DNA of 64,000 bases. It comes from Cloacibacillus evryensis DSM 19522. Its GTDB lineage: Bacteria; Synergistota; Synergistia; Synergistales; Synergistaceae. The stretch lies in the NCBI RefSeq assembly GCF_000585335.1, contig NZ_KK073872.1, forward strand, positions 502,001 to 566,000, given 5' to 3'. This document shows, one piece after another, positions 1 through 64,000 of the stretch (positions are counted from its first letter, which is position 1; every line of letters begins with the position of its first letter). Both the position numbers and the translations under genes were made by a program. The notes under the pieces were generated by a model. That model was not told where the DNA came from. It made no database searches and saw only the letters and a program-made list of their open reading frames with translations.

Positions 1-84
1 TCATAGCGAGGAACGCGCAGGAGGGCTTCTAAGCTCCGGCGTTTGCGATCCGCTGAAGAAAAAAACTACTGAACAAGAAGCCGT

Positions 85-116
85 CGGTCCCGTGAATGTT
101 GTAATTCACGGGACCG
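85..116. terminator. 13-bp inverted repeat, probable terminator
   Basis: Arms 85-97 and 104-116 are perfectly complementary around a 6-nt loop. The right arm is followed by only a short T-containing stretch. It probably ends transcription of a gene lying mostly left of the window; one frame is open from position 3 to a stop at 30-32, too short to identify. The rest of 1-193 holds the TATAAT -10 box of the next gene at 143-148. Confidence 0.5.
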
Positions 117-193
117 ATGTTTATGAGGGGCGGCAAATGGGGTATAATTAATCAGACAAAAACTTGTCCGGCCCCGGGGAGAGTGCGCGCTGC

Positions 194-916
194 TTGAATA
201 TTTACGCTGACGATAAAAATAACAAGCCTTTGGCTGAAAAGACGGTCGAAGGGCTGATAGGGATCATCAAGGGCAACGGCCTGAAACCTGGCGACCGCCT
301 GCCCAATGAATTCGACCTCGCGAAGATGCTCAACGTGGGGCGCAGCACGCTGCGCGAAGCGGTGAAGAGCCTCGTTTCACGGAATATCCTCGTGACGCAG
401 CGCGGCGCGGGGACCTTTGTCTCTTCTCTCAACGGAATCCCCACAGACCCGCTGGGACTCACCTTTATCGAGCGCAGCGACGACGAGATCGCGCTTGCAT
501 TCAACGAGGTGCGCCAGGTGTTGGAGCCTGAGATCGCGGGGCTTGCCGCGCTCAATGCCACCAATAAGCAGAAAGAAGAGATCATGCGCCAGTGCGAGCT
601 GGTCGAGGGACTGATCAAGCGCCGGGCTCCCTATTATTCCGAAGACATGGAATTTCACCGCCTGCTCGCCCAGGCGAGCGGAAATGTCGTTATGATGCAG
701 CTTGTGCCGATACTTCACCACGCGATAGGCAAGAATATTGACCGCACGAACAATGAGCTTGCGGGAGAAACCGTGATATGGCATAAAAATATCGCCGTCG
801 CCGTGCAGAGGAGCGACGCCGTCGGCGCGCGCAACGCGATGTTCATCCATATAGAACTGAACCGCAGGATGATCTACGAGAAGATCGTCGCCGGCAAGAA
901 CGCCGCGGCGCGCTGA
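194..916 (+). CDS. GntR-family transcriptional regulator, FadR/FCD subfamily
   Basis: A winged-helix DNA-binding domain (about 70 residues, with KPGDRLPNEFDLAKML and GRSTLREAVKSL typical of GntR proteins) precedes an all-helical FCD effector domain containing the DMEFHRLLA motif that usually supplies metal or carboxylate ligands. FCD regulators normally sense small sugar acids or organic acids, which fits the uronate/TRAP operon that follows on the other strand. The TTG at 194 is chosen because GGGGAG at 176-181 sits at suitable spacing; an earlier in-frame TTG at 164 has no visible ribosome binding site. TATAAT at 143-148 is a likely -10 box. That it controls the divergent sugar-acid operons is inference. 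Confidence 0.88.
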   Translation: MNIYADDKNNKPLAEKTVEGLIGIIKGNGLKPGDRLPNEFDLAKMLNVGRSTLREAVKSLVSRNILVTQRGAGTFVSSLNGIPTDPLGLTFIERSDDEIALAFNEVRQVLEPEIAGLAALNATNKQKEEIMRQCELVEGLIKRRAPYYSEDMEFHRLLAQASGNVVMMQLVPILHHAIGKNIDRTNNELAGETVIWHKNIAVAVQRSDAVGARNAMFIHIELNRRMIYEKIVAGKNAAAR

Positions 917-1008
917 AGAGCGAACTCTTTAAGAGAGCGAAAACGGACGGAACGAGGCCATATAAAAAGCCTCGTTCCGTCCGTCGTTTGTCTCTCAAGT
1001 AGTCAGAC

Positions 1009-2499
1009 TTATTCCGGCCAGCCGTCCATGCCGCCGTAAAGCAGTTCCAGGTGACGCCCGACATGTTTTTCAATGTCTTCCGTGTAAAATTCCCGCTCTT
1101 TGCGCCACAGAGTGTAAAGCCTCTCGCGGAAGCACGTCGAGCCGTCAGCGTTTTTCGCCGTAAGGATGGGGCCGTATGTGATGTGTATGAGCTGCCGCGC
1201 GTCGTTCTGCGTAAAGAGCTCCGGCAGTTCGTCGTCCGTAAGTCCGTCTATGTCGGGGACCTTGGAGAGATCCGTCGTGACGTGGTAATATTTCTTCGCC
1301 CCTTCAAACACTTCAAGCGCGAACTTGTGTATCTCGCGGTAAAGCGCCGGATCCTTTATCGCGGCGGCCTTCATCGCCTCTAGCCAGTTTGTCCCGCAGA
1401 TCTTGACGTGGAAATTGCCGCGCGTCTCGCGGCCGTACATAGTGAACACGGAGAATTTATCCGAGCCGGAATGGAGGCTCAGCTTATATCCGAAGTGCCG
1501 CGCTATCACTGCGTGAACATGCATCTGCTTTTGCAGCTCGTCAAGGTTTCCGATATAATCGACGCCCTTTTGGAACTCGCCGACGAAGCGCGGGGCCAGC
1601 GTCGCGAAGCGCACGCCGCGGCGGCACAGCTCGTTCGCAACGAAGAAGTGCTCCAGCGGCGACGTCGGAGTCGTCGTTTCGTCTATCGATATTTCAAAAT
1701 CTGCGTCGTATTTTCCGGGAGCGAAGAGCTCGAAATAAATCTTTGCCGCATAGTCTATCACGTCTCCGTATACGAGGCTCATGCGCTTGAGCGACGGCGC
1801 GTCGAAAGTAAGTGTCACGCCCTCTCCGATGTCAAAGTTCCTGCCGAGGTATTTTTCTTCGATCTCCGCATTGGGCGCGTAACGCGCGTCGACCTCGGCC
1901 TCCGTCATGGATTCCGCATCGTTGTGCATCTGGTTGCAGCAGTCGAGCGTTATCATCGAATAGCCGAGAGAAAGCGCGCCGCGGATCTCGTCCGCCGTTT
2001 TCAAGTGATCGCCGTCCGCTCCGTAGCCGTCCCTGTAGCCCTCGCGGAAGACGGCGAAAGAGGCGCAGTCAAGTATGTCCTTATAGCTCCTGTCCGTGAG
2101 CGTAAGCTCGCGCATCGACTGCTGCGCGAATACGGGGCGCGCGTCGTAACGCCGGATCGCGCGGATGTGTCCGGGCGTGGCGATGCCGAGCCTGTCGCCC
2201 GCGCCGAAGGTCCTTTTCGCGCCCAGCACCCTGACGGGAGCGGTGAACGGAAAGAGCTTTCTCAGCACGCAGCCGTTTTCCCACGTAAGCGGGGCGGCCG
2301 TATATTCGCGCCCCGCGGCGGAACCGCGCTCGCCGACGAAGCCCACCGAGGGACCGACGGTCACGATGACGTCGTTTTCTCCGTCGGCGGCCATCATCAC
2401 CGCCGTATCGCCGATTTTATTGACTGACAGGGGATATATCCCGAAATCCTCCGCCCTTCCGGCGCAGCCCCCTTTTATATAATCGAGATAGCTTTTCAT
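1009..2499 (-). CDS. uxaE: Tagaturonate epimerase family protein (UxaE)
   Basis: This 496-residue protein matches the UxaE type, which interconverts D-tagaturonate and D-fructuronate, letting galacturonate-derived carbon enter the glucuronate branch without separate dehydrogenases. Length fits the family, and the HVHAVIARHFGYKLSLHSGSDKFS region looks like the metal-binding sugar-acid isomerase core when read in pieces. The frame stays open upstream of Met at 2499, but that Met (MKSYLDYIKGG) lies five bases after the stop of the upstream isomerase, so the shorter start is preferred. It is the last gene of dctP-dctQ-dctM-isomerase-uxaE. No fructuronate reductase or mannonate dehydratase is visible nearby, so the pathway is completed elsewhere or by unusual enzymes. 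Confidence 0.82.
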   Translation of the reverse strand: MKSYLDYIKGGCAGRAEDFGIYPLSVNKIGDTAVMMAADGENDVIVTVGPSVGFVGERGSAAGREYTAAPLTWENGCVLRKLFPFTAPVRVLGAKRTFGAGDRLGIATPGHIRAIRRYDARPVFAQQSMRELTLTDRSYKDILDCASFAVFREGYRDGYGADGDHLKTADEIRGALSLGYSMITLDCCNQMHNDAESMTEAEVDARYAPNAEIEEKYLGRNFDIGEGVTLTFDAPSLKRMSLVYGDVIDYAAKIYFELFAPGKYDADFEISIDETTTPTSPLEHFFVANELCRRGVRFATLAPRFVGEFQKGVDYIGNLDELQKQMHVHAVIARHFGYKLSLHSGSDKFSVFTMYGRETRGNFHVKICGTNWLEAMKAAAIKDPALYREIHKFALEVFEGAKKYYHVTTDLSKVPDIDGLTDDELPELFTQNDARQLIHITYGPILTAKNADGSTCFRERLYTLWRKEREFYTEDIEKHVGRHLELLYGGMDGWPE

Positions 2500-2504
2500 C
2501 CGCG

Positions 2505-3308
2505 CTATTTGGTCCCCTCGTATTGCGGGTCGAGCTTCGCCAGGTCGTAGCGGCGCTGTTCCGGCGAGAACGAGGCGAGTATCCACAGGTAGGCGTTCAC
2601 GGTCCCGGGGCTCGATACGGTCGGGTGATAGCCGCACGGCGCTTCGACCATGGTGCCCGACTGCACCGGATGCGCGACGCAGTCCATCGTCCCGCCGCTT
2701 GTGAGATAGCTCACGTGGAAACCGAACTTCGGCGCGGGCATGTCGAAATAGCAGTAGACCTCTTCAAGATCCTTTTCATGCTGATGCGGCGGCCAGCTCG
2801 TCCACGCGCCGTTGGCGCTCCACGTCAGCCCGCAGATCAGGCGCGAGGCCGGAGTGGCGGGGTCGAGCGTAAACATTACCTCCCGGCGCCCCATGCCCTC
2901 GCCGTGAATCTGGTGAATGTCGCCTATCGGAAGGTCCGGATCGAAGGCGCGGAAGCATGCCGCTCCTATCCCGTCGTACGGCGCGGCGCCTATATAAAAA
3001 ACGCAATCTTCGTCTGCCGTGATGTTGACGGCAGTATTTGCCGGTATGTAGAATGAGTCGAACTTTTTCATCGTCTTCAGCTCGAGCTCTTCGCAGCAGC
3101 CAAGACTTGCCGAGCCGCTGATAAGCACCGGATGCATTTCAAGCTCTCCTGACTCCAGGCGGAAACTCTCGCCTTTCCGAAGATTCAGCCTGTATACGCG
3201 CGCCGCGCGGCATTCATTTTTTCCCGGGACTATCACCGCGTGGAAGCCCGGTGTCTCAGGCGACTGCGCGCGCCATTTTTCCATTCTCTTCTGATTGTCC
3301 GACCACAT
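2505..3308 (-). CDS. KduI/IolB-family sugar-acid isomerase
   Basis: The 267-residue protein has the double-cupin pattern of 5-deoxyglucuronate isomerase (IolB) and 5-keto-4-deoxyuronate isomerase (KduI). The signature SWPPHQHEKDLEEVYCYF carries probable metal ligands His175, His177 and Glu182/183, with His228 in GYHPTVSSPG completing the site. AAAGGAGG lies just before the ATG at 3308. The neighbours concern uronates, not inositol, so it may isomerise a hexuronate or ketouronate; KduI enzymes are known to act on galacturonate and glucuronate as a side activity. The exact substrate cannot be told from sequence. Confidence 0.75.
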   Translation of the reverse strand: MWSDNQKRMEKWRAQSPETPGFHAVIVPGKNECRAARVYRLNLRKGESFRLESGELEMHPVLISGSASLGCCEELELKTMKKFDSFYIPANTAVNITADEDCVFYIGAAPYDGIGAACFRAFDPDLPIGDIHQIHGEGMGRREVMFTLDPATPASRLICGLTWSANGAWTSWPPHQHEKDLEEVYCYFDMPAPKFGFHVSYLTSGGTMDCVAHPVQSGTMVEAPCGYHPTVSSPGTVNAYLWILASFSPEQRRYDLAKLDPQYEGTK

Positions 3309-3351
3309 GAAAAAGCCTCCTTTTTATTGACTTCAACTAATATCTGTCCGC

Positions 3352-4626
3352 CTAGAGCATGAAGGTGCTGATCTTAGCCACTAACACGACAAGGAAGAAG
3401 ACTCCGGTATATCCAACGAAGAACGGGATCTCGCCCTTGACGATATCGCCCATTTTGAGGTGTGTGACGCTGGCTGCTGAGAATATGTTGACGGCGACGG
3501 GCGGCGTCATCGTGCCGATGACGTTGGAGATGCTCACTATCATCCCGAAGTGGATGATGTTTACGCCGAGGCTGTTGGCTATCGGCCAGAGCACCGGCAC
3601 GAGAAGCACAGCCGTGGCCACGCCCTCAAGAAACGTTCCGAAAATAAGGAGGATAATCGCAACGATCAGGCAATAAAGCGTGGGGCTCAGGTGCATTGCG
3701 GTTATCGACGAGATCATGAGCTGGGCGAGCCCGGAAAATGTGAAAAGCCAGGCAAAGGCCGTTGAGGTCGCGATGATGAAGAGCACCATTGTCGCGCTCT
3801 TGCCTGATGAGAGGAATATCGGCCAGAGGTCTTTGAACGAAAGCTCTCTGTAGATGAACATCCCCACCACGAGGGCCCAAATTACTGCCACGGCTGCCGC
3901 CTCAGTCGCCGTAAAGAGGCCGGAATAGATACCGCCGAGGATTATGATGGGAAGCATCAGCGCCGGTATAGCGCCGAAAAACGTCTTTACGAGTTTTGCG
4001 AGGCTGAACTTTTCCATGTTCTTAGGCCAATTCTCTTTGCGCGCGTAAATGAAAACGAGCACTAGCAGCGCGGCTACGATCATCAGCCCTATATACATGC
4101 CTGCTTTGAACATCTGCGAGATAGAGGCCCCGGTGATCGTTCCATACACTATCATAATGATGCTGGGCGGGATGATTGGACCGAGCCCTCCAGATACTAC
4201 AAGAAGTCCCGCCGTACGCGTTTTAGGGTAGCCGAGCTTGACCATATCAGGATAGAGCATCGCGCCAATCGCGACCACTGTCGCCGGCGCGGAGCCGGAA
4301 AGCGCCGCGAAGAAGGCGCACGCTATAACAAGCGCCGCGGCCATTCCTCCCCGCACGTTGCCTACGATCTGATTGGAAAAATCTACGAGGCGGCGCGATA
4401 TGCCGCCCTTCGTCATCAGATTGCCCGCTAAGACGAAGAAGGGGATCGCCATTATCGATACGGAGTCCATCGCCGCGAACATGCGCTGCGTGACGATGCC
4501 TAGCGAGAGCTCCGGGTAGATGACCTTCAATGTGAGAAGCGTGGCGACGCCGAGCGCCATGGCGATAGGTACGCCGAGCACTAAAAAGAGAGCGAACGAG
4601 CCGAAGAGAAGTATTCCTGTGATCAT
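3352..4626 (-). CDS. dctM: TRAP transporter large permease subunit (DctM-like)
   Basis: A 424-residue integral membrane protein with about 12 hydrophobic segments. The N-terminus, the GIPFFVLAG-type segment and the GPIIPPSIIMIVYG re-entrant motif are characteristic of DctM permeases. It forms the sodium-coupled transport channel with the small subunit encoded directly upstream; its ATG follows the dctQ stop by one base, indicating translational coupling. Together with the DctP binding protein it imports a carboxylate substrate. The operon suggests a hexuronate or related sugar acid. Confidence 0.93.
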   Translation of the reverse strand: MITGILLFGSFALFLVLGVPIAMALGVATLLTLKVIYPELSLGIVTQRMFAAMDSVSIMAIPFFVLAGNLMTKGGISRRLVDFSNQIVGNVRGGMAAALVIACAFFAALSGSAPATVVAIGAMLYPDMVKLGYPKTRTAGLLVVSGGLGPIIPPSIIMIVYGTITGASISQMFKAGMYIGLMIVAALLVLVFIYARKENWPKNMEKFSLAKLVKTFFGAIPALMLPIIILGGIYSGLFTATEAAAVAVIWALVVGMFIYRELSFKDLWPIFLSSGKSATMVLFIIATSTAFAWLFTFSGLAQLMISSITAMHLSPTLYCLIVAIILLIFGTFLEGVATAVLLVPVLWPIANSLGVNIIHFGMIVSISNVIGTMTPPVAVNIFSAASVTHLKMGDIVKGEIPFFVGYTGVFFLVVLVAKISTFML

Positions 4627-4627
4627 C

Positions 4628-5146
4628 TTAAGCGGCCTCCTCAGAGTTTGGACCTTTGTTAAAAAACTCTTTTAGCATTACTGCGAAAACCGCCGACTGT
4701 ATGACGGTTATGATTGCAAAGCTGAGCGTTATTGCGAAATATGGGATCACCATCGGGATGCCAAGCGCCGGTGACGCCTGCTGCGAGATCAGCTGCATAC
4801 GCAGCATGTCTATGGAGGTGTAGAAGATAATGGCGGAAAATGTGATTACTATCGCCTTTGCGACGAGCTGGACGAATATTTTCGGTTTGCCGGTCAGTTT
4901 ATCGGTCAATGCGGTCACCGATATCTGCGTGCCGTCGCGAAGCCCTGCCTCCGCCGCTAGGAAGGCCATGTAGATCATGCAGAAGGTCGCGAGTTCCTCG
5001 AACCACGACATGCTTAGCTTGAATATATTTCTGTTGACGACCTGCAGGAAGAAAGAAACGACCATCACGCCAAACGCGATGACGAGGATGCCGTCTTCTA
5101 TCGTCTGAAGCGAATTGAGTATCTTGTTTAGTTTTTTGCTGGGCAT
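4628..5146 (-). CDS. dctQ: TRAP transporter small permease subunit (DctQ-like)
   Basis: A 172-residue protein with four predicted membrane helices and the usual DctQ landmarks: a hydrophobic first helix, the WFEELATFCMIYMAFL segment and the aspartate-containing RDGTQISV loop. It pairs with DctM to form the membrane complex of a TRAP transporter. GGGGGAG precedes the ATG. The gene lies between dctP and dctM in the usual operon order. Confidence 0.9.
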   Translation of the reverse strand: MPSKKLNKILNSLQTIEDGILVIAFGVMVVSFFLQVVNRNIFKLSMSWFEELATFCMIYMAFLAAEAGLRDGTQISVTALTDKLTGKPKIFVQLVAKAIVITFSAIIFYTSIDMLRMQLISQQASPALGIPMVIPYFAITLSFAIITVIQSAVFAVMLKEFFNKGPNSEEAA

Positions 5147-5240
5147 TTTATCGCTCCCCCGTTTTCAAAGCTGCCTGGTTTTGAATGAAAAGGCGCCGTC
5201 CGCAGCGCCTCTTCATTCTCTATTAATCTGTGGGAAAAGT

Positions 5241-6230
5241 TTACTTGTTCTCTTTTATAGCCTTCTCGACGAGAGCTACGTACTTCGGATCCATTTTTTT
5301 CAAAGCTTCTGCCTTTTTAGGAGCGTAGAGCTTCTGGAGCTGGGCGCGGTCGATGTCATAGATATTTACGCCAAGTTCTTTGAGCTTCTTTGTCGCGTCG
5401 TTGTTGGCTTCGATAAGGTATTTGCGCTGTATCTTGCAGCCCTTGGCCACAGCCTTAGCGAATGGTTCGCGCAGATCCGCCGGGATCTTGTTCCACGCGG
5501 CCATTGAAACGCCGACGGGGATATATACGAATGCGTGGTGCGATCTTGTTACGTGGCGCGTAACCTCGTAATAACCGGAGGCGATGCAGTTGCTTATCGC
5601 GTTTTCCGCCGCGTCTATCGTACCCTGCTGCAGCGCCGGGAGAACGTCGTTATAGGCCATCGGTGTAGCGATGGCGCCGAATGAATTGAAGGCCGCCATG
5701 TGGTACTCGTTCTGCATTGTGCGGATCTTAAGTCCCTTAAAATCCTTGACCTCTTTGACAGGGCGTGTTGCGAATACGTCGCGGAAACCGGACTCCATCC
5801 AGCCGAGGAGCTTGATGTTGAGCTTCTTTTCACACTCGGCGGCTATCAGCTTGCCCATTTCGCCGTCGACGCAGGCGTTGGCCTGCCTGTCGTTGTCCCA
5901 AAGGAAAGCGATATCGAGTATCTTCATCTGAGGAATGAAGTTCGCAAGCACGGAGCTTGCTGCGGACCACATATCAAGAGTGCCCATCATCGCTGCTTCG
6001 ACCATCTCTCGCTCATTGCCGAGCTGTCCGCTCGGGAAGACCGCTATCTCCACGCGCCCGTTCGTCGCCTTGCGTACTTCGTCCGCGATCGCCTTCGCGC
6101 CCTTGTAATAGTTGCTTGAATCAGGGTCGTTGATCCCAAGCTTCAGCTTGATCGGCTCTGCCGCCGATGCCGCGCCGGCAAAGCAAAATACGAGTGATGC
6201 AACCATAAGAACCGCCAGTAACTTCTTCAT
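5241..6230 (-). CDS. dctP: TRAP transporter solute-binding protein (DctP-like)
   Basis: The 329-residue product starts with a clear signal peptide (MKKLLAVLMV, cleavage near AASAAEP) and continues as a DctP-family periplasmic binding protein. The FKGLKIRTMQNEYH segment carries the conserved arginine that binds the substrate carboxylate in this family. AGGGGAC precedes the ATG at 6230; the reading frame continues upstream but without a better start. As first gene of the minus-strand operon it delivers substrate to DctQM. The ligand is unknown; a uronate or ketogluconate is suggested by the neighbouring enzymes. Confidence 0.92.
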   Translation of the reverse strand: MKKLLAVLMVASLVFCFAGAASAAEPIKLKLGINDPDSSNYYKGAKAIADEVRKATNGRVEIAVFPSGQLGNEREMVEAAMMGTLDMWSAASSVLANFIPQMKILDIAFLWDNDRQANACVDGEMGKLIAAECEKKLNIKLLGWMESGFRDVFATRPVKEVKDFKGLKIRTMQNEYHMAAFNSFGAIATPMAYNDVLPALQQGTIDAAENAISNCIASGYYEVTRHVTRSHHAFVYIPVGVSMAAWNKIPADLREPFAKAVAKGCKIQRKYLIEANNDATKKLKELGVNIYDIDRAQLQKLYAPKKAEALKKMDPKYVALVEKAIKENK

Positions 6231-6266
6231 TAGTGCCGTCCCCTTTTTATTTAGGATTTTATTTAT

Positions 6267-6285
6267 TCCAGACACCTTGTCTGGA
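6267..6285. promoter_or_regulatory. Perfect palindromic operator candidate
   Basis: TCCAGACA and TGTCTGGA form 8-bp perfect arms around CCT. It lies 36 bp before the dctP start and between the divergent catabolic operons. The size and symmetry suit a dimeric GntR/FCD repressor such as the one encoded at 194-916, but no binding assignment can be made from one copy. Confidence 0.6.
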
Positions 6286-6401
6286 TCAAACCTTAAATCT
6301 GTCATTCTCAGCGGAAATAATCTTATTAATTTTCTTATGATCCGCTTTATCCCTAATATGTGCTGTGGCTATTGTAAAATTAGTCTGATGAATACGATAA
6401 A

Positions 6402-6431
6402 AATATAGCACTATTTTTGTGGTACTGTCAA
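6402..6431 (-). promoter_or_regulatory. Probable sigma-70 promoter for the dctP operon
   Basis: On the minus strand TTGACA (6426-6431) is followed after 18 bp by TATATT (6402-6407). Transcription would start near 6395 and leave a leader of about 165 nt that includes the palindrome at 6267-6285, so a bound regulator could act as a roadblock. Confidence 0.6.
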
Positions 6432-6523
6432 TATAAATTAAAAAGGAAAAGCTGTTTTTTGTGGAATATATTTTATGTGTTTCATTTTTAGGCAGAGAGA
6501 TTGCGTAAAAATAAATAATCTTA

Positions 6524-6552
6524 TTGACGATTCAAATAAAAATAGGTATGAT
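6524..6552 (+). promoter_or_regulatory. Strong sigma-70 promoter for the FGGY kinase operon
   Basis: TTGACG (6524-6529), a 17-bp spacer and TATGAT (6547-6552) stand in an AT-rich intergenic stretch pointing to the kinase gene at 6655. The leader of about 95 nt contains a possible hairpin with GGCTTTG and CAAAGCT arms. Confidence 0.7.
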
Positions 6553-6654
6553 TATTCATAAATTAATATGATTAATTTATTCGGCCATAAGGCGGTCACA
6601 TATTGGCTTTGAGAGCCGGTATATAAAAACCAAAGCTATAGAGGGTGTATCTTA

Positions 6655-8088
6655 ATGCTAATATTGGTCCTGGAAGCAAGTACTACATCCGCAAAGGCAA
6701 TGCTGTACAATTCTGACACGCATGAATCGAAGGTCCTTGTCAAAACGTATGGCAAGATGTATGACGATGTGACGATACACAAGGCGGAGCAGGTCTTTAT
6801 GGAGATGGCCGCGCTTGGCAAAGAGCTTGCCCAATGGCAGGATGTAAGCGTCGTATCGCTGAGCGGCACGTGGCACAGCATTCTCCTCTGCGATAAAAAC
6901 ATGACGCCTAAAACGCCGGTCTATCTTTGGTCGCATACCGGCGCGGCCGACATCTGCCGCGGCATCAGAAAGGACGCCGCGTTCGTGGATTCCTACTATC
7001 ATAAGACGGGCTGCATGGTGAACGCCATTTATCCCGCCTACAAACTTTTAATGCTCAGAGACAGAGGCTACGATCTGGGCGGTTACTATATTATGGGGCA
7101 GGGCAGCTATAATACCTACCGCCTTACTGGCTGCCGTGTGATCACGGAATGCCTCGCTTCGGGGACCGGCCTGCTCAATATTCATGAGAAAAGGTTCGAA
7201 CGCTCCATACTGGGCGAGATCGGCGTCGGGGAAGACCAGCTTTCCGAGCTCGTCTCATACTCCAAAACATTTCCCCTTTCCGACGAGGGGGCGGCGCTTC
7301 TTGGCATCAAAGCCGGCATCCCGGTCATTCCCTGCAACTCCGACGGCGGCCTCAATCAAGTTGGGGTCGGAGCGCTGGAGGAGGGCGTCATGACTTTTTC
7401 CATAGGCACGAGCGGCGCGATGCGGCTTACCACGCCGCAGGCGCTGATACCTGACGTTCCGAGCACGTGGTGCTATCTGTCCCCTAAATCGTGGCTCAGC
7501 GGCGCGGCGACTTCCGGCTGCTGCAACTGCATCGACTGGTTCAGGAACAGCCTCCTTGAGACGCGCGGCTCTTATGCCGAGCTTGACGGCGAGGCGGACG
7601 CGGGAGCCGATACTCCGGTGTTCCTACCGTTCCTTTTCGGCGAAAGGTGCCCGGGGTGGGATGACGAACGCCGCGGGGGCTTCAGCGATATAACGCCGCA
7701 GATGGGGCGCCGCGATCTCTACCGCGGAGTGCAGGAGGGTGTGCTGTACAACCTTTATCAGTGTTATCAGCATCTGGTGAAGCTCAATGGGAAGCCGAAA
7801 AAGATAAAACTATCCGGCGGCATCCTTCACTCTCAGAATTGGACGCAGATGTGCGCCGATATCTTCCAGGAAGAGATGGAGATAGACAAGGAGAAACAGG
7901 GGTCGCTTATCGGCGGCGCGGTACTCGCGATGGAGTTGCTCGGCGTCATCGGCGACGCGAAGGATTACAGGCCCGAGGCCTGCGAGAGGATAAAGCCGGA
8001 TTTTCAGAACGCGCAGCTTTACGCTAAGAAATATCGGCGCTATCTGGACGTATATAATGAAAATTTTTGCAAAGGGGGAAATAAATAA
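6655..8088 (+). CDS. FGGY-family carbohydrate kinase
   Basis: The 477-residue protein has the two-lobed FGGY kinase layout: an N-terminal phosphate-binding segment (LVLEASTTSAKAMLYN), a GTSGAM nucleotide loop after ATFSIG-like residues, and the C-terminal signature with KLSGGILHSQNW. Length fits gluconokinase, xylulokinase and related enzymes. It probably phosphorylates a sugar acid or ketose, using ATP in the cytoplasm. The downstream 6-phosphogluconate dehydrogenase and KDPG aldolase favour gluconate as substrate, but this is context, not proof. First gene of a five-gene plus-strand operon; its TAA overlaps the next ATG by one base. Confidence 0.87.
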   Translation: MLILVLEASTTSAKAMLYNSDTHESKVLVKTYGKMYDDVTIHKAEQVFMEMAALGKELAQWQDVSVVSLSGTWHSILLCDKNMTPKTPVYLWSHTGAADICRGIRKDAAFVDSYYHKTGCMVNAIYPAYKLLMLRDRGYDLGGYYIMGQGSYNTYRLTGCRVITECLASGTGLLNIHEKRFERSILGEIGVGEDQLSELVSYSKTFPLSDEGAALLGIKAGIPVIPCNSDGGLNQVGVGALEEGVMTFSIGTSGAMRLTTPQALIPDVPSTWCYLSPKSWLSGAATSGCCNCIDWFRNSLLETRGSYAELDGEADAGADTPVFLPFLFGERCPGWDDERRGGFSDITPQMGRRDLYRGVQEGVLYNLYQCYQHLVKLNGKPKKIKLSGGILHSQNWTQMCADIFQEEMEIDKEKQGSLIGGAVLAMELLGVIGDAKDYRPEACERIKPDFQNAQLYAKKYRRYLDVYNENFCKGGNK

Positions 8089-8717
8089 TGGATATCTATA
8101 AGCAGATCGAAGCTCTTAAAATCGTGCCTGTGGTGAAGCTTGACGCGGCGGAGGACGCCGTGCCGCTGGCAAAGGCGCTGATCGACGGCGGCCTTCCCAT
8201 CGCGGAGATAACTTTCAGGACGGCGGCGGCCGAGGAATCGATCCGCGCCGTTTCCGTGGCTTTTCCGCAAATGCTGGTGGGAGCCGGTACTGTGGTGAAT
8301 GTGGAACAGGCGGAACGCGCGGTGAAGGCCGGCGCGAAGTTCATCGTTTCGCCGGGGTTTTCGCCCGCAGTTACAAAATTCGCCGTGGAAAAAGGCATCC
8401 CGATCTTCCCAGGAGTCTGCACGCCGACCGAGATAATGGCCGCGTTGGAATTCGGGCTTAAAGTTGTAAAGTTTTTCCCCGCCAAGCAATACGGCGGGCT
8501 CGCGACGATAAAAGCGCTCGCCGCGCCGTTCCCGGGGATCAGATTCATGCCCACCGGCGGCGTCAGCGCCGAAAATCTACTGGAATATCTCTCTTCTGAT
8601 AAGGTTATCGCCTGCGGCGGAAGCTGGATGGTAAAGGAATCGCTCATCGGCGCGCGCAGCTTCGGCGAGGTCGCGAGGCTTACGAGGGAGGCCGTCGCGC
8701 TCGCCGCCAAGGCGTAG
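8088..8717 (+). CDS. eda: 2-keto-3-deoxy-6-phosphogluconate (KDPG/KHG) aldolase
   Basis: The 209-residue length and motifs fit the class I KDPG aldolase: Glu in AEITFRT, GAGTVVNVEQAERAV, and the Schiff-base lysine in VVKFFPAKQYGG. It splits KDPG into pyruvate and glyceraldehyde 3-phosphate, the last step of the Entner-Doudoroff and uronate routes. AAAGGGGG lies before the ATG, which overlaps the kinase stop. No Edd dehydratase or PfkB-type KDG kinase is seen in the window, so the source of KDPG is not shown here. Confidence 0.93.
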   Translation: MDIYKQIEALKIVPVVKLDAAEDAVPLAKALIDGGLPIAEITFRTAAAEESIRAVSVAFPQMLVGAGTVVNVEQAERAVKAGAKFIVSPGFSPAVTKFAVEKGIPIFPGVCTPTEIMAALEFGLKVVKFFPAKQYGGLATIKALAAPFPGIRFMPTGGVSAENLLEYLSSDKVIACGGSWMVKESLIGARSFGEVARLTREAVALAAKA

Positions 8718-8731
8718 AGGAGGTACAGGCA

Positions 8732-9688
8732 ATGGCAAAATATAAGGTTATCGTGACCGCAAGGTCATTTGGCAAGACGGACTCAAAGGCGCGCGAACTG
8801 CTTGAGGAAGACGGCTGTTCCGTAATAAAGCTTGAAGAGGCGGGCGGCCCGATATACGAACAGCTCAAAAACGAGCTGCCCGATGCCGACGCCGTGATCG
8901 CCGGGCTTGACGACTATGACGAACGGCTGCTCGCCCGCGGCGGGAAGCTTAAAGTCATATCCCGCTACGGCGTCGGGTATGACAGGGTTGACGTCGGAGC
9001 GGCCTCCAAATTCGGCATCAAGGTCACCGTCACGCCGGGAGCCAACGGCGACTCCGTCGCCGACCTCGCAGTCGGCCTCATGCTCGCGGCGGCGAGAAAT
9101 ATCCCCCTGATGGACGCCGCGATGAGGGCGGAGGCGCAGAAGCGCCCGCAGGGGGTCGAGATGTTTGAAAAGACCCTCGGTGTGGTAGGGGCCGGCCGCA
9201 TCGGCCAGGGCGTCGCGAGAAGATGCCGCGGATTCGGCATGAAGATCCTGTGTTACGACGTCTATCAGAACGAGGCGTTCAAAGACGAGTGCCGGGCCGA
9301 ATATGTCTCCTTCGAGAGGCTGATCCGCGAGTCGGATTTCATCACGATACACTCGCCATTAACGGAGGAGACGAAGAATATGTTCGGTGAGCGCGAGTTC
9401 GCCGTGATGAAACGCGACGCGATCATCGTCAACACCGCGCGTGGCGGCATCATCGACGAGAGGGCGCTCTGCGCCGCGCTGCGCGGCGGCGTGATACGGG
9501 GCGCCGCGCTCGACGCCACCGTCTCCGAGCCGCCTTACGGCGAGGAGATACTCACCCTTCCCAACTGCATCGTAACGCCCCACGCCGGGGCGGCGACGAA
9601 GGAGGCAAGCGCGAAGATGAGCCTGATGTCGGCGCGGAACGTACTTGACGTGCTGACGACGGGAGAATGCAAATACGCTGTAAATTGA
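8732..9688 (+). CDS. D-isomer-specific 2-hydroxyacid dehydrogenase
   Basis: A 318-residue NAD(P)-dependent dehydrogenase of the phosphoglycerate dehydrogenase/GhrB type. The Rossmann motif GVVGAGRIGQGVARR, the catalytic arginine in NTARGGIID, and the histidine in TPHAGAATKE are present. It has no ACT regulatory domain, so it is probably not a serine-pathway SerA. Located between KDPG aldolase and an SDR, it could reduce 2-ketogluconate, glyoxylate/hydroxypyruvate or another 2-keto acid. AGGAGG precedes the ATG. Confidence 0.85.
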   Translation: MAKYKVIVTARSFGKTDSKARELLEEDGCSVIKLEEAGGPIYEQLKNELPDADAVIAGLDDYDERLLARGGKLKVISRYGVGYDRVDVGAASKFGIKVTVTPGANGDSVADLAVGLMLAAARNIPLMDAAMRAEAQKRPQGVEMFEKTLGVVGAGRIGQGVARRCRGFGMKILCYDVYQNEAFKDECRAEYVSFERLIRESDFITIHSPLTEETKNMFGEREFAVMKRDAIIVNTARGGIIDERALCAALRGGVIRGAALDATVSEPPYGEEILTLPNCIVTPHAGAATKEASAKMSLMSARNVLDVLTTGECKYAVN

Positions 9689-9718
9689 TTTGAAGAAAGA
9701 ATAAAGGAGGGGCAAATT

Positions 9719-10489
9719 ATGGCAAAAAATTTTACCGATCTGACAGGCAAAAAAGCGATCGTGACGGGCGGGGCGCAGGGGCTAAGCTATGGGGCCGCGG
9801 AGGGGCTCATGGAGGCCGGCGCGGAAGTCTGCATCATGGATATCAACCCCAAGGTGGCCGACGTGGCGAAGGCCTTCTGCGAGAGGGGCTTTAAATGCTC
9901 CGCGGTGACGGCTAACCTTGGCGACAAAAAGGAGCGCCGCGAGAAGTTCCTTGAAGCAGTCGAAAAGCTCGGCGGGCATCTCGACATCCTGGTAAACGGC
10001 GCGGGGGTGCAGCGCCGCCATAAATGCGAAGAATTTCCCGAGGAAGACTGGGAGTTCGTGCTCAACGTCAACCTCAACGCGGTCTTCGCGCTCTCGCAGA
10101 TGGCGGGGCAGACCTTCATCAGGCAGGGGAGCGGCGGCAAGATAATCAACTTTGCCTCGATGCTCGCCTTCTTCGGCGGCTACACCGTTCCGGCCTACGC
10201 CGCCTCGAAGGGCGGGATCGCGCAGCTCACGAAGGCCCTCTGCAACGAATGGGCCGAAAAAAATATCAATGTGAACGCGATCGCCCCCGGCTATATGGAC
10301 ACTGAGATGAACACGGCGCTCACCGATCCGAACAACCCGCGTTTCAAAGAGATAACGGACCGCATCCCGCACAAGCGCTGGGGTACGCCCGAAGACGTCA
10401 AGGGGCCGATCATCTTCCTCGCCTCTTCGGCGTCGGACTATCTTGACGGCGCCATCATCCCCGTAGATGGCGGCTATCTCGTAAAATAG
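9719..10489 (+). CDS. Short-chain dehydrogenase/reductase, gluconate 5-dehydrogenase/KduD-like
   Basis: A classical SDR of 256 residues: TGGAQGLSYG cofactor loop, NGAGVQRR, and the YAASK catalytic Tyr-Lys pair. INVNAIAPGYMDTEMN and RIPHKRWGTPEDVKG resemble KduD and gluconate 5-dehydrogenase proteins, which oxidise or reduce keto sugar acids with NAD(P)H. In this operon it could reduce 5-ketogluconate or 2,5-diketo-3-deoxygluconate. AAAGGAGGGG stands before the ATG. Confidence 0.85.
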   Translation: MAKNFTDLTGKKAIVTGGAQGLSYGAAEGLMEAGAEVCIMDINPKVADVAKAFCERGFKCSAVTANLGDKKERREKFLEAVEKLGGHLDILVNGAGVQRRHKCEEFPEEDWEFVLNVNLNAVFALSQMAGQTFIRQGSGGKIINFASMLAFFGGYTVPAYAASKGGIAQLTKALCNEWAEKNINVNAIAPGYMDTEMNTALTDPNNPRFKEITDRIPHKRWGTPEDVKGPIIFLASSASDYLDGAIIPVDGGYLVK

Positions 10490-10501
10490 CGAAGAAGCGG
10501 A

Positions 10502-11953
10502 ATGATGAAAAAGGCTGACATCGGCCTCATCGGCCTCGCCGTGATGGGCGAAAACCTCGTTATGAACATGGAATCGCGGGGATTCACCGTCGCCGTTTAC
10601 AATCGCACGGCGGAAAGGGTCGACAGTTTCGTAAAGAGGCGCGCGGGCGGCAAAAATATTGTCGGGACAAAATCCCTCGCGGAACTTGTATCAACGCTCT
10701 CCCTGCCGCGCAAGATCATGCTGATGGTGAAGGCGGGCCCCGCGGTCGACTCGCTGCTGGAATCGCTGCTGCCGCTGCTCGAACCCGGCGACATTATCAT
10801 AGACGGCGGCAACAGCCGCTACACCGATACGATCAGGAGATGCGCCGGCGTCGAAAGCAATGGCCTGCTGTATATCGGCATGGGCGTAAGCGGCGGGGAA
10901 GAGGGCGCGCTGAAAGGTCCCGCTCTGATGCCGGGAGGCTCGCCCGCCGCGTGGCCTTTCGTCAGGCCGATCTTTCAGGCGATAGCCGCGAAGGCCGGAG
11001 GCGAGGCCTGCTGCGAATGGGTCGGGGAGAACGGCGCGGGCCATTTTGTGAAGATGGTCCACAACGGAATAGAATACGGCGACATGCAGCTCATCTGCGA
11101 GGCGTACAGCCTCCTGCGCGTTCTTCTTGGAATGAACGCGGAAGAGGCCGCCGACGTTTTTGAGAGCTGGAACAAAACGGAGCTTGACAGCTATCTTATA
11201 GAGATAACGAAAAATATTCTCCGCTACAAAGATAACGACGGCGCGCCGCTCGTCGGCAGGATACTTGACGCGGCCGGGCAGAAAGGCACTGGCAAGTGGA
11301 CCGCCGTCTCCGCCCTGGACGAGGGCGTTCCTCTCACGCTCATAGGAGAGGCGGTGTTCGCGCGCAGCCTCTCCGCGATGAAAGACGAGCGCGTTAAGGC
11401 GTCGGAGGCCTTTGCACGGGAAAAGACGCCGTTTGACGGCTGCCGGGAGAGCTTCATCGAAGATATACGCCGGGCGCTGCTGGCATCCAAGATTGTCTCT
11501 TACGCGCAGGGCTACATGCTAATGCGCGCGGCGGCGAAAAGCTACGGCTGGAATCTGAACTATGGCGGCATCGCGCAGATATGGAGCGGCGGCTGTATCA
11601 TCAGGAGCGTCTTCCTCGGTAAGATAAAAGAGGCGTTTGAGGCCGAGCCTGAGCTCGCCAACCTGTTGTTCGCCCCATACTTCAGGGATAAGGTGAAGGA
11701 CCTTGTCCCATCGTGGCGCAGAACGGCGGCGGCCGGCGTTCTGCACGGCGTGCCGCTTCCGGCCTTCACCTCGGCCCTCTCATGGTTCGACGGCTACACG
11801 AGTGCCGCGCTGCCCGCGAATCTCCTGCAGGCCCAGCGTGACTACTTTGGCGCCCATACCTATGAGCGAACGGACAGGCCCCGCGGCGAGTTTTTTCACA
11901 CGGACTGGACCGGCGAGGGCGGCGCGACGGCCGCGGGGAACTACAACGCCTAA
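10502..11953 (+). CDS. gnd: 6-phosphogluconate dehydrogenase, decarboxylating
   Basis: At 483 residues this is the long Gnd form. GLIGLAVMGENLVMNM (cofactor binding), GMGVSGGEEGALKGP and the catalytic region GHFVKMVHNGIEYGDMQLI are all present. It converts 6-phosphogluconate to ribulose 5-phosphate with CO2 release and NAD(P)H formation. As last gene of the operon it gives the FGGY kinase a clear outlet if that enzyme makes 6-phosphogluconate. The ribosome binding site is weak. Confidence 0.95.
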   Translation: MMKKADIGLIGLAVMGENLVMNMESRGFTVAVYNRTAERVDSFVKRRAGGKNIVGTKSLAELVSTLSLPRKIMLMVKAGPAVDSLLESLLPLLEPGDIIIDGGNSRYTDTIRRCAGVESNGLLYIGMGVSGGEEGALKGPALMPGGSPAAWPFVRPIFQAIAAKAGGEACCEWVGENGAGHFVKMVHNGIEYGDMQLICEAYSLLRVLLGMNAEEAADVFESWNKTELDSYLIEITKNILRYKDNDGAPLVGRILDAAGQKGTGKWTAVSALDEGVPLTLIGEAVFARSLSAMKDERVKASEAFAREKTPFDGCRESFIEDIRRALLASKIVSYAQGYMLMRAAAKSYGWNLNYGGIAQIWSGGCIIRSVFLGKIKEAFEAEPELANLLFAPYFRDKVKDLVPSWRRTAAAGVLHGVPLPAFTSALSWFDGYTSAALPANLLQAQRDYFGAHTYERTDRPRGEFFHTDWTGEGGATAAGNYNA

Positions 11954-12052
11954 AAAAGGGGGCTGAAGCCGCGCGCCTCTTCCGGCGATGATTGGCGCCG
12001 TTCACGCTTTCGCCTTGCGCTTAATGAACATAGTTTCCGCATTATGGTGACG

Positions 12053-12100
12053 AAAGCAGGGCCGCGCCCGAAATTCGCGGAGCGCGGCCCTGCTTTATTT
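12053..12100. terminator. Bidirectional rho-independent terminator
   Basis: A 15-bp G+C-rich stem (12053-12067 with 12082-12096) has A residues on the left flank and TTTATTT on the right. It separates gnd from the convergent methyltransferase gene. Confidence 0.85.
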
Positions 12101-12123
12101 GTCAGTCCTCTTTCGAGGGGATA

Positions 12124-12879
12124 TTATTCCTCCGGCTTCACCGCGAGGAAGCGCAGGCGGACGTAATCGGCGGTCCAGCCCTTCTTTTCATCGTAGAGCG
12201 TCGGGCGGCAATAGTCTTCGACCTCTTTGTAAAAGGCGTCCCTTTCACCGTCTGTGAATCCGGCGGTATGGCTTGCCGAGAAGACTTCGAGCCAGCCGCG
12301 CAGCCCGGCGGGAAGCGGCGTCGGGCGGTCGATGCGGGCGATGAACTTTACCTGGAAGCCCTGATTTTCAAGGATTTTTGAGAAAGCGCCGAGCTCGGGA
12401 TATTTCCACGGATTGCGCGCCTTGTAATCTATGCCGCGTTTGATGAGGGCGATCTTCATCCCTTCGCGGATGATGCGCACGCAGCCCTCGCCGCCGCATT
12501 CGGCGGCGAAGCGCCCGCCTGGCTTCAGCAGGTTCCAGACGCGGCGCACGACGGCGTACTGGTCGGGCATCCAGTGGATGGCGGCGTTGCTCATGACGGC
12601 GTCAAATTTTTCATCCATCTTCAGCGTCTGCGCATCGGCGAGCAGAACGTCAAGGCCAAGCTCCTTCGCGGCGGAGACCATCTCCGGGCTCGCGTCGGTG
12701 CCGACGACGGAACAGCCCATGTCCGCCAGCCTCTTTGCCAGAATGCCCGTTCCGCAGCCGAGGTCCAAAATCCTCTCTCCCGCCTTTGGCTCAAGGAGCT
12801 CTATTACCGGTTCTCCGAGTTTGGAGACGAAGTCCGCGCTCTTCCTGTACTCTTGCGGGTTCCAGATTTGATTTGTCAT
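12124..12879 (-). CDS. Class I SAM-dependent methyltransferase
   Basis: A 251-residue methyltransferase with the SAM-binding motif RILDLGCGTGILAKRL, an acidic GTDAS post-motif, and SNAAIHWMPDQ as in trans-aconitate and UbiE-like enzymes. The Met at 12879 is chosen over upstream codons because AGAGGTG lies 8 bases before it; the open frame continues upstream without a ribosome binding site. The substrate is unknown. It is downstream of iclR on the same strand with about 100 bp between. Confidence 0.85.
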   Translation of the reverse strand: MTNQIWNPQEYRKSADFVSKLGEPVIELLEPKAGERILDLGCGTGILAKRLADMGCSVVGTDASPEMVSAAKELGLDVLLADAQTLKMDEKFDAVMSNAAIHWMPDQYAVVRRVWNLLKPGGRFAAECGGEGCVRIIREGMKIALIKRGIDYKARNPWKYPELGAFSKILENQGFQVKFIARIDRPTPLPAGLRGWLEVFSASHTAGFTDGERDAFYKEVEDYCRPTLYDEKKGWTADYVRLRFLAVKPEE

Positions 12880-12980
12880 AAATGACGGCACCTCTTTCTT
12901 AGAGCGCCGCCGGACGCCGCGCGCCGTTGCGCGCGTGCTGAGCGGCGGAAGCTGAGTTGTGTTTTGCTGTACCGCCTCTA

Positions 12981-13724
12981 TTATATCTGAGTTGCGACCT
13001 CTCTGCACATCTTTTGTATCTTGGGAACGAGATTTAACGCCTGCTCTTCGGTAAACCGCTGGATCGGTCCCGCGACGGAAAAGGAGAAGGCGAGTTCGCC
13101 GCGGCGGTTGAAGATGGGCACGGCGACCGAGAGGATGCCCTCTTCACGATCTCCGTAACTCAGCGAGTAGCCGAGGGTGCGGACGTTGGAAAGCTCTATC
13201 CGCAGCTTGTCCGGTTCAAAGAGGGTCGTCGGTGTTATCTTGTGGGCTTTTTTGATCTCGCGCTCGATGATCTCTTCGCCGAGGAAGGCGAGCAGCGCCC
13301 TTCCGCCCGCTCCGGCCCAGAGGGGGAGACGGTCTCCCACGCGCATTACGCACTGCATCGAGAGCAGGCTCTCGACGTGCTCGAAACAGGCGCGGTCTTC
13401 GCCGATGACGCCGTAGAGTGAAACGGCCTCCTTCGTCTCGTCGCGTATCTGCTTCATATAAGGGTAGATGATCTGCTGCGGGCGGAAATTGGCCTTCGCC
13501 ACGCTCCCGAGCAGGTAAAGCTGATTGCCGAGCGAATAGCAGCGGTCGCTGTGGCGGTGGAGCATGTTGAGGTTCTCCAGCGTATTCGCCAGGCGCAGCG
13601 TGGTCGTCACGGGCAGCTGTATCCTCTCCGCGAGCTCGCTGAGCGTGAGCTTGTAATCATCTCTTGTAAACGCCTTCAGTATGGAAAAGGCGCGTTCGAC
13701 CGAACGTACTGAATCTTCCTTCAT
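12981..13724 (-). CDS. IclR-family transcriptional regulator
   Basis: Residues 1-70 form an IclR winged helix (RSVERAFSILKAF, LTLSELAERIQLPVTTTLRL). The rest is an IclR effector domain with the usual GAGGRALLAFL and SYGDREEGILSVAVPIF segments. IclR proteins bind small aromatic or organic acids and control catabolic genes. ATG at 13724 is preceded by TTGGAGG; an upstream TTG at 13736 lacks support. It is divergent from the response regulator and lies 1.7 kb before the molybdenum hydroxylase, which it may control. Confidence 0.92.
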   Translation of the reverse strand: MKEDSVRSVERAFSILKAFTRDDYKLTLSELAERIQLPVTTTLRLANTLENLNMLHRHSDRCYSLGNQLYLLGSVAKANFRPQQIIYPYMKQIRDETKEAVSLYGVIGEDRACFEHVESLLSMQCVMRVGDRLPLWAGAGGRALLAFLGEEIIEREIKKAHKITPTTLFEPDKLRIELSNVRTLGYSLSYGDREEGILSVAVPIFNRRGELAFSFSVAGPIQRFTEEQALNLVPKIQKMCREVATQI

Positions 13725-13785
13725 GGCAGCCTCCAAAATATATCAAATTTCCAATACATGGAATAAAATTGCATAGTGCGATATA

Positions 13786-13815
13786 ATGATAGTGGAAATG
13801 GGGCAACTTTGCAAC
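13786..13815 (-). promoter_or_regulatory. iclR promoter with overlapping GCAAC repeats
   Basis: Minus-strand TTGCAA (13809-13814) and TATCAT (13786-13791) are 17 bp apart. The -35 box sits inside two direct GCAAC repeats (13803-13807 and 13811-13815). A related repeated site occurs at 15127-15145, which suggests a shared operator and autoregulation. Confidence 0.5.
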
Positions 13816-13925
13816 CGGAGCCTTAACTTTTTTCGTATTTTTACCGCCCTGCACAAAGCTTGCGGCGGCGCTCCAATATGTCTGGGCAGACCTGACGGCG
13901 TTATCTTTCAGAAAGATGTCTCTCC

Positions 13926-13953
13926 TTGACGAAAACAGCCTCTTTGTTATAAT
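13926..13953 (+). promoter_or_regulatory. Promoter for the response regulator gene
   Basis: TTGACG (13926-13931), a 16-bp spacer and TATAAT (13948-13953). Transcription starting near 13960 would give a leader of about 210 nt containing the riboswitch-like element at 14010-14100. Confidence 0.7.
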
Positions 13954-14009
13954 CTTAAATGAATAAAACTGAATAATACCCCGAGTCAAAGCTCCTACAG
14001 AGAAAAATA

Positions 14010-14100
14010 ATTCTCAATGGAGCACGACCATTGGGTGTCTTTGGAAACGAAGGTGCCTCCCGTCTGGAAAGGGGAAAGGAGATCGCGGGCGCAGCCTGTG
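14010..14100 (+). promoter_or_regulatory. Structured leader, candidate Moco-type riboswitch
   Basis: The leader has GCCTCCCG at 14055-14062 and TGGAAAGGGG at 14065-14074. Both blocks recur in the same order in the leader of the molybdenum hydroxylase gene (15233-15240 and 15262-15271). An RNA motif known to sense molybdenum or tungsten cofactor regulates Moco enzymes and synthesis genes in many bacteria; assignment to that class is inferred from the shared blocks and the downstream enzyme, not from a covariance search. The boundaries given are approximate. Confidence 0.5.
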
Positions 14101-14168
14101 TAATGGCCTTTTCCTCCCCCTCAGCGGAACACCAAATCTTACAGATAAGAGAGGAGGAAGTGGTTGAA

Positions 14169-14864
14169 ATGCGCAGTTTGAAAGTCTTGATCGCGGAGTC
14201 AGATCCGCTTCTTCAAAAACTTTATTCCGATATCATCATCAATGACAGCGCCTTTACGCTGCTGAAATGCGTATCGACGGGGCCCCAGATGTTCGAGGCG
14301 ATGCGCTGCGTCGATGTCGATCTCGTGCTGCTTGACCTGTTTCTGAAGGATTTCAGCGCGATAGAGGGCCTTGACGACCTTCGCAAGTCCTTTTCACGCA
14401 CCGACTATATCGTCGTATCCTCGGGGGAAAACCCGGAGCTTGTCCGCAAGGCGCTCTGCGCGGGAGTTTTTGAATTTCTCGTCAAACCATTTTCCTTCGA
14501 CCGTCTGCGCGCCACGCTGAAAAATTACCAGATATACCATCATTCCTTGACCGGCAGAACGCGCCCCTGGCAGCAGGAGGATCTTGACGCCCTCGTCTCG
14601 ATGAAGAGCCACGACCCTTCATGGGCCAACAACCGTTCGATACCAAAGGGGCTCCAGCTTAAGTGTCTCAACGACATTGAATCCTTTCTGAAAGCGAATG
14701 AAGACACCTTCTCGGCGCAGGAGGTCGGCGAGCACCTGGGCATTTCCAGGTCGACCGCGCGCCGTTACCTTGAATTTCTCACGATGAGCGAGCGCGTCGT
14801 CGTCGAATATGCCTACCGCCGCGTAGGCCGCCCGGAAAAACGTTACCGTATGGCGCTGCTTTAG
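14169..14864 (+). CDS. CitB/DcuR-like response regulator
   Basis: A 231-residue protein with a receiver domain (Asp12 acidic pocket, phospho-acceptor Asp56 in LVLLDLFLKD, conserved lysine in LVKPFSF) and a C-terminal HTH resembling DcuR/CitB (FSAQEVGEHLGISRSTARRY then VGRPEKRYRM). That family normally works with a sensor kinase for C4-dicarboxylates or citrate. No kinase gene is nearby, so it is an orphan within this window. AGGAGG precedes the ATG at 14169; an upstream open extension overlaps the structured leader and is not believed coding. Confidence 0.88.
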   Translation: MRSLKVLIAESDPLLQKLYSDIIINDSAFTLLKCVSTGPQMFEAMRCVDVDLVLLDLFLKDFSAIEGLDDLRKSFSRTDYIVVSSGENPELVRKALCAGVFEFLVKPFSFDRLRATLKNYQIYHHSLTGRTRPWQQEDLDALVSMKSHDPSWANNRSIPKGLQLKCLNDIESFLKANEDTFSAQEVGEHLGISRSTARRYLEFLTMSERVVVEYAYRRVGRPEKRYRMALL

Positions 14865-14892
14865 GGCTGGATCCGCCCGGCGCACGTATAGC

Positions 14893-14937
14893 AAAGATAA
14901 TGGGGGAGAGGCGGCTCTCTTTCATTATCTTTTTTTT
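14893..14937 (+). terminator. Rho-independent terminator
   Basis: AGATAATG and CATTATCT arms with an inner GGAGAG/CTCTCT stem are followed by a run of T residues. It ends the response regulator transcript. Confidence 0.85.
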
Positions 14938-15074
14938 GAACGGCGGAAGATGCCTCCCTGTACTTTTGTGAGGCAAAAGTTTATTTTGAACTTTATGCAA
15001 CTGACCTTCGTAAAAAATTTACTAAACATAAACTAATCAAAATAGCGCATAACATCTCATATCCTACCTAAATA

Positions 15075-15103
15075 TTGCTCATTATTCTGTACTTTTGTAT
15101 AAT
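15075..15103 (+). promoter_or_regulatory. Promoter for the molybdenum hydroxylase gene
   Basis: TTGCTC (15075-15080), a 17-bp spacer and TATAAT (15098-15103) give a start near 15110 and a leader of about 300 nt. The AT-rich stretch 14938-15074 shows no gene. Confidence 0.6.
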
Positions 15104-15126
15104 TTGAATAGAAAGTTTAGACAATT

Positions 15127-15145
15127 GTTGCAACTTAGTTGCAAC
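15127..15145. promoter_or_regulatory. Repeated palindromic operator candidate
   Basis: Two copies of the self-complementary octamer GTTGCAAC flank TTA. The site begins about 17 bp after the predicted transcription start, a position suited to repression. GCAAC half-sites also overlap the iclR promoter. Confidence 0.55.
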
Positions 15146-15169
15146 CCCGAGTTTCATCTCCTAACGCGT

Positions 15170-15275
15170 GATGCCATGGAGGTGGGACCAGTGAGCCGAA
15201 GGGCTCCAAGGGTTTTTGCGGAAAACCGCGAAGCCTCCCGGGATGCGCAAAGTGTCCGAATTGGAAAGGGGTAAG
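15170..15275 (+). promoter_or_regulatory. Structured leader, candidate Moco-type riboswitch
   Basis: This leader segment is G+C rich with several hairpins, for example GAGCC/GGCTC around 15193-15205 and GCGG/CCGC around 15217-15229. It carries GCCTCCCG (15233-15240) and TGGAAAGGGG (15262-15271), as in the leader at 14010-14100. The downstream gene encodes a molybdopterin enzyme, the typical target of Moco riboswitches. Limits are approximate; the expression platform is not resolved. Confidence 0.6.
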
Positions 15276-15415
15276 TCTCGATCGTTTCGTCGGCAGGCGG
15301 GCATATCATACTCTCTTTCTTTCCAATGAAAACGCAGTCAAGGTTTTTTAATTTATTTCCGAAGTTCCCGATGCGTGGGATATGGAAAAATTTATTTCGA
15401 GAGAGGAGATTTTCA

Positions 15416-18262
15416 ATGGCAAAGGAAATGACAGAGGCACAACTCGCGGCGAGCTATGTCATCAAGAAACTCACTATCAACGGAGTTCCGCGCCGTGTGA
15501 TGGGCAAGCCGGACGTAACGCTGCTTACAGTCCTCCGCGAACAGCTCAAGATGACGGGGACGAAGCGCGGCTGCGACTGCGGCCAGTGCGGCGTCTGCAA
15601 CGTCATACTCAACGGCAAGGTGGTCCGCGCCTGTATCACGCGCTGGAAGAACGTCCCCGAGTTTTCGGAGATCACGACGATCGAAGGGATAGGCACCCCC
15701 GACAATCTTCACGCCCTGCAGTGGGCGATGATAGTCTGCGGCGCGATCCAGTGCGGTTTCTGCACACCGGGCTTCATTACCTGCGGAAAGGCGCTCCTTG
15801 ACCAGAACCCGAACCCGACGCGCGAAGAGGTACGCGACTGGTTCGGCAAGAACTGGATGGCCTGCCGCTGCACCGGCTACAAGCAGATAGTCGACGCGGT
15901 GATGAAGGCCGCCGCGATCCTGCGCGGTGAAGAGAAGATCGAGGATCTCGCGAAGATGTACAAGCCGGGCGACAAGGTCTGGAATTCGAGCTATCCGCGT
16001 CCGAACGCGGTGTTCAAGGCGACAGGTCTTTGGGATTTCGGCGACGACGACCGCCTGAAGCTGCCGGAGGAGTTCCTCTTCGCTTATCCCTACGCCCTTG
16101 AGGGCGTGCGCCACGCGAAGGTCAACAAGATCGACGTGAGCGAAGCCGAGAAGTGCGAAGGCGTCGTGAAGGTCTGCACCTATAAGGACGTCAAGGGCAC
16201 GAACCGCCTGCGCGGCCAGATCGGCTGTGACTCCGCCGTTGTCGACGGCTGGGAGCGCCGCATCATGGTCGAGGAGGGGGACAAGATCCGCCAGTGGGGC
16301 GATATTGTCGCCGTCGTAGTCGCCGACAACGAAAAGCACGCGCGCGCGGCTGCGCAGAAGATCAAGGTCGACTATGAGCAGCTTCCCGAACTCGTCGACG
16401 TCCGCGAGGCGATCAAGGCCGACGCGGTCAGCGTCTTTGACGACTGCCCCGGCATCGACGGTATGCCGAACGCGTGGAACAAGCGCTGCTTCGCAAAGGG
16501 CGATGATCCGAGCGATATTATCGCGAACGCGCCGCATAAAGTTGACGATGAATTCTACAGCTCGCGCCAGCCCCACATGGTTCTCGAGGCCGACTGCGGA
16601 TATGCGTATTACGACGACGAAGGGCGCGTGACGATCCATTCCAAATCCTGCGCCATCTACTTCGCGATAGTCAAGCTTGCCAGAGGTATCGGCCTGCCGC
16701 CGTCGAAGATCCGCATTATTGAGAACAATATGGGAGCCTCTTTCGGCTACAAGACTACGGTCACCAATGAGCAGTATCTTGCCCTCGCCCTGATGGCGAC
16801 GGGGCGTCCCGTATATATGCGCGTCAATATGAAAGAGCACAACCAGCGCACACCGAAGCGCTCGCCCTCCTTTATGCATATCAGAGCCGCGGCGGACGAA
16901 AAAGGCAAACTCATCGGCGTCGATGGGACGTGCTGGATCGACCACGGCCCGTGCAGCGAGTCCGCGAACGACCTTACAAACAAGAGCGGGCAGTTCTTCT
17001 TCTCACCCTATGCGTACGACAATATGCGCGTGACGGCATATACGATCTGGACCAACCATCGCTGGAGCTCGGCCTTCCGCGCCTACGGTTCGCCGCAGAT
17101 ATATTGGGGCGCCGAGACCGCGATGGATATGCTCGCATACGAATGCGGCATGGACCCGTTCGATTTCCGCGAGCAGAACCTTCTCGAGTGGGAGCCGTTC
17201 ACGGAGAACCCCCGCGGCCATTTCCCCTCCGGACACGCGCCGGAAGTCTTCCCGCTGCCGGAAATGATGAAGAAGGCGCGTCCCGTCTATGAAGAGATGA
17301 AGAAAAAGGCCAAAGAGCTTTCAACGCCTGAAAAGAAATACGGCGTCGGCATTTCGGTCAGCATCTACAACGCGAACGACGACGGAGCGGACGAATCCGC
17401 CAGCAACATCGAGCTGCTCAAAGACGGAAGCGTCATGATCTATAACACGTGGGAGGACCACGGACAGGGCGCGGATATCGGCACCGTGGGCACTGCGCAT
17501 GAGGCGCTGAAGCCTCTCGGCATCGCCCCCGAGCAGATAAGGCTCTTTATGAACGACACCGCGCGCTGCCCGAACAGCGGCGCCGCCGCGGCGAGCCGTT
17601 CGCAGACGATGACCGGCAACGCGATCGTCGACAGCTGCAAAAAACTCCTTGACGCGATGCGCAAGCCGGACGGCACGTACCGCACGTACGACGAAATGGT
17701 CGCGGAGAATATCCCGACCTTCTACGAAGGCAAATCGCAGGCCCAGGTCCTTCACAAGGACGGCTCCGTCGAGAGCTGCGGCGGCAACGACAAGGATACC
17801 GGCATAGGCAAGCCCTTCGCCTTCCATATGTTCGCGGTCAACCTCGCGATGGTCTCCGTCGATATGAATACCTTCAAAGCGCATTGCGAGAAGTTTGTCC
17901 TCTGCGGCGACGTCGGCGTCATCAACAACTATCTTGTTGTCGACGGCCAGCAGTACGGCGGCATCGCGCAGGGCATCGGGCTCGCGCTTACGGAAGATTT
18001 CCTTGACGAGTCGAAGTATAACAACTTTGTGACGATGGGCTTCCCGTACATCAAGGACATCACTGACGATCTCACTCTGATACAGTCGGAAGTGCCGCGG
18101 CCGCTCGGGCCGTTCGGAGCTTCCGGAACGGGCGAAATGCCGCTTTCCGGCCCGCACGCCGCCGTAGGCAACGCGATCTATGCGGCCTGCGGAGCGCGCG
18201 TAAAGACGATCCCGGCGATCCCGGCGAGAATCAAGGCGGCCCTCGAGGAGACAAAGAAGTAA
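15416..18262 (+). CDS. Molybdenum hydroxylase (Mop-like aldehyde oxidoreductase, xanthine dehydrogenase superfamily)
   Basis: At 948 residues this single chain joins an N-terminal plant-type [2Fe-2S] domain (Cys53, Cys58, Cys61, Cys73), a second helical [2Fe-2S] domain (QCGFCTPGF and CRCTGYKQ) and a large molybdopterin-binding part, without a FAD domain. That is the layout of Desulfovibrio-type Mop. The glutamate in GTGEMPLSGPHAA near the C-terminus fits the catalytic base region. It would oxidise aldehydes or N-heterocycles by water-derived hydroxylation, passing electrons to an unknown acceptor. AGGAG precedes the ATG at 15416; an earlier Met at 15326 is in the leader and is not favoured. 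The substrate is unknown. Confidence 0.9.
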   Translation: MAKEMTEAQLAASYVIKKLTINGVPRRVMGKPDVTLLTVLREQLKMTGTKRGCDCGQCGVCNVILNGKVVRACITRWKNVPEFSEITTIEGIGTPDNLHALQWAMIVCGAIQCGFCTPGFITCGKALLDQNPNPTREEVRDWFGKNWMACRCTGYKQIVDAVMKAAAILRGEEKIEDLAKMYKPGDKVWNSSYPRPNAVFKATGLWDFGDDDRLKLPEEFLFAYPYALEGVRHAKVNKIDVSEAEKCEGVVKVCTYKDVKGTNRLRGQIGCDSAVVDGWERRIMVEEGDKIRQWGDIVAVVVADNEKHARAAAQKIKVDYEQLPELVDVREAIKADAVSVFDDCPGIDGMPNAWNKRCFAKGDDPSDIIANAPHKVDDEFYSSRQPHMVLEADCGYAYYDDEGRVTIHSKSCAIYFAIVKLARGIGLPPSKIRIIENNMGASFGYKTTVTNEQYLALALMATGRPVYMRVNMKEHNQRTPKRSPSFMHIRAAADEKGKLIGVDGTCWIDHGPCSESANDLTNKSGQFFFSPYAYDNMRVTAYTIWTNHRWSSAFRAYGSPQIYWGAETAMDMLAYECGMDPFDFREQNLLEWEPFTENPRGHFPSGHAPEVFPLPEMMKKARPVYEEMKKKAKELSTPEKKYGVGISVSIYNANDDGADESASNIELLKDGSVMIYNTWEDHGQGADIGTVGTAHEALKPLGIAPEQIRLFMNDTARCPNSGAAAASRSQTMTGNAIVDSCKKLLDAMRKPDGTYRTYDEMVAENIPTFYEGKSQAQVLHKDGSVESCGGNDKDTGIGKPFAFHMFAVNLAMVSVDMNTFKAHCEKFVLCGDVGVINNYLVVDGQQYGGIAQGIGLALTEDFLDESKYNNFVTMGFPYIKDITDDLTLIQSEVPRPLGPFGASGTGEMPLSGPHAAVGNAIYAACGARVKTIPAIPARIKAALEETKK

Positions 18263-18287
18263 CAGGCGCGCAGGCGCGATAAAATCT

Positions 18288-18323
18288 AAAGGGCCGGCAT
18301 GGGATTTTTTCATGCCGGCCCTT
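18288..18323. terminator. 13-bp hairpin between hydroxylase and cupin genes
   Basis: Arms 18289-18301 and 18311-18323 are perfectly complementary; the loop is T-rich but no T tract follows on the plus strand. It may terminate or attenuate, or protect the 3' end of the hydroxylase mRNA. Confidence 0.6.
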
Positions 18324-18379
18324 GCCGGTTTATGATAGACTGTCACATAGAAGCAACCTATGATTTGGGGGGATACGTA

Positions 18380-18814
18380 ATGAGCGAAGAGAAAAACTAT
18401 GGTTCGATATACGACCTGCCGCTGCAGAACGCCTCCGCGCTCGCACCGGAGATAGAGAAGAGGACGATATACGGCCCGGAGAACTGTTGGGGCGATTACG
18501 TCATGCGCCATTTCATCCTGCCGGCGCATAAAGGCATCCCCGCGCACGAGCATGAGTGGGATCACCTGATGTTTACGCTCTCCGGCGACGGCGTCGTCGA
18601 GGTCGAGGAGGAACCGGGCAAAAGGGTCCCTTACCTCATGAAGACGGGCTATTGGACGCGCGTTCCCGGCGGCCTCGTCCATGAATATAAAAACGACGCA
18701 GACGTGCCGCTTGAGTTTTTCTGCATCGTGCCGACCCGCGGCGACCCGCACGCGAAGAAGTTCTCGATGCGCGAGGAGCGGGCCCAGCGCAAGGCCTGCG
18801 AAGGCAAAGCCTAA
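18380..18814 (+). CDS. Small cupin-domain protein
   Basis: A 144-residue single-domain cupin. HEHEWDHLMFTLSGDGVVEVE carries the first cupin motif with two histidines and a glutamate-like position; GLVHEYKND is the second. The role could be sugar-acid or metabolite isomerisation or binding; sequence alone does not tell. GGGGGG stands 8 bases before the ATG at 18380, so the longer open frame is not used. Confidence 0.8.
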   Translation: MSEEKNYGSIYDLPLQNASALAPEIEKRTIYGPENCWGDYVMRHFILPAHKGIPAHEHEWDHLMFTLSGDGVVEVEEEPGKRVPYLMKTGYWTRVPGGLVHEYKNDADVPLEFFCIVPTRGDPHAKKFSMREERAQRKACEGKA

Positions 18815-18884
18815 ATATTTAGAGAGCTAAGGAAATTTGTATGATGAGCGGAGCGCGCCGAGTGAGAGATTCCGGCGCTCCCCG

Positions 18885-20723
18885 CTATTGACGGCGTCCG
18901 CCGTAGAGGAAATTGCGAACGATGAACGAGGCGATGACCTGCCCCGTGATCTCGATGACGGTTTTCTCTTCTTTGCTGAATACCCGCGACGGATCGCAGC
19001 AGTCGAAGCCGAGAAAACCGATAAAATCCCCGTTATCCATTACCGCCGTCTGGACCAGCGTGTGTATATTCTGGTTGTCGAATGTTTCAAACAGCTCCGC
19101 GTCGACGCTCTCTATCTCCATCCAAAAGATGCCGTCGTCGTTGAAGTGTTTCCGGTAATCGGGGCGCTCGTCTTCGTAGCTTCTGTTCTGAAACATCTCC
19201 TTCGTCGCCGCCACACCGTCGTTGCAGAATTCATATATTTCGGAAAAATGCCTGCCGTCGTCGGAATTTCTGAAAATGTAGCCGCGGGAAAAATTGAAGC
19301 GGCGCACTATCAGCTCAATAATGCCGCACACAGCCAATTCCGTGTCTTTCGCGTTATAGAGGATGCGGAGAATGTGACGCGCCGGGTCCTTCGCGAAGAG
19401 GTCGGTCGTGTCGCTTCCGTCCTGAGCCTCTGTCCCCATCTGCGCAAAAGAGAGTCCCATCGATTCCTTATAAAGCTGACAGCGCGCCTTGCCGCTGTTT
19501 TTGGAATGATAAAGCGCGATATCGGCTTTATTGTAAAGATCCAGGAAATTTTTACCCTGCTGCGGGAAGAGGGCGACCCCTATGCTTGCGGAAAACTGCA
19601 GCATGCCGAAGTAATTTCTGTGCAGGGAGCTTAACGCCAGGCAGGCCTCCTCCGCCATCCTTTGCGCCGCGTTTGCGTCCGCGCCCGGCAGGAAGACGAC
19701 GAATTCGTCGCCGCCGGCCCGCCCTAAAAGAGAATCCCCCGTGAATATCCCGCGCAGCGTCTGCGCCACCGAGACGAGCACGGCGTCGCCGAAGAGGTGT
19801 CCCATGAGATCGTTCACATTTTTAAAGTTGTCGAGATCCACCATGATCATGGCAGCCGGCGAGTCTGTTTTGCCCAGCGATTCTATCTCCTTTTCCACCA
19901 TCTCCCGGATGCGCGTTTTATTGTAGAGTCCCGTGAGAGAGTCCCTTTCCGCCATCATCGACAGACGCTCGTTTTTTTCGCGTTCGTCAGTGATGTCGCT
20001 TATGAACCACAGGGAGCGCAGCGAAAGGTCGTCCGGGTCCGTAAAGACGTTATTGACGGCCGATTTCCAGCGATAAGAGGCGCCGTCCGGCGTCAGCGTC
20101 CTGTATTCGATGTTCGCCCCGGTGACGCCGTGCTCAAAATCGTCTCTGTTGTTCTCCGGCAGCGCGAACCGCAGATAGAGCTCCCTGTCGTCGGGGTGGA
20201 CGTGGTTTTGACAAAAGTCCAGGATAGTCTGACGCTGGTCGTTCGCGGCAAAGCCGTATCCCTGAAAATGCTCGCCTCCGGCGATGATCCTGTTGTGCGT
20301 AAGGTCAAATTCATAACAACGGTCATAAAGGCTGGAGAGCGCCTCTTTGTACTTGTCCGCCCGAAACGCGTCCCGCCGCCCGGCGTGCGGCTTTTCGCCA
20401 TATTTATCGCCGCGGCGCGGCTCCGCGCCGGACGCCATTTTCTCCATGGCGGCGACGTACAGGAGCATCAGCGCCACAGTTGCCGTCATACAGACCAATG
20501 CGTAAGATCTGTAACACAAAAGCCGATCCTTCCATAATAGAAGGTTTCCGTCAGAATCCGTCAGACATAGAAACTCCAGCGCGGCGACGCCCGCGGCAAA
20601 TAAAATGAAAAAAACGAGGGCGATGACGAGCAGACGGCCGCGCCGGACATAAATTTTTAGGAACAGGTCCTCTCGCAGGTGGCGGCAACTCATAGCAATG
20701 GCTGATCCGACTCCTTTCGTCAT
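18885..20723 (-). CDS. Membrane-bound diguanylate cyclase with PAS, GGDEF and GAF domains
   Basis: The 612-residue protein begins with two membrane helices (about 31-53 and 73-93). A PAS_3-like sensor follows (HVHPDDRELYLRF, EYRTLTPDGASYRWK), then a GGDEF domain with intact LGRAGGDEFVVFLPG and DLDNFKNVND, then a C-terminal GAF-like domain. It should make cyclic di-GMP from GTP at the membrane. The RxxD inhibitory site expected nine residues before GGDEF is not present, so product inhibition may be absent. The start is uncertain: ATG at 20723 lacks a clear ribosome binding site, while ATG at 20693 has AAAGGAG 17 bases upstream. Confidence 0.9.
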   Translation of the reverse strand: MTKGVGSAIAMSCRHLREDLFLKIYVRRGRLLVIALVFFILFAAGVAALEFLCLTDSDGNLLLWKDRLLCYRSYALVCMTATVALMLLYVAAMEKMASGAEPRRGDKYGEKPHAGRRDAFRADKYKEALSSLYDRCYEFDLTHNRIIAGGEHFQGYGFAANDQRQTILDFCQNHVHPDDRELYLRFALPENNRDDFEHGVTGANIEYRTLTPDGASYRWKSAVNNVFTDPDDLSLRSLWFISDITDEREKNERLSMMAERDSLTGLYNKTRIREMVEKEIESLGKTDSPAAMIMVDLDNFKNVNDLMGHLFGDAVLVSVAQTLRGIFTGDSLLGRAGGDEFVVFLPGADANAAQRMAEEACLALSSLHRNYFGMLQFSASIGVALFPQQGKNFLDLYNKADIALYHSKNSGKARCQLYKESMGLSFAQMGTEAQDGSDTTDLFAKDPARHILRILYNAKDTELAVCGIIELIVRRFNFSRGYIFRNSDDGRHFSEIYEFCNDGVAATKEMFQNRSYEDERPDYRKHFNDDGIFWMEIESVDAELFETFDNQNIHTLVQTAVMDNGDFIGFLGFDCCDPSRVFSKEEKTVIEITGQVIASFIVRNFLYGGRRQ

Positions 20724-20981
20724 AATGGCGGCTTTGAAATGACTTTTATGCTTGTAAAAAAGGCTTTATGTAAATGTTGCTAAATCTGGTTTCAAGATTA
20801 TATCACCTTAAATGTTGAACGGATATTTTCGCTGCCATAATCTATCAAAATGTCAAAGGCGGCGTCTGAAAGAAAACAGCGCCCGGCCTGCGGCACATGG
20901 CGGACGCTGATTGGATCTTAATGCCGCCGCCCTTTGATCTCTGCGAAAGCGGCGGTCTGTTTTTGTCGGGGGATCGTTTCG

Positions 20982-21488
20982 TTACTTTTCCAGATTCATA
21001 TCCGCTATCGGGGGAATGAAGGCCGTCGTCGGCGCGGTGTCCCAAGGGAAGAGCACCCATGTGTCCTGGCTGACCTCCGTGACGAAGGTGTCGACCAGGG
21101 GGCGTCCCTCCGGTTTCGCGTAAACGGTGGCGAAGTGCGCGGGGCCGAACATGCCGCGGACGATCCTCGCCGTCTTGCCGGTGTCCACAAGGTCGTCGAT
21201 TATCAGCCATTTCTCGTCGACTCCCACGAGATCCGGGCGTTTCAGTATATCGGCGGCTGTCTGGTCGCGCATCGTGTAGCTCGAGATGCAGACGGTGTCT
21301 ACGAGGCGGATGTTCAGCTCTCTCGCGATGATCGCAGCCGGCACCAGCCCGCCGCGCGCCACCGTTATCAGACGGCTCCAGTCGCTGCGGATGTCGAGCA
21401 GCTTCCAGGCCAGGGCGCGGCAGTCTCTCTGCACCTGTTCCCATGATACGGGATAATTCTTATGATATCTCGAGGCGGTTTCAGCCAT
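20982..21488 (-). CDS. gpt: Xanthine-guanine phosphoribosyltransferase
   Basis: A 168-residue type I phosphoribosyltransferase. The PRPP loop LIIDDLVDTGKTA (residues 95-107) and the N-terminal VARGGLVPAAIIAREL are as in Gpt, which salvages guanine, xanthine and hypoxanthine to nucleotides. Length fits. The C-terminal LFPWDTAPTT region is also Gpt-like. It stands alone on the minus strand; the 258 bp between it and the cyclase gene holds hairpin-forming sequence near 20920-20965 but no gene. Confidence 0.93.
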   Translation of the reverse strand: MAETASRYHKNYPVSWEQVQRDCRALAWKLLDIRSDWSRLITVARGGLVPAAIIARELNIRLVDTVCISSYTMRDQTAADILKRPDLVGVDEKWLIIDDLVDTGKTARIVRGMFGPAHFATVYAKPEGRPLVDTFVTEVSQDTWVLFPWDTAPTTAFIPPIADMNLEK

Positions 21489-21567
21489 TTATATTCCCCT
21501 TTTCGTGATAGTTCGGATAAAAGCCTTTTTTATTGTACTAACAGAGCCCGCGCTTGTCTATTATCCA

Positions 21568-21792
21568 TCAGGGATCGTCCCCGAGCTCTCCGAGCAGGGA
21601 ATCGATCTCCGCGCGGTCCCCCGAGTCACACAATAATTTCGCGGAGATCTCGACGCGGCGGCCCTCGCGCGCTCCCGCCGGCAGCAGCGACGCGGGAAAT
21701 TCAACGGCGCCGCCCTTCTCTGGCAGCAACCGCGCGGTGTTGCCTTCTATCGCGTCGATGAAGAAGATGCCATTTTTTGTCCCATCTCTCAT
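21568..21792 (-). CDS. DUF3006 family protein
   Basis: A 74-residue protein with the FFIDAIEGNTARLLPEKGG beta-rich pattern of DUF3006. Such proteins are often encoded next to secreted ComEC-like metallo-beta-lactamases, as here: its start overlaps the stop of the upstream MBL gene by four bases, so translation is probably coupled. The function is unknown. Confidence 0.8.
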   Translation of the reverse strand: MRDGTKNGIFFIDAIEGNTARLLPEKGGAVEFPASLLPAGAREGRRVEISAKLLCDSGDRAEIDSLLGELGDDP

Positions 21793-22649
21793 TTGACCGC
21801 CCTCTTTCTCTCAAACGTGATGCTTTTGCCGTCTGTGCGCAGCTTGACGGCGCCGTCAGCGGTGTCGAAGCGGCGCACGCCGGCCTCCCTTATCGCGCGG
21901 ACCACCTCTTTGTGCGGGTGTCCGTAGCTGTTGCCCTTCGCGTAACTGAGGACTATTATTTCAGGCGAGACCTCGCGGAGCGTCCTCTTGTCCGTCCCGT
22001 TGCGGCTGCCGTGATGTGCCGCCTTGAGGACGACCGCCCGCGGAAGCGGCGCTATCGTCGCGCGCTCTTCCCGTTCCATGTCGCCTGTCATGAGAAAAGA
22101 GATGTCCCCGTATGTGACGAGGAGGACCAGACCGTTGTTGTTGGCGTCGCTGTTTGTGTTTTTCAGCTGTTTCACTGGGGCCAGCACCTTCACCTCGACA
22201 TCGCCGAACTTATCCGAAAATCCGCGTTTGGGGCGTCCGAAGGCGATCTTCCCCTCCTTTATGGCCCGGTAGAAGTCACGCTGTATGCGCGATCCGTGGT
22301 TGTACCCCGAATCCCATATCTTTTCTACCGGAAATGCGGAAAGCAGCTCCCTCATGCCGCCGATGTGATCCTCGTGCGGGTGCGTAGCGACCAGCAGGTC
22401 CACCTTTTTTACGCCGCAGGATTTGAGATAGCGCACGGTCTTCTTCGCGTTTTTCTCCGGCCCGGCGTCTATCACTATGGTCTGTCCGTTCGGCAGTATA
22501 AAGAGCGAACAATCCCCCTGCCCGACGTCGACGGCGTAATAGCGCAGCGGCGGCGCCGCGCCGGCCGCGGGAACGACGGAGAACAGCGCGTATGCCAGCA
22601 GGAGCATCGTAAGCAATACTTGCGGGAGGATTTTTGTTTTGTTTTTCAA
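21789..22649 (-). CDS. Secreted ComEC/Rec2-like metallo-beta-lactamase-fold hydrolase
   Basis: The 286-residue protein has an N-terminal signal or membrane anchor followed by an MBL core: VDVGQGDCSLFILPNG, the metal motif THPHEDHIGG, a TGDME strand and KAAHHGSRNGT. These match the stand-alone version of the ComEC C-terminal nuclease-like domain, without the transmembrane channel. It may be an extracytoplasmic nuclease or phosphodiesterase. It forms a two-gene operon with DUF3006. Confidence 0.85.
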   Translation of the reverse strand: MKNKTKILPQVLLTMLLLAYALFSVVPAAGAAPPLRYYAVDVGQGDCSLFILPNGQTIVIDAGPEKNAKKTVRYLKSCGVKKVDLLVATHPHEDHIGGMRELLSAFPVEKIWDSGYNHGSRIQRDFYRAIKEGKIAFGRPKRGFSDKFGDVEVKVLAPVKQLKNTNSDANNNGLVLLVTYGDISFLMTGDMEREERATIAPLPRAVVLKAAHHGSRNGTDKRTLREVSPEIIVLSYAKGNSYGHPHKEVVRAIREAGVRRFDTADGAVKLRTDGKSITFERKRAVK

Positions 22650-22733
22650 TTTTGTGCCGCCTTTCGAGTTACGTCAAAATAAAACGATATGGTCTATAAT
22701 AATTGCTTAGTTGAGACTGAAAGGGAGAGCCGA

Positions 22734-23675
22734 ATGTTCGGATTTTTTCTTGTACTGCCCCTCGTCATTATAATTATAACCGGAAATCAGCTGCGTGCCC
22801 GCGGTTTTTATTCCGCAAACGACATCTCCGCCCTGATGAAGACCCTGTACTGGGTCATATTGCCCCCCCTGCTCTTTCGGACCACCTATATAGCCGGCAC
22901 GGAGGTTTTGAGGCAGCCCAATCTTCTTATCGCGAGCACCCTCTGTTACATTATCACGATAATCGCCGCCTACGCGGGCTCTCGCGCCTTTGCCCACAAG
23001 GGGGACGTCAGACGCACGGCTGTCTCCGTTTTTTCCTCGTTCCGCAGCAACAACATATATCTCGGTTTTCCCGTCATCCAGCTGGCCATGGGGGAGGCTG
23101 GGCTTCACGAGGCCTCCATATATGTGGCCGTGACGACAGTCTCATTCCAGCTTCTCTCCATCGCCGCGGGAGAGGCTGTGCTCTACGGCCGTCCGAGCGC
23201 ACGCGGCATTCTGGACATGCTCAGGAAACTTGTCCTGAACCCGCTGATAATCTCCTGCGTCCTCGGCGTTATCGCCGCGGCCTCCGGCTTCCCGATCCAT
23301 TTCGTCTTCGACGAAGCGATGAAGCTGATGAGCGGCGCGGCGACGGCGGTGGCGCTGCTGGCTCTTGGCGGTTCTCTCGACCTCTCGCGCATGGGCAAAA
23401 TCGTAAAGATACTCAGCCGTACTTGGTTTGACACTCTGATCAAGCTGGCGGTGAATCCGGCTATAATGTATGCGGTGCTGCTGCTTTTCCCTATACCCAA
23501 GGACCTTTTTAACGTTACGGTAATGCTCAGCGCGATGCCGAACGCCGTGAACTGCTTCATCCTGGCGCGCGGCATGGGGATGGACAGCGAGTACGCCGCC
23601 GACCTGGTCGCCGCGACTACGCTGCTCGGGATCATCTCGATACCGGCCTGGGCATACATCCTTGGTATGGTGTAG
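22734..23675 (+). CDS. AEC-family permease (auxin efflux carrier superfamily)
   Basis: A 313-residue membrane protein with about ten hydrophobic segments. The FRSNNIYLGFPV segment and the C-terminal AMPNAVNCFILARGMGMD region are typical of bacterial AEC carriers for malate or other organic anions. AGGGAG precedes ATG 22734; a longer frame upstream has no start signal. TATAAT at 22695-22700 is a possible -10 box. The neighbouring carbamate kinase hints at a role in nitrogenous or organic acid transport. Confidence 0.85.
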   Translation: MFGFFLVLPLVIIIITGNQLRARGFYSANDISALMKTLYWVILPPLLFRTTYIAGTEVLRQPNLLIASTLCYIITIIAAYAGSRAFAHKGDVRRTAVSVFSSFRSNNIYLGFPVIQLAMGEAGLHEASIYVAVTTVSFQLLSIAAGEAVLYGRPSARGILDMLRKLVLNPLIISCVLGVIAAASGFPIHFVFDEAMKLMSGAATAVALLALGGSLDLSRMGKIVKILSRTWFDTLIKLAVNPAIMYAVLLLFPIPKDLFNVTVMLSAMPNAVNCFILARGMGMDSEYAADLVAATTLLGIISIPAWAYILGMV

Positions 23676-23771
23676 TAAACCTATAGTTTCTAATAAGTTT
23701 AGACGAGATATCGGTAATATGCCGGGGCGGCGCAAAATTGCCGAAAAACTCTCCCTGATAAAATTAGCATA

Positions 23772-23801
23772 TTGAACTTTTTGGTGGTTTGGGTTTATAA
23801 T
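23772..23801 (+). promoter_or_regulatory. Promoter for the carbamate kinase gene
   Basis: TTGAAC (23772-23777), an 18-bp spacer and TATAAT (23796-23801) precede the gene start at 23865 by about 65 bp. Confidence 0.6.
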
Positions 23802-23864
23802 ATAGAGACAAAAAATTATTTATCCATCCTAAAAATTTTTAATATGAAGGAGTGCCAGATAACA

Positions 23865-24860
23865 ATGATTCCGCATCCAATAGCCACGAACGACAATCCC
23901 TCAAAAGCAACGAAAGTAGTGATCGCCCTTGGCGGCAACGCTTTAATGGAGGCCGGCACCCCGCCGACGGCGGAGGAACAGCTCAAGGTCGTCAAAAAGA
24001 CCTGTGACAACCTCGCAGATATCAGCTGCAACGGTTATGAGATGGCTGTCGTCCACGGAAACGGACCGCAGGTCGGCCGTCTTGTGCTCCAACAGGAAAT
24101 TGCGGCGGCCTCCCAGCCCGACCAGCTCCCGGCGATACCCTTCGACTGCTGCGGGGCGATGACCGAGGGCTATATAGGCTATCAGATACAGCAGAGCCTC
24201 CGCGACGCGCTCCGCAACAGGAACCGCAACGTTCCCGTTGTGACGCTCGTCACGCAGGTCATCGTCGACGAGAGCGATCCCGCCTTTGAAAAACCGACGA
24301 AGCCGATCGGACGCTTCTACAGCGCGGAAGAGGCCGAAAAAGTGGCCAAAGAGAAGGGCTGGACTATGAAAGAGGACTCCGGCCGCGGCTGGCGCCGCGT
24401 CGTCCCCTCTCCGAAGCCGAAGCGGATAGTCGAACTTGACTCCGTCAAGCGCCTCTGGGATTCAACGATCGTCATTACGGCCGGCGGCGGGGGCATCCCC
24501 GTGATAGAGAACATGGACGGTTCGCTTTCAGGCGTCGCGGCGGTCATAGACAAAGATCTCGCGGCGGAGCGACTCGCGGAGGACATGGAAACGGACATCC
24601 TTCTCATCCTCACCGAAGTCGAGAACGTCTATGTCAACTTTGGCAAGCCCGATCAAAAGGCACTTTCGCACATCACCGTAGCCGAGGCGATCCAGTACAT
24701 GGAAGAGGGGCAGTTCGGTTCCGGAAGCATGGAGCCGAAGGTAATGGCGGCGATAAAATTCGCCCGCCGCTTCCCCGGCAAGAAAGCGATCATCACCTCG
24801 CTCGCGAAGGCCATCGACGCGCTTGAAAACGGAGCCGGCACCATAATCACAATGGCATAG
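23865..24860 (+). CDS. arcC: Carbamate kinase
   Basis: A 332-residue amino-acid-kinase-fold enzyme with VIALGGNALMEAG, VVHGNGPQVGRLV, VITAGGGGIPV and the VIDKDLAAERLA motif specific to carbamate kinases. It makes ATP from carbamoyl phosphate and ADP in arginine, agmatine or purine/allantoin fermentation. No arginine deiminase or carbamoyltransferase is nearby. AAGGAG at 23847-23852 precedes ATG 23865. Confidence 0.92.
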   Translation: MIPHPIATNDNPSKATKVVIALGGNALMEAGTPPTAEEQLKVVKKTCDNLADISCNGYEMAVVHGNGPQVGRLVLQQEIAAASQPDQLPAIPFDCCGAMTEGYIGYQIQQSLRDALRNRNRNVPVVTLVTQVIVDESDPAFEKPTKPIGRFYSAEEAEKVAKEKGWTMKEDSGRGWRRVVPSPKPKRIVELDSVKRLWDSTIVITAGGGGIPVIENMDGSLSGVAAVIDKDLAAERLAEDMETDILLILTEVENVYVNFGKPDQKALSHITVAEAIQYMEEGQFGSGSMEPKVMAAIKFARRFPGKKAIITSLAKAIDALENGAGTIITMA

Positions 24861-24895
24861 TATCCCGTCGTCCCGCGAGAAAAACGGCGCGCGGG

Positions 24896-24923
24896 TTGAC
24901 AAAAGCGCAATATCCTGTAGAAT
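24896..24923 (+). promoter_or_regulatory. tRNA promoter
   Basis: TTGACA (24896-24901), a 16-bp spacer and TAGAAT (24918-24923). The same arrangement occurs before the second tRNA-Tyr copy at 27679-27706. Confidence 0.8.
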
Positions 24924-24965
24924 ATTTTCCCGTGGTGCTGTGTTGAGCGGCCCATCTGTTTTAGT

Positions 24966-25051
24966 GGTAGGATGGCCGAGTGGTCAAAGGCAACAGACTG
25001 TAAATCTGTCGGCGAGAGCCTACGTTGGTTCAAATCCAACTCCTACCACCA
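24966..25051 (+). tRNA. tRNA-Tyr (GTA), copy 1
   Basis: An 86-nt class II tRNA with a GGTAGGA/TCCTACC acceptor stem, anticodon GTA at 25000-25002 in a CTGTAAA loop, a long variable arm, and encoded CCA. It is identical to copy 2 at 27748-27833. Confidence 0.97.
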
Positions 25052-25068
25052 TCTCTTAAAAAAGTAAG

Positions 25069-25095
25069 GCCGCCCGCGAGGGCGGTCTGTTTTTA
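25069..25095 (+). terminator. Rho-independent terminator after tRNA-Tyr
   Basis: A CCGCCC/GGGCGG stem with a GCGA tetraloop is followed by TCTGTTTTT. It also faces the 3' end of the convergent membrane protein gene. Confidence 0.8.
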
Positions 25096-25105
25096 TGTCT
25101 AAGCC

Positions 25106-26185
25106 CTATGATTCATCATTTGGCCTCTCGTCTTTTTCTTCAGGCAGTTCTCTGTATTTCTTGATATCCCATATTTTTTCGGCCTTCGAGCCGAGAAGCC
25201 AGAGGCTGCCTCCCAAAATGAGGAAGAAAAGCCCCTTATCCATGCTGTTCCAGAAGGTCTCAAAAAAACGAGTGTAGAGGTTTATCCCTAAAAAAGTCAG
25301 CCCGTAGCCGCGAAGCATCGCGTCGTCGCGCCTGATCCCCAGCCACAGAGAAATGCCGGCGGCCGCGGCGAAGATTACGGACCAGTGAAAGAGCTCTGCC
25401 TGGCGCACCTTATGCCAAACATTTATATCGCCGTAGTTGCCGAAGATCGACATGATCCACAGGCTCACAAAGAGGAATAACAGCCCGACGCTGAGCGTGC
25501 CGCGCCGGAACGGCGCAAATCGCCCATACCTTCCCATTTGCCGGGAAAGAGCTGTGAGAAAGGCTCCATAAAGCGAAAAACGGGCCGGGTAATTAAGTCC
25601 GAGCCAGTAGGCTCCCCATCCCGAAACGTAGCCGGTTTCGGCTCCGAGCCAGCTGCCGAGCGAGAAGAGCGCGAATATCCATATCAGGATGGAATCCAGC
25701 GTGAGCGCGATAACTCCGTAGGTGAGCGCCGCGAGACCCAGGAGAAGCGAAAAGTGGCCGCCGCCATTGTCCAGCGTTTTGCCGAGCCATGCGATAGAGG
25801 CGGCCGTCGAAAGAACGCCAAGGAAAAGCACCGCCTCGTTTGTAAAGGCCTTTTCCGGAAATTTCACCCTGCGTTTACCTGCCCATATGTAGAGAGCGGC
25901 GGCAACCACCGCGAAAAATACGCATCTTACGATCGCCCTGCCTCCGAAGAGCCAGAGCATGAGCTCCAGCGCCCATCTGGACCTCGTAAGCGCCGCGGCC
26001 CCTACAAAAATACAGCAGAGCGCCGCCGCCAAGAGGTAACGCGCCGCACGCTGCCAGTCAAACGGCATGGGAGCGATGTTCTCCCGAAGCTTTTCCGCCG
26101 TCTCCGCATCGAGCTCACCGCTCTCCTCCCATAAATCAAGCATCCCCGATACTATATTATATTGGCGTTTTGGAAGCTCACGCAT
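25106..26185 (-). CDS. DUF2157-type multi-pass membrane protein
   Basis: A 359-residue protein with a soluble N-terminus (about 45 residues, MLDLWEESGELDAETAEKL) and roughly ten hydrophobic helices, as in DUF2157 membrane proteins. The C-terminus is charged (LPEEKDERPNDES). Function unknown. AAAGGA lies before the ATG. Confidence 0.75.
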   Translation of the reverse strand: MRELPKRQYNIVSGMLDLWEESGELDAETAEKLRENIAPMPFDWQRAARYLLAAALCCIFVGAAALTRSRWALELMLWLFGGRAIVRCVFFAVVAAALYIWAGKRRVKFPEKAFTNEAVLFLGVLSTAASIAWLGKTLDNGGGHFSLLLGLAALTYGVIALTLDSILIWIFALFSLGSWLGAETGYVSGWGAYWLGLNYPARFSLYGAFLTALSRQMGRYGRFAPFRRGTLSVGLLFLFVSLWIMSIFGNYGDINVWHKVRQAELFHWSVIFAAAAGISLWLGIRRDDAMLRGYGLTFLGINLYTRFFETFWNSMDKGLFFLILGGSLWLLGSKAEKIWDIKKYRELPEEKDERPNDES

Positions 26186-26373
26186 GGAAACAAATCCTTT
26201 CCGAGTCCCCTGCCTGCCGGACGAAGACGAACTCTTTCAAATTAAATATTCAGTAGATATTAACACCGCCGTAGCCCCGGAGCAAACGTAATTTCAATCC
26301 CAAATTCCCAAAACGATCCGTTTTTTTGCCTGTCAGTTCGCTAAAATCTATGCCTCATAGCGACATTATCTCA

Positions 26374-26396
26374 GACCGCTTATGGGGCGGTTTTAT
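26374..26396 (+). terminator. Weak terminator-like hairpin
   Basis: ACCGC and GCGGT arms are followed by TTTTATTA. The intergenic stretch 26186-26410 otherwise shows nothing recognisable; it borders the insertion element. Confidence 0.35.
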
Positions 26397-26420
26397 TACA
26401 GAACAACAACACAAAGGCTT

Positions 26421-27660
26421 CAGGGCAGACGCATCAAATATTCTGCAATAAACTCAGCAGATAGGCATCATCCCAACCGGCCTTAAGCCTTCGGACGCGT
26501 ATACTCACCTTGGTATTTTTATCCTGCTTTATAAGGTTGAGCGCCATATGTCGTATGACTGTCATGTTTGCTGCGCTGTTTTTTTGCGCGGTTCCTCAAT
26601 TGGTCTTCGTTAAAAACCATGTCCAGCACCCAGTGCAGACTGTTTTCAATTCCCCAGTGGGAGCGGATTTGAGAGCCTATTTTCTTCGCTGTGCCTGATA
26701 TCGATGTAATATAATATCGCGATTCAAAAGTGCGCTGCTCAGCGGTTTCCCTTGTAGAATCGACCTTAACTACGCTCCGCAGGCTCGGCCATTTATCTAG
26801 AGACGGCAGATCGAGGGATTCAAGGTCCGTTATGACTGTGACTTTTCTTGTCTCTATCCTTCCATGATCCTTCTCGACAGTTGTACCGTTTGTTGACTGA
26901 ACGCTTTCATAGCCGTTTTTCTCTTCCCATTTAAACAGGTGCTCCACAGTATCCAACGTATTGCCTTGGTTACCTTTTAAAGAAAAGAGGTAATTGCCTT
27001 TTTTATCAAATATTTTCTGGGCAATCTCTGTCTGACACCCCATAGCGTCTATCGTAACGGTGCATCCCTGGATATCTAAAATATTAAGAAGTTCAGGGAT
27101 AGCAGTGATTTCGTTTGATTTTTGGTCTGTCACTGTCTGGCCTAATACTATTCCCAGATCTGAACACCAGGCGCTGACCATATGGATACAATCTCTTTTA
27201 TCTAGATTATTAAAAGACCGGCGTTCTGTTTTTCCATCGATTGCAATTACGCCTTTTAGGCTGAGCTTTCTTATCCATTTTGCAAAGCACTCAGAAAACT
27301 GCTGCGTATCAAGAGACGAAATTACTCGGTTCAATGTATCATGTGACGGTATCCCGCCCGGCAGTTCAAGAAACGACTCAAAGAATGGAGCCTTACATTT
27401 GGCAAAGAGCTCAATGCCGTTAAACGTGTCGGCGCCGGATATGACAGCGCAAAGCACGATCGTGATAATGTCTATAAGTTTATGGCGAGTCCTTCATGTT
27501 ACACGCGGAGCTTCAATACTTTCAAAGTGTTTTGTTATGATAGTATTAATTTTTCTCAGTCCAATGCTTTAAATAGAACTAATATATCATATTAAAACCA
27601 ACTTTTGATCTTTCGACAATATAGTGTGTAGGGCAAATATATTTTGATGCGTTTGCCCTG
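26421..27660 (-). mobile_element. ISAs1-family insertion sequence, complete ends, broken transposase
   Basis: Terminal inverted repeats are CAGGGCAGACGCATCAAA at the left and, on the reverse strand, CAGGGCAAACGCATCAAA at the right. A 10-bp direct repeat ACAAAGGCTT flanks the element (26411-26420 and 27661-27670), the target duplication expected for this family. The 1,240-bp length is normal. It has landed just upstream of the promoter of the second tRNA-Tyr. Confidence 0.93.
26434..27565 (-). pseudogene. ISAs1-family transposase, interrupted
   Basis: The family protein can be read across three pieces. The N-terminal part (HFESIEAPRVT) ends at an in-frame TGA at 27494-27496 where related proteins have a basic residue. 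The central part (27457 to 26519 frame) includes VIAIDGKTERRSF, VTIDAMGCQTEIAQKI and RSHWGIENSLHWVLD. Near 26580 a run of seven A residues on the coding strand shifts the frame; the frame one base over restores a family-like end, MALNLIKQDKNTKVSI and AGWDDAYLLSLLQ, stopping at 26434-26436. The product is presumably inactive, unless the A run supports slippage. No canonical start codon is left at the extreme N-terminus. Confidence 0.85.
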
Positions 27661-27678
27661 ACAAAGGCTTCAGGTGCC

Positions 27679-27706
27679 TTGACAAATGTGCGATATCATG
27701 TAGAAT
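27679..27706 (+). promoter_or_regulatory. tRNA promoter
   Basis: TTGACA (27679-27684), 16 bp, TAGAAT (27701-27706). It drives tRNA-Tyr copy 2 and probably tRNA-Thr. Confidence 0.8.
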
Positions 27707-27747
27707 ATCTTTTCGTAATGCCGCTTCGTGCGGCTGTAGTATTGAGT

Positions 27748-27833
27748 GGTAGGATGGCCGAGTGGTCAAAGGCAACAGACTGTAAATCTGTCGGCGAGAG
27801 CCTACGTTGGTTCAAATCCAACTCCTACCACCA
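27748..27833 (+). tRNA. tRNA-Tyr (GTA), copy 2
   Basis: Identical in all 86 positions to copy 1, including the encoded CCA. The two copies lie 2.8 kb apart with similar promoters, indicating a duplication. Confidence 0.97.
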
Positions 27834-27876
27834 TTTTTATGTAAAAATGCCCTTACCGCATTTAAGTTTGACCGAT

Positions 27877-27952
27877 GCCGACTTAGCTCAGTAGGTAGAG
27901 CACATCCATGGTAAGGATGGGGTCCCCGGTTCGAGTCCGGGAGTCGGCTCCA
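27877..27952 (+). tRNA. tRNA-Thr (GGT)
   Basis: A 76-nt tRNA with GCCGACT/AGTCGGC acceptor arms, anticodon GGT at 27910-27912 and encoded CCA. The integrase gene starts 194 bp downstream, so its 3' half is the probable prophage attachment site. Confidence 0.97.
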
Positions 27953-27984
27953 TTTTTTGTAATATGTGTTCCAAAAGTATAGAT

Positions 27985-28010
27985 GCCCCCGCTTTTGCGG
28001 GGGCGTTTGT
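27985..28010 (+). terminator. Rho-independent terminator after tRNA-Thr
   Basis: GCCCCCGC and GCGGGGGC form a perfect 8-bp stem with a TTTT loop, followed by GTTTGTTGTTTTT. Confidence 0.9.
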
Positions 28011-28082
28011 TGTTTTTATGTATGCTTTTTGTCTTATCTGTCTTTTGTGTCATGTAACAGCGCCTCTTTACACCGGATAAAT

Positions 28083-28118
28083 CACCGTATAAGATTTTAG
28101 GCACCGTATAAGGATTTT
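28083..28118 (+). repeat. Direct repeat before the integrase gene
   Basis: CACCGTATAAGATTTT and CACCGTATAAGGATTTT stand in tandem in the integrase leader. They may be arm-type integrase binding sites or a regulatory repeat. Confidence 0.5.
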
Positions 28119-28145
28119 GAAGGTGATCGGACAGGGAGTGCTGAT

Positions 28146-29402
28146 ATGCTTACAGAGCTGCAGGCAAGGAATGCGAAGGCCGAGAGCAAGGTTTACCGAC
28201 TTAAGGATGAAGCGGGGCTTTATTTGGAGGTCCGTCCTTCGGGTAAGAAGGTATGGCGGATGCGGTACTGGATTGCCGGGAGGGAACGGATTCTTACTTT
28301 TGGTGATTATCCGCTCTTCTCGCTGAAGGAGGCGCGTGACCGCCGGGATATCGCCAGGCGGATTATTGCCGACGGCGGAGATCCCGCCGAAAAGTGGGCG
28401 GAAGAGCGCGCCGCGGTTAAGGCTGCCGAGGAAGCCGCCAAGGATACGTTTGAGGCGGTTGCACTTGAATGGCTCGACATGCGGTTGTCTGAGAATCTTT
28501 CAGACAGGTATAAACATAAAACTGAGTGGCGCCTGCGAAAGTATATTCTGCCTTCAATCGGGAAAATCCGCTTTTCCGAGGTGTCTCCCCTCGATCTGCT
28601 GGGTATGTGCAAGGCGCTGGAGGCTCGCGGATTGGTGGAGACCGAGCATAGGCTTGTCGGTATTTGTAGTCAGATTTTTCGTTATGGGATTATTTGGCAG
28701 AAGAGGACGGATGATCCAACTTATTCTTTGCGCGGCGCGTTGATGTCGCCTACGGTGAGGCATTTTTCGAGCATTCAGGATAAGTCTCTTTTAGGCGAGT
28801 TTTATGTCGCCATAGAATCATGTACGGGATCAGAGATCATAAAGGCTGCCTTGCGGTTTTTGGTGTTGAATTTTCCACGCCCGGGCGAGCTGCGACATGC
28901 CGAGTGGAGCGAGTTCGATTTTGATACAAATATGTGGTCTGTCTCAGCGGAGAAGATGAAGATGAAACGACCCCATATGGTCCCGCTGGGAAGTCATTCT
29001 CTGGCGCTCCTGAAGGCGCTGCACCCCTTAACAGGACATGGCCGGTATGTTTTCCCGTCTCCACGAAGTGGTACAGGTTCTGTGCCTCTGAGCGACATGG
29101 CGCTTAATGTCGCGATGCGGGCGATGGGATATGAACAGGAAGATGTCAGCGCACACGGTTTTCGGCATACCGCATCAACGATGTTGAATGATTCTCTGCT
29201 GTGGTCGCCAGACGCCATCGAACGGCAGCTTGCGCACGTGGACGGGAATAAGGTGCGCGAGACGTATAACGCCGCCGAGTATCTTGAGGAGCGTAAGCGG
29301 ATGAAGCAGTGGTGGGAGGATTTTGTGATCGGCGAGGCCGAGGCCGCCAGGAAGAGGGCGGAGAAGAAGAAAAAAGAGAGGGAACAGAAGGGAGGAGATT
29401 AG
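28146..29402 (+). CDS. int: P4-type tyrosine recombinase (prophage integrase)
   Basis: The 418-residue protein starts with the DUF4102-type arm-binding domain (KAESKVYRLKDEAGLYLEV, ILTFGDYPLFSLKEAR), then a SAM-like core-binding domain and the catalytic domain: arginine in FPRPGELRHAEW, HGFRHTAS, and the tyrosine region in VRETYNAAEYLEERKRM. Such integrases insert into tRNA 3' ends, matching the adjacent tRNA-Thr. GGGAG precedes the ATG. Confidence 0.95.
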   Translation: MLTELQARNAKAESKVYRLKDEAGLYLEVRPSGKKVWRMRYWIAGRERILTFGDYPLFSLKEARDRRDIARRIIADGGDPAEKWAEERAAVKAAEEAAKDTFEAVALEWLDMRLSENLSDRYKHKTEWRLRKYILPSIGKIRFSEVSPLDLLGMCKALEARGLVETEHRLVGICSQIFRYGIIWQKRTDDPTYSLRGALMSPTVRHFSSIQDKSLLGEFYVAIESCTGSEIIKAALRFLVLNFPRPGELRHAEWSEFDFDTNMWSVSAEKMKMKRPHMVPLGSHSLALLKALHPLTGHGRYVFPSPRSGTGSVPLSDMALNVAMRAMGYEQEDVSAHGFRHTASTMLNDSLLWSPDAIERQLAHVDGNKVRETYNAAEYLEERKRMKQWWEDFVIGEAEAARKRAEKKKKEREQKGGD

Positions 29403-29626
29403 CCTCCCTTTTTTTGTTCTTCCGCAAGTTTTTCAAGCTCTACGTCATGGTATATCTCACTTGATATGTAGCGAATGGCCCTTTCCCTGTTTTCGTATGG
29501 CCCCATTACTTTTTTACGAGGATGAGAGACATAGTAGCCAGGCTTCGGAGATTGTATTTCTGGAAAGGCTGCGGCCGCCTGCTCTTTGTCGTAGTATTCG
29601 GTTTTGTATTCGATGAATTTAGACAT
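29399..29626 (-). CDS. Small hypothetical prophage protein
   Basis: 75 residues starting at MSKFIEYKTEYYDKE, with a charged C-terminus ending KKGG. No family recognised. It is the last gene of the minus-strand lysogeny block, and its stop overlaps the convergent integrase end by four bases. A longer upstream reading of the frame overlaps the neighbouring gene and has no ribosome binding site. Confidence 0.55.
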   Translation of the reverse strand: MSKFIEYKTEYYDKEQAAAAFPEIQSPKPGYYVSHPRKKVMGPYENRERAIRYISSEIYHDVELEKLAEEQKKGG

Positions 29627-29642
29627 GGGATTCCGCCTTTGC

Positions 29643-30491
29643 CTAAAATGTTCTGTCCTCGTATGCCAAAATTTCATGTTTTGTATCTATCATTGCAACC
29701 CTTGATACTTGCTGGGCTGGAAAATAGAAGAACCCCAGCGCCTCTGTAGGGCTCATTTCTATGAAAACAGCATTTACTTCCTGATTGTTGACGTAATGGA
29801 TTTTCTTTCCCTGTGTAGAAAAACTATCTCCCAAAGTTTTTAGGTATTTTACACCGTATTGATGGATATGGATTGCTAAATTTGTAGCCTGAATACCGCA
29901 TTTATCTTCCATTTCTTTTCCAAGTTTTTCTATTTCCGCGCTCGGGGCTAGAGGATCAGTTGGCGCTTCGTTATTGCGGTATTCCTCAGAGTCGCGTAGA
30001 TCACTCCAAATTTTTGAATAATGAGTTCGTTCTTGTGACGTTATTTCTCTCTGTTCGCCGTAGCTTGCTTCCGGTTCATTGTAATATAGTGGCTCCTCAT
30101 GGATTTGTGCCGTTTGCTGGTGTCGGGGTGCCTCATGTGCTTTTGCGGAGGAACCGCGTACGATTGCGTTGATCAATATTGCACCAAGTAAAACCCCGAC
30201 GGCTGTCCCTGGAGAAACGGAGGGAGCATATGAAGAACTTGGCGAAGGATTTCCCATGTTTGGGTAATAGGCATGGCCTTGCTGCCCTGGGGTGTCATAC
30301 AGGGGATGACCGACCGGTGCTGTCGCTCCGTTGTGATAGTATTGGTCGGAGTTTGGGTCGTATTGGAAAGCATTGCCGTTCTGATCGTAAAGGGTCTGCG
30401 GACGCACACCCGAGCCGTAAACAGAAGCATTTGCGGGTATAACGGATAAGGAAAGCATTGTAATAATAATTACTATGGCGATGTTCTTCAT
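29643..30491 (-). CDS. Secreted or membrane-anchored prophage protein, unknown function
   Basis: 281 residues. A signal peptide (MKNIAIVIIITMLSLS, cleavage near ANASV) precedes a Tyr/Gln/Asn/Pro-rich extracytoplasmic stretch, one further hydrophobic segment (GTAVGVLLGAILINAIVRG) and a hydrophilic C-terminal domain of about 150 residues. AAGGAAGGG stands before the ATG. Expressed beside the repressor, it is a candidate lysogenic-conversion or superinfection-exclusion protein; this is inferred from position and topology only. Confidence 0.75.
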   Translation of the reverse strand: MKNIAIVIIITMLSLSVIPANASVYGSGVRPQTLYDQNGNAFQYDPNSDQYYHNGATAPVGHPLYDTPGQQGHAYYPNMGNPSPSSSYAPSVSPGTAVGVLLGAILINAIVRGSSAKAHEAPRHQQTAQIHEEPLYYNEPEASYGEQREITSQERTHYSKIWSDLRDSEEYRNNEAPTDPLAPSAEIEKLGKEMEDKCGIQATNLAIHIHQYGVKYLKTLGDSFSTQGKKIHYVNNQEVNAVFIEMSPTEALGFFYFPAQQVSRVAMIDTKHEILAYEDRTF

Positions 30492-30510
30492 AATGTACCC
30501 TTCCTTTGTT

Positions 30511-30846
30511 TTATGCATGTCCGATAAAACTTGCGGCAATACCTACGGTAACACAAAGAATTGCTAAATACTCAAACCATGCAAAGACTGTTATGATTTT
30601 TACAAAGAAACTCCATTTAGTAGGTCCATCGTAATCATTTGCTGAACGCCACATTCCTAAAAGTACAAGGGGTTTATATACCAGCGCAAATATAACTAAA
30701 AGGATGAAGGATATAATAGGAGCACGAAATGTAGTAAAGATGAATAGAAATAGTACATAAGCGACAAAGGATACGCCTACGTTGCAAAACCAGAATGTTA
30801 CCGGCATGGAGAATTCTCCGTTTTTAAGTGCTTTGAACCATTCCAT
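30511..30846 (-). CDS. Small multi-pass membrane protein
   Basis: 111 residues with three or four hydrophobic helices (VTFWFCNVGVSFVAYVLFLF, ISFILLVIFALVYKPLVLLG, and a C-terminal one). No family recognised. It lies between the repressor gene and the secreted-protein gene on the same strand, so it is probably expressed in the lysogen. Confidence 0.7.
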   Translation of the reverse strand: MEWFKALKNGEFSMPVTFWFCNVGVSFVAYVLFLFIFTTFRAPIISFILLVIFALVYKPLVLLGMWRSANDYDGPTKWSFFVKIITVFAWFEYLAILCVTVGIAASFIGHA

Positions 30847-30914
30847 GAGTAAGCCTCCTAGATTATCAACTTACATATAAAGTGTTTTGTGCAGCTATCA
30901 AGGATAGAGCTGTA

Positions 30915-31436
30915 TCACGCCGTCTTTTCTGAGTCTCCCGCGTAAGCGGAACTTTCTTTCTCAAGCGTTTTTAAGCATCGCTTGAGAAGTATTTGAGCTA
31001 TGTCGATCTCTTCCTCTTCAAAGGCTTTTGTTTCAGCTTCAATCTCTCTGTTTACACGTGCGATTGTCTCTATTATCTGTGAGGGCTTAGTATGATCTGT
31101 CTGCTGTGTTGCAGGCGTGTCCCATTTTGAGGTTGCAGATGATCCAGGCAGTTTAAGTTCACTTTCATCCTGCTTTTTTACATAAGTATTTATTATTTTG
31201 TCAAGGTCGCTTGAAAGCAAATCCGGGTCTGAGACCTCTCCCGTAAAAAATGCGACCGATGTTTTTAGTGCATACGCGAGCTTATAGAGGTTATCTATGT
31301 CCGGTTGTCTCTCTCCTGATTCCCAACGCCATACGGTATTTGCCCTAACCCCTATTACCTCAGCTAACGCTGAGCGGCTTAGTCCGTTTTTTTCTCTGGC
31401 TGTCTGAATATTAACCCCGACATTTTCAGGAGTCAT
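30915..31436 (-). CDS. Prophage repressor, XRE-family HTH
   Basis: 173 residues. The first 65 form a Cro/C1-type HTH (VNIQTAREKNGLSRSALAEV, WRWESGERQPDIDNLYKLA). The C-terminal half is a charged helical region ending in IAQILLKRCLKTLEKE, probably for oligomerisation. There is no LexA/S24 peptidase motif, so RecA-stimulated self-cleavage is unlikely. It is divergent from the Cro-like gene with repeated operators between them. Confidence 0.88.
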   Translation of the reverse strand: MTPENVGVNIQTAREKNGLSRSALAEVIGVRANTVWRWESGERQPDIDNLYKLAYALKTSVAFFTGEVSDPDLLSSDLDKIINTYVKKQDESELKLPGSSATSKWDTPATQQTDHTKPSQIIETIARVNREIEAETKAFEEEEIDIAQILLKRCLKTLEKESSAYAGDSEKTA

Positions 31437-31463
31437 AAAATCACCGCCTTGTTATGAAGTCTA

Positions 31464-31565
31464 TCCCAATTTGGTACTAATTGAAATAGGACAAAGTGGG
31501 ATTATTTATTTCCCAATATGGGAATATAGTGCTTGAGAACTATTGATATGTTCCCGAATTGGTAA
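31464..31565. promoter_or_regulatory. Lysogeny control operators
   Basis: The repressor/Cro intergenic region has several related sites: TCCCAATTTGGTA (31464-31476), the perfect palindrome TTCCCAATATGGGAA (31510-31524) and TTCCCGAATTGGTAA (31551-31565), plus a weaker copy near 31490-31502. A further match, TTCCCAAATTGG, lies inside the Cro-like gene at 31651-31662. The layout resembles a lambdoid operator array. Confidence 0.8.
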
Positions 31566-31594
31566 TATATTATCTGTTGAAAGGCGGTGATGTT

Positions 31595-31828
31595 GTGGAG
31601 GGGCTTAAAAAAATCAGGTTGGCTAACAAATTATCATGTCAGGCCCTTGGTTCCCAAATTGGAGTAGGAGCTAATACTATTTCACGCTGGGAAAGTGGTC
31701 AGAGAAGCCCGGATGTGGAAACTCTTGTAAGGCTATCCCAGATTCTTCACTGTACCGTTGACGATCTCTTAAACCCTACGCCGCCCCTGCCCAGGCTGCA
31801 GGAGCAGGGGGATGCGGCAACGGCGTAG
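31595..31828 (+). CDS. Cro-like XRE-family regulator
   Basis: 77 residues starting at GTG 31595, preceded by AAAGGCGG. The HTH (LSCQALGSQIGVGANTISRW, ESGQRSPDVETLVRLSQIL) is nearly the whole protein. As first gene of the rightward operon opposite the repressor, it fits Cro. A longer upstream frame from TTG 31559 has no ribosome binding site. The C-terminal tail ends in a region where a second frame is open (see 31762-31998). Confidence 0.82.
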   Translation: MEGLKKIRLANKLSCQALGSQIGVGANTISRWESGQRSPDVETLVRLSQILHCTVDDLLNPTPPLPRLQEQGDAATA

Positions 31829-31998
31829 AAGAGGCTACAAGGCGGGGCCGGGTACTGGCAAGAGCCGCGAAGAGGTTAAGCGATCCTGAGTTTGTGGTCG
31901 GGCTGGTGGCGGACTGGTGTGACGACGGCGATCTGGACGAGCCGGAACACATTGAACTGGTGGAAGCTCTTTCGGGAGTGGCAAGAACCGAGCTTTAG
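31762..31998 (+). other. Open frame without start codon, possible frameshifted extension of the Cro-like gene
   Basis: After the Cro-like stop, a different frame reads as coding-like sequence (VLARAAKRLSDPEFVVGLV, EPEHIELVEALSGVARTEL) and ends at 31996-31998. It is open from 31762 but contains no ATG, GTG or TTG before the middle of the segment. Either a frameshift (programmed or mutational) joins it to the HTH domain, or it is a remnant. Confidence 0.35.
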
Positions 31999-32074
31999 TT
32001 TCTCCGAACTATGACAAGCGTATAGGGGCATCGCGGGTTACGTAGAAGATTTTATTTTTCAGGAGGTGTTCGTT

Positions 32075-32554
32075 ATGGGAAGGAGGATTGCCGGCAGTCT
32101 GGACGATATGGGGCGCGTGCGGCGCGCTACGGTAGAGCTTATAGAACGGGTATGTTCCGGGCGATATAAGGATAGTTCAGAGGTCGCAGTTTTACCGGAT
32201 GTGCTCGCATACTACGAACGCGCCTGCGGAGGCGGCGGTCCAGTACCGGTGAATGTTGCTGCCGGCGAGGACGCGGCGGAGGTAAACGAGTTTGCCGGGC
32301 TTACGAAGGAAGAGGGGGGAGCACCAACGGCTGATTCTTTCCCGCAAACGGGGCTGGTGTCGGCGGCGCAGATCGCGCCATTTCTCGGTTTTACGAAAGC
32401 GACGCATAAGCGCCCGGAGAATTCGGTGCATAGGCTGGCCGCGAATGGCGATATCCCGAAGCCTGTCTATCAGGGCAGCAGGATGCCGCGCTGGCGGGCC
32501 GAGGATATCAGGGAGTACGCCCGGACACGGAAGTACCGGAGCGAGGATGAATAG
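32075..32554 (+). CDS. Prophage protein with C-terminal excisionase/AlpA-like winged HTH
   Basis: 159 residues. AGGAGG at 32061-32066 sets the ATG at 32075. The N-terminal half is helical; the C-terminal part (LVSAAQIAPFLGFTKATHKR, RLAANGDIPKPVYQGS, RWRAEDIREYART) is a MerR-like small wing-helix as in AlpA and excisionases. It may regulate early genes or excision. Confidence 0.65.
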   Translation: MGRRIAGSLDDMGRVRRATVELIERVCSGRYKDSSEVAVLPDVLAYYERACGGGGPVPVNVAAGEDAAEVNEFAGLTKEEGGAPTADSFPQTGLVSAAQIAPFLGFTKATHKRPENSVHRLAANGDIPKPVYQGSRMPRWRAEDIREYARTRKYRSEDE

Positions 32555-32566
32555 GAGGTTTTTGTT

Positions 32567-32956
32567 TTGGAGAACAAGAGCAGCAGGGTAATTTTTTTCG
32601 ATGAGCAGGGCGAGCCGGTACCGATGGAGTTTGAGGGAGCGTCTGCAAGGTTTTTAAATGTGGTGCGGGATTGTTTCTGTGATCCAGAGAATAAGGATTT
32701 GAAGGCGATCGCTTTCAATGCGTCATTTATTCACGACGGGGAACAGGAGCTGTTCAGCGGCGGAATGTGGGGCGACGGAGAGACGCTGGTTCGTCTGATA
32801 GCTAATCTTGTCGTTGGGTATGCGGTGAATGTTTCTGGCCAGCCTATGGGAGTATCGGTTGCGGATATAAACGGCTATGCGCTGAAGCTTGTTCACGGTA
32901 TTGAGCGGGAGGCGGCGAAGTCAAAGGGCGGGATTATTCTGCCGAAGGGGGTGTAG
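32567..32956 (+). CDS. Hypothetical early phage protein
   Basis: 129 residues, TTG start supported by the AGGAGG-type site at 32552-32557. A mixed alpha/beta composition with FLNVVRDCFCDPENKD and LVRLIANLVVGYAVNV; no family recognised. It is the first gene of a run of tiny tightly packed phage genes. Confidence 0.7.
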   Translation: MENKSSRVIFFDEQGEPVPMEFEGASARFLNVVRDCFCDPENKDLKAIAFNASFIHDGEQELFSGGMWGDGETLVRLIANLVVGYAVNVSGQPMGVSVADINGYALKLVHGIEREAAKSKGGIILPKGV

Positions 32957-32959
32957 GTC

Positions 32960-33118
32960 TTGGGAGAGTTTTTCGCGGCTGTTGTGGTATTGCTGGTCTG
33001 CGCGCTTGTTGAGCGTATACGTACTCAGCGTCGTCAACGAGAACAGATGAGGTTCGCGGTACGCGAGTGCGCGGCTAGAGAGGAACGGAGGCGGTGCTGG
33101 GAACAGGAGGCCGAGTGA
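32960..33118 (+). CDS. 52-residue small membrane protein
   Basis: The TTG at 32960 opens a frame beginning with a hydrophobic helix (FFAAVVVLLVCALVE) followed by a very basic tail (IRTQRRQREQMRF). The stop overlaps the next ATG (TGATG). Position and overlap support translation. Function unknown. Confidence 0.5.
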   Translation: MGEFFAAVVVLLVCALVERIRTQRRQREQMRFAVRECAAREERRRCWEQEAE

Positions 33119-33210
33119 TGGAGCAATTAGTAACGATGATCGCGGCGGAGGTCGCTCGGATGGCTGCGGATTATGCGGCGTTGCTGGCCGCGGCGAGGAT
33201 CGGAGGGTAA
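33118..33210 (+). CDS. 30-residue mini-protein
   Basis: MEQLVTMIAAEVARMAADYA and an Ala-rich end, one amphipathic helix. Its ATG overlaps the preceding stop. Supported by gene packing only. Confidence 0.4.
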   Translation: MEQLVTMIAAEVARMAADYAALLAAARIGG

Positions 33211-33214
33211 CGGT

Positions 33215-33379
33215 ATGGAGCAGATCGCGCAGAGTGAGTTTTTTTATCATCATATCGCGCCGAATTTAATGCTGGTCAAGGCGGTGTTTTTCTTCGGGAT
33301 CTTCGGGCTGATCGGCGTGGTGGCGCAGTCGGTGCGGATCGGGCAGGAGAAGGAGGAGCTGGAGGAGAAGAATGGGTAG
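33215..33379 (+). CDS. 54-residue single-pass membrane protein
   Basis: MEQIAQSEFFYHHIAPNLML is followed by a hydrophobic helix (VKAVFFFGIFGLIGVVAQSV) and a Glu/Lys-rich tail. GGAGGG lies upstream. The next gene starts inside its end. Function unknown. Confidence 0.55.
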   Translation: MEQIAQSEFFYHHIAPNLMLVKAVFFFGIFGLIGVVAQSVRIGQEKEELEEKNG

Positions 33380-33605
33380 GCATTATGTGTATCGCGGGAA
33401 GGAGGTAGCGGCGTGTCAGGTGGATTTCAGGGACTCGTCTGCCTTTTGCACTTTCTGGAAGGCCAGTGACGGTAGCGCGCGGAGGCTAAGACACCCGGAG
33501 TTGCCGGAGCAGGCGTCGCGGAGCGCCGCGCAGGGAGATTTGGACAGGTTTGCGGAGCTGAGGAAGTTAAAGGTACTGGAAAGGAGTGCTCGTCTTGTCG
33601 AGTGA
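33372..33605 (+). CDS. Hypothetical early phage protein, 77 residues
   Basis: Starts in the overlap with the preceding gene (MGRHYVYRGKEVAACQVDF). Basic C-terminal half. No family recognised; overlap at both ends supports it as a real gene. Confidence 0.6.
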   Translation: MGRHYVYRGKEVAACQVDFRDSSAFCTFWKASDGSARRLRHPELPEQASRSAAQGDLDRFAELRKLKVLERSARLVE

Positions 33606-33756
33606 GACGTTGCGGACCACGGACGGCAAGGAATATGGCGAGTGTACGGAGTGCGGAAAGAGCGGGCGGGTTTATTGGTGTTTTTTCTGCGACGAGGGGC
33701 CGCTGTGCTGGGATTGCCTCGAGGAGCATAAATCGGATTATCACAATATCAGGTAA
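33595..33756 (+). CDS. 53-residue B-box-like zinc-finger protein
   Basis: TTG 33595 has AAGGAG 8 bases upstream. Eight potential zinc ligands are spaced C17-x2-C20-x8-C29-x2-C32-x5-C38-x2-C41-x3-H45-x4-H50, the cross-brace pattern of B-box domains. The whole protein is this one domain. Such a fold usually mediates protein contacts; its role in the phage is unknown. Confidence 0.65.
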   Translation: MSSETLRTTDGKEYGECTECGKSGRVYWCFFCDEGPLCWDCLEEHKSDYHNIR

Positions 33757-33768
33757 GGAGGAGTTTTT

Positions 33769-34113
33769 ATGAAGGAATTTTTAGAGGATCTGGGACAAAA
33801 GCCTCTTACCCCTGACGTAATAAGGGAGTATCTGAATCAGGGGTGTGAAAAGGTAAAGGAGTTTGAGCCTGAGGCTTTCCTTATTGTCGGCATCAAGGCG
33901 GAGGGGGAGGATATCCATTCGATGGTGGTCACGAGGTTTTCCTGTCTTGAGTTTGTAAATATTTTGAATGGCATTTCAAGGATATCCCCTGAGATTCACC
34001 AAGCGATGTGTGCTTTTTCCATAGAAATGCTTTGTGACTGCATTGAGGAGAAGGACAAGGACGACTGCCGTGATTGTCCTGACGAGTTTCGTGGGGATAA
34101 GTCCGATGCGTAG
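33769..34113 (+). CDS. Hypothetical early phage protein, 114 residues
   Basis: AAGGAGGAG precedes the ATG. The N-terminus is helical (MKEFLEDLGQKPLTPDVIRE); a central pair of strands (AFLIVGIKAEG, SMVVTRF) precedes helices and an acidic Cys-containing tail. No family recognised. The shape loosely recalls the product at 32567-32956. Confidence 0.65.
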   Translation: MKEFLEDLGQKPLTPDVIREYLNQGCEKVKEFEPEAFLIVGIKAEGEDIHSMVVTRFSCLEFVNILNGISRISPEIHQAMCAFSIEMLCDCIEEKDKDDCRDCPDEFRGDKSDA

Positions 34114-34183
34114 CGTAACGCGGGCATTTCTTAATTTCTATGGCGGGGATATGGGAACGCCTTGGGTGGCGGCAAAAAAGAGT

Positions 34184-34241
34184 GCCTCCCTTTAGGGGAG
34201 GCGTGGTTACCGGTTTTACGGCGGCAGTTGGCGCTGCCGCC
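34184..34241 (+). other. Two consecutive hairpins in a non-coding gap
   Basis: GCCTCCC/GGGAGGC (34184-34190 with 34196-34202) and GGCGGCAG/CTGCCGCC (34220-34227 with 34234-34241) lie in the 169-bp gap 34114-34282. Neither has a long T tract. They may attenuate or stabilise early mRNA. Confidence 0.5.
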
Positions 34242-34282
34242 TCTATTGTAGCACGTCGTGTGCTGTGAAGGAGGTTAGTTTT

Positions 34283-34357
34283 ATGGAGGATTTTTTTGAG
34301 GGTCTGTGCGATTGGCTTGGTAAATACGGCGATATTGAATGGTGGGTGCTGAGATGA
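34283..34357 (+). CDS. 24-residue mini-protein
   Basis: A strong GAAGGAGG precedes ATG 34283; the frame reads MEDFFEGLCDWLGKYGD and ends in an ATGA overlap with the next gene. It may be a real micro-protein or a leader coupling translation. Confidence 0.45.
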   Translation: MEDFFEGLCDWLGKYGDIEWWVLR

Positions 34358-34632
34358 GCGGGCTGAAGCAGCGGGTTTTAGAGGCGATCTCCGAGACGGA
34401 CGACGTTCTTCTGGATGTGCTTTGCGGGAATTGTCCCGCGAAGTATCTGGAGAAGGGGGCTACGGAGGGCGGGCTTGCAATCGAACCCGACGAGTGGACT
34501 TGCCCTTGCAGTTTTGAGTACGGAGATCCCGGTTGTGAACGGTGCGGCGATTATAAGCGGATAGAGGAGCTGGCCGGCAAATTGGCCGACGAGATGGAGC
34601 GTATGGAAGGAGCGGTATCAGATGAGTTCTAA
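34354..34632 (+). CDS. Cys-rich hypothetical phage protein
   Basis: 92 residues from the ATG overlapping the preceding stop. CGNCPAKY and TCPCSFEYGDPGCERCGDY suggest a metal-binding or disulphide-type knuckle; the C-terminus is helical. No family recognised. It overlaps the nuclease start. Confidence 0.65.
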   Translation: MSGLKQRVLEAISETDDVLLDVLCGNCPAKYLEKGATEGGLAIEPDEWTCPCSFEYGDPGCERCGDYKRIEELAGKLADEMERMEGAVSDEF

Positions 34633-35326
34633 GGGTTTGGAGAAGGGGCCGGCGAAGGCGGCAAAGGCCCATATCAGATATAAGACGGCTGACGGCAAGG
34701 TGGTTCCTGGTGTGACGACGGTGCTGGGGGTAATTAATAAGCCGGCGCTGGTGAAGTGGGCGAATAATCTTGGGCTGCAGGGTATCGACAGCAGCGCCTA
34801 TGTGGATGAGACGGCGCGTATCGGTACGCTGGCGCACGAGATGATTCAGGAGTATTTGGGTGGCCCGGTTGTGGACAGGGGCGCGTATACGAAGGATCAG
34901 ATCGACGCCGCGGAGAATGCCCTGATTTCTTTTTTTGAGTGGGAGAGGCATCAGGAGGGGGCGAAGATGGTGACGCGCGCCATCGAGCTGCCGCTGGTTT
35001 CGGAGGCTTACCGCTTCGGCGGCACGATTGACTGGTACGGAGAGATCGGCGGACGGATGTGGCTGGTGGATATTAAGTCCTCGAAGGGGCTTTTTACGGA
35101 GCATGAGTTGCAGGTGGCCGCCTATTACAAGATGCTGCAGGAGAACGGCTATGCGGTGGACGGGGTACGGCTGCTGCGCGTCGGACGCACGGAGGACGAG
35201 GGGTTTGACGATCATGTGCTGTCGCCGGTGAAGCTGGACGCCGGCTGGGAGGTTTTCGAGAACGCTTTGCGGCTGTACCGCACGAAGCAGCAGTATGAGG
35301 CGCAGGCCAGGAAGGGGGCGTTTTGA
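34622..35326 (+). CDS. PD-(D/E)XK nuclease (RecB/Cas4-like, phage recombination exonuclease)
   Basis: 234 residues with the catalytic layout of the RecB-type nuclease family: His in GTLAHEMIQEYL, Asp in GGTIDWYG, the D-x-K pair in WLVDIKSSKG, and Gln in ELQVAAYYKML. It probably degrades double-stranded DNA ends, feeding the Bet/RecT annealase encoded immediately downstream. Confidence 0.88.
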   Translation: MSSKGLEKGPAKAAKAHIRYKTADGKVVPGVTTVLGVINKPALVKWANNLGLQGIDSSAYVDETARIGTLAHEMIQEYLGGPVVDRGAYTKDQIDAAENALISFFEWERHQEGAKMVTRAIELPLVSEAYRFGGTIDWYGEIGGRMWLVDIKSSKGLFTEHELQVAAYYKMLQENGYAVDGVRLLRVGRTEDEGFDDHVLSPVKLDAGWEVFENALRLYRTKQQYEAQARKGAF

Positions 35327-35328
35327 CG

Positions 35329-36261
35329 ATGGCACAGGAGGCTGTGACGGCGGCGGAGGCGCCGCGTTTCCGCCAGTTGAGCGATAAGGACAGGGATCTG
35401 CTGCGTAAGGGGCTGTGCGCGAAGTGTACGGCGGACGAGTTCGAGCTTTTTGCGGAGACGTGTAATAAGACGGGGCTGGACCCGTTTATGCGGCAGATTT
35501 ATCCGGTGTTTCGTCCTGACCGCAAGCAGAACCGCGATGTGATGCAGATTCAGGTTTCGATCGACGGGATGCGTCTGGTGGCGGAGCGTTCGGGGCATTA
35601 CGCGGGGCAAGTGGGGCCTTTCTGGTGCGGCAAGGACGGCGTGTGGAAGGATGTCTGGCTGTCGGATAAGGAGTTTCCCGTGGCGGCGAAGGTCGGCGTG
35701 ATGCGGCATGATTTTAATGAGGTTCTGTGGGCGGCGGCGCGTTTTCAATCTTATGTGCAGACGACGTATGAGCGGAGGCCGAATCAGATGTGGAATAAGT
35801 TCCCCGACGTGATGATCGCGAAGTGCGCAGAGGCTTTGGCGCTGCGCAAGGCGTTCCCGATGGAGTTGTCGGGGCTTTATTCGACGGAGGAGATGTCTCA
35901 GGCGGATAACGCCGAACCGAGTACGGGGAAGGTGAATGTCTCTCCGAATACTGCCCCAAAGGCGGAGACGCCCGCGCCGGCAAAGCCGGAGCCCGCAGCT
36001 CAGGAAGCGCCGCAGCCCGCTGAGGATAGGAAGAGCGCGCCGCCGCAGGAGGCGGACGATCATACCGTCTTGTCGCGCACGTTGATGAATTTGCTGGTTT
36101 CGGAGCAGGGGCTAGGTTTTAAGAAGTCGGAGATCGCCCCTTTTATTGTCCGCGTGGTCGGACGGAGTAATTTTAAGGCTTTGGGCGAGCTTTCTTTGGA
36201 GGAGCTGAGCCGCTGTGTCGAGGTCGCCCGTGACGAGTTGTCGGCTCGGAGTGTGGCTTAG
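35329..36261 (+). CDS. bet: Single-strand annealing protein, Bet/RecT family
   Basis: 310 residues. The N-terminal 190 match phage Bet proteins (ETCNKTGLDPFMRQIYPVF, VSIDGMRLVAERSGHYAG, MIAKCAEALALRKAFP). A Pro/Ala-rich linker joins a C-terminal helical domain. It anneals single strands produced by the upstream nuclease. ATG 35329 is preferred to the TTG at 35323 for ribosome-site spacing. Confidence 0.92.
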   Translation: MAQEAVTAAEAPRFRQLSDKDRDLLRKGLCAKCTADEFELFAETCNKTGLDPFMRQIYPVFRPDRKQNRDVMQIQVSIDGMRLVAERSGHYAGQVGPFWCGKDGVWKDVWLSDKEFPVAAKVGVMRHDFNEVLWAAARFQSYVQTTYERRPNQMWNKFPDVMIAKCAEALALRKAFPMELSGLYSTEEMSQADNAEPSTGKVNVSPNTAPKAETPAPAKPEPAAQEAPQPAEDRKSAPPQEADDHTVLSRTLMNLLVSEQGLGFKKSEIAPFIVRVVGRSNFKALGELSLEELSRCVEVARDELSARSVA

Positions 36262-36272
36262 GAGGTATCGGT

Positions 36273-37097
36273 ATGAAGAAGTGGCGTTGTCCGAGAGGTT
36301 TGTTTGAGCGTACGGGCGGTATTGATGGTGATTTTCTGGCTGAGTCGAGGGGCGCGGCGATGGAGACTTTTGACTGTGATCCCCAGAATGCCGGGTGTGA
36401 CTGTTATGGCTGCGACGGGCCGTTGGAGGTATCGTCGCACGGGAGGGTAAAGCATTCCGAGGTGGAGGCCCGTTCTGAAGGCTGTGTTCCGGCTCCTGTG
36501 GACGGCGGCGTGGTGGAGGGCGGGATTGTTCCCGCCTCTTCCGCGGCCGTGATTTTTGGCGGCGAGGTGCGCGAGGATGATGTCATCGAGACGGAGTTTG
36601 CGCAGGGGCAGCAGCCGCTCGGCGGAGAGGATGTTTTTCCGCCTTCGTATGAGGAGGTCGTAGGTTCCGCTCCCAATGTTACGGAGGCGCAGCGGAGGCT
36701 GTTGTTTGTCCGCGAGCAGATGCAGGCGGCGGACAGGGCGATTAAGGATATCAAGAAGGACGCGGTGGCTCCCTTTCAGGGTGAGATCACGGAGAATCAG
36801 CGGCGCAAGGATATGTTGGCGATCGCCTTTGATTTTTATGTGGTGCAGAGCGCGATCGAGGAGGCCCGTGTGAAGAGTCTGCACGAGGACCCGATTTTCT
36901 GCGCCTATATTGCCGCCACCGAGAAGAAGTTTCTTAAGGTGAAGGTGGGGACGCGGCAGGATGTGCGCGAGGCGGCGGTCAAGTATGGCGAGGCCAATGT
37001 TTATGTCTTCGGCGAGTTTCAGGAGGGGCAGGATGTAAACGCCCCCGCGGCGGAGGCTGGGAAGGACTGCCGTGAAAGTGAGGAGGGGGCGGCTTAA
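36273..37097 (+). CDS. Hypothetical phage protein, 274 residues
   Basis: A Cys-rich N-terminal piece (FDCDPQNAGCDCYGCDGP), an acidic middle and a helical C-terminal domain (QRRLLFVREQMQAADRAI and beyond). No family recognised. Position between the annealase and the replication organiser suggests a DNA-metabolism role. Confidence 0.7.
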   Translation: MKKWRCPRGLFERTGGIDGDFLAESRGAAMETFDCDPQNAGCDCYGCDGPLEVSSHGRVKHSEVEARSEGCVPAPVDGGVVEGGIVPASSAAVIFGGEVREDDVIETEFAQGQQPLGGEDVFPPSYEEVVGSAPNVTEAQRRLLFVREQMQAADRAIKDIKKDAVAPFQGEITENQRRKDMLAIAFDFYVVQSAIEEARVKSLHEDPIFCAYIAATEKKFLKVKVGTRQDVREAAVKYGEANVYVFGEFQEGQDVNAPAAEAGKDCRESEEGAA

Positions 37098-37112
37098 CGC
37101 CCCTTTTCGCTC

Positions 37113-38003
37113 ATGAACAGCGATATTCGTATTCCCGTATCTTTTATCGGACACCGGAAGCGCCGGAAGTTGAGTCTCGCGCTGGGGGTGCCGGAGTGCG
37201 CGGGCTATTTGCTTGATTTGTGGCTCAACGCCGCGATGAACCGCCCGAAGGGCGTTTTGTACGATATGGACGCCGCCGATATCGCTTTGGATGCAGGCTG
37301 GGATGGGGATGTCGATTTTTTTGTCGGAGCGTTGGTGAGCTGCGGTTTTCTGGAGCTGAATGAGGACGGGGTGTATGTGCTGCATGATTGGGCGGAGCAT
37401 CAGGGGTATGCGCAGTTCGCCGAGGAGCGGCGCGAGCAGGCCCGTAACGCGGCAAACGCCAGGTGGGCGAAGCACAGGGCGCCGGCGGGCAGTGCTGTCG
37501 GTATGCCCGAGCAATGCGGCGAGCATGATTCAGCATTGCCGGCGGATACGGAGAGCAATGCCCCATCTCCAGTTCCATCTCCATCTCCATTACCAGATCC
37601 TAAAGATAAAGATATATGTCCGTCCGTTCCCGCCGCCGCGAAGTCTCAGCGTGGCAAGGCGGATTTTTCGCCGGAGTTCGAGGCGTTTTACGCGGCTTAT
37701 CCGCGGCGGGTGGTGAAGAAGCGGGCGTGGAGGAACTGGAATGTCTGTCTTAAGGGCGGGGCGAGTCCCGATGAGCTGACGGCGGCGGCGGTGGCATACG
37801 CGGAGAGGTGCCGGCGGCTGCGGACGAGCGAGGAGTTTATTTTGCATCCGTCAACTTTTTTGGGGCCTTCGGAGCCCTGGCGGGATTATGTCCATCCGCC
37901 GGCGGCACGAGAGGATTCCGGGGTGATCGGCCGTCTGTCTCCCGAGGAGGAGGCCCGTCAGCTCGCCGATATCGAGAGGTATCTCTCTAGGGGGGTGGCA
38001 TGA
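37113..38003 (+). CDS. Phage replication organiser, DnaT/O-like
   Basis: 296 residues: an N-terminal winged-helix-like domain (RRKLSLALGVPECAGYLLDL, VLHDWAEHQGYAQF), a Pro/Ser linker (PSPVPSPSPLPDP) and a C-terminal DnaT-like domain (FEAFYAAYPRRVVKKRAWRN). Paired with the DnaC-like loader by a four-base overlap, it probably recognises the phage origin. No helicase gene is present, so the host helicase is likely recruited. Confidence 0.8.
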   Translation: MNSDIRIPVSFIGHRKRRKLSLALGVPECAGYLLDLWLNAAMNRPKGVLYDMDAADIALDAGWDGDVDFFVGALVSCGFLELNEDGVYVLHDWAEHQGYAQFAEERREQARNAANARWAKHRAPAGSAVGMPEQCGEHDSALPADTESNAPSPVPSPSPLPDPKDKDICPSVPAAAKSQRGKADFSPEFEAFYAAYPRRVVKKRAWRNWNVCLKGGASPDELTAAAVAYAERCRRLRTSEEFILHPSTFLGPSEPWRDYVHPPAAREDSGVIGRLSPEEEARQLADIERYLSRGVA

Positions 38004-38923
38004 TGTATACGGCATCGGAGGCATTGAGGTCGTCTGTCCCGAATTTGATGGAGTATCGGGATGAGGCGGCGATGAAGCGCCAGCACGCCGAGATGTGGCA
38101 GGAGGTCCTCGTCTGGATGAACAAACGGTTTAAGGACGTGCGGCCGGAGGATTTGTATGACCAGCAGCTTTTGAGCCTGCACGCCGCGATGTGCATGGAG
38201 GAGGACTGTAAGTATTGCATAGATGTTTCGCAGTGTCCTCATTCGCGGGCCGCTTTGGTGGTCTGCGAGGAGCAGGAGCGTGGCAGACGGGCCTTTATGG
38301 TCCGCGCGAAGGTATGTGATTTTCTTTCTCAGCACCGGCAGGAGGCGCGCCGGCATGATTTGCTCGAGGAGAGCGGGATTCCGAAGGCGCGGCGCGGAAA
38401 TAGTTTCCAGGCTTTTGATACGCTCGGCGGTTCGATGGTGCTGCAGGCGACGAAGGCGAAGGCACAGGAGTGTTTCGAGAAGGGGCGCGGCCTGGTTCTC
38501 GGAGGGCCTGTGGGCTGCGGCAAGACGCATCTGGCGATAGCTATGGGGCTTGCGGCGGTGGAGCAGGGGCAGTCGGTGCGCTTTTTTCTGCTTCCTGATT
38601 TGCTGGAGGATTTGCGCTCTGCGATGTTCGACCATCGTGAGGAGCTGCTTTCGGAGGTGAAGTCATGCGGCTGGCTGATTCTCGACGACGCGGGAACGGA
38701 GCGGAGCACGGACTGGAACGACGAGCGGCTGTTCGTCATGATAGATCACCGCTGTAATCATAATTTGCCGGTGGTGGTGACGACGAACGCGGTCGGCGAA
38801 GACGGGCTGCGCAGGATTTTGGACGGAGACCGCGGCGCGCGGACGTTTTCTCGCCTGATGGGTATGACGGAGCAGGCGTGGATGGTGGGTGTGCCGGATT
38901 ACCGGAGGAAGGGGCGGCAGTGA
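38000..38923 (+). CDS. DnaC/IstB-like helicase loader ATPase
   Basis: 307 residues with Walker A GGPVGCGKTH (about 168-177), Walker B LILDDAGTE and a sensor TTNA. Upstream is a Cys cluster (C65, C70, C73, C79) suggestive of a zinc knuckle. It would load the host replicative helicase. Its stop overlaps the methylase start (TGATG). Confidence 0.9.
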   Translation: MMYTASEALRSSVPNLMEYRDEAAMKRQHAEMWQEVLVWMNKRFKDVRPEDLYDQQLLSLHAAMCMEEDCKYCIDVSQCPHSRAALVVCEEQERGRRAFMVRAKVCDFLSQHRQEARRHDLLEESGIPKARRGNSFQAFDTLGGSMVLQATKAKAQECFEKGRGLVLGGPVGCGKTHLAIAMGLAAVEQGQSVRFFLLPDLLEDLRSAMFDHREELLSEVKSCGWLILDDAGTERSTDWNDERLFVMIDHRCNHNLPVVVTTNAVGEDGLRRILDGDRGARTFSRLMGMTEQAWMVGVPDYRRKGRQ

Positions 38924-40326
38924 TGGGGCTGATAATTGATCTTTTTGCGGGCGGCGGCGGGACTTCGCTTGGGATAGAGCGGGCGCTTGGCCGCAGCCCG
39001 GATATTGCGGTAAATCATGATCCGGAAGCGGTCGCCATGCATAAGGCGAATCATCCTCATACGAAGCATTATTGTGAAAATGTGTGGGCAGTCAACCCCC
39101 GTGAGGCGACCGCGGGACGGCCCGTCGATTTTCTTTGGGCGTCCCCGGATTGTAAGCATTTTTCTAAGGCGAAGGGCGGGAAGCCTCTCGATAAGAAGAT
39201 CCGCTCTCTGGCATGGGTGATTGTGAAGTGGGCGGCATGGACGCGGCCCCAGGTGATCGCGATGGAGAATGTCGAGGAGTTCCGTAAGTGGGGACCTCTG
39301 GACCGCAAAGGCCGTCCGATCAAGGCTCTCGAAGGAACGACGTTCAGTAATTTTGTTTTTGCCCTTAGAAAGCTGGGGTATAAGGTGGATTACCGCGATC
39401 TTAAGGCCTGCGATTACGGCGCTCCCACAAGCCGTAAGCGTTTTTTCCTTGTCGCACGCCGCGACGGCGCGCCGATCGTCTGGCCGGTGCGGACGCACGG
39501 CGTCGGCACGGGACGCCCGTATCGGACTGCGGCGGAATGTATTGACTGGTCTATTCCCTGTCCAAGTATTTTCGAAAGGGAGAAGGAGTTGGCCCAAAAC
39601 ACTCTGCGCCGAATTGCAAAAGGGCTCGTCAGGTATGTTTTGTCGAACCCAAGCCCGTTTATCGTCTCTGTGAATCACGGCGGCGATGCTTTTCGCGGCG
39701 TCGGGATGGATGAACCGATGCACACACTGGCGTTGGACGGTCCGCTTATGGTGGTAGACGCCAACCCGCGCTACGCGATATGTGCCGCACATCTTGCGAA
39801 GCATTACGGAGGGGTGGTCGGACAAGCGGTGGAATCTCCTGTCGGTACGATAACGGCGGCGGATCACCACAGCTTGGTGGCCTGTACGCTTATGAGGCAG
39901 TTCGGCACGAGTACGGGAGCTCCTGTAGACCGCCCTGTCGGGACGGTGATGCCGGAAGGCCGCGGCAAGACTGGGCTGGTAGCGGCGTTTCTGACGAAGT
40001 ATTACGGTGCCGAGAGGGAAGGGATGCAGCTGAATGGTCCTCTGCATACTATCTGCGGTAAGGATAAGTTCGCCGTCGTTACGGTCAGTATCGGCGGAGA
40101 AGAGTACGCGGTTTACGATATCGGCATGAGGATGCTGCAGCCGCGCGAGCTGTTCCGCGCGCAGGGGTTCGGCGACGATTATATTATCGATCTGATTTAT
40201 GAGGGTAAGTATCTCAGTAAGTCGGCTCAGGTCCGTATGGTGGGCAATTCTGTCTGCCCGCCGATTGCGGAGGCGATCGTCAAGGCCAACTGTGCCTTTA
40301 TGCAGGAGGAGCGGGAGGTGGCGTAG
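38923..40326 (+). CDS. DNA (cytosine-5) methyltransferase
   Basis: 467 residues. Motif I DLFAGGGGTSLGIE, catalytic Cys77 in ASPDCKHFSKAKGG, motif VI AMENVEEF (115-117) and the R-x-R-type SRKRFFLVA motif are present; C-terminal IRAE-like region lies near VRMVGNSVCPPIAE. The catalytic loop reads PDC rather than the usual PPC, a variant known in phage enzymes. It likely protects phage DNA. No partner restriction enzyme adjoins it. ATG 38923 overlaps the upstream stop. Confidence 0.92.
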   Translation: MGLIIDLFAGGGGTSLGIERALGRSPDIAVNHDPEAVAMHKANHPHTKHYCENVWAVNPREATAGRPVDFLWASPDCKHFSKAKGGKPLDKKIRSLAWVIVKWAAWTRPQVIAMENVEEFRKWGPLDRKGRPIKALEGTTFSNFVFALRKLGYKVDYRDLKACDYGAPTSRKRFFLVARRDGAPIVWPVRTHGVGTGRPYRTAAECIDWSIPCPSIFEREKELAQNTLRRIAKGLVRYVLSNPSPFIVSVNHGGDAFRGVGMDEPMHTLALDGPLMVVDANPRYAICAAHLAKHYGGVVGQAVESPVGTITAADHHSLVACTLMRQFGTSTGAPVDRPVGTVMPEGRGKTGLVAAFLTKYYGAEREGMQLNGPLHTICGKDKFAVVTVSIGGEEYAVYDIGMRMLQPRELFRAQGFGDDYIIDLIYEGKYLSKSAQVRMVGNSVCPPIAEAIVKANCAFMQEEREVA

Positions 40327-41346
40327 ATGGTCTACACGGGCGACGCTTTTGAAATTCTAAGCACCATGCCTGGCGGAAGTGTGAATTGTATTGTGACGTC
40401 CCCTCCCTATTATGCGCTGCGGGATTACGGTGTGGAGGGACAGATCGGGCTTGAGGCGACGCCTGAGGAGTATATTTCCCGACTTGTATCTGTATTTGAC
40501 GAGGCAAGAAGAGTACTGCGCGGCGACGGTACTTTGTGGCTGAATCTTGGGGACTCTTATAGCGGCAGCGGCAAGGGAGCCGCAACCGATCCTCTGAACG
40601 CGAGTTTGTACAAGCAGGGGACGAACATGGGGCTGCTGGGCTCTCAGATATTACGGACGTGTGGAAAGCCGAAGAATTTGCTGGGGATTCCGTGGCGGGT
40701 CGCTTTGGCGCTGCAAGAGCGCGGATGGATTCTCCGGCAGGATATTATCTGGAATAAGCCGAATCCGATGCCTGAGAGTGTCGTGGATCGTTGTACGAAG
40801 TCCCATGAGTATATTTTCCTTTTTTCAAAGCAACAGCGTTATTTTTTTGATGCGGCTGCGATGAAGGAACCACGCGTTTCGGATGAAAATGCCAATGGAT
40901 TTCGTGGCGGTTCATATATACATGATAGCCCTTCAAAGAGAAAAACTGTTGGAAATATCAGGTATGGCGGCCAGAAATATACGGAGAACCCTGACGTTTT
41001 TTTTCGTACCAAGTCAGGGAATTTGTATGATGAAAATTATTTGTTACGCAATAGGCGTTCTGTGTGGACTGTTGCTACGGTGCCTTTCAAGGGAGCTCAT
41101 TTCGCTACGTTTCCTCCTGAACTTATCCGCCCATGTGTCCTGGCTGGGTGTCCTGTAAACGGCACTGTTCTCGACCCATTTTTCGGTTCTGGTACGGTGG
41201 GCGTAGTTTGCCGCGAGGAAAACCGCTATTACGTTGGAATCGAGATTAATCCCGAGTATGTGCGAATAGCGCGGCGGCGTATTGCCGCGACGGAGGGAAA
41301 GGGGAAATTGAGGATGGATGTTGACGGAGGTGCAATAGATGAGTAA
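40327..41346 (+). CDS. Beta-class DNA methyltransferase (N4-cytosine or N6-adenine)
   Basis: 339 residues with the catalytic motif TSPPYYALRDYG first (SPPY at 25-28) and the SAM-binding motif DPFFGSGTVGV last, the beta-class order. SPPY favours N4-cytosine, though some adenine enzymes share it. It begins directly after the cytosine-5 methylase stop. Confidence 0.88.
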   Translation: MVYTGDAFEILSTMPGGSVNCIVTSPPYYALRDYGVEGQIGLEATPEEYISRLVSVFDEARRVLRGDGTLWLNLGDSYSGSGKGAATDPLNASLYKQGTNMGLLGSQILRTCGKPKNLLGIPWRVALALQERGWILRQDIIWNKPNPMPESVVDRCTKSHEYIFLFSKQQRYFFDAAAMKEPRVSDENANGFRGGSYIHDSPSKRKTVGNIRYGGQKYTENPDVFFRTKSGNLYDENYLLRNRRSVWTVATVPFKGAHFATFPPELIRPCVLAGCPVNGTVLDPFFGSGTVGVVCREENRYYVGIEINPEYVRIARRRIAATEGKGKLRMDVDGGAIDE

Positions 41347-41605
41347 GGCGGCTTATCACAGGGATTTTTCTATTGAGTTGAGCGGGCGGGAGTCGGAGGT
41401 CTGGGAATTAGTGGCAAAGGGGCTTACGAACGAAGAAATTGGTAAGGAGCTGTATATTTCGGTCCGTACCGTACATACACACGTTAGGATTGTTTGCGAG
41501 AAGATGGGGTTTCGCAACCGGACCGAGGCGGCGGTGGCGTGGGTGAAGCGCCGGATCGCTGCGGAGCTTAGGGAAAGAGGGATGGCTGATGTCTCGTGGA
41601 TATAA
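41339..41605 (+). CDS. LuxR-type HTH protein
   Basis: 88 residues, essentially one GerE domain (LSGRESEVWELVAKGLTNEE, LYISVRTVHTHVRIV). There is no receiver or ligand domain. The start overlaps the methylase end. It may control phage gene expression. Confidence 0.85.
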   Translation: MSKAAYHRDFSIELSGRESEVWELVAKGLTNEEIGKELYISVRTVHTHVRIVCEKMGFRNRTEAAVAWVKRRIAAELRERGMADVSWI

Positions 41606-42089
41606 TAAGGTCATTTTGTCCGGGAATATCGTTCGCGCTGCCGACGTCCGCATGACGGCCGGCGGGCAGAAGTCGGCCCGTTTTACGCTTGCGGTGGGGC
41701 GGTCGTGGAAGGATAAGGCGACGGGAGAGAAGCGGGAGCGCGCGGATTTTATCTCTTGCGTCGCATGGGGCCCCACTGCTGATTTAATCGAGAAGTATAC
41801 GGACAAGGGCAAGTCCCTGCTGCTGGAAGGCCGCATTTCGGTGCGGGATTTTGACGACGTAAAGAGTGGTACCCACAGATGGGTGACGGAGGTTATTGTC
41901 ACGGAGGTGGTGCTTCAGGGAGGTGCCGCCGGAAGGGACTCTAACAGCGCCCATGACGGTTATGGCGACGCCCGCCCTGGCGGCCCTCGTGATTTGGGGT
42001 ATGACAAGCCCGATCTCTTCGAGGATGATTTCCCGATAGATTTTAGCGAGCTCGGCGGCGGCTCGGATGAGATTGAGATTCCGTTTTAG
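41589..42089 (+). CDS. ssb: Single-stranded DNA-binding protein
   Basis: 166 residues: an OB fold (NKVILSGNIVRAADVRMTAG, RADFISCVAWGPTADLIEKY), a Gly/Asp-rich linker and the acidic tip EIEIPF that recruits replication partners. It lies within the phage replication and modification module. Confidence 0.93.
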   Translation: MSRGYNKVILSGNIVRAADVRMTAGGQKSARFTLAVGRSWKDKATGEKRERADFISCVAWGPTADLIEKYTDKGKSLLLEGRISVRDFDDVKSGTHRWVTEVIVTEVVLQGGAAGRDSNSAHDGYGDARPGGPRDLGYDKPDLFEDDFPIDFSELGGGSDEIEIPF

Positions 42090-42098
42090 GCTTATGGT

Positions 42099-42863
42099 AT
42101 GGATGTTACGCTTGAACGGAGCACATGCGAGCTTTACCGGACTATATATGCCGATCCTCCGTGGATGGAGCGCGGCGGCGGAAAGATTAAACGTGGAGCT
42201 GACAGGCATTATGCCCTTATGAAGACCACGGAGATAGCTTCTTTTCTGCATGACACGGGGCTGGAAAGTTTTATCGCACCCAACGCACATCTTTATCTTT
42301 GGGTGACGAATAATTTTTTGACGGACGGTTTTCGCGTCATGGATGCTTGGGGTTTCAGTTTTAAGACAGTCATCACTTGGTGCAAGGAAGGGAATATAGG
42401 TCTTGGGCAATATTTCCGAGGCCGCACGGAGCATTGTCTTTTCGGGGTGCGCGGGATGCTTCCGTATAAGGTTAAGGACGGCAAACGGCAACAGGGCGTT
42501 ACCGGATTTACAGCGCCGCGCGGAAAGCACAGCGAGAAGCCTCTTTTTATGCGGAGGATGGTCGAAAAGGTTTCGTATCCGCCGTATTTGGAGCTTTTCG
42601 CGCGGCAGCGGTTCGAGGGATGGGATTGTTATGGCACAAAGGAGTGGTGTGAGATGAGATGTGTGGACGACTGCGAGTTTTGCGCCGGTATCGACTGGAG
42701 CGGGAGGAGTCCCGCGGTCGAATGTACCTGCAGCGGCTGCGAGGGGCGGAGTATCGATCCGTTTGCGTATTGTTATTTCGGAAAGAAGAGGTCGGTTGAA
42801 GAGGTAAGGCCGGTAGATCCCCGTCAGAGCAGCCTTTTTGATTCGCAGGGGGCGCTTTTTTGA
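42099..42863 (+). CDS. MT-A70-family DNA N6-adenine methyltransferase
   Basis: 254 residues with TIYADPPW (DPPW at 19-22), HLYLWVTNNFL and the KHSEKP segment of MT-A70 enzymes. A C-terminal Cys-rich extension (CVDDCEFCAG, CTCSGCEG) may bind zinc. Third methylase of the module. Confidence 0.88.
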   Translation: MDVTLERSTCELYRTIYADPPWMERGGGKIKRGADRHYALMKTTEIASFLHDTGLESFIAPNAHLYLWVTNNFLTDGFRVMDAWGFSFKTVITWCKEGNIGLGQYFRGRTEHCLFGVRGMLPYKVKDGKRQQGVTGFTAPRGKHSEKPLFMRRMVEKVSYPPYLELFARQRFEGWDCYGTKEWCEMRCVDDCEFCAGIDWSGRSPAVECTCSGCEGRSIDPFAYCYFGKKRSVEEVRPVDPRQSSLFDSQGALF

Positions 42864-43249
42864 TGGCGTCCTCTGTCGCCTTGCCGGTGCCGAAGGAGCA
42901 CGAGGAACAGAAGGCTTTTATGACGCTGGCCGAGTGTCTGCTGCCGTCGGAGTTTCGTCCGCTGCTGTGGGCGACGCCTAACGCCGCGAAGAGAAGTCCA
43001 AAGACAGCTTCGATTATGCTTGCGGAGGGGCTTAAGAGCGGGGTGCCTGACCTGTTTCTCGCCATTCCCTGCGGCGGCAAGGCAGGGCTGTTTATTGAGA
43101 TGAAGCGGCGGCGCGGCGGGACTGTCTCCGCAGAGCAGAAGGCTTATTTGGCGCTACTGCGTAAAATGGGATACAGGGCCGAGGTCTGCCGCGGGTGCGA
43201 TGAGGCGCTGGCGGTGTTTAAGGATTATCTGGGTATTTCTGACGGATAG
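42863..43249 (+). CDS. VRR-NUC domain nuclease
   Basis: 128 residues with the VRR-NUC core: WATPNA, GVPDLFLA, GLFIEMKR and SAEQKAYLALLRKMGYRAEV. Stand-alone VRR-NUC proteins are common in phages and may resolve branched DNA. ATG overlaps the upstream stop (TGATG). Confidence 0.9.
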   Translation: MASSVALPVPKEHEEQKAFMTLAECLLPSEFRPLLWATPNAAKRSPKTASIMLAEGLKSGVPDLFLAIPCGGKAGLFIEMKRRRGGTVSAEQKAYLALLRKMGYRAEVCRGCDEALAVFKDYLGISDG

Positions 43250-43266
43250 GAGGAGGTGGCGTAGAA

Positions 43267-43422
43267 ATGAGTAACATGCTGATATACCTGCTGGCCTGGC
43301 TGTGTGTTAATGCGCTGCTGTACCTTTTTGCAATATGGAAAGAGGCTGGGGTTCTGGAATATGTGGCTATTTTTGTTTTTATGATCACGTCTGTCCCGTG
43401 GAAACAATGGCCGCAGTTTTAA
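43267..43422 (+). CDS. 51-residue small membrane protein
   Basis: Two hydrophobic helices (MLIYLLAWLCVNALLYLF and YVAIFVFMITSV). GGAGGAGG lies upstream. Function unknown. Confidence 0.5.
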   Translation: MSNMLIYLLAWLCVNALLYLFAIWKEAGVLEYVAIFVFMITSVPWKQWPQF

Positions 43423-43452
43423 CCGAAAATTTTTAAGAAGGAGCTGAGGCCC

Positions 43453-43956
43453 TTGTCCAGAAAGGTGAGCTATATACCCAAAGAGGTGTTGCGGATAGAG
43501 GATATAATCTGGCTGTTTGCGGAGTATTGTCCCACTGGGCTTGCTTGCTTTTTTGGAGAGGCAGAGTTTCCTGCGGCGGAAGAGCTGTCGTCAATGGTAG
43601 CGGCGAGGTATACGCCAGCGGCTGATGTTGGGCGTATTGATGGCGGACAAAGCACACCACAACAACAGATCGTAGTGGAATCTGCGCTTTCGGTGAAAGA
43701 TATTCTCGATTCTGTTGGCGGTCTTGAAATGGTGCGAAAAGTGTTCATCCTATACGGCGCCGAGAAGCCGGATAAGGCACGCATACTGAAAGAGATGTCT
43801 TTTATCGGCAGGAGCTTTCGATATCCGTCAGCAGAAGAGTTCGCGTACAGGAATCACATGAGCCCGCGGCAATTTTATCGCTGCAAGGAGAGCTCTATTC
43901 GGCAGATCGCCTGGGAGATTTACCGCAGGGCAACGCTTTCCGGATTCTGCGCATAA
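43453..43956 (+). CDS. Hypothetical phage protein, possible late regulator
   Basis: 167 residues from TTG 43453 (AAGGAG upstream). The C-terminal third (YPSAEEFAYRNHMSPRQFYR then CKESSIRQIAWEIYRR) looks like a helix-turn-helix. As the last gene before the terminator and the late operon it is placed like phage late-transcription regulators such as ArpU/RinA. That role is inferred. Confidence 0.6.
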   Translation: MSRKVSYIPKEVLRIEDIIWLFAEYCPTGLACFFGEAEFPAAEELSSMVAARYTPAADVGRIDGGQSTPQQQIVVESALSVKDILDSVGGLEMVRKVFILYGAEKPDKARILKEMSFIGRSFRYPSAEEFAYRNHMSPRQFYRCKESSIRQIAWEIYRRATLSGFCA

Positions 43957-43962
43957 AAATAG

Positions 43963-44069
43963 TGTCGCAAATCCTGTCACAAAAAGAGGCAGAGTTTTTG
44001 TCGCAAAAGATGACAGAGACAAAACAGGTTACACATAGTATCCTGTTAGTGTGGAAATTTTGACGCAAC
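43963..44069 (+). repeat. TGTCGCAAA direct repeats before the terminase
   Basis: TGTCGCAAA at 43963-43971 and 43999-44007, TGTCACAAA at 43975-43983 and a weaker TGACGCAAC at 44061-44069 lie within about 110 bp. They may be binding sites for a late regulator or for terminase. Confidence 0.55.
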
Positions 44070-44090
44070 TGTAGAAACATGAACTAAGGA

Positions 44091-44140
44091 GCCCTCTCTT
44101 GCCATGGCAAATGGAAAAGTGAGGGCAAGTTTATTTATTT
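44091..44140 (+). terminator. Probable early-operon terminator
   Basis: GCCCTC (44091-44096) pairs with GAGGGC (44121-44126); the inner part contains TTGCCATGGCAA. A T-rich tail GTTTATTTATTTTT follows. It separates early and late genes. Confidence 0.65.
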
Positions 44141-44407
44141 TTGTCGAACCAATATAGCGTAGATAAAAGCCAAGCTATGTTGTTGATGGCATCTCTAATT
44201 TCTGGGGATAGAAATGGAATATTTAAAAGGGAAAAGAAACCCCAAAATATAAATATAAATGATATTATTAGGTCCTTTTTAGATATGTTAACCCCTCCTT
44301 TTAAAATGTGGAAGAAAAGCCTCCTACTATTAACTTGTGTTGTTTTTTTGAATTTTGTTGAAAAACAAAAGGCAACTTTTTTAATATATGAATTAGCTTT
44401 TTACTAA
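44141..44407 (+). CDS. AT-rich doubtful reading frame
   Basis: A possible 88-residue product (Lys/Asn-rich middle, hydrophobic KKSLLLLTCVVFLNF) from a TTG without a visible ribosome binding site. Base composition is far more AT-rich than the surroundings. It could be a recent insertion, or simply the AT-rich late promoter region without a gene. Confidence 0.2.
   Translation: MSNQYSVDKSQAMLLMASLISGDRNGIFKREKKPQNININDIIRSFLDMLTPPFKMWKKSLLLLTCVVFLNFVEKQKATFLIYELAFY
44358..44387 (+). promoter_or_regulatory. Candidate late promoter
   Basis: TTGAAA (44358-44363), 17-18 bp, then TTAATA/TAATAT (44381-44387) lie in the AT-rich gap about 90 bp before the terminase small subunit gene. Confidence 0.4.
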
Positions 44408-44473
44408 ACAACGCACATTAACAATCTCTGCTATGTGGGAGCTTTTATCGGTTCGAGCGTAGGAGGGGAGGGG

Positions 44474-45103
44474 ATGCCAGAGGAGGTGAACCTTGTGAGG
44501 GGGAAAAAACTGACGCCGAAGCAGGCCCGCTTTGTCGAAGAGTACCTGGTTGATCTCAATGCCACCAATGCCGCTAAAAGAGCAGGTTACGCCGCGAAAA
44601 CCTCATATTCCATCGGACAGCGCCTGTTGAAAAATGTTGAAGTACAAAACGCTATCAACGTAGCGCAAAGACGGCGCTCGATCCGTACTGAAATTAGTCA
44701 GGACGCCGTGATTAAGGAGATTGCCAAGATTGCTTTTGGCGATCCGCGAGCTGTGATGAGTTGGGGGCCTGACGGGGTGAAGCTCAAGGACAGCAAAGAA
44801 ATCTCCGATGACGCAGCGGCATTTGTTGCGGAGGTATCCGAATCGACTACGGAGAGTGGTGGTAGTCTGCGGCTTAAAACGAACGACAAGCTCAAGGCGC
44901 TTGAATTACTGGGGAAGCATTTTGGCATGTTCAAGGAGCAACAGCCTGTCCAACAGAGTACAAATAACCTGATTTTCGCTGACTCAAATGCTCTGATTTA
45001 TCAGGCCGTGCTGGATACAGTGCGCGACACGGCCCGGGCTGTGCGCGAGGGGGCCGTTCTTAGTGGTGATCCCGTCCGAGAGGGCGATATAACGGAGGTA
45101 TGA
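44474..45103 (+). CDS. terS: Terminase small subunit
   Basis: 209 residues. The N-terminal HTH region (LTPKQARFVEEYLVDLNATN, AAKRAGYAAKTSYSIGQRLL) and FGDPRAVMSWG are typical of the Terminase_2 type. It recognises phage DNA and recruits the large subunit for packaging. A very strong GGAGGGGAGGGG lies before ATG 44474. Confidence 0.9.
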   Translation: MPEEVNLVRGKKLTPKQARFVEEYLVDLNATNAAKRAGYAAKTSYSIGQRLLKNVEVQNAINVAQRRRSIRTEISQDAVIKEIAKIAFGDPRAVMSWGPDGVKLKDSKEISDDAAAFVAEVSESTTESGGSLRLKTNDKLKALELLGKHFGMFKEQQPVQQSTNNLIFADSNALIYQAVLDTVRDTARAVREGAVLSGDPVREGDITEV

Positions 45104-45106
45104 ACA

Positions 45107-45493
45107 ATGAAGAGGTTGAGGGCGGTACCGACGACGGTTCGGTTTTTTAGGGATAAGGATAGACGCTGTGTCCGTGTCGATTTTAGAGGTCATGCGATTG
45201 CGGATGTCTCTACTAAATACGAGGAGGATGCGCTGCTAGACGGAGTGTGTGCCTGTGCCGGTGTTTCGCTGCTGAGCAGTTTTATGGAGATACTTGTCAT
45301 GTTAGGGGGCGCTGAACGGTATGAGGTGAGATCTTTCAACGACGGACCGGAGGAGGTTCCGGTGAAGTCTTTTAGGTGGGAGGCGGACGCGGAAGCTATG
45401 CAGATCCCTGTTGAAGCGCTTTACCGGACGGTACAGGCGTTGTCGGTAGAGTTCTATCCTTTTGTGCATGTCCAGGATGTTTTGGGCGTTTAG
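45107..45493 (+). CDS. Prp-like (YsxB family) cysteine protease, divergent
   Basis: 128 residues. RVDFRGHA (His29) and DGVCACAGVSLLSSFMEIL (Cys48) copy the two catalytic motifs of Prp, with about six extra residues between them compared with the canonical member at 50655-51032. The C-terminal VEFYPFVHVQDV also fits. It sits after terS. It may be a second protease or a regulator of the first; activity is uncertain. Confidence 0.6.
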   Translation: MKRLRAVPTTVRFFRDKDRRCVRVDFRGHAIADVSTKYEEDALLDGVCACAGVSLLSSFMEILVMLGGAERYEVRSFNDGPEEVPVKSFRWEADAEAMQIPVEALYRTVQALSVEFYPFVHVQDVLGV

Positions 45494-45523
45494 CGTTGTT
45501 TTGTTTGGAGGAGGTTGCGAGGC

Positions 45524-46027
45524 ATGTGTAAGTATGTAAAGAGACCGGTGGTAGTTGAGGCTGTCAAGTTTGAGGACAGCACAGAGTGTTTTGATAAGCT
45601 GCAGGCGCTGGGACTTGATCCTGTGCGCGTTAATTACGCCGATAAGGATAATCCGGTGATCAAGATCGATACGCTGGAAGGTGAAATGACAGGGCAAGTC
45701 GGCGATTACGTTATCCGCGGCGTGAACGGTGAATTTTACCCCTGCAAACCAGATATTTTTGAAAAGACGTATGCAAAAGAGGGCTCGTATCCTACGAAAC
45801 ATCTTTCTTTTGGGGCGGCATTTGATTACCTCAAAATCGGCAACGTGGATTACATGCGCCTTCCGCAGTGGAAAGAGGATGTGAAGATAAGAATCCAGCG
45901 CCCGGATGAAAACTCGAAAATGAGGGCGCCATATCTCTATGTTGAATCCCGTTTCGGGCGTGTGCCGTGGAAGGAAACGATGATCGAGCTGTTTTCGGAT
46001 GAATGGGAGGTCGGGTTTGATGAATAG
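45524..46027 (+). CDS. Fusion of a common phage N-terminal domain with a Tad2-like (DUF2829) domain
   Basis: 167 residues; GGAGGAGG at 45507-45514 sets ATG 45524. Residues 1-83 resemble the widespread phage domain with VGDYVIRGVNGEFYPCKPDI. Residues 93-165 match DUF2829: LSFGAAFDYLKIGN, MRLPQW, MRAPYLYVE and GRVPWKETMIELFSDEWEVG. Thoeris anti-defence protein Tad2 belongs to this family and sequesters the cyclic nucleotide signal of Thoeris. Anti-defence activity here is inferred. It lies oddly between terminase subunit genes. Confidence 0.72.
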   Translation: MCKYVKRPVVVEAVKFEDSTECFDKLQALGLDPVRVNYADKDNPVIKIDTLEGEMTGQVGDYVIRGVNGEFYPCKPDIFEKTYAKEGSYPTKHLSFGAAFDYLKIGNVDYMRLPQWKEDVKIRIQRPDENSKMRAPYLYVESRFGRVPWKETMIELFSDEWEVGFDE

Positions 46028-46232
46028 CGTAGACCAAATTATCGAGGCTTATAAGCGTGGGCTGGAGGATGGACGGCGCGGTAGTGACAACAAGAGACCG
46101 GCAGATCCTTATGGCGGGTGGATACGTCGTCAACAGTCTGGAAATTCTACCGGCAATTCTCCGGTAAATACGCCTATGGTCACTTGTGAGTTGGAGCGGC
46201 AGACGCCTTCGTGTTCCGGGGATGTGCGATAA
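46020..46232 (+). CDS. Small hypothetical phage protein
   Basis: 70 residues (MNSVDQIIEAYKRGLEDGRR then a polar tail), starting eight bases inside the upstream gene. No family recognised. Confidence 0.55.
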   Translation: MNSVDQIIEAYKRGLEDGRRGSDNKRPADPYGGWIRRQQSGNSTGNSPVNTPMVTCELERQTPSCSGDVR

Positions 46233-46266
46233 AAAAAGGTTCATTGAAGGCTAGGAGGTGTCCGCA

Positions 46267-48276
46267 TTGAATGATGTGTCTGATGTGGAGGCCGTCCGCC
46301 GGATGGCGGAGGATGAGACGCGGTGCGCATCATCGTTGGTGGCATTTCGGAAACAGTACCTGGCAGCACCCGATGATGTAGATGCGGCCCCATTTCATGA
46401 GGAGTGGAGCCGCCTTTTGTTGTATGGCCGCGAGCATGAGGCAATAGAAGGCTATCGTTCTTCGGCGAAGGATCAGTATGTTTTTCAGGCGTATATTATG
46501 TATTGCCTCAAGTATCCCACTTATGAACGGAGCTATATCGTCATTATCTGCGCCACGGCGGAGATGGCGGCGCGGAAGCTGTTGGCGATCACGCGCCGCT
46601 TCCAGGCCCCGGACTGTGCCTCGATGCGTGTTCATCTGGAGAAGGTCGTCGAGGATTCCGGCAAGGCTTTTCAGGCGCTGTATCGTGACGGCATGCAGGT
46701 CAGGGTTGAGGCGTTCGGCAAAGGCGGCGCTATTCGCGGCCTCGTCTGGGGGGCGAAGCGCCCGGATATTATCATCATCAATGATCCGCAGGATCTAGAA
46801 GACATGAACAGCCCGGCCACGATGGAGAAGGATTGGGATTGGTTCACATCGGACGTTATTTTCCTTGGGAACAGCACGCGGATTTTTCTCATCGGCAACA
46901 ATCTTGGTGCGCTCTGTATTATTGAGCGTGTCTTTCAGTTTGCCAGGCAGCTTAATTTCGACTGCCGCCGGTATCCCGTCCTGGACAAAAATGACCGCAG
47001 CACCTGGCCGCAGAAGGACCCCACGGAGAAGATGGTCGCCGAGCGGGAATCGTTCCGCGCTCTGGGTAAGATCGATTCCTGGATGCGCGAGAAGATGTGT
47101 CAGGTGATGGCGCCGGAGTCGAGGCCGTTGAAGCCGGAGCTGTACGGCTATTACGACCCGTTTCAGCTGGATTTGTCGGGCAGCGTTGTTAAGATTGTGC
47201 TGGACCCAGCGATCAGCGAAAAAAAGGATTCTGACGAGTCGGTTATCACGGCCTGCGCGATTCGTGACGACGGGCATAAGGATATTTTGGAGATGGACGT
47301 TGACCGGCGTAATCCGTATAAGATCGTGGACGCGCTTTTCCGCATGGTGGCGCGCTGGAATCCCGTAATGGTTGGCGTGGAGGCGATCGCCTATCAGGAG
47401 ATGTTGGCGCAGGAGATTGAGCGGCAGCAGATCAAGAGAGGTATATATTTTAACGTTGTGCGTGTGCGCGGTATGCGCGGCCGCGCGAAGACGTCGAAGG
47501 AGCAGAAGATCCGTATGCGCCTGCAGCCGCAGATGGCCGTGGGGGCGATTCGGCTGCCCTCCGGTGCTGGCTGGGTACCTAAGCTGCTGCAGCAGACACA
47601 GGAGTTCCCTTATGGTGCCCACGACGATATGTTGGATACGCTCGCCATGCTGGACGACGTGCGCGAGGATATTCTTGTGCCGAATTTCGACCAGGCCGCC
47701 TGTGTCTGCGGCGAGTTTCCGCTTCCAAAGAACTGGCCGTTCTGGTGCTCTATTGTGGCCGACGTCACGGGCGAGTGCGTGATGCTTTTCATGTCCTGTT
47801 CGCCGGAGGGCAGGCTTTTTATCACGGATCAGATTTTTATACGCGGCACCCCCGAGGCGTTGTACCGCCGTTATCTGGGGGTGATGGGATCTCGGCAGCC
47901 GTTGATGACGGTAGCGCCGGCGGTGATGTTCAAGGATACGCCGGTTTCCCGCGAGGTGTGGGCGGACAGTTACCGCGGCGCGGGGTTCAGGCTGTCGAGT
48001 GCGCCGGATGATTACGCGTCGATGTTGACGCATTTGAATCAGTCGTTCGCCGTCCCCTATGCCGGGTCGCCGCCGCATTTGCAGATTTTCCCGCGGTGCA
48101 AACGGCTGATTTGGGAGCTGTATCACGCGGTCTCCGGCGAGCAAAAGCAGCCCGACCGTAAGAGTATTCAGGCGCTTATGCTGCTGCTTTCGTGCGGACC
48201 GAAGTGGCGCGATATGGCCACGATGCCGCTGCGAAGCGGACGTGCGGTGAATTATCCGCCGCGCGACGTGCCGTAG
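46267..48276 (+). CDS. terL: Terminase large subunit
   Basis: 669 residues from TTG 46267 (AGGAGG at 46252-46257). The N-terminal part is an ATPase-like domain without a textbook Walker A (IVIICATAEMAARKLL) but with IIIINDPQDLED as Walker B-like strand. The nuclease domain shows VKIVLDPAISEKKDSDESV, GVEAIAY and HDDMLDTLAML. About 200 further C-terminal residues are unusual. It cuts and pumps DNA into proheads. Confidence 0.88.
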   Translation: MNDVSDVEAVRRMAEDETRCASSLVAFRKQYLAAPDDVDAAPFHEEWSRLLLYGREHEAIEGYRSSAKDQYVFQAYIMYCLKYPTYERSYIVIICATAEMAARKLLAITRRFQAPDCASMRVHLEKVVEDSGKAFQALYRDGMQVRVEAFGKGGAIRGLVWGAKRPDIIIINDPQDLEDMNSPATMEKDWDWFTSDVIFLGNSTRIFLIGNNLGALCIIERVFQFARQLNFDCRRYPVLDKNDRSTWPQKDPTEKMVAERESFRALGKIDSWMREKMCQVMAPESRPLKPELYGYYDPFQLDLSGSVVKIVLDPAISEKKDSDESVITACAIRDDGHKDILEMDVDRRNPYKIVDALFRMVARWNPVMVGVEAIAYQEMLAQEIERQQIKRGIYFNVVRVRGMRGRAKTSKEQKIRMRLQPQMAVGAIRLPSGAGWVPKLLQQTQEFPYGAHDDMLDTLAMLDDVREDILVPNFDQAACVCGEFPLPKNWPFWCSIVADVTGECVMLFMSCSPEGRLFITDQIFIRGTPEALYRRYLGVMGSRQPLMTVAPAVMFKDTPVSREVWADSYRGAGFRLSSAPDDYASMLTHLNQSFAVPYAGSPPHLQIFPRCKRLIWELYHAVSGEQKQPDRKSIQALMLLLSCGPKWRDMATMPLRSGRAVNYPPRDVP

Positions 48277-48293
48277 AAAGGATGTGAGGTTTT

Positions 48294-50519
48294 TTGGCTG
48301 TTTATGAGGATGGTACAGCGCCGCAACTGCCCGAAACGGGACAGTCGCAGCAGGACGGAGAGGGAAAGAAGCAGCGAGCGAATTTGAAGCAGATGGCGCT
48401 GCGGGTGGTGAAGAGCGATATTTCCACCGCGAAGTCCGCCAGTGACGCTGAGCAGTCGAAGCGCACGCGGTTTTATAGTCTTTACCGCGCCCGCGGAGAT
48501 GAGGGGAAGAGCGAGCGTTCGCACAGGAGCACGTTCACTTCGTCCGATGTGATGAATTGTATCGAGTGGATCATGCCGGATATGATGAAGGCTTTTGCCG
48601 GCAGTCGTAAGGTGATCGCGGTGGTTCCTCGCGGCGGCGAGGATGTAAAGAAGGCCGAGAAGATAGAGAAGCTACTTAACTGGCAGTTTATGCACCAGTG
48701 TCAGGGATTCCTTACTTTGCAGGCGTGGATCAAGGCGGCGCTGGTATACGGCATCGGCCACCTCAAGACGGGCTGGGAGGAGCAGTACGCGCGGAAGGGG
48801 TTCGCGCAGCCGGAGGTCATCGAGCCTGATTTTATGCAGATGGTAGAGGACGATTCTATTGAATCGCTCTCTTATCTGGACAGCTACGAGGTTCCGGTAC
48901 CGGCACAGCAGGCCCGTGGGATGCCAAACGCCGCCTCTTACGGCTTTTCACCGGCACAGGTGGAGATGATGCGCGTCTATACGGACGTGCAGGGAGAGCA
49001 GAAGATCAAGACTTATTCCGGCCCGAAGCTGGAGGTTATACCGCCCGAGGATTTTCTGATCGACCCCGAGGCGAAGGACGTGGACAGCGCCCGTTTCGTG
49101 ATTCACCGCGTCATGCGTACTATCTCTTATCTGCGTGAGAAGGAGCGCGACGGGATTTACGCGAATATCGACCGGGTGGTTCAGCTGTCGGGAGAGGGCA
49201 ATAACGGCGATTATGACAGCACGGAGGAGGTTGCGCGCCTGCAGGATTCTGCTTCTTATTCCGCTATGGGATATACGGACGACAACGAGGCGCAGCAGAT
49301 CGGCCGCCGTAAGGTGGATGTGTTCGAGTGGTGGGGAGAGTTGGATGTCGAGGGAGACGGGCGTACGGAGAGTTATCTTGTGGTGGTCTGTAAGAATACG
49401 ATCATCCGCATGGAGCGCAACCCGTATGCGCACGGCAAGTCTCCATTCGTCGATTTGCTGCCGATTCCCGATATTTTCAGTTACGAGGGTATCGGCTACG
49501 CGGAGCTGGCGGGGCCGCATCAGGAGGTCAAGACGGCTGTTATTAAGCAGCTGCTGGATAATGCGTCGTTCACGAATAATCAGATGTGGGAGGTGGATGA
49601 GAACGCCGGCGTCGATGTGGACGCGCTGGCGAATCCTTTTCCCGGCAAGGTGGTGTTCACGAACCGGCTCGGCGGCTTTAAGGCGATCACTCCGGCGCAG
49701 CTCGACGGTTCCTCTTACAACCTGATCGAGTTCTCGCAGGGGCAGCTTGAGCAGCTTACGGGGGTTACTCGCTATAACCAGGGGCTTGACGCTAATTCGC
49801 TGAATAAGACGGCGACCGGCATCTCCGCCATTATGGACGCCTCGTCGAAGCGCAAGGAGTTGATCGCGCGCACGATCGCCGAGACTGGTCTGCGGAAACT
49901 CTACCTGAAGATGCTGCAGCTCGACCAGCAGTTTATAGACCAGAATATCGTGATCCGACTGTTCAACGCGCCGCTGGAGATTTCTCCCGACGATCTGGCG
50001 GGGAATTTCGATGTCTCGGTGGATATCGGCAGCGCGGTGACGGACGACGATACGGAGGTGCGGCAGCTGTTCATGATGGTTCAGCAGTACCCGATGTTAC
50101 AGCAGCTTGGCATTATGCGGCCGGGAAATGTGTTCACGATCTGTAAGAAGGTCCTCGATATTTGGGGATATAAGAATACGGAGATGTATTTGTCCGACCC
50201 GCAGGAGACGGAAACGGCACGGCAGGCGATGGTCGCCATCGCCCGTCTTGCGCAGTTTGTGCAGGGTACGGGGCAGGTCCCGCCCCTGCAGGTGATTGCA
50301 GAGGTATTACAGGCGGCCTATGGGGCGCTTGCGAAAATAGCGGGGCCAGGCCCCGGAGGAGGAATCGTAAATGGAGAAGACGGAGCACCAGCGCAGGCTG
50401 GAGGCGGCGCGCCGGGACATGATGGTAAGTTTGTACCCTCTGTTGTCGCGTCTCGATATGGAGGTGCTGGTGAAGCTGGAGGCGGTTTACCAGCAGGAGG
50501 CTCACAACCAGCTTTATAA
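48294..50519 (+). CDS. Portal protein (podovirus-like)
   Basis: 741 residues from TTG 48294. Length and segments such as RSTFTSSDVMNCIEWIMPDM, GPHQEVKTAVIKQLLDN and TATGISAIMDASSKRKELIA fit large P22-type portals forming the dodecameric DNA channel. The final 50 residues are Gly/Ala/Pro-rich and overlap the next gene in another frame. Confidence 0.88.
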   Translation: MAVYEDGTAPQLPETGQSQQDGEGKKQRANLKQMALRVVKSDISTAKSASDAEQSKRTRFYSLYRARGDEGKSERSHRSTFTSSDVMNCIEWIMPDMMKAFAGSRKVIAVVPRGGEDVKKAEKIEKLLNWQFMHQCQGFLTLQAWIKAALVYGIGHLKTGWEEQYARKGFAQPEVIEPDFMQMVEDDSIESLSYLDSYEVPVPAQQARGMPNAASYGFSPAQVEMMRVYTDVQGEQKIKTYSGPKLEVIPPEDFLIDPEAKDVDSARFVIHRVMRTISYLREKERDGIYANIDRVVQLSGEGNNGDYDSTEEVARLQDSASYSAMGYTDDNEAQQIGRRKVDVFEWWGELDVEGDGRTESYLVVVCKNTIIRMERNPYAHGKSPFVDLLPIPDIFSYEGIGYAELAGPHQEVKTAVIKQLLDNASFTNNQMWEVDENAGVDVDALANPFPGKVVFTNRLGGFKAITPAQLDGSSYNLIEFSQGQLEQLTGVTRYNQGLDANSLNKTATGISAIMDASSKRKELIARTIAETGLRKLYLKMLQLDQQFIDQNIVIRLFNAPLEISPDDLAGNFDVSVDIGSAVTDDDTEVRQLFMMVQQYPMLQQLGIMRPGNVFTICKKVLDIWGYKNTEMYLSDPQETETARQAMVAIARLAQFVQGTGQVPPLQVIAEVLQAAYGALAKIAGPGPGGGIVNGEDGAPAQAGGGAPGHDGKFVPSVVASRYGGAGEAGGGLPAGGSQPAL

Positions 50520-50658
50520 TATCGCCATCGAGGACCGTGATGAGTTGGTCGGCGCGGTGGCGAAGATTAAGGGCGCGCGCGATTTTGTACAGTCTGTACG
50601 AAGGTGGAAGGGACAGGCTGAGGCGATCGTCTCTGCGGAGGAGCGAAACAACGTATGA
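50371..50658 (+). CDS. Small helical phage protein overlapping the portal gene
   Basis: 95 residues with long helices (HQRRLEAARRDMMVSLYPLL, LVGAVAKIKGARDFVQSVRR). GGAGGAGG precedes ATG 50371. It overlaps the portal 3' end by 149 bp in a different frame, and its stop overlaps the Prp start. Both frames appear genuine. Confidence 0.7.
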   Translation: MEKTEHQRRLEAARRDMMVSLYPLLSRLDMEVLVKLEAVYQQEAHNQLYNIAIEDRDELVGAVAKIKGARDFVQSVRRWKGQAEAIVSAEERNNV

Positions 50659-51032
50659 CGAAGGTGCGGGTCTTTTACGCGGGATCGCCGCCTGATGCGT
50701 GGGTGCAGGGTATCGAGTGCCGCGGCCATGCGGGCGGGACAAGGGACGGAGGAGCGGATTTAATCTGCGCCTCCGTTTCTTTGTGTATGGAGATGTTGGA
50801 GGAGGGGCTGCGCCATGTCGCTGACCCTGACGTTGTCACCTCGGTGTGGATATGTGAATCCAGGAATCCGGGGGGAAAGGCTATTCACTGGGAGGGGGAC
50901 GGCGCGGAGGTCCTGGCCGAGACGGTGGCCGCGACGCTGAGGAATATCGCCGCCGCCAACCCGCAGAATGTTTCTGTCGAAGATGTTTTTAATGGGGAGG
51001 ATAAAAAAGATGAGAAGGTTGCTGAATCTTAG
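50655..51032 (+). CDS. prp: Prp-family cysteine protease (prohead maturation protease)
   Basis: 125 residues. His25 in ECRGHAGG and Cys38 in GGADLICASVSL are the catalytic pair of Prp, the protease that in Firmicutes removes the N-terminal extension of ribosomal protein L27 and in phage 80alpha trims capsid and scaffold. Here it is encoded immediately before scaffold and capsid, whose N-termini both carry the L27-like motif LNLxFF. It is therefore very likely the phage's own maturation protease. Confidence 0.87.
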   Translation: MTKVRVFYAGSPPDAWVQGIECRGHAGGTRDGGADLICASVSLCMEMLEEGLRHVADPDVVTSVWICESRNPGGKAIHWEGDGAEVLAETVAATLRNIAAANPQNVSVEDVFNGEDKKDEKVAES

Positions 51033-52050
51033 GTTTTTTGACGGTACTGCCGGTTATGGTGAGATGTCGGACGAGGATTTCCAGAATGTGATGGACAGTG
51101 TTCGCTATGCCGGGTTTGATGAAGATGATCCCGCGCCTGTGCCTGTGCCGGCGGATGATGACGCGGGTAACGGCGATGATTCGGGGGGTGGCGAATCGAC
51201 GCCAGTGCAGAATGAACCGCCCGCCGCTCCGGCTGCGGAACCGGAGGTTCCCCCTGCGCAGCCGGAACCGCCGGCACAACAGAGCGGTATCCCCCCGCAT
51301 CTGGCGGATAGGTACGCGCCGATCATCGACGCTCTGGAAACGGACCCGTCTTTTCGTCAGGCGCTGGCCGATGCGATTGCCGCGCGGCGCAGCAGCGCAT
51401 ATGTTCCAGCCGCCGCGCCGCAGCCTGAGCAGGCGGCTAAACCGGCGGATGAGGATGTCGAGCCGGTATGCGGTGAGGACGAGCTGCTTGAGGATTTCGA
51501 GCGGCGTCACGGCGAATGGGAGCGGCGGCAGCAGGATAAGCGGGTGCGGGCGGAGGTCGAGAAGGCGCTTTCAGAGCGGCAGGAGGCCTTTCAACGGGAA
51601 CAGTTTATCCGCCGCTCACAAACGGTCAACGAACTGGTGCAGCAGGATACGGAGGCTCCGGCAGTGGCCAGTTTCATTCAGAAGAATCCTGCGCCGGCAA
51701 GGCTGATGCAGCTGATGAACGAAGATCCAGATGTATTTATGTACGTATATGACGGCATGAGGCAGATCGTCGGTAAGGGTAATTATTTTAAGGAGATTGC
51801 TATGAGACAGCGTGGCGTACCGACCACGCAACCCGCCGCTGCCCCCTCTCAGTCCGCTGCCCAGCCGTCCGCCGTCCGTTCTCCGGCTGCTGTGCCGGTA
51901 AGGACACACGTGAAGACGCCGCAGGCGCCATTCACGGAAAACGGAGGTGTAAGCAGTAAAGGAGGAGGTGGAGGCGGTGTAAGTTTTGCGGAGATGTCGG
52001 ATAAGGAGTTCGCAAGTTATATGAAGCGAGTGAGTATGCAGGGCCTGTAG
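51010..52050 (+). CDS. Capsid scaffolding protein
   Basis: 346 residues; GGGGAGG sets ATG 51010, overlapping prp by 23 bases. N-terminus MRRLLNLRFFDGTAG carries the Prp-type motif. An acidic Pro-rich region and a charged coiled-coil-like middle (FERRHGEWERRQQDKRVRAE) precede a Gly-rich segment and a basic C-terminal helix. Position before the capsid gene and composition are typical of scaffolds. Confidence 0.82.
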   Translation: MRRLLNLRFFDGTAGYGEMSDEDFQNVMDSVRYAGFDEDDPAPVPVPADDDAGNGDDSGGGESTPVQNEPPAAPAAEPEVPPAQPEPPAQQSGIPPHLADRYAPIIDALETDPSFRQALADAIAARRSSAYVPAAAPQPEQAAKPADEDVEPVCGEDELLEDFERRHGEWERRQQDKRVRAEVEKALSERQEAFQREQFIRRSQTVNELVQQDTEAPAVASFIQKNPAPARLMQLMNEDPDVFMYVYDGMRQIVGKGNYFKEIAMRQRGVPTTQPAAAPSQSAAQPSAVRSPAAVPVRTHVKTPQAPFTENGGVSSKGGGGGGVSFAEMSDKEFASYMKRVSMQGL

Positions 52051-52068
52051 GGCTGGAGGAGGAAAATA

Positions 52069-53112
52069 ATGTTTAATGTTGCAAGAAGGCTCAATCTGAG
52101 CTTTTTCGAGGTGAATACGCGGAATTTCCCGACGGAGATTAAGAATTTTTATGACCGCGTGGCGTTGACGACGGCGCTTCCGTTTCTGCCTTTCCGAAAG
52201 TGGGGACAGAAGCGGCCGCTGCCTAAGAACAAGGGCAAGGTGATATCTTTCCGCCGCTGGGGCGTGCTGGCTCCGGCCACTACGCCGCTGACAGAGGGTA
52301 TCACTCCGACCGGCAGCTCTCTGGACTATGAGACGATCACAGCCACGGTACAGCAGTACGGTGACTGGATACCTCTCACGGACCAGGTGCAGGATCTCGC
52401 CATTGACGCTGTGCTGACGCAGGTTGTCCAGCAGCTGGGCGAGCAGCAGGGCGAGACGCTGGCGATTTTAGCCCGCAACCAGATGGTCGCGGGGGTAAAT
52501 GTCAGCTACGCGAATAAGGTCACGTCGAGGTCGGAGGTGGTGGCGAGGGTCAGCGCCGACGACTATGACCGGATCATCCTGAAGCTGAAGATGAAGCTGG
52601 CCAAGCGCCACACCGAGATCATCATGCCTACGGTCAAGATAGAGACAAAACCTATTCGCGCCGCCTATATCGCCATCATCAGCCCTTACACGACTGTGGA
52701 GTTGGAGAGGCAGCTTGGTAACGGTTATGTCCCTGTAGCGAATTATGCCAGCGGCGTCGGCGTCATGGAGGGCGAGGTTGGCAGTTACAAGGAGATCCGC
52801 TTTATCGAAACGACGCACGCGATGGTTTACGAGGACGCCGGCGGCAATGTGGCGGACGGCTGTAAGAGCACCAGCGGTACAAAGACGGACGTCTATGCCG
52901 ACCTGATTTTTGGCAAGGAGGCCTATGGCGAGACGATGGTTGGTGGTAAAGACACTCACACCGTCATCATCAAAATGCATAAGGACGACGATACCAGCGA
53001 CACGAGCGACCCGCTGAATCAGCGCGGTACCGCGGGCTGGAAGGATTATTATGTCGCGAAGATTTTAAACGACGACTGGATCGTGCGCTATGAACACGCC
53101 GTCAAGTCGTAG
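52069..53112 (+). CDS. Major capsid protein, N4-gp56 family
   Basis: 347 residues with NKGKVISFRRWGVLAPATTP, LTEGITPTGSSLDYETITAT and VQQYGDWIPLTDQVQDLAID, as in the N4-gp56 capsid family. The N-terminus MFNVARRLNLSFFEVNTR contains LNLSFFE, matching the Prp cleavage motif seen in the scaffold. GGAGGAGG-like site precedes the ATG. Confidence 0.92.
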   Translation: MFNVARRLNLSFFEVNTRNFPTEIKNFYDRVALTTALPFLPFRKWGQKRPLPKNKGKVISFRRWGVLAPATTPLTEGITPTGSSLDYETITATVQQYGDWIPLTDQVQDLAIDAVLTQVVQQLGEQQGETLAILARNQMVAGVNVSYANKVTSRSEVVARVSADDYDRIILKLKMKLAKRHTEIIMPTVKIETKPIRAAYIAIISPYTTVELERQLGNGYVPVANYASGVGVMEGEVGSYKEIRFIETTHAMVYEDAGGNVADGCKSTSGTKTDVYADLIFGKEAYGETMVGGKDTHTVIIKMHKDDDTSDTSDPLNQRGTAGWKDYYVAKILNDDWIVRYEHAVKS

Positions 53113-53129
53113 GAAGGAGGCGTAGAGAT

Positions 53130-53381
53130 ATGACCTGGCCCTATGAGCAGGAATGGCTGGATTATAAGGCGGCGGCCGCCAATGTCGTAGTTTCCGAGAC
53201 GGCTTTTACGAGCGGCACGACTAAGACGACGGACGCCGGTTTTGAGGACTGTAAGGTGGGTACGCTGCTGATCACGAATGTTACGGCAAGCGGCGGTGCG
53301 GCTACGACGACGGTCTATGTCGTCACTGCGGTAGCCGAGGATAAGATAATCACCGGCAAACAGATCAGCAACGCCTCTTAA
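53130..53381 (+). CDS. Hypothetical head-associated protein
   Basis: 83 residues, Thr/Ala/Val-rich and beta-prone (VGTLLITNVTASGGAATTTV). Between capsid and adaptor genes it could be a head decoration protein. GGAAGGAGG precedes the ATG. Confidence 0.6.
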   Translation: MTWPYEQEWLDYKAAAANVVVSETAFTSGTTKTTDAGFEDCKVGTLLITNVTASGGAATTTVYVVTAVAEDKIITGKQISNAS

Positions 53382-53398
53382 GCAGATGGCGGATGGGA

Positions 53399-53431
53399 GG
53401 GCGGAGGGATTTCCTTCCGCCTATTTTATTT
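53399..53431 (+). terminator. Terminator-like hairpin after capsid genes
   Basis: GGCGGAGGG and CCTTCCGCC pair with one mismatch and are followed by TATTTTATTTAT. It may reduce expression of tail genes relative to capsid. Confidence 0.6.
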
Positions 53432-53451
53432 ATGGGTAGGAGAGGATTTTT

Positions 53452-54015
53452 ATGAGCGGATTTTTTGAAGCTGGGAGAAAGTATCGGGTACGTGTAACGG
53501 ATCTGCATTCGCCGGACGCGGTAACGTTTTCCGTCTCGCTTAACAATATGACTGGCAGATACTATACGAACGAAGATATTGAGATGCCCGGCGAGCTGAT
53601 CAACGTGCTGCTGGATGCGACGGTGCCCCACGAGATTATCCAGATGGAGCGCGGGTATCCGAAGATTGTCGGTGTTAAGCTGCGTCCGCGTTTTTCCGTT
53701 ACGCCGCTGGGGATGCCAGCGGTACCTACGGCGGACGCCACGCTTATCACTCCGGGGGTCTCTGCCGGTACCGGTGTGTTGGGGGGCGAGATGCCACTGC
53801 CACCGTCTGACGACGGCGTGCCACTGTTTGACCCGCACGAGGGCGCGGAGCCTGAACCGGAGGCCGAGGATGGCGCTGACAGGCAGGCGGAGCTGACGGG
53901 CATGAACAAGGGGGCTCTTATCGAGATCGCCCAGGGATATGGTCTCCGCTATACGGAGAAAAATAATAAGTCGGAGATGATTACCGGGATTCTCGCGGCT
54001 GAGGCGGGGGTCTAA
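53452..54015 (+). CDS. Phage head protein with C-terminal SAP/HeH-like domain
   Basis: 187 residues: a beta-rich N-terminal half (YRVRVTDLHSPDAVTFSVSL), an acidic Pro-rich linker and a C-terminal helix-extension-helix motif (MNKGALIEIAQGYGLRYTEK). The motif may bind DNA or protein at the head vertex. Confidence 0.65.
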   Translation: MSGFFEAGRKYRVRVTDLHSPDAVTFSVSLNNMTGRYYTNEDIEMPGELINVLLDATVPHEIIQMERGYPKIVGVKLRPRFSVTPLGMPAVPTADATLITPGVSAGTGVLGGEMPLPPSDDGVPLFDPHEGAEPEPEAEDGADRQAELTGMNKGALIEIAQGYGLRYTEKNNKSEMITGILAAEAGV

Positions 54016-54021
54016 GATCTC

Positions 54022-54612
54022 ATGAGCACCGCGAGAGATTTGCTGTTGGAGATCAAGCGGCAGATGGGGAAGGTGAACGCCGCCGAGCCGGAGGAGACGG
54101 ATGTGCTTGCGTTTCTAAACCGGGCGCTTGAGGGCATCTGGAATTACGGCGCCAGGCTTAACTCTCCGGTGCTTTTTCGGCATGAAGTTTTTACCTCGCC
54201 TGACGGCGGTACGGTGCAGATTCTAGGCGGCGCGATGAAGGTGAGGAGTGTGCGCGACTGTGACAGCGGTCTGTTGCTGCCGAGTGTCACGCTCGACTAT
54301 GCGGAGGCTGCTCCTCTCGCCTCGGGGCGTAGGTGCTACGTGGCGTATCCGGCGCGGGTGGATATCTACCCGCTTGATATGCCCGTTACCGCCGAGATTA
54401 CCTATCTACCATTTTTCTCCAGGATTAAGGACAGGGCGGATGAGCTGCCATTTTCCCCGGAGTTGGATAACTCGGTTGTTGCTCTGGTAGTGGGGATGAT
54501 GGGCGGGGCGGAGCCGGACGAGCTTATGAGCCGTGTTCGGTATGGCAACGCAGTCAGCCGCTATTTTAGGCCGCGCGGTGCTGATTGTGTAGTCTGCCGC
54601 GGCCCGTGGTGA
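54022..54612 (+). CDS. Head-tail adaptor-like protein
   Basis: 196 residues. The N-terminal helices (ARDLLLEIKRQMGKVNA, VLAFLNRALEGIWNYG) followed by a beta-sandwich-like part fit connector/adaptor proteins that sit beneath the portal. First of three similar-layout genes. Confidence 0.6.
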   Translation: MSTARDLLLEIKRQMGKVNAAEPEETDVLAFLNRALEGIWNYGARLNSPVLFRHEVFTSPDGGTVQILGGAMKVRSVRDCDSGLLLPSVTLDYAEAAPLASGRRCYVAYPARVDIYPLDMPVTAEITYLPFFSRIKDRADELPFSPELDNSVVALVVGMMGGAEPDELMSRVRYGNAVSRYFRPRGADCVVCRGPW

Positions 54613-54621
54613 GGTGAGGTT

Positions 54622-55152
54622 ATGAAAGCACAGAAGATTTTAGCGCAAGTCCGGCTTTATGTTGGCGATGCGGCGAAGGCGAAGTTCGCAGACTGGCAGG
54701 CGGTCAGGGCAATAAACGACGCGCTACGGGTGATGGCCGAGGAGAACGCGAAGTCTGCCGGGCTGCTTTTCCGCCGTAACGCGGATGTCGTGCTGGAGGA
54801 GGAGAGCGGCGTTCTGCCGTCGGATTACCTGAATGTGATCCGCGGCTTCGGTGCGGAGGGGCGGGAGCTGTTGCAGGTACACGGTGACAGCCCCGGCGCG
54901 GGGGAGTATGCCATTCGCGGAGACGTTCTTTGTTCCGGCGAGCCGCAGGTAACTTTGTGGTATTTCTCGACGCCGCCGGCGGTGACGGACGGGGAATCGG
55001 AGATCGAGGTTCCGGAACGTTACGCTACGGCCATCGCGCGCGCGGCGGCCGCACTGCTTGCCGGCGGCGAGGGCGGGGCGGTCTCGGTAGTGAATTATTT
55101 CCTGCCGAATATGCGTCCAGCCGCGCCGCAGCGTAAGGAGGCGCAGTCCTGA
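54622..55152 (+). CDS. Head-tail adaptor-like protein
   Basis: 176 residues with the same helix-helix-beta layout (KILAQVRLYVGDAAKAKFAD, AVRAINDALRVMAEENAK). Probably a paralogue or stacked partner of the neighbouring adaptor proteins. The stop overlaps the next ATG. Confidence 0.6.
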   Translation: MKAQKILAQVRLYVGDAAKAKFADWQAVRAINDALRVMAEENAKSAGLLFRRNADVVLEEESGVLPSDYLNVIRGFGAEGRELLQVHGDSPGAGEYAIRGDVLCSGEPQVTLWYFSTPPAVTDGESEIEVPERYATAIARAAAALLAGGEGGAVSVVNYFLPNMRPAAPQRKEAQS

Positions 55153-55655
55153 TGCTGGTCAACGAGTTTATCAAACGTGTATCCGTGCGGCTCGGCGACG
55201 AGGCGCGGATCACCTACAGCTCTAAGGAGCTCATTTCATGTCTCAACGACGCTATCAGCCAGCTCTCTTTGGAGCGTATCGCGGCGCACGACCCGTTAAT
55301 GATTCGCGAGGTAACGGTTACGCCGGGGCGTACTACGGTACCGGCGGGCTTCGTGCGTTTTGTGGGGCAGGAGCCCTTTTACATCGACGGTGCGAAGTTC
55401 GCCTCTCTGGACGGCTCGACGGAGAAGCGGACGGCGCGTTGTTATATGGCGAAGGCCCATGTGGAGAGCGCCGGGGATGATCTACCCTTCGACGACGCTA
55501 CGAGCCTCGGTGCGCTTATGGATTATGTGGTGGTGCTGGCTGGCGCGCGCGTCGGCTATGCCTCGCAAGTGGAATCGACGCTTGCAGACAGGATGAGCGG
55601 GGCCTATACGGGAAGGAGTGCTTCGGATGCCGGTGCAGTCGCGAAAGAATCCTAA
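55152..55655 (+). CDS. Head-tail adaptor-like protein
   Basis: 167 residues (MLVNEFIKRVSVRLGDEA, KELISCLNDAISQLSLERIA), again helices followed by strands. Third of the adaptor-like series; overlaps the next gene start. Confidence 0.6.
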   Translation: MLVNEFIKRVSVRLGDEARITYSSKELISCLNDAISQLSLERIAAHDPLMIREVTVTPGRTTVPAGFVRFVGQEPFYIDGAKFASLDGSTEKRTARCYMAKAHVESAGDDLPFDDATSLGALMDYVVVLAGARVGYASQVESTLADRMSGAYTGRSASDAGAVAKES

Positions 55656-57051
55656 CTCCAAGGATAAGGTCTATTCGGATTTTCGCGGCGGCGGCCTGAA
55701 TCTCGGCGCTTCGGAACGGTTCCTGTCGGAGAAGGAGGTCGCGGGCGGCAAGAACTTCTGTTATGAGCGCAACGGCGGGCGTTTCCGGACGCTTGAGCCG
55801 CTGGAGCTAGTGGCCACCGCGGCGGGGACGGTGACAAGTCTGTACTGGTCCCTCAACTTCGGCATGATCTTTTCCTGCGGCCAGGCTTTATATCGTATCG
55901 TGGACGGCGCGCCCGTCAGTATCGGCACCCTCTCCGGCACTGATTTGCCGGTCTACTGCGATTGGGGCGAGGAGGCGGAGAGGCGGCTGTTCGTCGCCTC
56001 CGGCTCGATAATCCAATGGTATGACGGTAAACAGTTTGTGACGCAGACCCCCGTGCCGGTAGACAAAACCGACCCCAGCGGCGGCGACAAGTGGAATACC
56101 GCGAACGACGTAATGGTCCGCGAGGGACGGCTGCTGCTGTCGCGCACAGGCCGCGACCGGCTGCGCTACTCCGGCATCGGCGACCCTGAGAACTGGCAGA
56201 GCGAGGATGAGGGAAGCGGGGACGATATCGACGTCCACACCGACGCCGACGCGCAATGGCTCGACGTCGGCTATAAGGAGGGCGGCGACATCGTGCGTAT
56301 CCTGCCCATCAGCCGCGATCTTGTCATCTTCCGTTCGGACGGGAGTTTGTACCGGCTGTTCTCGTCTTTCCCGGACTGGACGGTTATAAGGGTTGCAAGC
56401 CAGGTCGAGCCGGTGAACCGCGACGCGGTCGCCGCCGTCGGCAACGACATTATGTTTCTCGACAAAGATAGGGGTATCCGCAAGGTCTCGGCCATCTCGG
56501 ACAACGATACCGACCTCGCGGTGACCGAGAAGGAGGGGCAGAAGATTAACGCATGGCTGGCGGCGCACTTCACCAACGACGCCAGGCTGTGGACGCTGCC
56601 GGACAGGGGCGAAATATGGGTAAAACCCAACGCCCTGAATGACGTTTTTTGCTGGAACGAAAGATACCAGGGCTGGACGCGTATCGATCTCGGTTCGCCG
56701 GTGACGGCGGCCTGTGAGGCTGACGGGACTGTATATCTGGCCTTGGGGGCGAAGATATACCGGCTGACGGATTCCTCAGTCTCCCCGGCGATCAGACCGG
56801 AGATGGAGATAGAGCTGGCACCGGTATTCGGAAGCGATCGGGCGATGACTGACTATCAGGAGCTTTGTGTGACAAAGGACGCGGCGGCGGTCGCGGAGCT
56901 GGAGATCGGGCGCTGGCGGTTTGCCGCCTCTGGAAGCAAGACGGTCAAACATCAGATTTACGTGGCGGATGAACTGCGGCCGGTGCTGCGCTCATCCGGC
57001 GGCACGGTGGTACTCGACAAACTGACCATAAGGACGGCGGAGGTGGTGTAG
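55627..57051 (+). CDS. Tail stabilisation protein, P22 gp10-like beta-propeller
   Basis: 474 residues. AAGGAG (55613-55618) sets ATG 55627. Repeated beta blades with DPENW-type loops (LRYSGIGDPENWQSEDEGSG, DLVIFRSDGSLYRLFSSFP) resemble packaged-DNA stabilisation proteins that plug the portal of short-tailed phages. Confidence 0.75.
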   Translation: MPVQSRKNPNSKDKVYSDFRGGGLNLGASERFLSEKEVAGGKNFCYERNGGRFRTLEPLELVATAAGTVTSLYWSLNFGMIFSCGQALYRIVDGAPVSIGTLSGTDLPVYCDWGEEAERRLFVASGSIIQWYDGKQFVTQTPVPVDKTDPSGGDKWNTANDVMVREGRLLLSRTGRDRLRYSGIGDPENWQSEDEGSGDDIDVHTDADAQWLDVGYKEGGDIVRILPISRDLVIFRSDGSLYRLFSSFPDWTVIRVASQVEPVNRDAVAAVGNDIMFLDKDRGIRKVSAISDNDTDLAVTEKEGQKINAWLAAHFTNDARLWTLPDRGEIWVKPNALNDVFCWNERYQGWTRIDLGSPVTAACEADGTVYLALGAKIYRLTDSSVSPAIRPEMEIELAPVFGSDRAMTDYQELCVTKDAAAVAELEIGRWRFAASGSKTVKHQIYVADELRPVLRSSGGTVVLDKLTIRTAEVV

Positions 57052-58389
57052 GTGGGCAATCTGGCAAATACAGAGGCGCGTATTAAAAGGCTGGAAAATC
57101 TGCTCAAGGACGAGACGGGGACTGGCGGCACAGGCCAGAATGGGACCGTATTGTACCCCGTTCGGCAGCTCACGCTCACGGAGGAGACGAGCCACGACGA
57201 CGCGGGGAACGCGGCGGTAACGGTGCTGGTTTCGTGGAAGTCTCCCGCCGGCAGCCTCGTGCCGGATAAGATAAAAGTAATGCTGAACGGCGTCACCGCC
57301 GAGCTGGCGGGCGGCGTCACTGAGTACAGGAAGGGCGGCTTTGCGGCGGGCGATACGGTCAAGGTTATTGTCACCGCGGTCTATTCGACTGGCAGCTCGT
57401 CGGCGGTGACGGCGCAGCTTATCATCACAGGCTCCGGCGCGGCGCCTGACGTGCCCTCCGGTTTCTCCGCCGTCGGCGGCTTCTGCACCATAACTCTGCG
57501 CTGGGGAGTACCAGCGGGGCAAAATCACAGCCATATGGAGATATGGGAGAGCACGCGCAACGACAATCTGGAGACGGCGGAGCGTATCGCGCAGGCATAC
57601 GGCACGGACTTCGTGCGCGCCAACTGCGGTGTCATGGAGACAAGGTGGTACTGGATTCGTTCGGTAGATACCGGCGGCAACAAGAGCACATTCGTCGGTC
57701 CGGTATATGCCATCACAACGCCCATCGAGGCGGAGGAGATAAGAGACGGCGCGGTCACCGAGAGCAAGCTCATCGCTGGGCTTGCGCAGAAGATCAACGA
57801 CAGCGACGCGGCGGTGCAGATAATAAATCAGGTGCGGACGGGCGAGGTGGACCTCTTCCAGCAGCCGACGGCGCCAACGTCGGGGATGGCCGCGGGCGAC
57901 CTCTGGATTGACAGCAACGAAGCCGTTTATCGGTATATCGGCGGCGCATGGGTCAAGCAGGAAAACACCTCGGCCTACGAGCTGCTGAAGGCGGCGATCG
58001 CGCAGTATACGGTCAAGACGCAGGTCGCAATGGATGGCAAGTTAAAAATCGCGGGGTTTGGGGTGTTCAACGACGCGACGACTGGCAGCGAGTTCTGCGT
58101 GCTGGCCGATCGCTTTTACATCTACGGACAGAGCCAGGATGGGAGCTATACGAACGTCAAGGTCTTTGCCGTGGACACGACGAAGAATCCCCCGGTGGTT
58201 GGTATCAACGGCAGTCTCATCGTCAACGGCACGATCGATGGCAGCAAGATCAACGCCGCCTCTAAAATCCAGCTCGGCACGCTGGTAAACGGCGTGCTCA
58301 CCGACGGGCAGCTCATCATCGGGGCCGGGGGAAAAATACAGATCGGCGACTCCATAATCCTTGACGGAGGAAGCGGCTCTTTTTTCTAA
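57052..58389 (+). CDS. Tail tip protein with fibronectin-like and J C-terminal (DUF1983) domains
   Basis: 445 residues starting at GTG directly after the upstream stop. A short N-terminal helix (about 20 residues), fibronectin-III-like strands (PSGFSAVGGFCTITLRWGVP), LFQQPTAPTSGMAAGDLWID, and a C-terminal GINGSLIVNGTIDGSKI motif as in lambda J proteins. It probably links the tail to the fibres. Confidence 0.78.
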   Translation: MGNLANTEARIKRLENLLKDETGTGGTGQNGTVLYPVRQLTLTEETSHDDAGNAAVTVLVSWKSPAGSLVPDKIKVMLNGVTAELAGGVTEYRKGGFAAGDTVKVIVTAVYSTGSSSAVTAQLIITGSGAAPDVPSGFSAVGGFCTITLRWGVPAGQNHSHMEIWESTRNDNLETAERIAQAYGTDFVRANCGVMETRWYWIRSVDTGGNKSTFVGPVYAITTPIEAEEIRDGAVTESKLIAGLAQKINDSDAAVQIINQVRTGEVDLFQQPTAPTSGMAAGDLWIDSNEAVYRYIGGAWVKQENTSAYELLKAAIAQYTVKTQVAMDGKLKIAGFGVFNDATTGSEFCVLADRFYIYGQSQDGSYTNVKVFAVDTTKNPPVVGINGSLIVNGTIDGSKINAASKIQLGTLVNGVLTDGQLIIGAGGKIQIGDSIILDGGSGSFF

Positions 58390-58392
58390 AAT

Positions 58393-58432
58393 CCTCCGCC
58401 AATGAAAAGAATAATATATATATTGGCGGAGG
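58393..58432 (+). promoter_or_regulatory. Hairpin over the ribosome binding site of the first fibre gene
   Basis: CCTCCGCCAAT (58393-58403) and ATTGGCGGAGG (58422-58432) are perfect 11-bp arms. The only ribosome-site-like GGAGGG for ATG 58446 is in the 3' arm, so folding could limit translation or terminate transcription. Confidence 0.6.
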
Positions 58433-58445
58433 GTTTGTCAGAATA

Positions 58446-59249
58446 ATGCGTGATTTTGGAGACATCAATCCCGCCGTCTATCTGCTCTCAAGGCTCGGCA
58501 CGGCCTCCGGACTGAGGGATGGCGTATCGGTGGCGTTATCGGGACAGTGGAGCCAGGAGCCGGCGGTGGCCGTAGGGCTCTCGGATATGGTCACATACGA
58601 CCCGAGCAAGAACGCGACGATATATCTTGAATCAGGGGTAGAAAAGACGGAGTATGCGGGAAACGGCGTTTATAAGGTGAGGGCTTACGCCACAGCCGCC
58701 ACCTCTGGCGGACAAAGTACATGGGGGGTAAATGAAAGAATCCCTGCCTCCGGGTTCTATAGTTGGGATTATAACAGCCCGGCTTCGCCGCCTATAACGT
58801 ATACCTTTGGCTGGTTCGGCACGATGCCCAACATAAAAACTATAATCTTTAGCTTAGAAATACAATCGGCGCGTAAAGACGCAAGAGAATGGTATGGCTG
58901 CGGCTCCATTGCGAATATCTATGTGGATTATATCGACCAGGCGAGCGGTACCATGAAATCTTTAGGCGTTAGAACGGTGACGTTTTCTTTAAATAGCCAT
59001 CCTTTGGTAAATGAAATATATCAACTTTATAACATTAAAGCCACACTGAATAGTTTGGCTTCTAATGTTCGTGTTCGTGTGGTGATAAGCAACAGCGCAG
59101 AGAGTTTTGGCGGTATGAACTGGGGCTTAGGCGGTTATAACGCCAATGAATATGTGAGGTTTCTTGGCGGCGTAGTCCAAAAAGACCCGGCGGCTGGGAG
59201 TGTTACCACATATTCCGGCAATGTCTTTGCGCTTGCGGTGGGGAGGTAG
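58446..59249 (+). CDS. Tail fibre/receptor-binding-type protein, paralogue A
   Basis: 267 residues, beta-rich, with WSQEPAVAVGLSDMVTYD and a C-terminus ending VFALAVGR. The two following genes have similar central and terminal motifs, so this is a tandem family, probably alternative or stacked receptor-binding subunits. Confidence 0.65.
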   Translation: MRDFGDINPAVYLLSRLGTASGLRDGVSVALSGQWSQEPAVAVGLSDMVTYDPSKNATIYLESGVEKTEYAGNGVYKVRAYATAATSGGQSTWGVNERIPASGFYSWDYNSPASPPITYTFGWFGTMPNIKTIIFSLEIQSARKDAREWYGCGSIANIYVDYIDQASGTMKSLGVRTVTFSLNSHPLVNEIYQLYNIKATLNSLASNVRVRVVISNSAESFGGMNWGLGGYNANEYVRFLGGVVQKDPAAGSVTTYSGNVFALAVGR

Positions 59250-59256
59250 ATATTTT

Positions 59257-60180
59257 ATGGGAGGGTATCTCAAGTGTGTTTCCCCAGACAGTCCAAATAA
59301 GTACGTAGTCATTTCAGAGGGCGATATCGGCTTTTATGAAGACGTGAATGGAAGTCCTAAATTGGCGACGGCGATTACGCAACTGGGACTTTATAGTGTG
59401 ACCAATGGAGGAACCGTCCGCACGGAAGAGAGATTCGTCACTAAATATGGCATGCCGCAAGTGTTCGTCTCGCCGCGTTCTGTGAACATCTTTAATGTGA
59501 ACGGTATAGAGCTGGACCAAGAAATAAATATTAAATCTCCTGTAGTCGCCGTTGACGATGCTGGGAGGGCAACTTTTGGCGTATCTGGCGGTTTGACAAA
59601 AAAAACAACCGGCAACGGTTCTTTGCTTGTACCGAGAATTGAACAACGAATCTGGCACGACCATAACGATTTTTTCGATGATTTTACGAGTGGCGAGGGC
59701 TATCACGATTATGTGGAGAGGTTCTCCGCCGAGTGGGCTGTACCGGTGATAAGTGCTAAATCTGCGGTAGCTTGCGCACGCGTGTATGGAAACGCCATGC
59801 GCACAAGATTAAACCCTCAGCAGCCGACAGGGTGGGAATACTGCACCTCTTCCTGGAATTACAGCTTGAGGGTTGGTATCGGCAATGGAGCAGGCGTTTT
59901 TTCCTGGGGAACGGCGACGACCGGCGTAAAACCCAACAACGCCGATCCTCTCTTAATCTCGGCTTCCGTAAGCGGTTCTCAAAGCGGCTCTCATGTGCAT
60001 GTAAAGGTCGAATGCTCTGCAAGTCAAATGAATGTAATAACAAATTCCGCGTCGTTTTATAGCCAATGGTTTGGTGGAAATAACCCCATGATACCGCTAT
60101 ATGTTAACTGCCTGCCAGATGAAGGGGATATTTCCGCCTCGTCATCAGGTGGGTTTACGGCGCTGGTGGTGGGCAGATGA
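59257..60180 (+). CDS. Tail fibre/receptor-binding-type protein, paralogue B
   Basis: 307 residues from ATG 59257. Contains GMPQVFVSPRSVNIFNVNG and ends FTALVVGR, matching paralogues A and C. An N-terminal segment (MGGYLKCVSPDSPNKYVVIS) may be the particle anchor. The stop overlaps the next start. Confidence 0.65.
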   Translation: MGGYLKCVSPDSPNKYVVISEGDIGFYEDVNGSPKLATAITQLGLYSVTNGGTVRTEERFVTKYGMPQVFVSPRSVNIFNVNGIELDQEINIKSPVVAVDDAGRATFGVSGGLTKKTTGNGSLLVPRIEQRIWHDHNDFFDDFTSGEGYHDYVERFSAEWAVPVISAKSAVACARVYGNAMRTRLNPQQPTGWEYCTSSWNYSLRVGIGNGAGVFSWGTATTGVKPNNADPLLISASVSGSQSGSHVHVKVECSASQMNVITNSASFYSQWFGGNNPMIPLYVNCLPDEGDISASSSGGFTALVVGR

Positions 60181-61037
60181 GCGGCGAAGCTGTTTTTAAA
60201 GACCCCAAAGATTTGGCAAATGGGGATATGGTGGTCTTAGATTCCGGCAGGCTTGATATATACAACAAAATAGACGGAGTACGGACGGTAACGCCGACGA
60301 CGACGCTCAAAAAATGTGAATCGAAGAGCGCGCCGCTGAATGCGTGGACGGAGCTTGAGGGCTATTGGCAGGAGCCGCCAGCGGTGCTTGTCTCGCCGAA
60401 GCGAGTGCCGACATATTTTTCACGGGGGAGATATGGGCGACAGAGGTTTCAGTTGGGATGTAGCGTAGCCGCTTCCGATAGTCCGTTGAAGTACCGCATA
60501 TATCCATCTTGCAAATTTACAATCGAAGCCGGTTCGTCGGGGACGATTAAAGTTGGCGAATCTATAAACCTATGGCCGGAAGGATCTTTTTACTTTCCCA
60601 CCGGAAACAGTCTGTCAACGATTATAACCAGTGCTCAGAGTGGTATGGGTAGTTTAACGGTTAGTTTCAGTTGGCGCACGATGTATGGATATAGTAATGC
60701 AACTCCGGGAACGGCGGACTTCCGTGCCAACATCTATCTGGATGTGCTGCGGGCGGGGGCATCCGGTTCTCCTGTACTGGAAACCCATCTTTTAGTAAGC
60801 GAAAGTTTTTTCGCAATGGAGCAGCCTGTGCAGACGACGGTAAAAACGGTCTCTTTGGGCGGTGCGCCGTGCGCGTGGTGGCTGCGTAAAGAGGGAGATA
60901 TTCAGAATATACGGACCGGTACAAGGGACATCGGGTATGAGCATTCCCTGACGCTGAACAGTTACTCGTGCGTAATCCCAGGTGAGGAGTTCTATCCCAC
61001 CGACGGGGAAGTATTTTATCTGGCAATAGGACGGTGA
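60177..61037 (+). CDS. Tail fibre/receptor-binding-type protein, paralogue C
   Basis: 286 residues with WQEPPAVLVSPKRVPTYF and the ending VFYLAIGR. The N-terminus (LANGDMVVLDSGRLDIYNKI) parallels paralogue B (YVVISEGDIGFYEDVNG). GTGA/ATGA-type overlaps at both ends show one operon. Confidence 0.65.
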   Translation: MSGEAVFKDPKDLANGDMVVLDSGRLDIYNKIDGVRTVTPTTTLKKCESKSAPLNAWTELEGYWQEPPAVLVSPKRVPTYFSRGRYGRQRFQLGCSVAASDSPLKYRIYPSCKFTIEAGSSGTIKVGESINLWPEGSFYFPTGNSLSTIITSAQSGMGSLTVSFSWRTMYGYSNATPGTADFRANIYLDVLRAGASGSPVLETHLLVSESFFAMEQPVQTTVKTVSLGGAPCAWWLRKEGDIQNIRTGTRDIGYEHSLTLNSYSCVIPGEEFYPTDGEVFYLAIGR

Positions 61038-61447
61038 GACGAGTGGCACAAAACAAGACAATAAAGATAGACGCGGGGGCGGACTATTTTTTGACGGTGC
61101 GGCTGCGCGACGAGGCGGGGGAGCTGATTGAGCTTACGGGCTGTTCTGCGCGCATGAAGCTGAAAAAAGAATATGATTCCGCCGACGCTATGGTGAGCCT
61201 TACCTCCGACGCCGGCGGCGGGATAACTTTTGAGAGGTTTGACGACGACAGCGCATTTGTAGACGCTTGCTGCGTACATATTACCAACGTGCAGACGGGG
61301 CCGCTGGTGGACTACAGCATAAAGGACGGCGACGGCGAGGTTCAGCCCGGCGAAGGGGTTTACGACCTGGAGATCGTGGACACGGCGGGGGTAGTGCTGC
61401 GCGCGATTAACGGCATGTGGATCGCGATGCAGGAGGTGACGAAATGA
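61034..61447 (+). CDS. Small tail protein, fibre-associated
   Basis: 137 residues, beta-rich (TIKIDAGADYFLTVRLRDEA, VYDLEIVDTAGVVLRAINGM), resembling baseplate or fibre connector proteins of the BppU-N type. The start is GTG at 61034 in the upstream stop, or GTG at 61043. Confidence 0.65.
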   Translation: MRRVAQNKTIKIDAGADYFLTVRLRDEAGELIELTGCSARMKLKKEYDSADAMVSLTSDAGGGITFERFDDDSAFVDACCVHITNVQTGPLVDYSIKDGDGEVQPGEGVYDLEIVDTAGVVLRAINGMWIAMQEVTK

Positions 61448-62895
61448 GCAATATAAAATCGGTGGAGGTTGTGGAGTCCGCCAACCGCATCGCGGAGATA
61501 GTCGAGGTTTCCTCCAGGCAGGGGCGCGCGGCGACAATCGCCGTAGGCACGGTGACAACTGGCGCGCCGGGGAGCATGGCGCAGGTGACAAATTCCGGCA
61601 CGCTGGGATCAGCGGTCTTTGATTTTGTCATCCCCGCCGGCGAGAGCGTGGAGTTCCGCGTCAGCGACGGTAATGTACAGTGGAAGACGACGAACGCGGA
61701 GGCATGGACGAACCTTGTTTCGGTCGCCGGGATTCAAGGTTACAGCAATTATGCCGTCTGTTCCACGCCCGCGGCGGTGGCGGAGAAGTCGGTGAGTATT
61801 CCGGGCTTTGTCTTGGATACGGGTAAATCCGTGCTTGTAAGGTTTGCCAACGCGAATACGGCGAACGCTCCGACTCTGAATGTCAGCGGCACGGGTGGGA
61901 AGGATATAACCTTTCAAGGGGTGGCGGTTCCCACGGGCTGGATACGGGCGAATGTGATATACAGTTTCGTCTATGACGGTGTCGGGTGGAATATGGACGC
62001 TGGGTATCAGCTCGCCGAGGAGTGGGCCTGTAAGACCGGGGATACGGTGGACGGCATAGCGTATAGCGCGAAGGTGTATGCGTCATATGCCAAGTCTGCG
62101 GCGGAGAGCGCCTTATCTTCGGCGGCGACCGCGGTCGATGCGAAGTCTGCGGCTGAGCTGGCCAAAGCAGGGGCGGAAAACGCCAGAGACGCAGCGGCGG
62201 GGAGTGCGGCGGCGGCTGGTGCGGCGGCTACGGCGGCGGGCTCCAGCGCGTCGGTAGCTGCGGCGGCGGAGCAATCGGCGCTGGCGGCGAAAGAGTCCGC
62301 TGAGGCGGCAAAGGCAGCGGCGGAGAATGCTCAGAGTGAGGCGGCAGGGAGCGCGGCAGGGGCGGCGGGCTCTGCTACTGCGGCGGAGAGTGCGAAGGTT
62401 GCCGCGGAGAACGCCAAAGCGGCGGCGGCAAGTTCTGAGGCTGAGGCATCGGCTTCGGCAACGGCCGCTGTAAATGCGAAAAACGACGCCCAGGCTGCGA
62501 AGCAGGCGGCGGAGAGTGCGGAAACCGGCGCGGAAGCGGCTAAGAATGCGGCTGAAGCCGCTGCCGGGAATGCCGCGCAAAACGTGAGCGACACTCTTGC
62601 TGGGTATGTTTCCGATGCGAACTCGGCGAAAAATGCGGCGGCAAATAGCGCTGCGGCCGCCGCCGGCAGCGCGCAAGAGGCCGCCGATACAGTGGCGAGC
62701 CTGACCTTCAGCGCGGCGACACCGGCGGCGGAGAGCGAGGCTGGGGCTCCGGGAACGACCAATCAGATTCCGCGGGCGGACCACAGCCACCCGCGGGGGC
62801 CTAAGACGGCGGTGTTTGTAAATGGCGAATCCGACTCGGCGATCCTTGCCGATACTAAAGTTGGCGACATAATAATCAGGAAGGTGACGGTATGA
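61444..62895 (+). CDS. Long tail fibre with Ala-rich coiled coil
   Basis: 483 residues. The N-terminal 200 are beta-rich (particle attachment and a carbohydrate-type module); 200-430 are an Ala/Ser/Glu/Lys heptad region like the lambda Stf shaft; the C-terminal part (GAPGTTNQIPRADHSHPRGP) is the typical fibre neck before a tip. The next gene overlaps by four bases and supplies a probable tip. Confidence 0.85.
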   Translation: MSNIKSVEVVESANRIAEIVEVSSRQGRAATIAVGTVTTGAPGSMAQVTNSGTLGSAVFDFVIPAGESVEFRVSDGNVQWKTTNAEAWTNLVSVAGIQGYSNYAVCSTPAAVAEKSVSIPGFVLDTGKSVLVRFANANTANAPTLNVSGTGGKDITFQGVAVPTGWIRANVIYSFVYDGVGWNMDAGYQLAEEWACKTGDTVDGIAYSAKVYASYAKSAAESALSSAATAVDAKSAAELAKAGAENARDAAAGSAAAAGAAATAAGSSASVAAAAEQSALAAKESAEAAKAAAENAQSEAAGSAAGAAGSATAAESAKVAAENAKAAAASSEAEASASATAAVNAKNDAQAAKQAAESAETGAEAAKNAAEAAAGNAAQNVSDTLAGYVSDANSAKNAAANSAAAAAGSAQEAADTVASLTFSAATPAAESEAGAPGTTNQIPRADHSHPRGPKTAVFVNGESDSAILADTKVGDIIIRKVTV

Positions 62896-63359
62896 GCGAC
62901 ATCCTAGAGATATTGGCGCGCGGTGACGGTGGGCTTGCATCACTGCTCAAAAGCGTTTTGCTGGACTCCGAGGGCAAGGTCCCTGCGGACAGGCTGCGCA
63001 TCGTCGGTGCACTGGCGTCCGGGGCGATCATCGAGAGCGGCTCAAACGCCAATGGCCGATACATAAAGTATGCGGACAATACGATGATCTGCACGCAAGT
63101 TGTAAACCTCGGTACGATGACGGTTGCACAAAACGATGGTGCGCTTGTAAGTTGGGCATACCCTGCGCAATTCGTAGATACGGAAGATTTATGTATAATT
63201 GCCCAGCCGACAGGTTGGGCATCAAATAGATTCGTGGCAAATTTGTATCCGAATACAACGACATATGCCTACGGTGGATGCTTTGCAATTACCGGTACGT
63301 GGAATTTAACAGGCGCAACATATCTAGTTCAGATAGCCATAGGCCGTTGGAAGGCGTGA
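62892..63359 (+). CDS. Tail fibre tip protein, expressed copy
   Basis: 155 residues. A short constant N-terminus (MSDILEILARGDGGLASLLK) leads to a variable tip domain from RIVGALASGAIIESGSNANG to the end (VQIAIGRWKA). The same tip family, in the opposite orientation, begins two bases after its stop. The junction between constant and variable parts coincides with the inverted repeat at 62999-63014. Confidence 0.8.
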   Translation: MSDILEILARGDGGLASLLKSVLLDSEGKVPADRLRIVGALASGAIIESGSNANGRYIKYADNTMICTQVVNLGTMTVAQNDGALVSWAYPAQFVDTEDLCIIAQPTGWASNRFVANLYPNTTTYAYGGCFAITGTWNLTGATYLVQIAIGRWKA

Positions 63360-63710
63360 GGCTATTTCCAGCGGCCTATAGACCTCCATTGAATAAGGAA
63401 TGTACCAGACCTTGCCGCGATATCAATAACTCTAACTATTAGCTCATTTGATGACTTTAGTAAACAACTACACCATACAGATTGTGACGGGAATTGAACA
63501 GACGCAATATTCGCCACGTTATCATCCACATATTGCGCCGGATATGGTATCCACACGGAACCATCATATAGGCTGCCGTAAGCCGTGAGCGTTAGCGTGC
63601 TGCCAGTTATACCATAGCATTCCATTATTCCATTGGCGTATTTTATCCAGTGCCCGTTGGCGTTTGAACCTTCCTCAAAAATGGCCCCGTCCGTCAGTGC
63701 ACCGACGATG
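62999..63710. repeat. Candidate invertible segment bounded by 16-bp inverted repeats
   Basis: CATCGTCGGTGCACTG at 62999-63014 recurs as a perfect inverted copy at 63695-63710. Both lie at the start of the variable tip domain in the forward and reverse genes. Inversion would swap which tip is fused to the constant N-terminus. Confidence 0.7.
63339..63379. terminator. Near-palindromic centre of the inverted pair
   Basis: ATAGGCCGTTGGAA (63339-63352) pairs with TTCCAGCGGCCTAT (63366-63379) with one non-Watson-Crick position. It codes for the GRW ending in both genes and could act as a bidirectional terminator. Confidence 0.5.
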
Positions 63711-63712
63711 TA
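63362..63712 (-). pseudogene. Silent alternative tail fibre tip cassette
   Basis: The minus strand encodes IVGALTDGAIFEEGSNANG, YPAQYVDD and a SIGRWK ending, homologous to the forward tip but divergent in the middle. The open frame runs on to 63775, but that extra part is not fibre-like and has no ribosome binding site, so the cassette is probably silent until inverted. Confidence 0.75.
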
Positions 63713-63857
63713 CAGGTCAAGCAGGCAACAGAGCGGGCTCGGAAACAATAGGCTAATACTCGTGTAATAAGACAAAAAGCATAAATACCCAAATCACAGG
63801 CCACCACCTGACTAATGATGTGTGGCTGAGTAAAAAGCGTGTAAAGGAGAGATAAAA

Positions 63858-64000
63858 ATGTTCAAAATCAACCTTAGTCCACAGGTGCGGGAGGATACCT
63901 TATCTGTATCTGTCAGCGGCTCGACAATAATCATAAACGGCCAAACTTTTGACCTTGAACCTCTGCAAGACGGGGCGACATTGCCTTGCGATGCTTTTGC
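63858..64000 (+). CDS. Partial phage gene at window end
   Basis: AAGGAGAG precedes ATG 63858; the product starts MFKINLSPQVREDTLSVSVS and continues past the window. The opening resembles small proteins often encoded after phage fibres. The stretch 63776-63857 holds no gene. Confidence 0.7.
   Translation, partial: MFKINLSPQVREDTLSVSVSGSTIIINGQTFDLEPLQDGATLPCDAF

What the first reader, a model, noticed from the sequence alone, without database searches (positions are those of the whole stretch)
45524..46027. Tad2-like anti-Thoeris domain fused to a phage structural-region protein
The C-terminal half matches DUF2829, the family of Tad2 that captures the Thoeris signalling nucleotide. It is fused to a common phage domain of unknown function and located between terminase genes, not among early anti-defence genes. 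The fusion suggests a tethered sponge or a second function.
Basis: partly seen in the sequence, partly recalled or inferred. Interest (0 to 1): 0.78.

Follow-up and report, generated by a model that had tools for sequence, protein, structure and literature searches.

The report
Swappable phage protein with Tad2-like half
A prophage gene between two DNA-packaging genes makes a two-part protein whose back half has the shape of a known phage "sponge" for bacterial alarm molecules, but with the ligand-contact motifs rewritten, and a related prophage has an unrelated back half in exactly that spot.

Summary
Window 45524-46027 encodes 167 aa. Residues 95-163 match Pfam Tad2-like (PF11195) above cut-off, and the predicted fold puts every solved Tad2 first. 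Residues 1-85 are a common phage module (phrog_419). The gene lies between TerS and TerL.

The fusion is not unique: 12 other proteins join the same N-module to canonical Tad2 domains. The head-module position is usual for both halves. The C-half belongs to a distinct 'RLPQW' subfamily in which the two pocket motifs of Tad2, GWNGK and SQTD, are replaced together by QW-x-x-D and TMIE while the rest of the scaffold is kept. The cyclic-dinucleotide insertion is missing. Thoeris ligands are therefore not supported; a re-specified nucleotide pocket is the better reading (inference).

New here: in a syntenic prophage of the same bacterial family (TerL 75%, portal 79%, N-module 72% identical) the C-half is an unrelated domain (PF21825), and homology resumes at the next gene. 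The locus is a platform with exchangeable C-terminal modules. N-module relatives also sit on DHH proteins beside TIR genes.

Verdict: new variant of a known kind; ligand and function untested.

The parts
45507..45514 (+). Shine-Dalgarno-like GGAGGAGG, 9 nt before the ATG
   Evidence: sequence read directly
45524..46027 (+). gene for the 167-aa two-domain protein
45524..45778 (+). N-terminal module, residues 1-85 (phrog_419; PGDYG-like)
   Evidence: phrog_419 E 1.5e-28; alignment A7; stand-alone in many phages
45806..46012 (+). C-terminal Tad2-like domain, residues 95-163 (PF11195), 'RLPQW' subfamily
45860..45880 (+). LPQWKED: replaces the GWNGK loop (beta1-beta2) of canonical Tad2
45968..45988 (+). 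WKETMIE: replaces W-L-A-S-Q-T-D (beta4-alpha3 loop and helix alpha3) of canonical Tad2
46020..46232 (+). 70-aa ORF (MNSVDQIIEAYKRGLEDGRR...), overlaps the stop of the fusion gene by 8 nt; conserved in the syntenic prophage, where homology resumes after the swapped domain
44435..45103 (+). terminase small subunit
   Evidence: phrog_51 2.2e-41
45107..45493 (+). 128-aa ORF of unknown function between TerS and the fusion gene; absent at this place in the syntenic prophage L412
   Evidence: no PHROG match
46258..48276 (+). terminase large subunit
   Evidence: phrog_38 2.3e-64
48294..50519 (+). portal protein
   Evidence: phrog_1216 1.1e-122
52069..53112 (+). major head protein
   Evidence: phrog_1357 3.5e-69

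Best explanation
The gene encodes a two-module accessory protein of a temperate phage, probably co-transcribed with the packaging/head genes. The C-half is a Tad2-fold domain that most likely still binds and sequesters a nucleotide-type molecule, probably an immune second messenger, but with a re-specified pocket, so that its ligand is probably not one of the known Thoeris signals. The N-half is a widespread phage module that carries exchangeable C-terminal domains at this locus; it probably supplies localisation, assembly or a second nucleotide-related activity. Shown: both domains, the Tad2 fold (predicted), loss of the canonical pocket motifs, recurrent fusion, head-module location, and domain exchange at the locus. 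Inferred: oligomerisation, ligand binding, the ligand's nature, counter-defence, and timing with capsid production.
For: Family and fold; profile-profile match of the RLPQW subfamily to canonical Tad2 domains, 96% probability, E 2e-9. Coordinated pocket rewriting on a kept scaffold: stand-alone relatives in Aeromonas, Acinetobacter, Mycobacterium and other phages have GWNGxG plus WLASQTD together with the same QxPDxxSKMTxPY...VPW core; the RLPQW members keep the core and change both pocket motifs, and Enterococcus phages show intermediates (PTQVE). Strong constraint: 21 invariant columns in 50 members. Swap to an unrelated C-half in a syntenic prophage. The N-module is repeatedly joined to canonical Tad2 domains and elsewhere to nucleotide-related enzymes: a nucleotide pyrophosphohydrolase in phrog_4159, a DHH protein beside TIR genes. 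A Tad2 relative lies directly upstream of a nicotinamide phosphoribosyltransferase gene in an Aeromonas phage. Capsid-triggered Thoeris makes a head-linked sponge timely (PMC12578639).
Against: No binding or protection data. Of the canonical near-invariant positions of the two motif regions only the tryptophans are kept exactly, so ligand binding may be lost altogether. The relatives' strong conservation is partly a search artefact, because loci were found through exact conserved peptides; it is also more than one expects of an arms-race protein. The host has no TIR match.
Confidence: 0.5

Rival explanations
1. It is a working anti-Thoeris Tad2: despite the changed motifs it captures gcADPR, cADPR isomers or His-ADPR, and the N-half merely tethers it.
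For: PF11195 match and fold; known Tad2 proteins already differ in ligand (SPO1 Tad2 gcADPR, Myroides Tad2 His-ADPR); other N-module fusions carry canonical pockets; some Synergistaceae have TIR genes.
Against: GWNGK to QWKED and SQTD to TMIE; cyclic-dinucleotide insertion missing (role of the insertion from PMC12043709); no TIR gene found in the host.
Confidence: 0.13
2. It is a head or packaging accessory protein. The Tad2 fold was recruited for assembly or packaging and no longer has any immune role.
For: Both halves typically lie beside portal, terminase, protease, scaffold and capsid genes; strong conservation; weak fold similarity of the C-half to a phage 812 neck chain (Z 5.0) and of the N-half to the phage L decoration protein (Z 4.0).
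Against: Patchy presence: the C-half was found in 1 of 185 genomes searched in the phylum. The C-half is exchanged for an unrelated domain while TerS, TerL and portal stay. Stand-alone relatives in lytic phages lie among nucleotide-metabolism genes instead. Both fold similarities are in the range of common arrangements.
Confidence: 0.2
3. It binds a metabolic nucleotide (dNTP, NAD-related or guanine nucleotide) to tune phage nucleotide pools rather than immunity.
For: Stand-alone relatives next to dUTPase and guanylate kinase, ribonucleotide reductase and nicotinamide phosphoribosyltransferase; N-module with a nucleotide pyrophosphohydrolase.
Against: The RLPQW genes sampled lie mostly in the head module, not in a nucleotide module; characterised Tad2 proteins bind immune signals (PMC12043709).
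Confidence: 0.17

Closest known systems
Tad2 (SPO1 gp34.65, Myroides ModTad2, HgmTad2/AcrIIA7, SptTad2; PF11195/DUF2829)
   Same: Pfam family, predicted fold, the conserved tryptophans, FGxA start of the first helix; SptTad2 shares a QRP-D-x-x-SK stretch (FQRPGDELSKT against IQRPDENSKM)
   Different: GWNGK and SQTD motifs replaced, cyclic-dinucleotide insertion missing, fused N-module
N-module + canonical Tad2 fusions in other phages and prophages (L073, L109, L126, L182, L189, L190, L191, L198, L202, L249; L104 and L207 incomplete)
   Same: N-module and domain order
   Different: their Tad2 half has the canonical GWNG loop; those complete through the C-terminus also keep a canonical or near-canonical W-x-x-S-x-x-D helix motif
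Stand-alone RLPQW Tad2-like genes, e.g. Latilactobacillus phage TMW 1.1381 P1 (between TerS and TerL)
   Same: C-half about 70% identical; same position between the terminase genes
   Different: no N-module
Syntenic N-module protein in a Synergistaceae prophage (L412:5111-5572)
   Same: N-half 72% identical, same locus, same neighbours
   Different: C-half is PF21825 (crAss001_48), unrelated to Tad2
phrog_872 / phrog_1048 phage proteins
   Same: other N-domains or a tandem Tad2-like domain before an RLPQW domain
   Different: N-domain not shown to be homologous to phrog_419

Membership tests
Tad2-like family PF11195 | Pfam profile match above the curated cut-off | tested here: met
   28.8 and 31.2 bits, cut-off 25
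Tad2-like family PF11195 | Tad2 fold | tested here: met
   predicted model; all nine Tad2/AcrIIA7 entries at ranks 1-9, Z 7.3-8.9; first non-Tad2 row Z 4.2
Tad2 anti-Thoeris sponge | pocket motifs shared by the characterised members (GWNGK loop; SQTD helix) | tested here: not met
   QWKED and TMIE in their place; only the tryptophans kept exactly. That these elements line the pocket is taken from PMC12043709; contact residues could not be computed here
Tad2 anti-Thoeris sponge | insertion between beta2 and beta5 used for cyclic dinucleotides (present in HgmTad2 and SptTad2) | tested here: not met
   only about 3 residues between SKM and PYLYV
Tad2 anti-Thoeris sponge | homotetramer with pockets shared between protomers | not testable with these tools
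   no complex prediction available
Tad2 anti-Thoeris sponge | binds gcADPR/cADPR/His-ADPR and protects phage from Thoeris | not testable with these tools
   needs a binding assay and plaque assay
phrog_419 module | profile match over the N-half | tested here: met
   101.2 bits, residues 1-85
PGDYG (PF14083) | Pfam match above cut-off | tested here: inconclusive
   no match for the window protein up to E 1; two N-module relatives match below the cut-off

The most novel reading that the evidence does not exclude
The phrog_419 N-module is itself an immune-signal-handling or docking domain, and the TerS-TerL locus is a cassette where phages exchange signal-neutralising C-domains (Tad2-like, PF21825, and others), expressed together with the capsid protein that triggers TIR defence. 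The RLPQW pocket would then answer a TIR- or NAD-derived signal not yet known.
Probability: 0.15. Interest if true: 0.8.

Novelty: new variant of a known kind. Interest (0 to 1): 0.48.

Why it matters
Tad2-family genes are named after anti-Thoeris activity. A large, conserved subfamily with both pocket motifs rewritten warns against transferring that function by family name, and points to a possible new ligand. A locus where the C-terminal domain is exchanged while N-module and neighbours stay gives a way to find further counter-defence domains, with PF21825 as the first candidate. The N-module on DHH proteins beside TIR genes suggests a testable link to TIR signalling.

Tried and rejected
(1) Acb2/Tad1 hairpin (PF24729) as the C-half of the sibling prophage: no match (its control did not ring), while PF21825 fits at 70 bits. 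(2) Common origin of the phrog_872-type N-domain and the phrog_419 module: similar pattern, but hhalign gives 2% probability and E 0.023; not claimed. (3) Solved relatives by sequence: none for the whole protein; the A1 profile reaches SptTad2 only at E 0.008. (4) Neck protein of phage 812 (Z 5.0): one candidate gene tested, no PDB match, so the chain was not identified. (5) A combined alignment of N-only and C-only rows misaligned and was not used (A4). (6) Primary Tad2 structure papers are not held, so ligand contacts rest on a review. (7) PADLOC and NCBIfam: no match for the window protein. (8) No paper in the library names PGDYG or crAss001_48. (9) In one search the PDB look-up of the L412 C-part used a query typed with one wrong first residue; it found nothing and nothing rests on it.

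Full report
OBSERVATION. The gene at 45524-46027 (+) starts at ATG 45524 after GGAGGAGG and encodes 167 aa. Residues 95-163 match PF11195 Tad2-like above the Pfam cut-off. Residues 1-85 match phrog_419, unknown function. Two AlphaFold models have mean pLDDT of about 91. In the VIA re-ranking of Foldseek's matches for the full-length model, all nine Tad2/AcrIIA7 entries listed take ranks 1-9 at Z 7.3-8.9, and the first non-Tad2 row, which aligns to the N-half, is at Z 4.2. For the C-domain alone the Tad2 entries score 7.1-8.5 and the next row 5.0. Foldseek alone ranks a Tad2 first, but at E 0.03. The gene lies between TerS and TerL, followed by portal and major head protein. The window belongs to a 3.49-Mb one-contig genome. 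I place it in Synergistaceae because a same-family genome (G032) gives the same match as a record titled Synergistaceae bacterium UBA6101; that is an inference.

THE C-HALF IS A DISTINCT TAD2 SUBFAMILY. Forty-nine relatives (59-72% identical to the window domain) share MRLPQW-x-x-DV-x-I-x-x-Q-x-PDExSKMTAPYLYVESRFGRVPWKETMIELFSE-x-W. They are homologous to canonical Tad2 domains (hhalign 96%, E 2e-9). Canonical members, including the solved ones, have R-x-GWNGKG and W-x-x-SQTD-x-x-AEDW. The window has QWKED and WKETMIELFSDEW. A review of the structures states that the pocket is lined by loop beta1-beta2, loop beta3-beta4, strand beta4, loop beta4-alpha3 and helix alpha3, and that an insertion between beta2 and beta5 serves cyclic dinucleotides (PMC12043709). 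By position, the first and second motifs fall in loop beta1-beta2 and in the beta4-alpha3 loop with helix alpha3, and the insertion is missing in the window protein.

INTERMEDIATES. tblastn with the C-half finds divergent stand-alone members in phages of Aeromonas, Acinetobacter, Mycobacterium and Enterococcus. Four of the divergent ones (L416-L419) combine canonical GWNGxG and WLASQTD with the core QxPDxxSKMTxPY...VPW of the RLPQW group; Enterococcus phages carry LPxW-x-x-DV with PTQVE, between ASQTD and ETMIE. The simplest reading is that the pocket was rewritten on a kept scaffold. Caveat: the loci behind one search were found through exact conserved peptides, so their high identity is partly selection.

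FUSIONS RECUR. Over 314 loci, 13 different proteins join the phrog_419 module to a Tad2-like domain: twelve canonical (two of them cut by contig ends), and only the window's of the RLPQW type. RLPQW domains are also found behind other N-domains (L004, L009, L018, L021, L057), behind another Tad2-like domain (L017, L019, L032, L098), or alone. No second phrog_419+RLPQW fusion appeared among the kept hits of the viral and genome scans or in 185 genomes of the phylum; these are capped samples.

LOCATION. Latilactobacillus phage TMW 1.1381 P1 has a stand-alone RLPQW gene between TerS and TerL. A Streptococcus phage has a stand-alone N-module gene between a head morphogenesis gene and a capsid/scaffold gene. 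Among 115 neighbours of RLPQW genes, the named families met most often are portal, minor head, head protease, head morphogenesis, terminase, major head and scaffold; neighbours of N-module genes are head genes and lysis genes. Bacillus phage SpaA1 also carries a DUF2829 gene between minor head and scaffold genes (PMC3398947). In lytic phages the relatives lie beside dUTPase and guanylate kinase, ribonucleotide reductase, or nicotinamide phosphoribosyltransferase. So the location is typical and does not weaken a counter-defence role: staphylococcal Thoeris is activated by the major head protein, and streptococcal cyclases also recognise capsid proteins (PMC12578639).

DOMAIN EXCHANGE AT THE LOCUS. 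A prophage in another genome of the same family (L412) has p43453 (65%), TerS (38%), the N-module (72%), TerL (75%) and portal (79%) in the same order. Its N-module protein (153 aa) continues as an unrelated domain. The two C-parts align no better than shuffled sequence (score 22 against mean 23.5), while the next small gene is again clearly homologous from its ATG on (141 against 24). The L412 C-part matches PF21825 crAss001_48 at 70.1 bits; the N-module protein of L142 also carries PF21825 (37.3 bits). The C-terminal domain is thus exchangeable at a fixed place.

THE N-HALF. Its relatives keep company with nucleotide enzymes: phrog_4159, named nucleotide pyrophosphohydrolase, begins with it. 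In Synergistaceae a DHH-family protein ends in N-module-like sequence (42.8 bits at 449-494 of P0005; a second, weak match follows) and stands next to a TIR-domain gene in five genomes (six pairs: G164, G170, G035, G027, and G165 twice). This suggests, but does not show, a link to nucleotide signalling. No solved relative of the N-half was found; the best fold similarities (Z about 4) are at noise level.

VERDICT. Member of the Tad2-like family by sequence and predicted fold; not shown, and by motif not expected, to be an anti-Thoeris Tad2. Most likely a re-specified nucleotide sponge on an exchangeable head-module platform (0.5). Rivals: head accessory (0.2), metabolic nucleotide binding (0.17), true anti-Thoeris activity (0.13).

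Noticed in passing
L320:2916-5947, L321:3223-6236 and G035:C125, G027:C16, G165:C161, G165:C132: A TIR-domain protein (with an apparent transmembrane segment and repeats in L320) lies next to a DHH-family protein whose C-terminus carries phrog_419-like sequence; seen in five Synergistaceae genomes. Possible TIR signalling module.
   Followed up: partly
L416:2483-4411 (Aeromonas phage Ahp1_CNU-2021): A Tad2 relative with canonical pocket motifs lies directly upstream of a nicotinamide phosphoribosyltransferase gene, as if in an anti-NAD-depletion cluster.
   Followed up: partly
L412:5111-5572: N-module fused to PF21825 (crAss001_48) at the syntenic TerS-TerL locus; L142 has the same pair. PF21825 may be a further counter-defence candidate.
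   Followed up: partly
L017, L019, L032, L098: Tandem Tad2-like domains: an N-terminal copy with LPSW/LPNW followed by an RLPQW copy.
   Followed up: no
L035:5947-6807 and near-identical loci: RLPQW Tad2-like domain at the start of a 287-aa protein with a long C-terminal part of unknown nature.
   Followed up: no
L214, L228, L229 about 4971-5582: N-module fused to a roughly 110-aa domain (HTFDELYEFRKMYNA...) not identified here.
   Followed up: no
PDB 8qkh chain S, by fold: Phage 812 neck chain resembles the C-domain model at Z 5.0, above the next unrelated rows; the gene behind the chain was not identified.
   Followed up: partly
window 24966-25051 and 27748-27833: Two tRNA-Tyr genes with the same anticodon 2.8 kb apart.
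   Followed up: no
window 42099-42863: DNA methyltransferase gene (phrog_359) just upstream of the packaging module.
   Followed up: no

Follow-up and report, generated by a model that had tools for sequence, protein, structure and literature searches.

Phage 80alpha has both its capsid protein (gp47) and its scaffold protein (gp46) trimmed by the Prp protease of its host (PMC5744158). The locus described here raises the question of whether a phage can mature its head with a Prp of its own, and which proteins such an enzyme would cleave in a bacterium that has no other Prp. The window, that is, the whole stretch of DNA analysed, is 64 kb (positions 502001-566000) of the 3.49-Mb, single-contig genome of Cloacibacillus evryensis DSM 19522.

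A prophage head module with a Prp gene

The window contains a prophage that reaches from an integrase gene at 28146, beside tRNA-Tyr and tRNA-Thr, to past the window end. Its late genes are arranged in the order small terminase, Prp-like ORF, Tad2-like-domain protein, large terminase, SU10-type portal, 95-aa ORF, Prp, scaffold and capsid, and an SU10-type adaptor and tail proteins are encoded further on.

28146-29402, forward strand: tyrosine integrase, left prophage end (PF00589), adjoining tRNA genes at 27748-27952 (ARAGORN)
44474-45103, forward strand: terminase small subunit (PF03592, 136.8 bits)
46303-48276, forward strand: terminase large subunit (phrog_38, 219 bits; alternative start at 46258)
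48294-50519, forward strand: portal protein, SU10 family (PF23899, 529.6 bits)
50371-50658, forward strand: small ORF of 95 aa between portal and Prp, kept in the sibling prophage described below; its stop overlaps the Prp start
50655-51032, forward strand: phage Prp cysteine protease, 125 aa (PF04327, 44.7 bits; cut-off 27)
51010-52050, forward strand: putative scaffold, 346 aa, leader MRRLLNLRFF'DG (named from its position and composition; 59% identical to that of the sibling)
52069-53112, forward strand: N4-gp56-type major capsid protein, 347 aa (PF25209, 41.2 bits; phrog_1357, 234 bits)
54622-55152, forward strand: SU10-type adaptor, a short-tail connector (PF24175, 40.9 bits)

With its SU10-type portal and adaptor, the phage is probably temperate and short-tailed. 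No tail tube was seen up to 17 kb beyond the window, and within the same 17 kb neither the right end of the prophage, which lies farther on, nor an attachment repeat was found. The Prp, scaffold and capsid genes are all intact and closely packed, each with a good ribosome-binding site; the Prp start overlaps the preceding stop, and the scaffold start overlaps the end of the Prp gene by 23 nt.

Three other products of this region were recorded. The C-terminal part of the protein encoded at 45524-46027 (forward strand) matches the Tad2 family of Thoeris anti-defence proteins (PF11195, 28.8 bits; cut-off 25), and the sibling prophage has a related protein, also beside the terminase. After the capsid gene, a small protein (53452-54015, forward strand), likewise kept in the sibling, ends in a Rho_N-like domain that scores just under the cut-off (21.2 bits). 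On the right side of the prophage, past the window (L293 7754-20000; G000:C1:570754 onwards), an open frame exceeding 4,000 residues contains methylase, SNF2 helicase and MuF C-terminal domains and matches the PHROG 'DarB-like antirestriction' with 1360 bits.

The placement of a Prp with His25 and Cys38 directly before the scaffold and an N4-type capsid, as given in a preliminary description of this DNA, is borne out by the open reading frames, the profile match and an intact predicted dyad. His25 (codon 50727-50729) and Cys38 (50766-50768) are 12 residues apart, the protein matches the pattern GHx...C[AS]xxS with H25, C38 and S42, and G24, H25 and C38 are invariant among the 54 phage Prps compared. 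An AF2 model (pLDDT 85.7) has bbabbab secondary structure, and a Foldseek search with it returned 14 significant PDB matches, all of them Prps or uncharacterised homologues, including 7KLD and 7JVS, two complexes of Staphylococcus aureus Prp. By profile, dyad and predicted fold, the product is a true member of the Prp family, and its proteolytic activity is predicted.

Scaffold and capsid begin with L27-like leaders

The scaffold ATG at 51010 stands behind GGGGAGG and opens the N-terminus MRRLLNLRFFDG, and the capsid ATG at 52069 stands behind GGAGGAGG and opens the N-terminus MFNVARRLNLSFFEV. The putative scaffold, an acidic protein rich in Ala, Pro and Gln, had no Pfam or PHROG match and no relation detectable by profile to the annotated scaffold of StenR_269; it is so named solely from its composition and its position between Prp and capsid. 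The AF2 model of the capsid protein finds its best matches among N4, DEV and B2 phage capsids. The leader lies within the first ~30 residues, which the model places outside the folded body and at low confidence (pLDDT 50-59).

51010-51039, forward strand: predicted cleavable scaffold leader, residues 1-10, with the predicted cut before Asp11
52069-52107, forward strand: predicted cleavable capsid leader, residues 1-13 (MFNVARRLNLSFF), with the predicted cut before Glu14

A weight matrix for positions P6-P1, built solely from 39 bacterial L27 leaders (including those in Table 2 of PMC9405229), gave the scaffold and capsid N-termini 11.7 bits each, a score reached by 1 of 537 control N-termini from other phage ORFs. 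The remaining 39 of the 41 prophage ORFs scanned had no LNLxFF leader, and none exceeded 3.8 bits. On these scores, the putative leaders on scaffold and capsid are more than chance, and the LNLxFF motif that the preliminary description had read at both N-termini stands. Its assignment of the leaders to the L27 type holds for the LNLxFF core, but not for the full LNLQFF'A sequence: known Prp sites have Gln at P3 and Ala or Ser at P1' (PMC5744158, PMC9405229), whereas the window leaders have R (scaffold) or S (capsid) at P3 and D (scaffold) or E (capsid) at P1', so that the NLQxF'A pattern is absent from both. The predicted scissile bond FF'D/E is extrapolated from the known FF'A.

The host has neither a Prp of its own nor an extended L27

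The claim that the phage carries its own Prp can be sharpened, as this protein is the sole PF04327 match over threshold in the entire host genome. In the host, rplU is directly followed by rpmA, and the prp gene usually found between them is absent. An L27 with an N-terminal extension, which the preliminary description had proposed to look for, was not found in the host genome; the host L27 is short and starts MAHKKGQ, without a leader, and is therefore not a possible target of the phage Prp. FlhB, the other Prp substrate proposed in PMC9405229, was not found in the host either. With Prp and a long L27 both missing from the host, the phage enzyme would serve the phage alone.

These observations bear on a reading in which the target of the phage Prp is a host protein, such as L27 or perhaps FlhB, and the head motifs are coincidental or relics. 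Bacterial Prps are indeed known for L27 (PMC9405229), yet here both candidate targets fail, and the motif occurs on exactly two prophage proteins and is kept in a diverged sibling, which makes such a role very improbable.

Within the order, Prp was present in 30/30 genomes with a long L27 (two of them counted from a long L27 frame), mostly adjoining L27, and chromosomal Prp was absent in 22/22 genomes with a short L27, the hosts of the window prophage and of its sibling included. Two of the short-L27 genomes, G000 and G020, carry phage Prp only. By these gene contents, the host is a case of paired loss of Prp and L27 leader, the enzyme surviving in prophages alone. In the Synergistota genomes surveyed (G000-G060), Prp and the L27 leader were apparently lost together several times in the order, and in all short-L27 genomes read, L27 begins directly at MAHKKG.

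A diverged sibling prophage keeps the protease and both leaders

One sibling prophage, and one only, was found in Synergistaceae. It resides in a member of another genus of the family (G020), whose L27 is likewise short and which lacks its own Prp. The sibling keeps Prp, scaffold and capsid, the capsid being 82% identical to that of the window. Its leaders are MTRRINLSFF'DG on the scaffold and MDIKIKLVNLCFF'DV on the capsid. The scaffolds share NLxFF'DG and the capsids share NLxFF[ED]VN, whereas the residues that precede the capsid motif are unrelated (MFNVARR versus MDIKIKL). Differences between the two prophages concentrate at third codon positions (0.51, 0.54 and 0.48 for Prp, scaffold and capsid, respectively, versus 0.13-0.28).

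The motif is short, and with one equally high score among the 537 controls the two LNLxFF strings might be taken for chance hydrophobic N-termini. We give this reading practically no weight: two such N-termini occur in one phage, on exactly the proteins that are trimmed in 80alpha, they are kept in the sibling, and scaffold and capsid leaders match each other across 61 clusters, as described below.

The sibling also bears on the role of a second protease-like gene.

45107-45493, forward strand: second, divergent Prp-like protein, 128 aa, with GHA...GVCACAGVS (PF04327, 18.3 bits, below cut-off)

This protein, encoded between the small terminase and Tad2-like genes, is 27% identical to the scaffold-adjacent Prp and has a far longer His-Cys loop. 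It was found neither in the sibling prophage nor in the 60 relatives or the phage collection searched. As it retains a GHA...CAGVS dyad, it could share work with the scaffold-adjacent Prp, or it, or else a host protease, could process the head proteins while the scaffold-adjacent Prp is a relic. The latter is improbable: the sibling lacks the 45107-45493 gene and keeps the scaffold-adjacent Prp together with both leaders, the catalytic residues of the adjacent Prp are intact and its codon changes are of a selection-like kind, and the host has no other Prp over threshold.

Prp and leader occur together in related phages

Related loci were collected by a capsid alignment search, which gave 80 loci from IMG/VR and another 80 from named genomes; fecal phage contigs and cultured phages were included as well. 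The window Prp or capsid, used as a single query against IMG/VR, gave no matches. Prp was encoded between portal and scaffold in 119 of the 158 loci with enough upstream sequence, most of these loci belonging to phages of Clostridia. The order portal-Prp-scaffold-capsid is, as judged from gene content, a recurrent cassette across ~160 related loci.

A capsid leader was detected in 100/119 loci with Prp and in 15/39 without (Fisher 1.3e-7). The former figure is a lower bound, as the regular expression overlooks variants such as LHTxMF'D and NLQLF'V and nearly all have a leader by eye; automated start and leader calls overlook some cases. Relatives with neither leader nor Prp comprise phages of Pseudoalteromonas, Stenotrophomonas and Pseudomonas, as well as contigs binned as Ignavibacteria, Syntrophobacterales, Spirochaetia and Thermaceae, and these last four genomes contained no Prp. 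For leader-bearing phages without Prp, the host genome contained a Prp in 12/12 cases tested, a figure that comes from MAG-level data, in which some Prps may belong to other prophages. Taken together, the leader occurs where some Prp is at hand. The comparison of homologous N-termini proposed in the preliminary description thus upheld its reading: homologues with a Prp next to them keep the leader, and it is missing from those relatives tested whose hosts lack any Prp.

Several loci depart from the common form. L155, counted as Prp-less, has a very divergent Prp (NHSEKKDVCIMCS) ~1.4 kb before the capsid gene, below profile detection, and matched leaders on scaffold (PNFYSF'DGE) and capsid (PNFYTF'DGE). 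The variant LHTxMF'D was found in L005, L120 and L210, and both variants suggest further cleavage codes. In three loci, Prp and scaffold share one open frame (L007 3890-4978, L008 3940-4893 and L249); in L007 and L008, the cut motif DLQLF'A stands at the Prp-scaffold junction, so that a self-cleaving fusion is possible, and the L007 frame has an internal start with a ribosome-binding site.

Two predicted cleavage codes associated with the clamp loop

Capsid leaders fall into two classes. With Gln at P3, the P1' residue is A, S or G in 93 cases and otherwise in 1; with other P3 residues, it is D, E or N in 32 cases and otherwise in 3. Although scaffold and capsid share no homology, the two leaders of a phage belong to the same class in 76/83 cases, and agreement in P1' class persisted after clustering of Prps at 50% identity (38/42, or 38:4; p=1.7e-7). 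In a test that presupposes no motif, scaffold and capsid N-termini were compared by their best match over 7 residues; 0 of 20,000 permutations did as well as the true pairs from one phage (61 Prp clusters).

The class of the leader is associated with the clamp loop, which here means the stretch that separates the catalytic His from the catalytic Cys. It has 11 residues in 57/63 distinct Prps of the Q/A class and in 40/42 bacterial Prps beside L27, and a length other than 11 in 21/23 Prps of the acid class, which includes the window Prp (loop of 12; R..FF'D and S..FF'E) and that of the sibling (loop of 13). The association gave p=1e-12 for distinct sequences, 6e-7 after clustering at 50% and 0.013 at 40%. 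On the Prp tree, loop length and motif class each need about nine changes, and with weak branch support, the tree-corrected test retains just 1-2 supported independent pairs; clamp-loop length and motif class thus show a strong association, not proven coevolution. By these traits, the window leaders are of the second predicted specificity class, with a non-Gln P3, an acidic P1' and a Prp loop of non-canonical length.

Capture of the Synergistaceae phage Prp from a host chromosome was considered and rejected: a quick tree placed it on the host side (98 SH-aLRT), and a tree with all phage Prps together was better (p-AU 0.78).

Comparison with known Prp systems

The window phage resembles 80alpha in that scaffold and capsid each have an L27-like leader, and in the Prp-family protease. 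Phage 80alpha differs in using the protease of its host, in its NLQ(F/H)F'A sites, in its long tail and in its capsid family, and its host also needs Prp for L27 (PMC5744158, PMC9405229), whereas the window host has no Prp of its own. Cleavage of either protein is dispensable in 80alpha, while an intact scaffold N-terminus is required, and the need for a phage protease is therefore not certain (PMC5744158).

The same experiments favour a reading in which the leader serves as a signal for assembly or chaperone binding, which Prp only binds or cuts incidentally and whose removal has no role in maturation: 80alpha with uncleavable capsid and scaffold is viable, and its scaffold N-terminus is essential (PMC5744158). 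General chaperone binding would, however, predict neither the co-occurrence of leader and Prp across phages nor the shift of leader class with the Prp clamp loop, and we consider this reading possible but rather unlikely.

The short-tailed pneumococcal phage Cp-1 encodes a small protease that removes the N-terminus of the major head protein and belongs with Prp to MEROPS clan CR (Martin et al. 1998, cited in PMC12445089). Cp-1 and the window phage, itself probably short-tailed, have in common a phage-encoded Prp-clan protease. The product of Cp-1 ORF13, with GHG...SCARVS and a weak PF04327 score below the cut-off (18.5 bits), is presumably the published protease. Cp-1 differs in the 48 residues removed, its phi29-type genome and a protease gene that is not beside the scaffold; in addition, neither its capsid (no LNLxFF) nor its annotated scaffold has a leader. 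The idea that Prp maturation extends beyond siphoviruses of Firmicutes agrees with the Prp apparently used by the phage studied here; the extension is not new in itself, given the experimental precedent of Cp-1.

Bacterial Prp (YsxB, MEROPS C108) shares with the window enzyme the fold, the dyad and an LNLxFF-type site at the substrate N-terminus. It differs in gene position, between rplU and rpmA rather than in a prophage head module, in leaders ending xQxF'A instead of having R/S at P3 and D/E at P1', and in the clamp loop, which has 11 residues in 40/42 bacterial Prps and 12 in the window Prp. N4-type heads with a gp56 capsid have the same capsid fold, but the N4-type relatives in our set (Pseudoalteromonas, Stenotrophomonas and Pseudomonas phages) lack both the leader and Prp.

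A proposed maturation pathway and its implications

We hold it very probable, from the comparisons above, that the phage-encoded Prp matures the head by trimming the leaders of its own scaffold and capsid in a Prp-less host. Trimming of these two proteins by the phage Prp, as the preliminary description proposed, is the best-supported reading, given predicted leaders on just those two proteins and their co-occurrence with Prp. Prp would be translated just ahead of scaffold and capsid, where and when its substrates are made, and would bind the P6-P1 residues LNL[RS]FF at their N-termini. It would cut after the second Phe, before scaffold Asp11 and capsid Glu14, so that leaders of 10 and 13 residues, respectively, would be removed while the procapsid assembles or shortly afterwards. 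Cut site and clamp loop would have moved to the second specificity class, with a non-Gln P3, an acidic P1' and a loop other than 11. We infer the cleavage itself, its exact position and its timing from the sequence. The phage Prp may simply rid the inner head surface of leaders that would otherwise remain there, and an acidic P1' class would separate phage sites from L27 sites where hosts have them.

A wider proposal is tentative and may well prove wrong: phage Prps and their matched leaders would form a large self-contained family of systems for site-specific head maturation, with at least two distinct cleavage codes set by the clamp loop (Q..F'A and non-Q..F'D/E), of which the bacterial Prp-L27 pair would be one domesticated or shared branch, and the Synergistaceae phage version would have outlived that of its host.

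What appears new is the combination of L27-like leaders on both head proteins with a phage-borne Prp, together with its breadth and its occurrence in Prp-less hosts. In the literature searched, which covered few subscription papers and leaves novelty unproven, we found no report of a phage Prp with L27-like leaders on both head proteins, and neither a second code for Prp cleavage nor a Prp from phages of Synergistaceae was described there. This enzyme is likely the maturation protease of a widespread gut phage group of which that literature gave no description.

The locus separates Prp, by nature, from its essential ribosomal job: in a host with no other Prp and only a short L27, the enzyme has no apparent substrates besides two phage proteins. 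The reasons for which phages use Prp sites, and the importance of cutting them, can thus be tested with no lethal effect on the host. The second code points to a family of proteases that are small, sequence-specific and orthogonal to one another. Our findings also concern how the essential L27 leader arose; the protease that removes it is under study as an antibiotic target.
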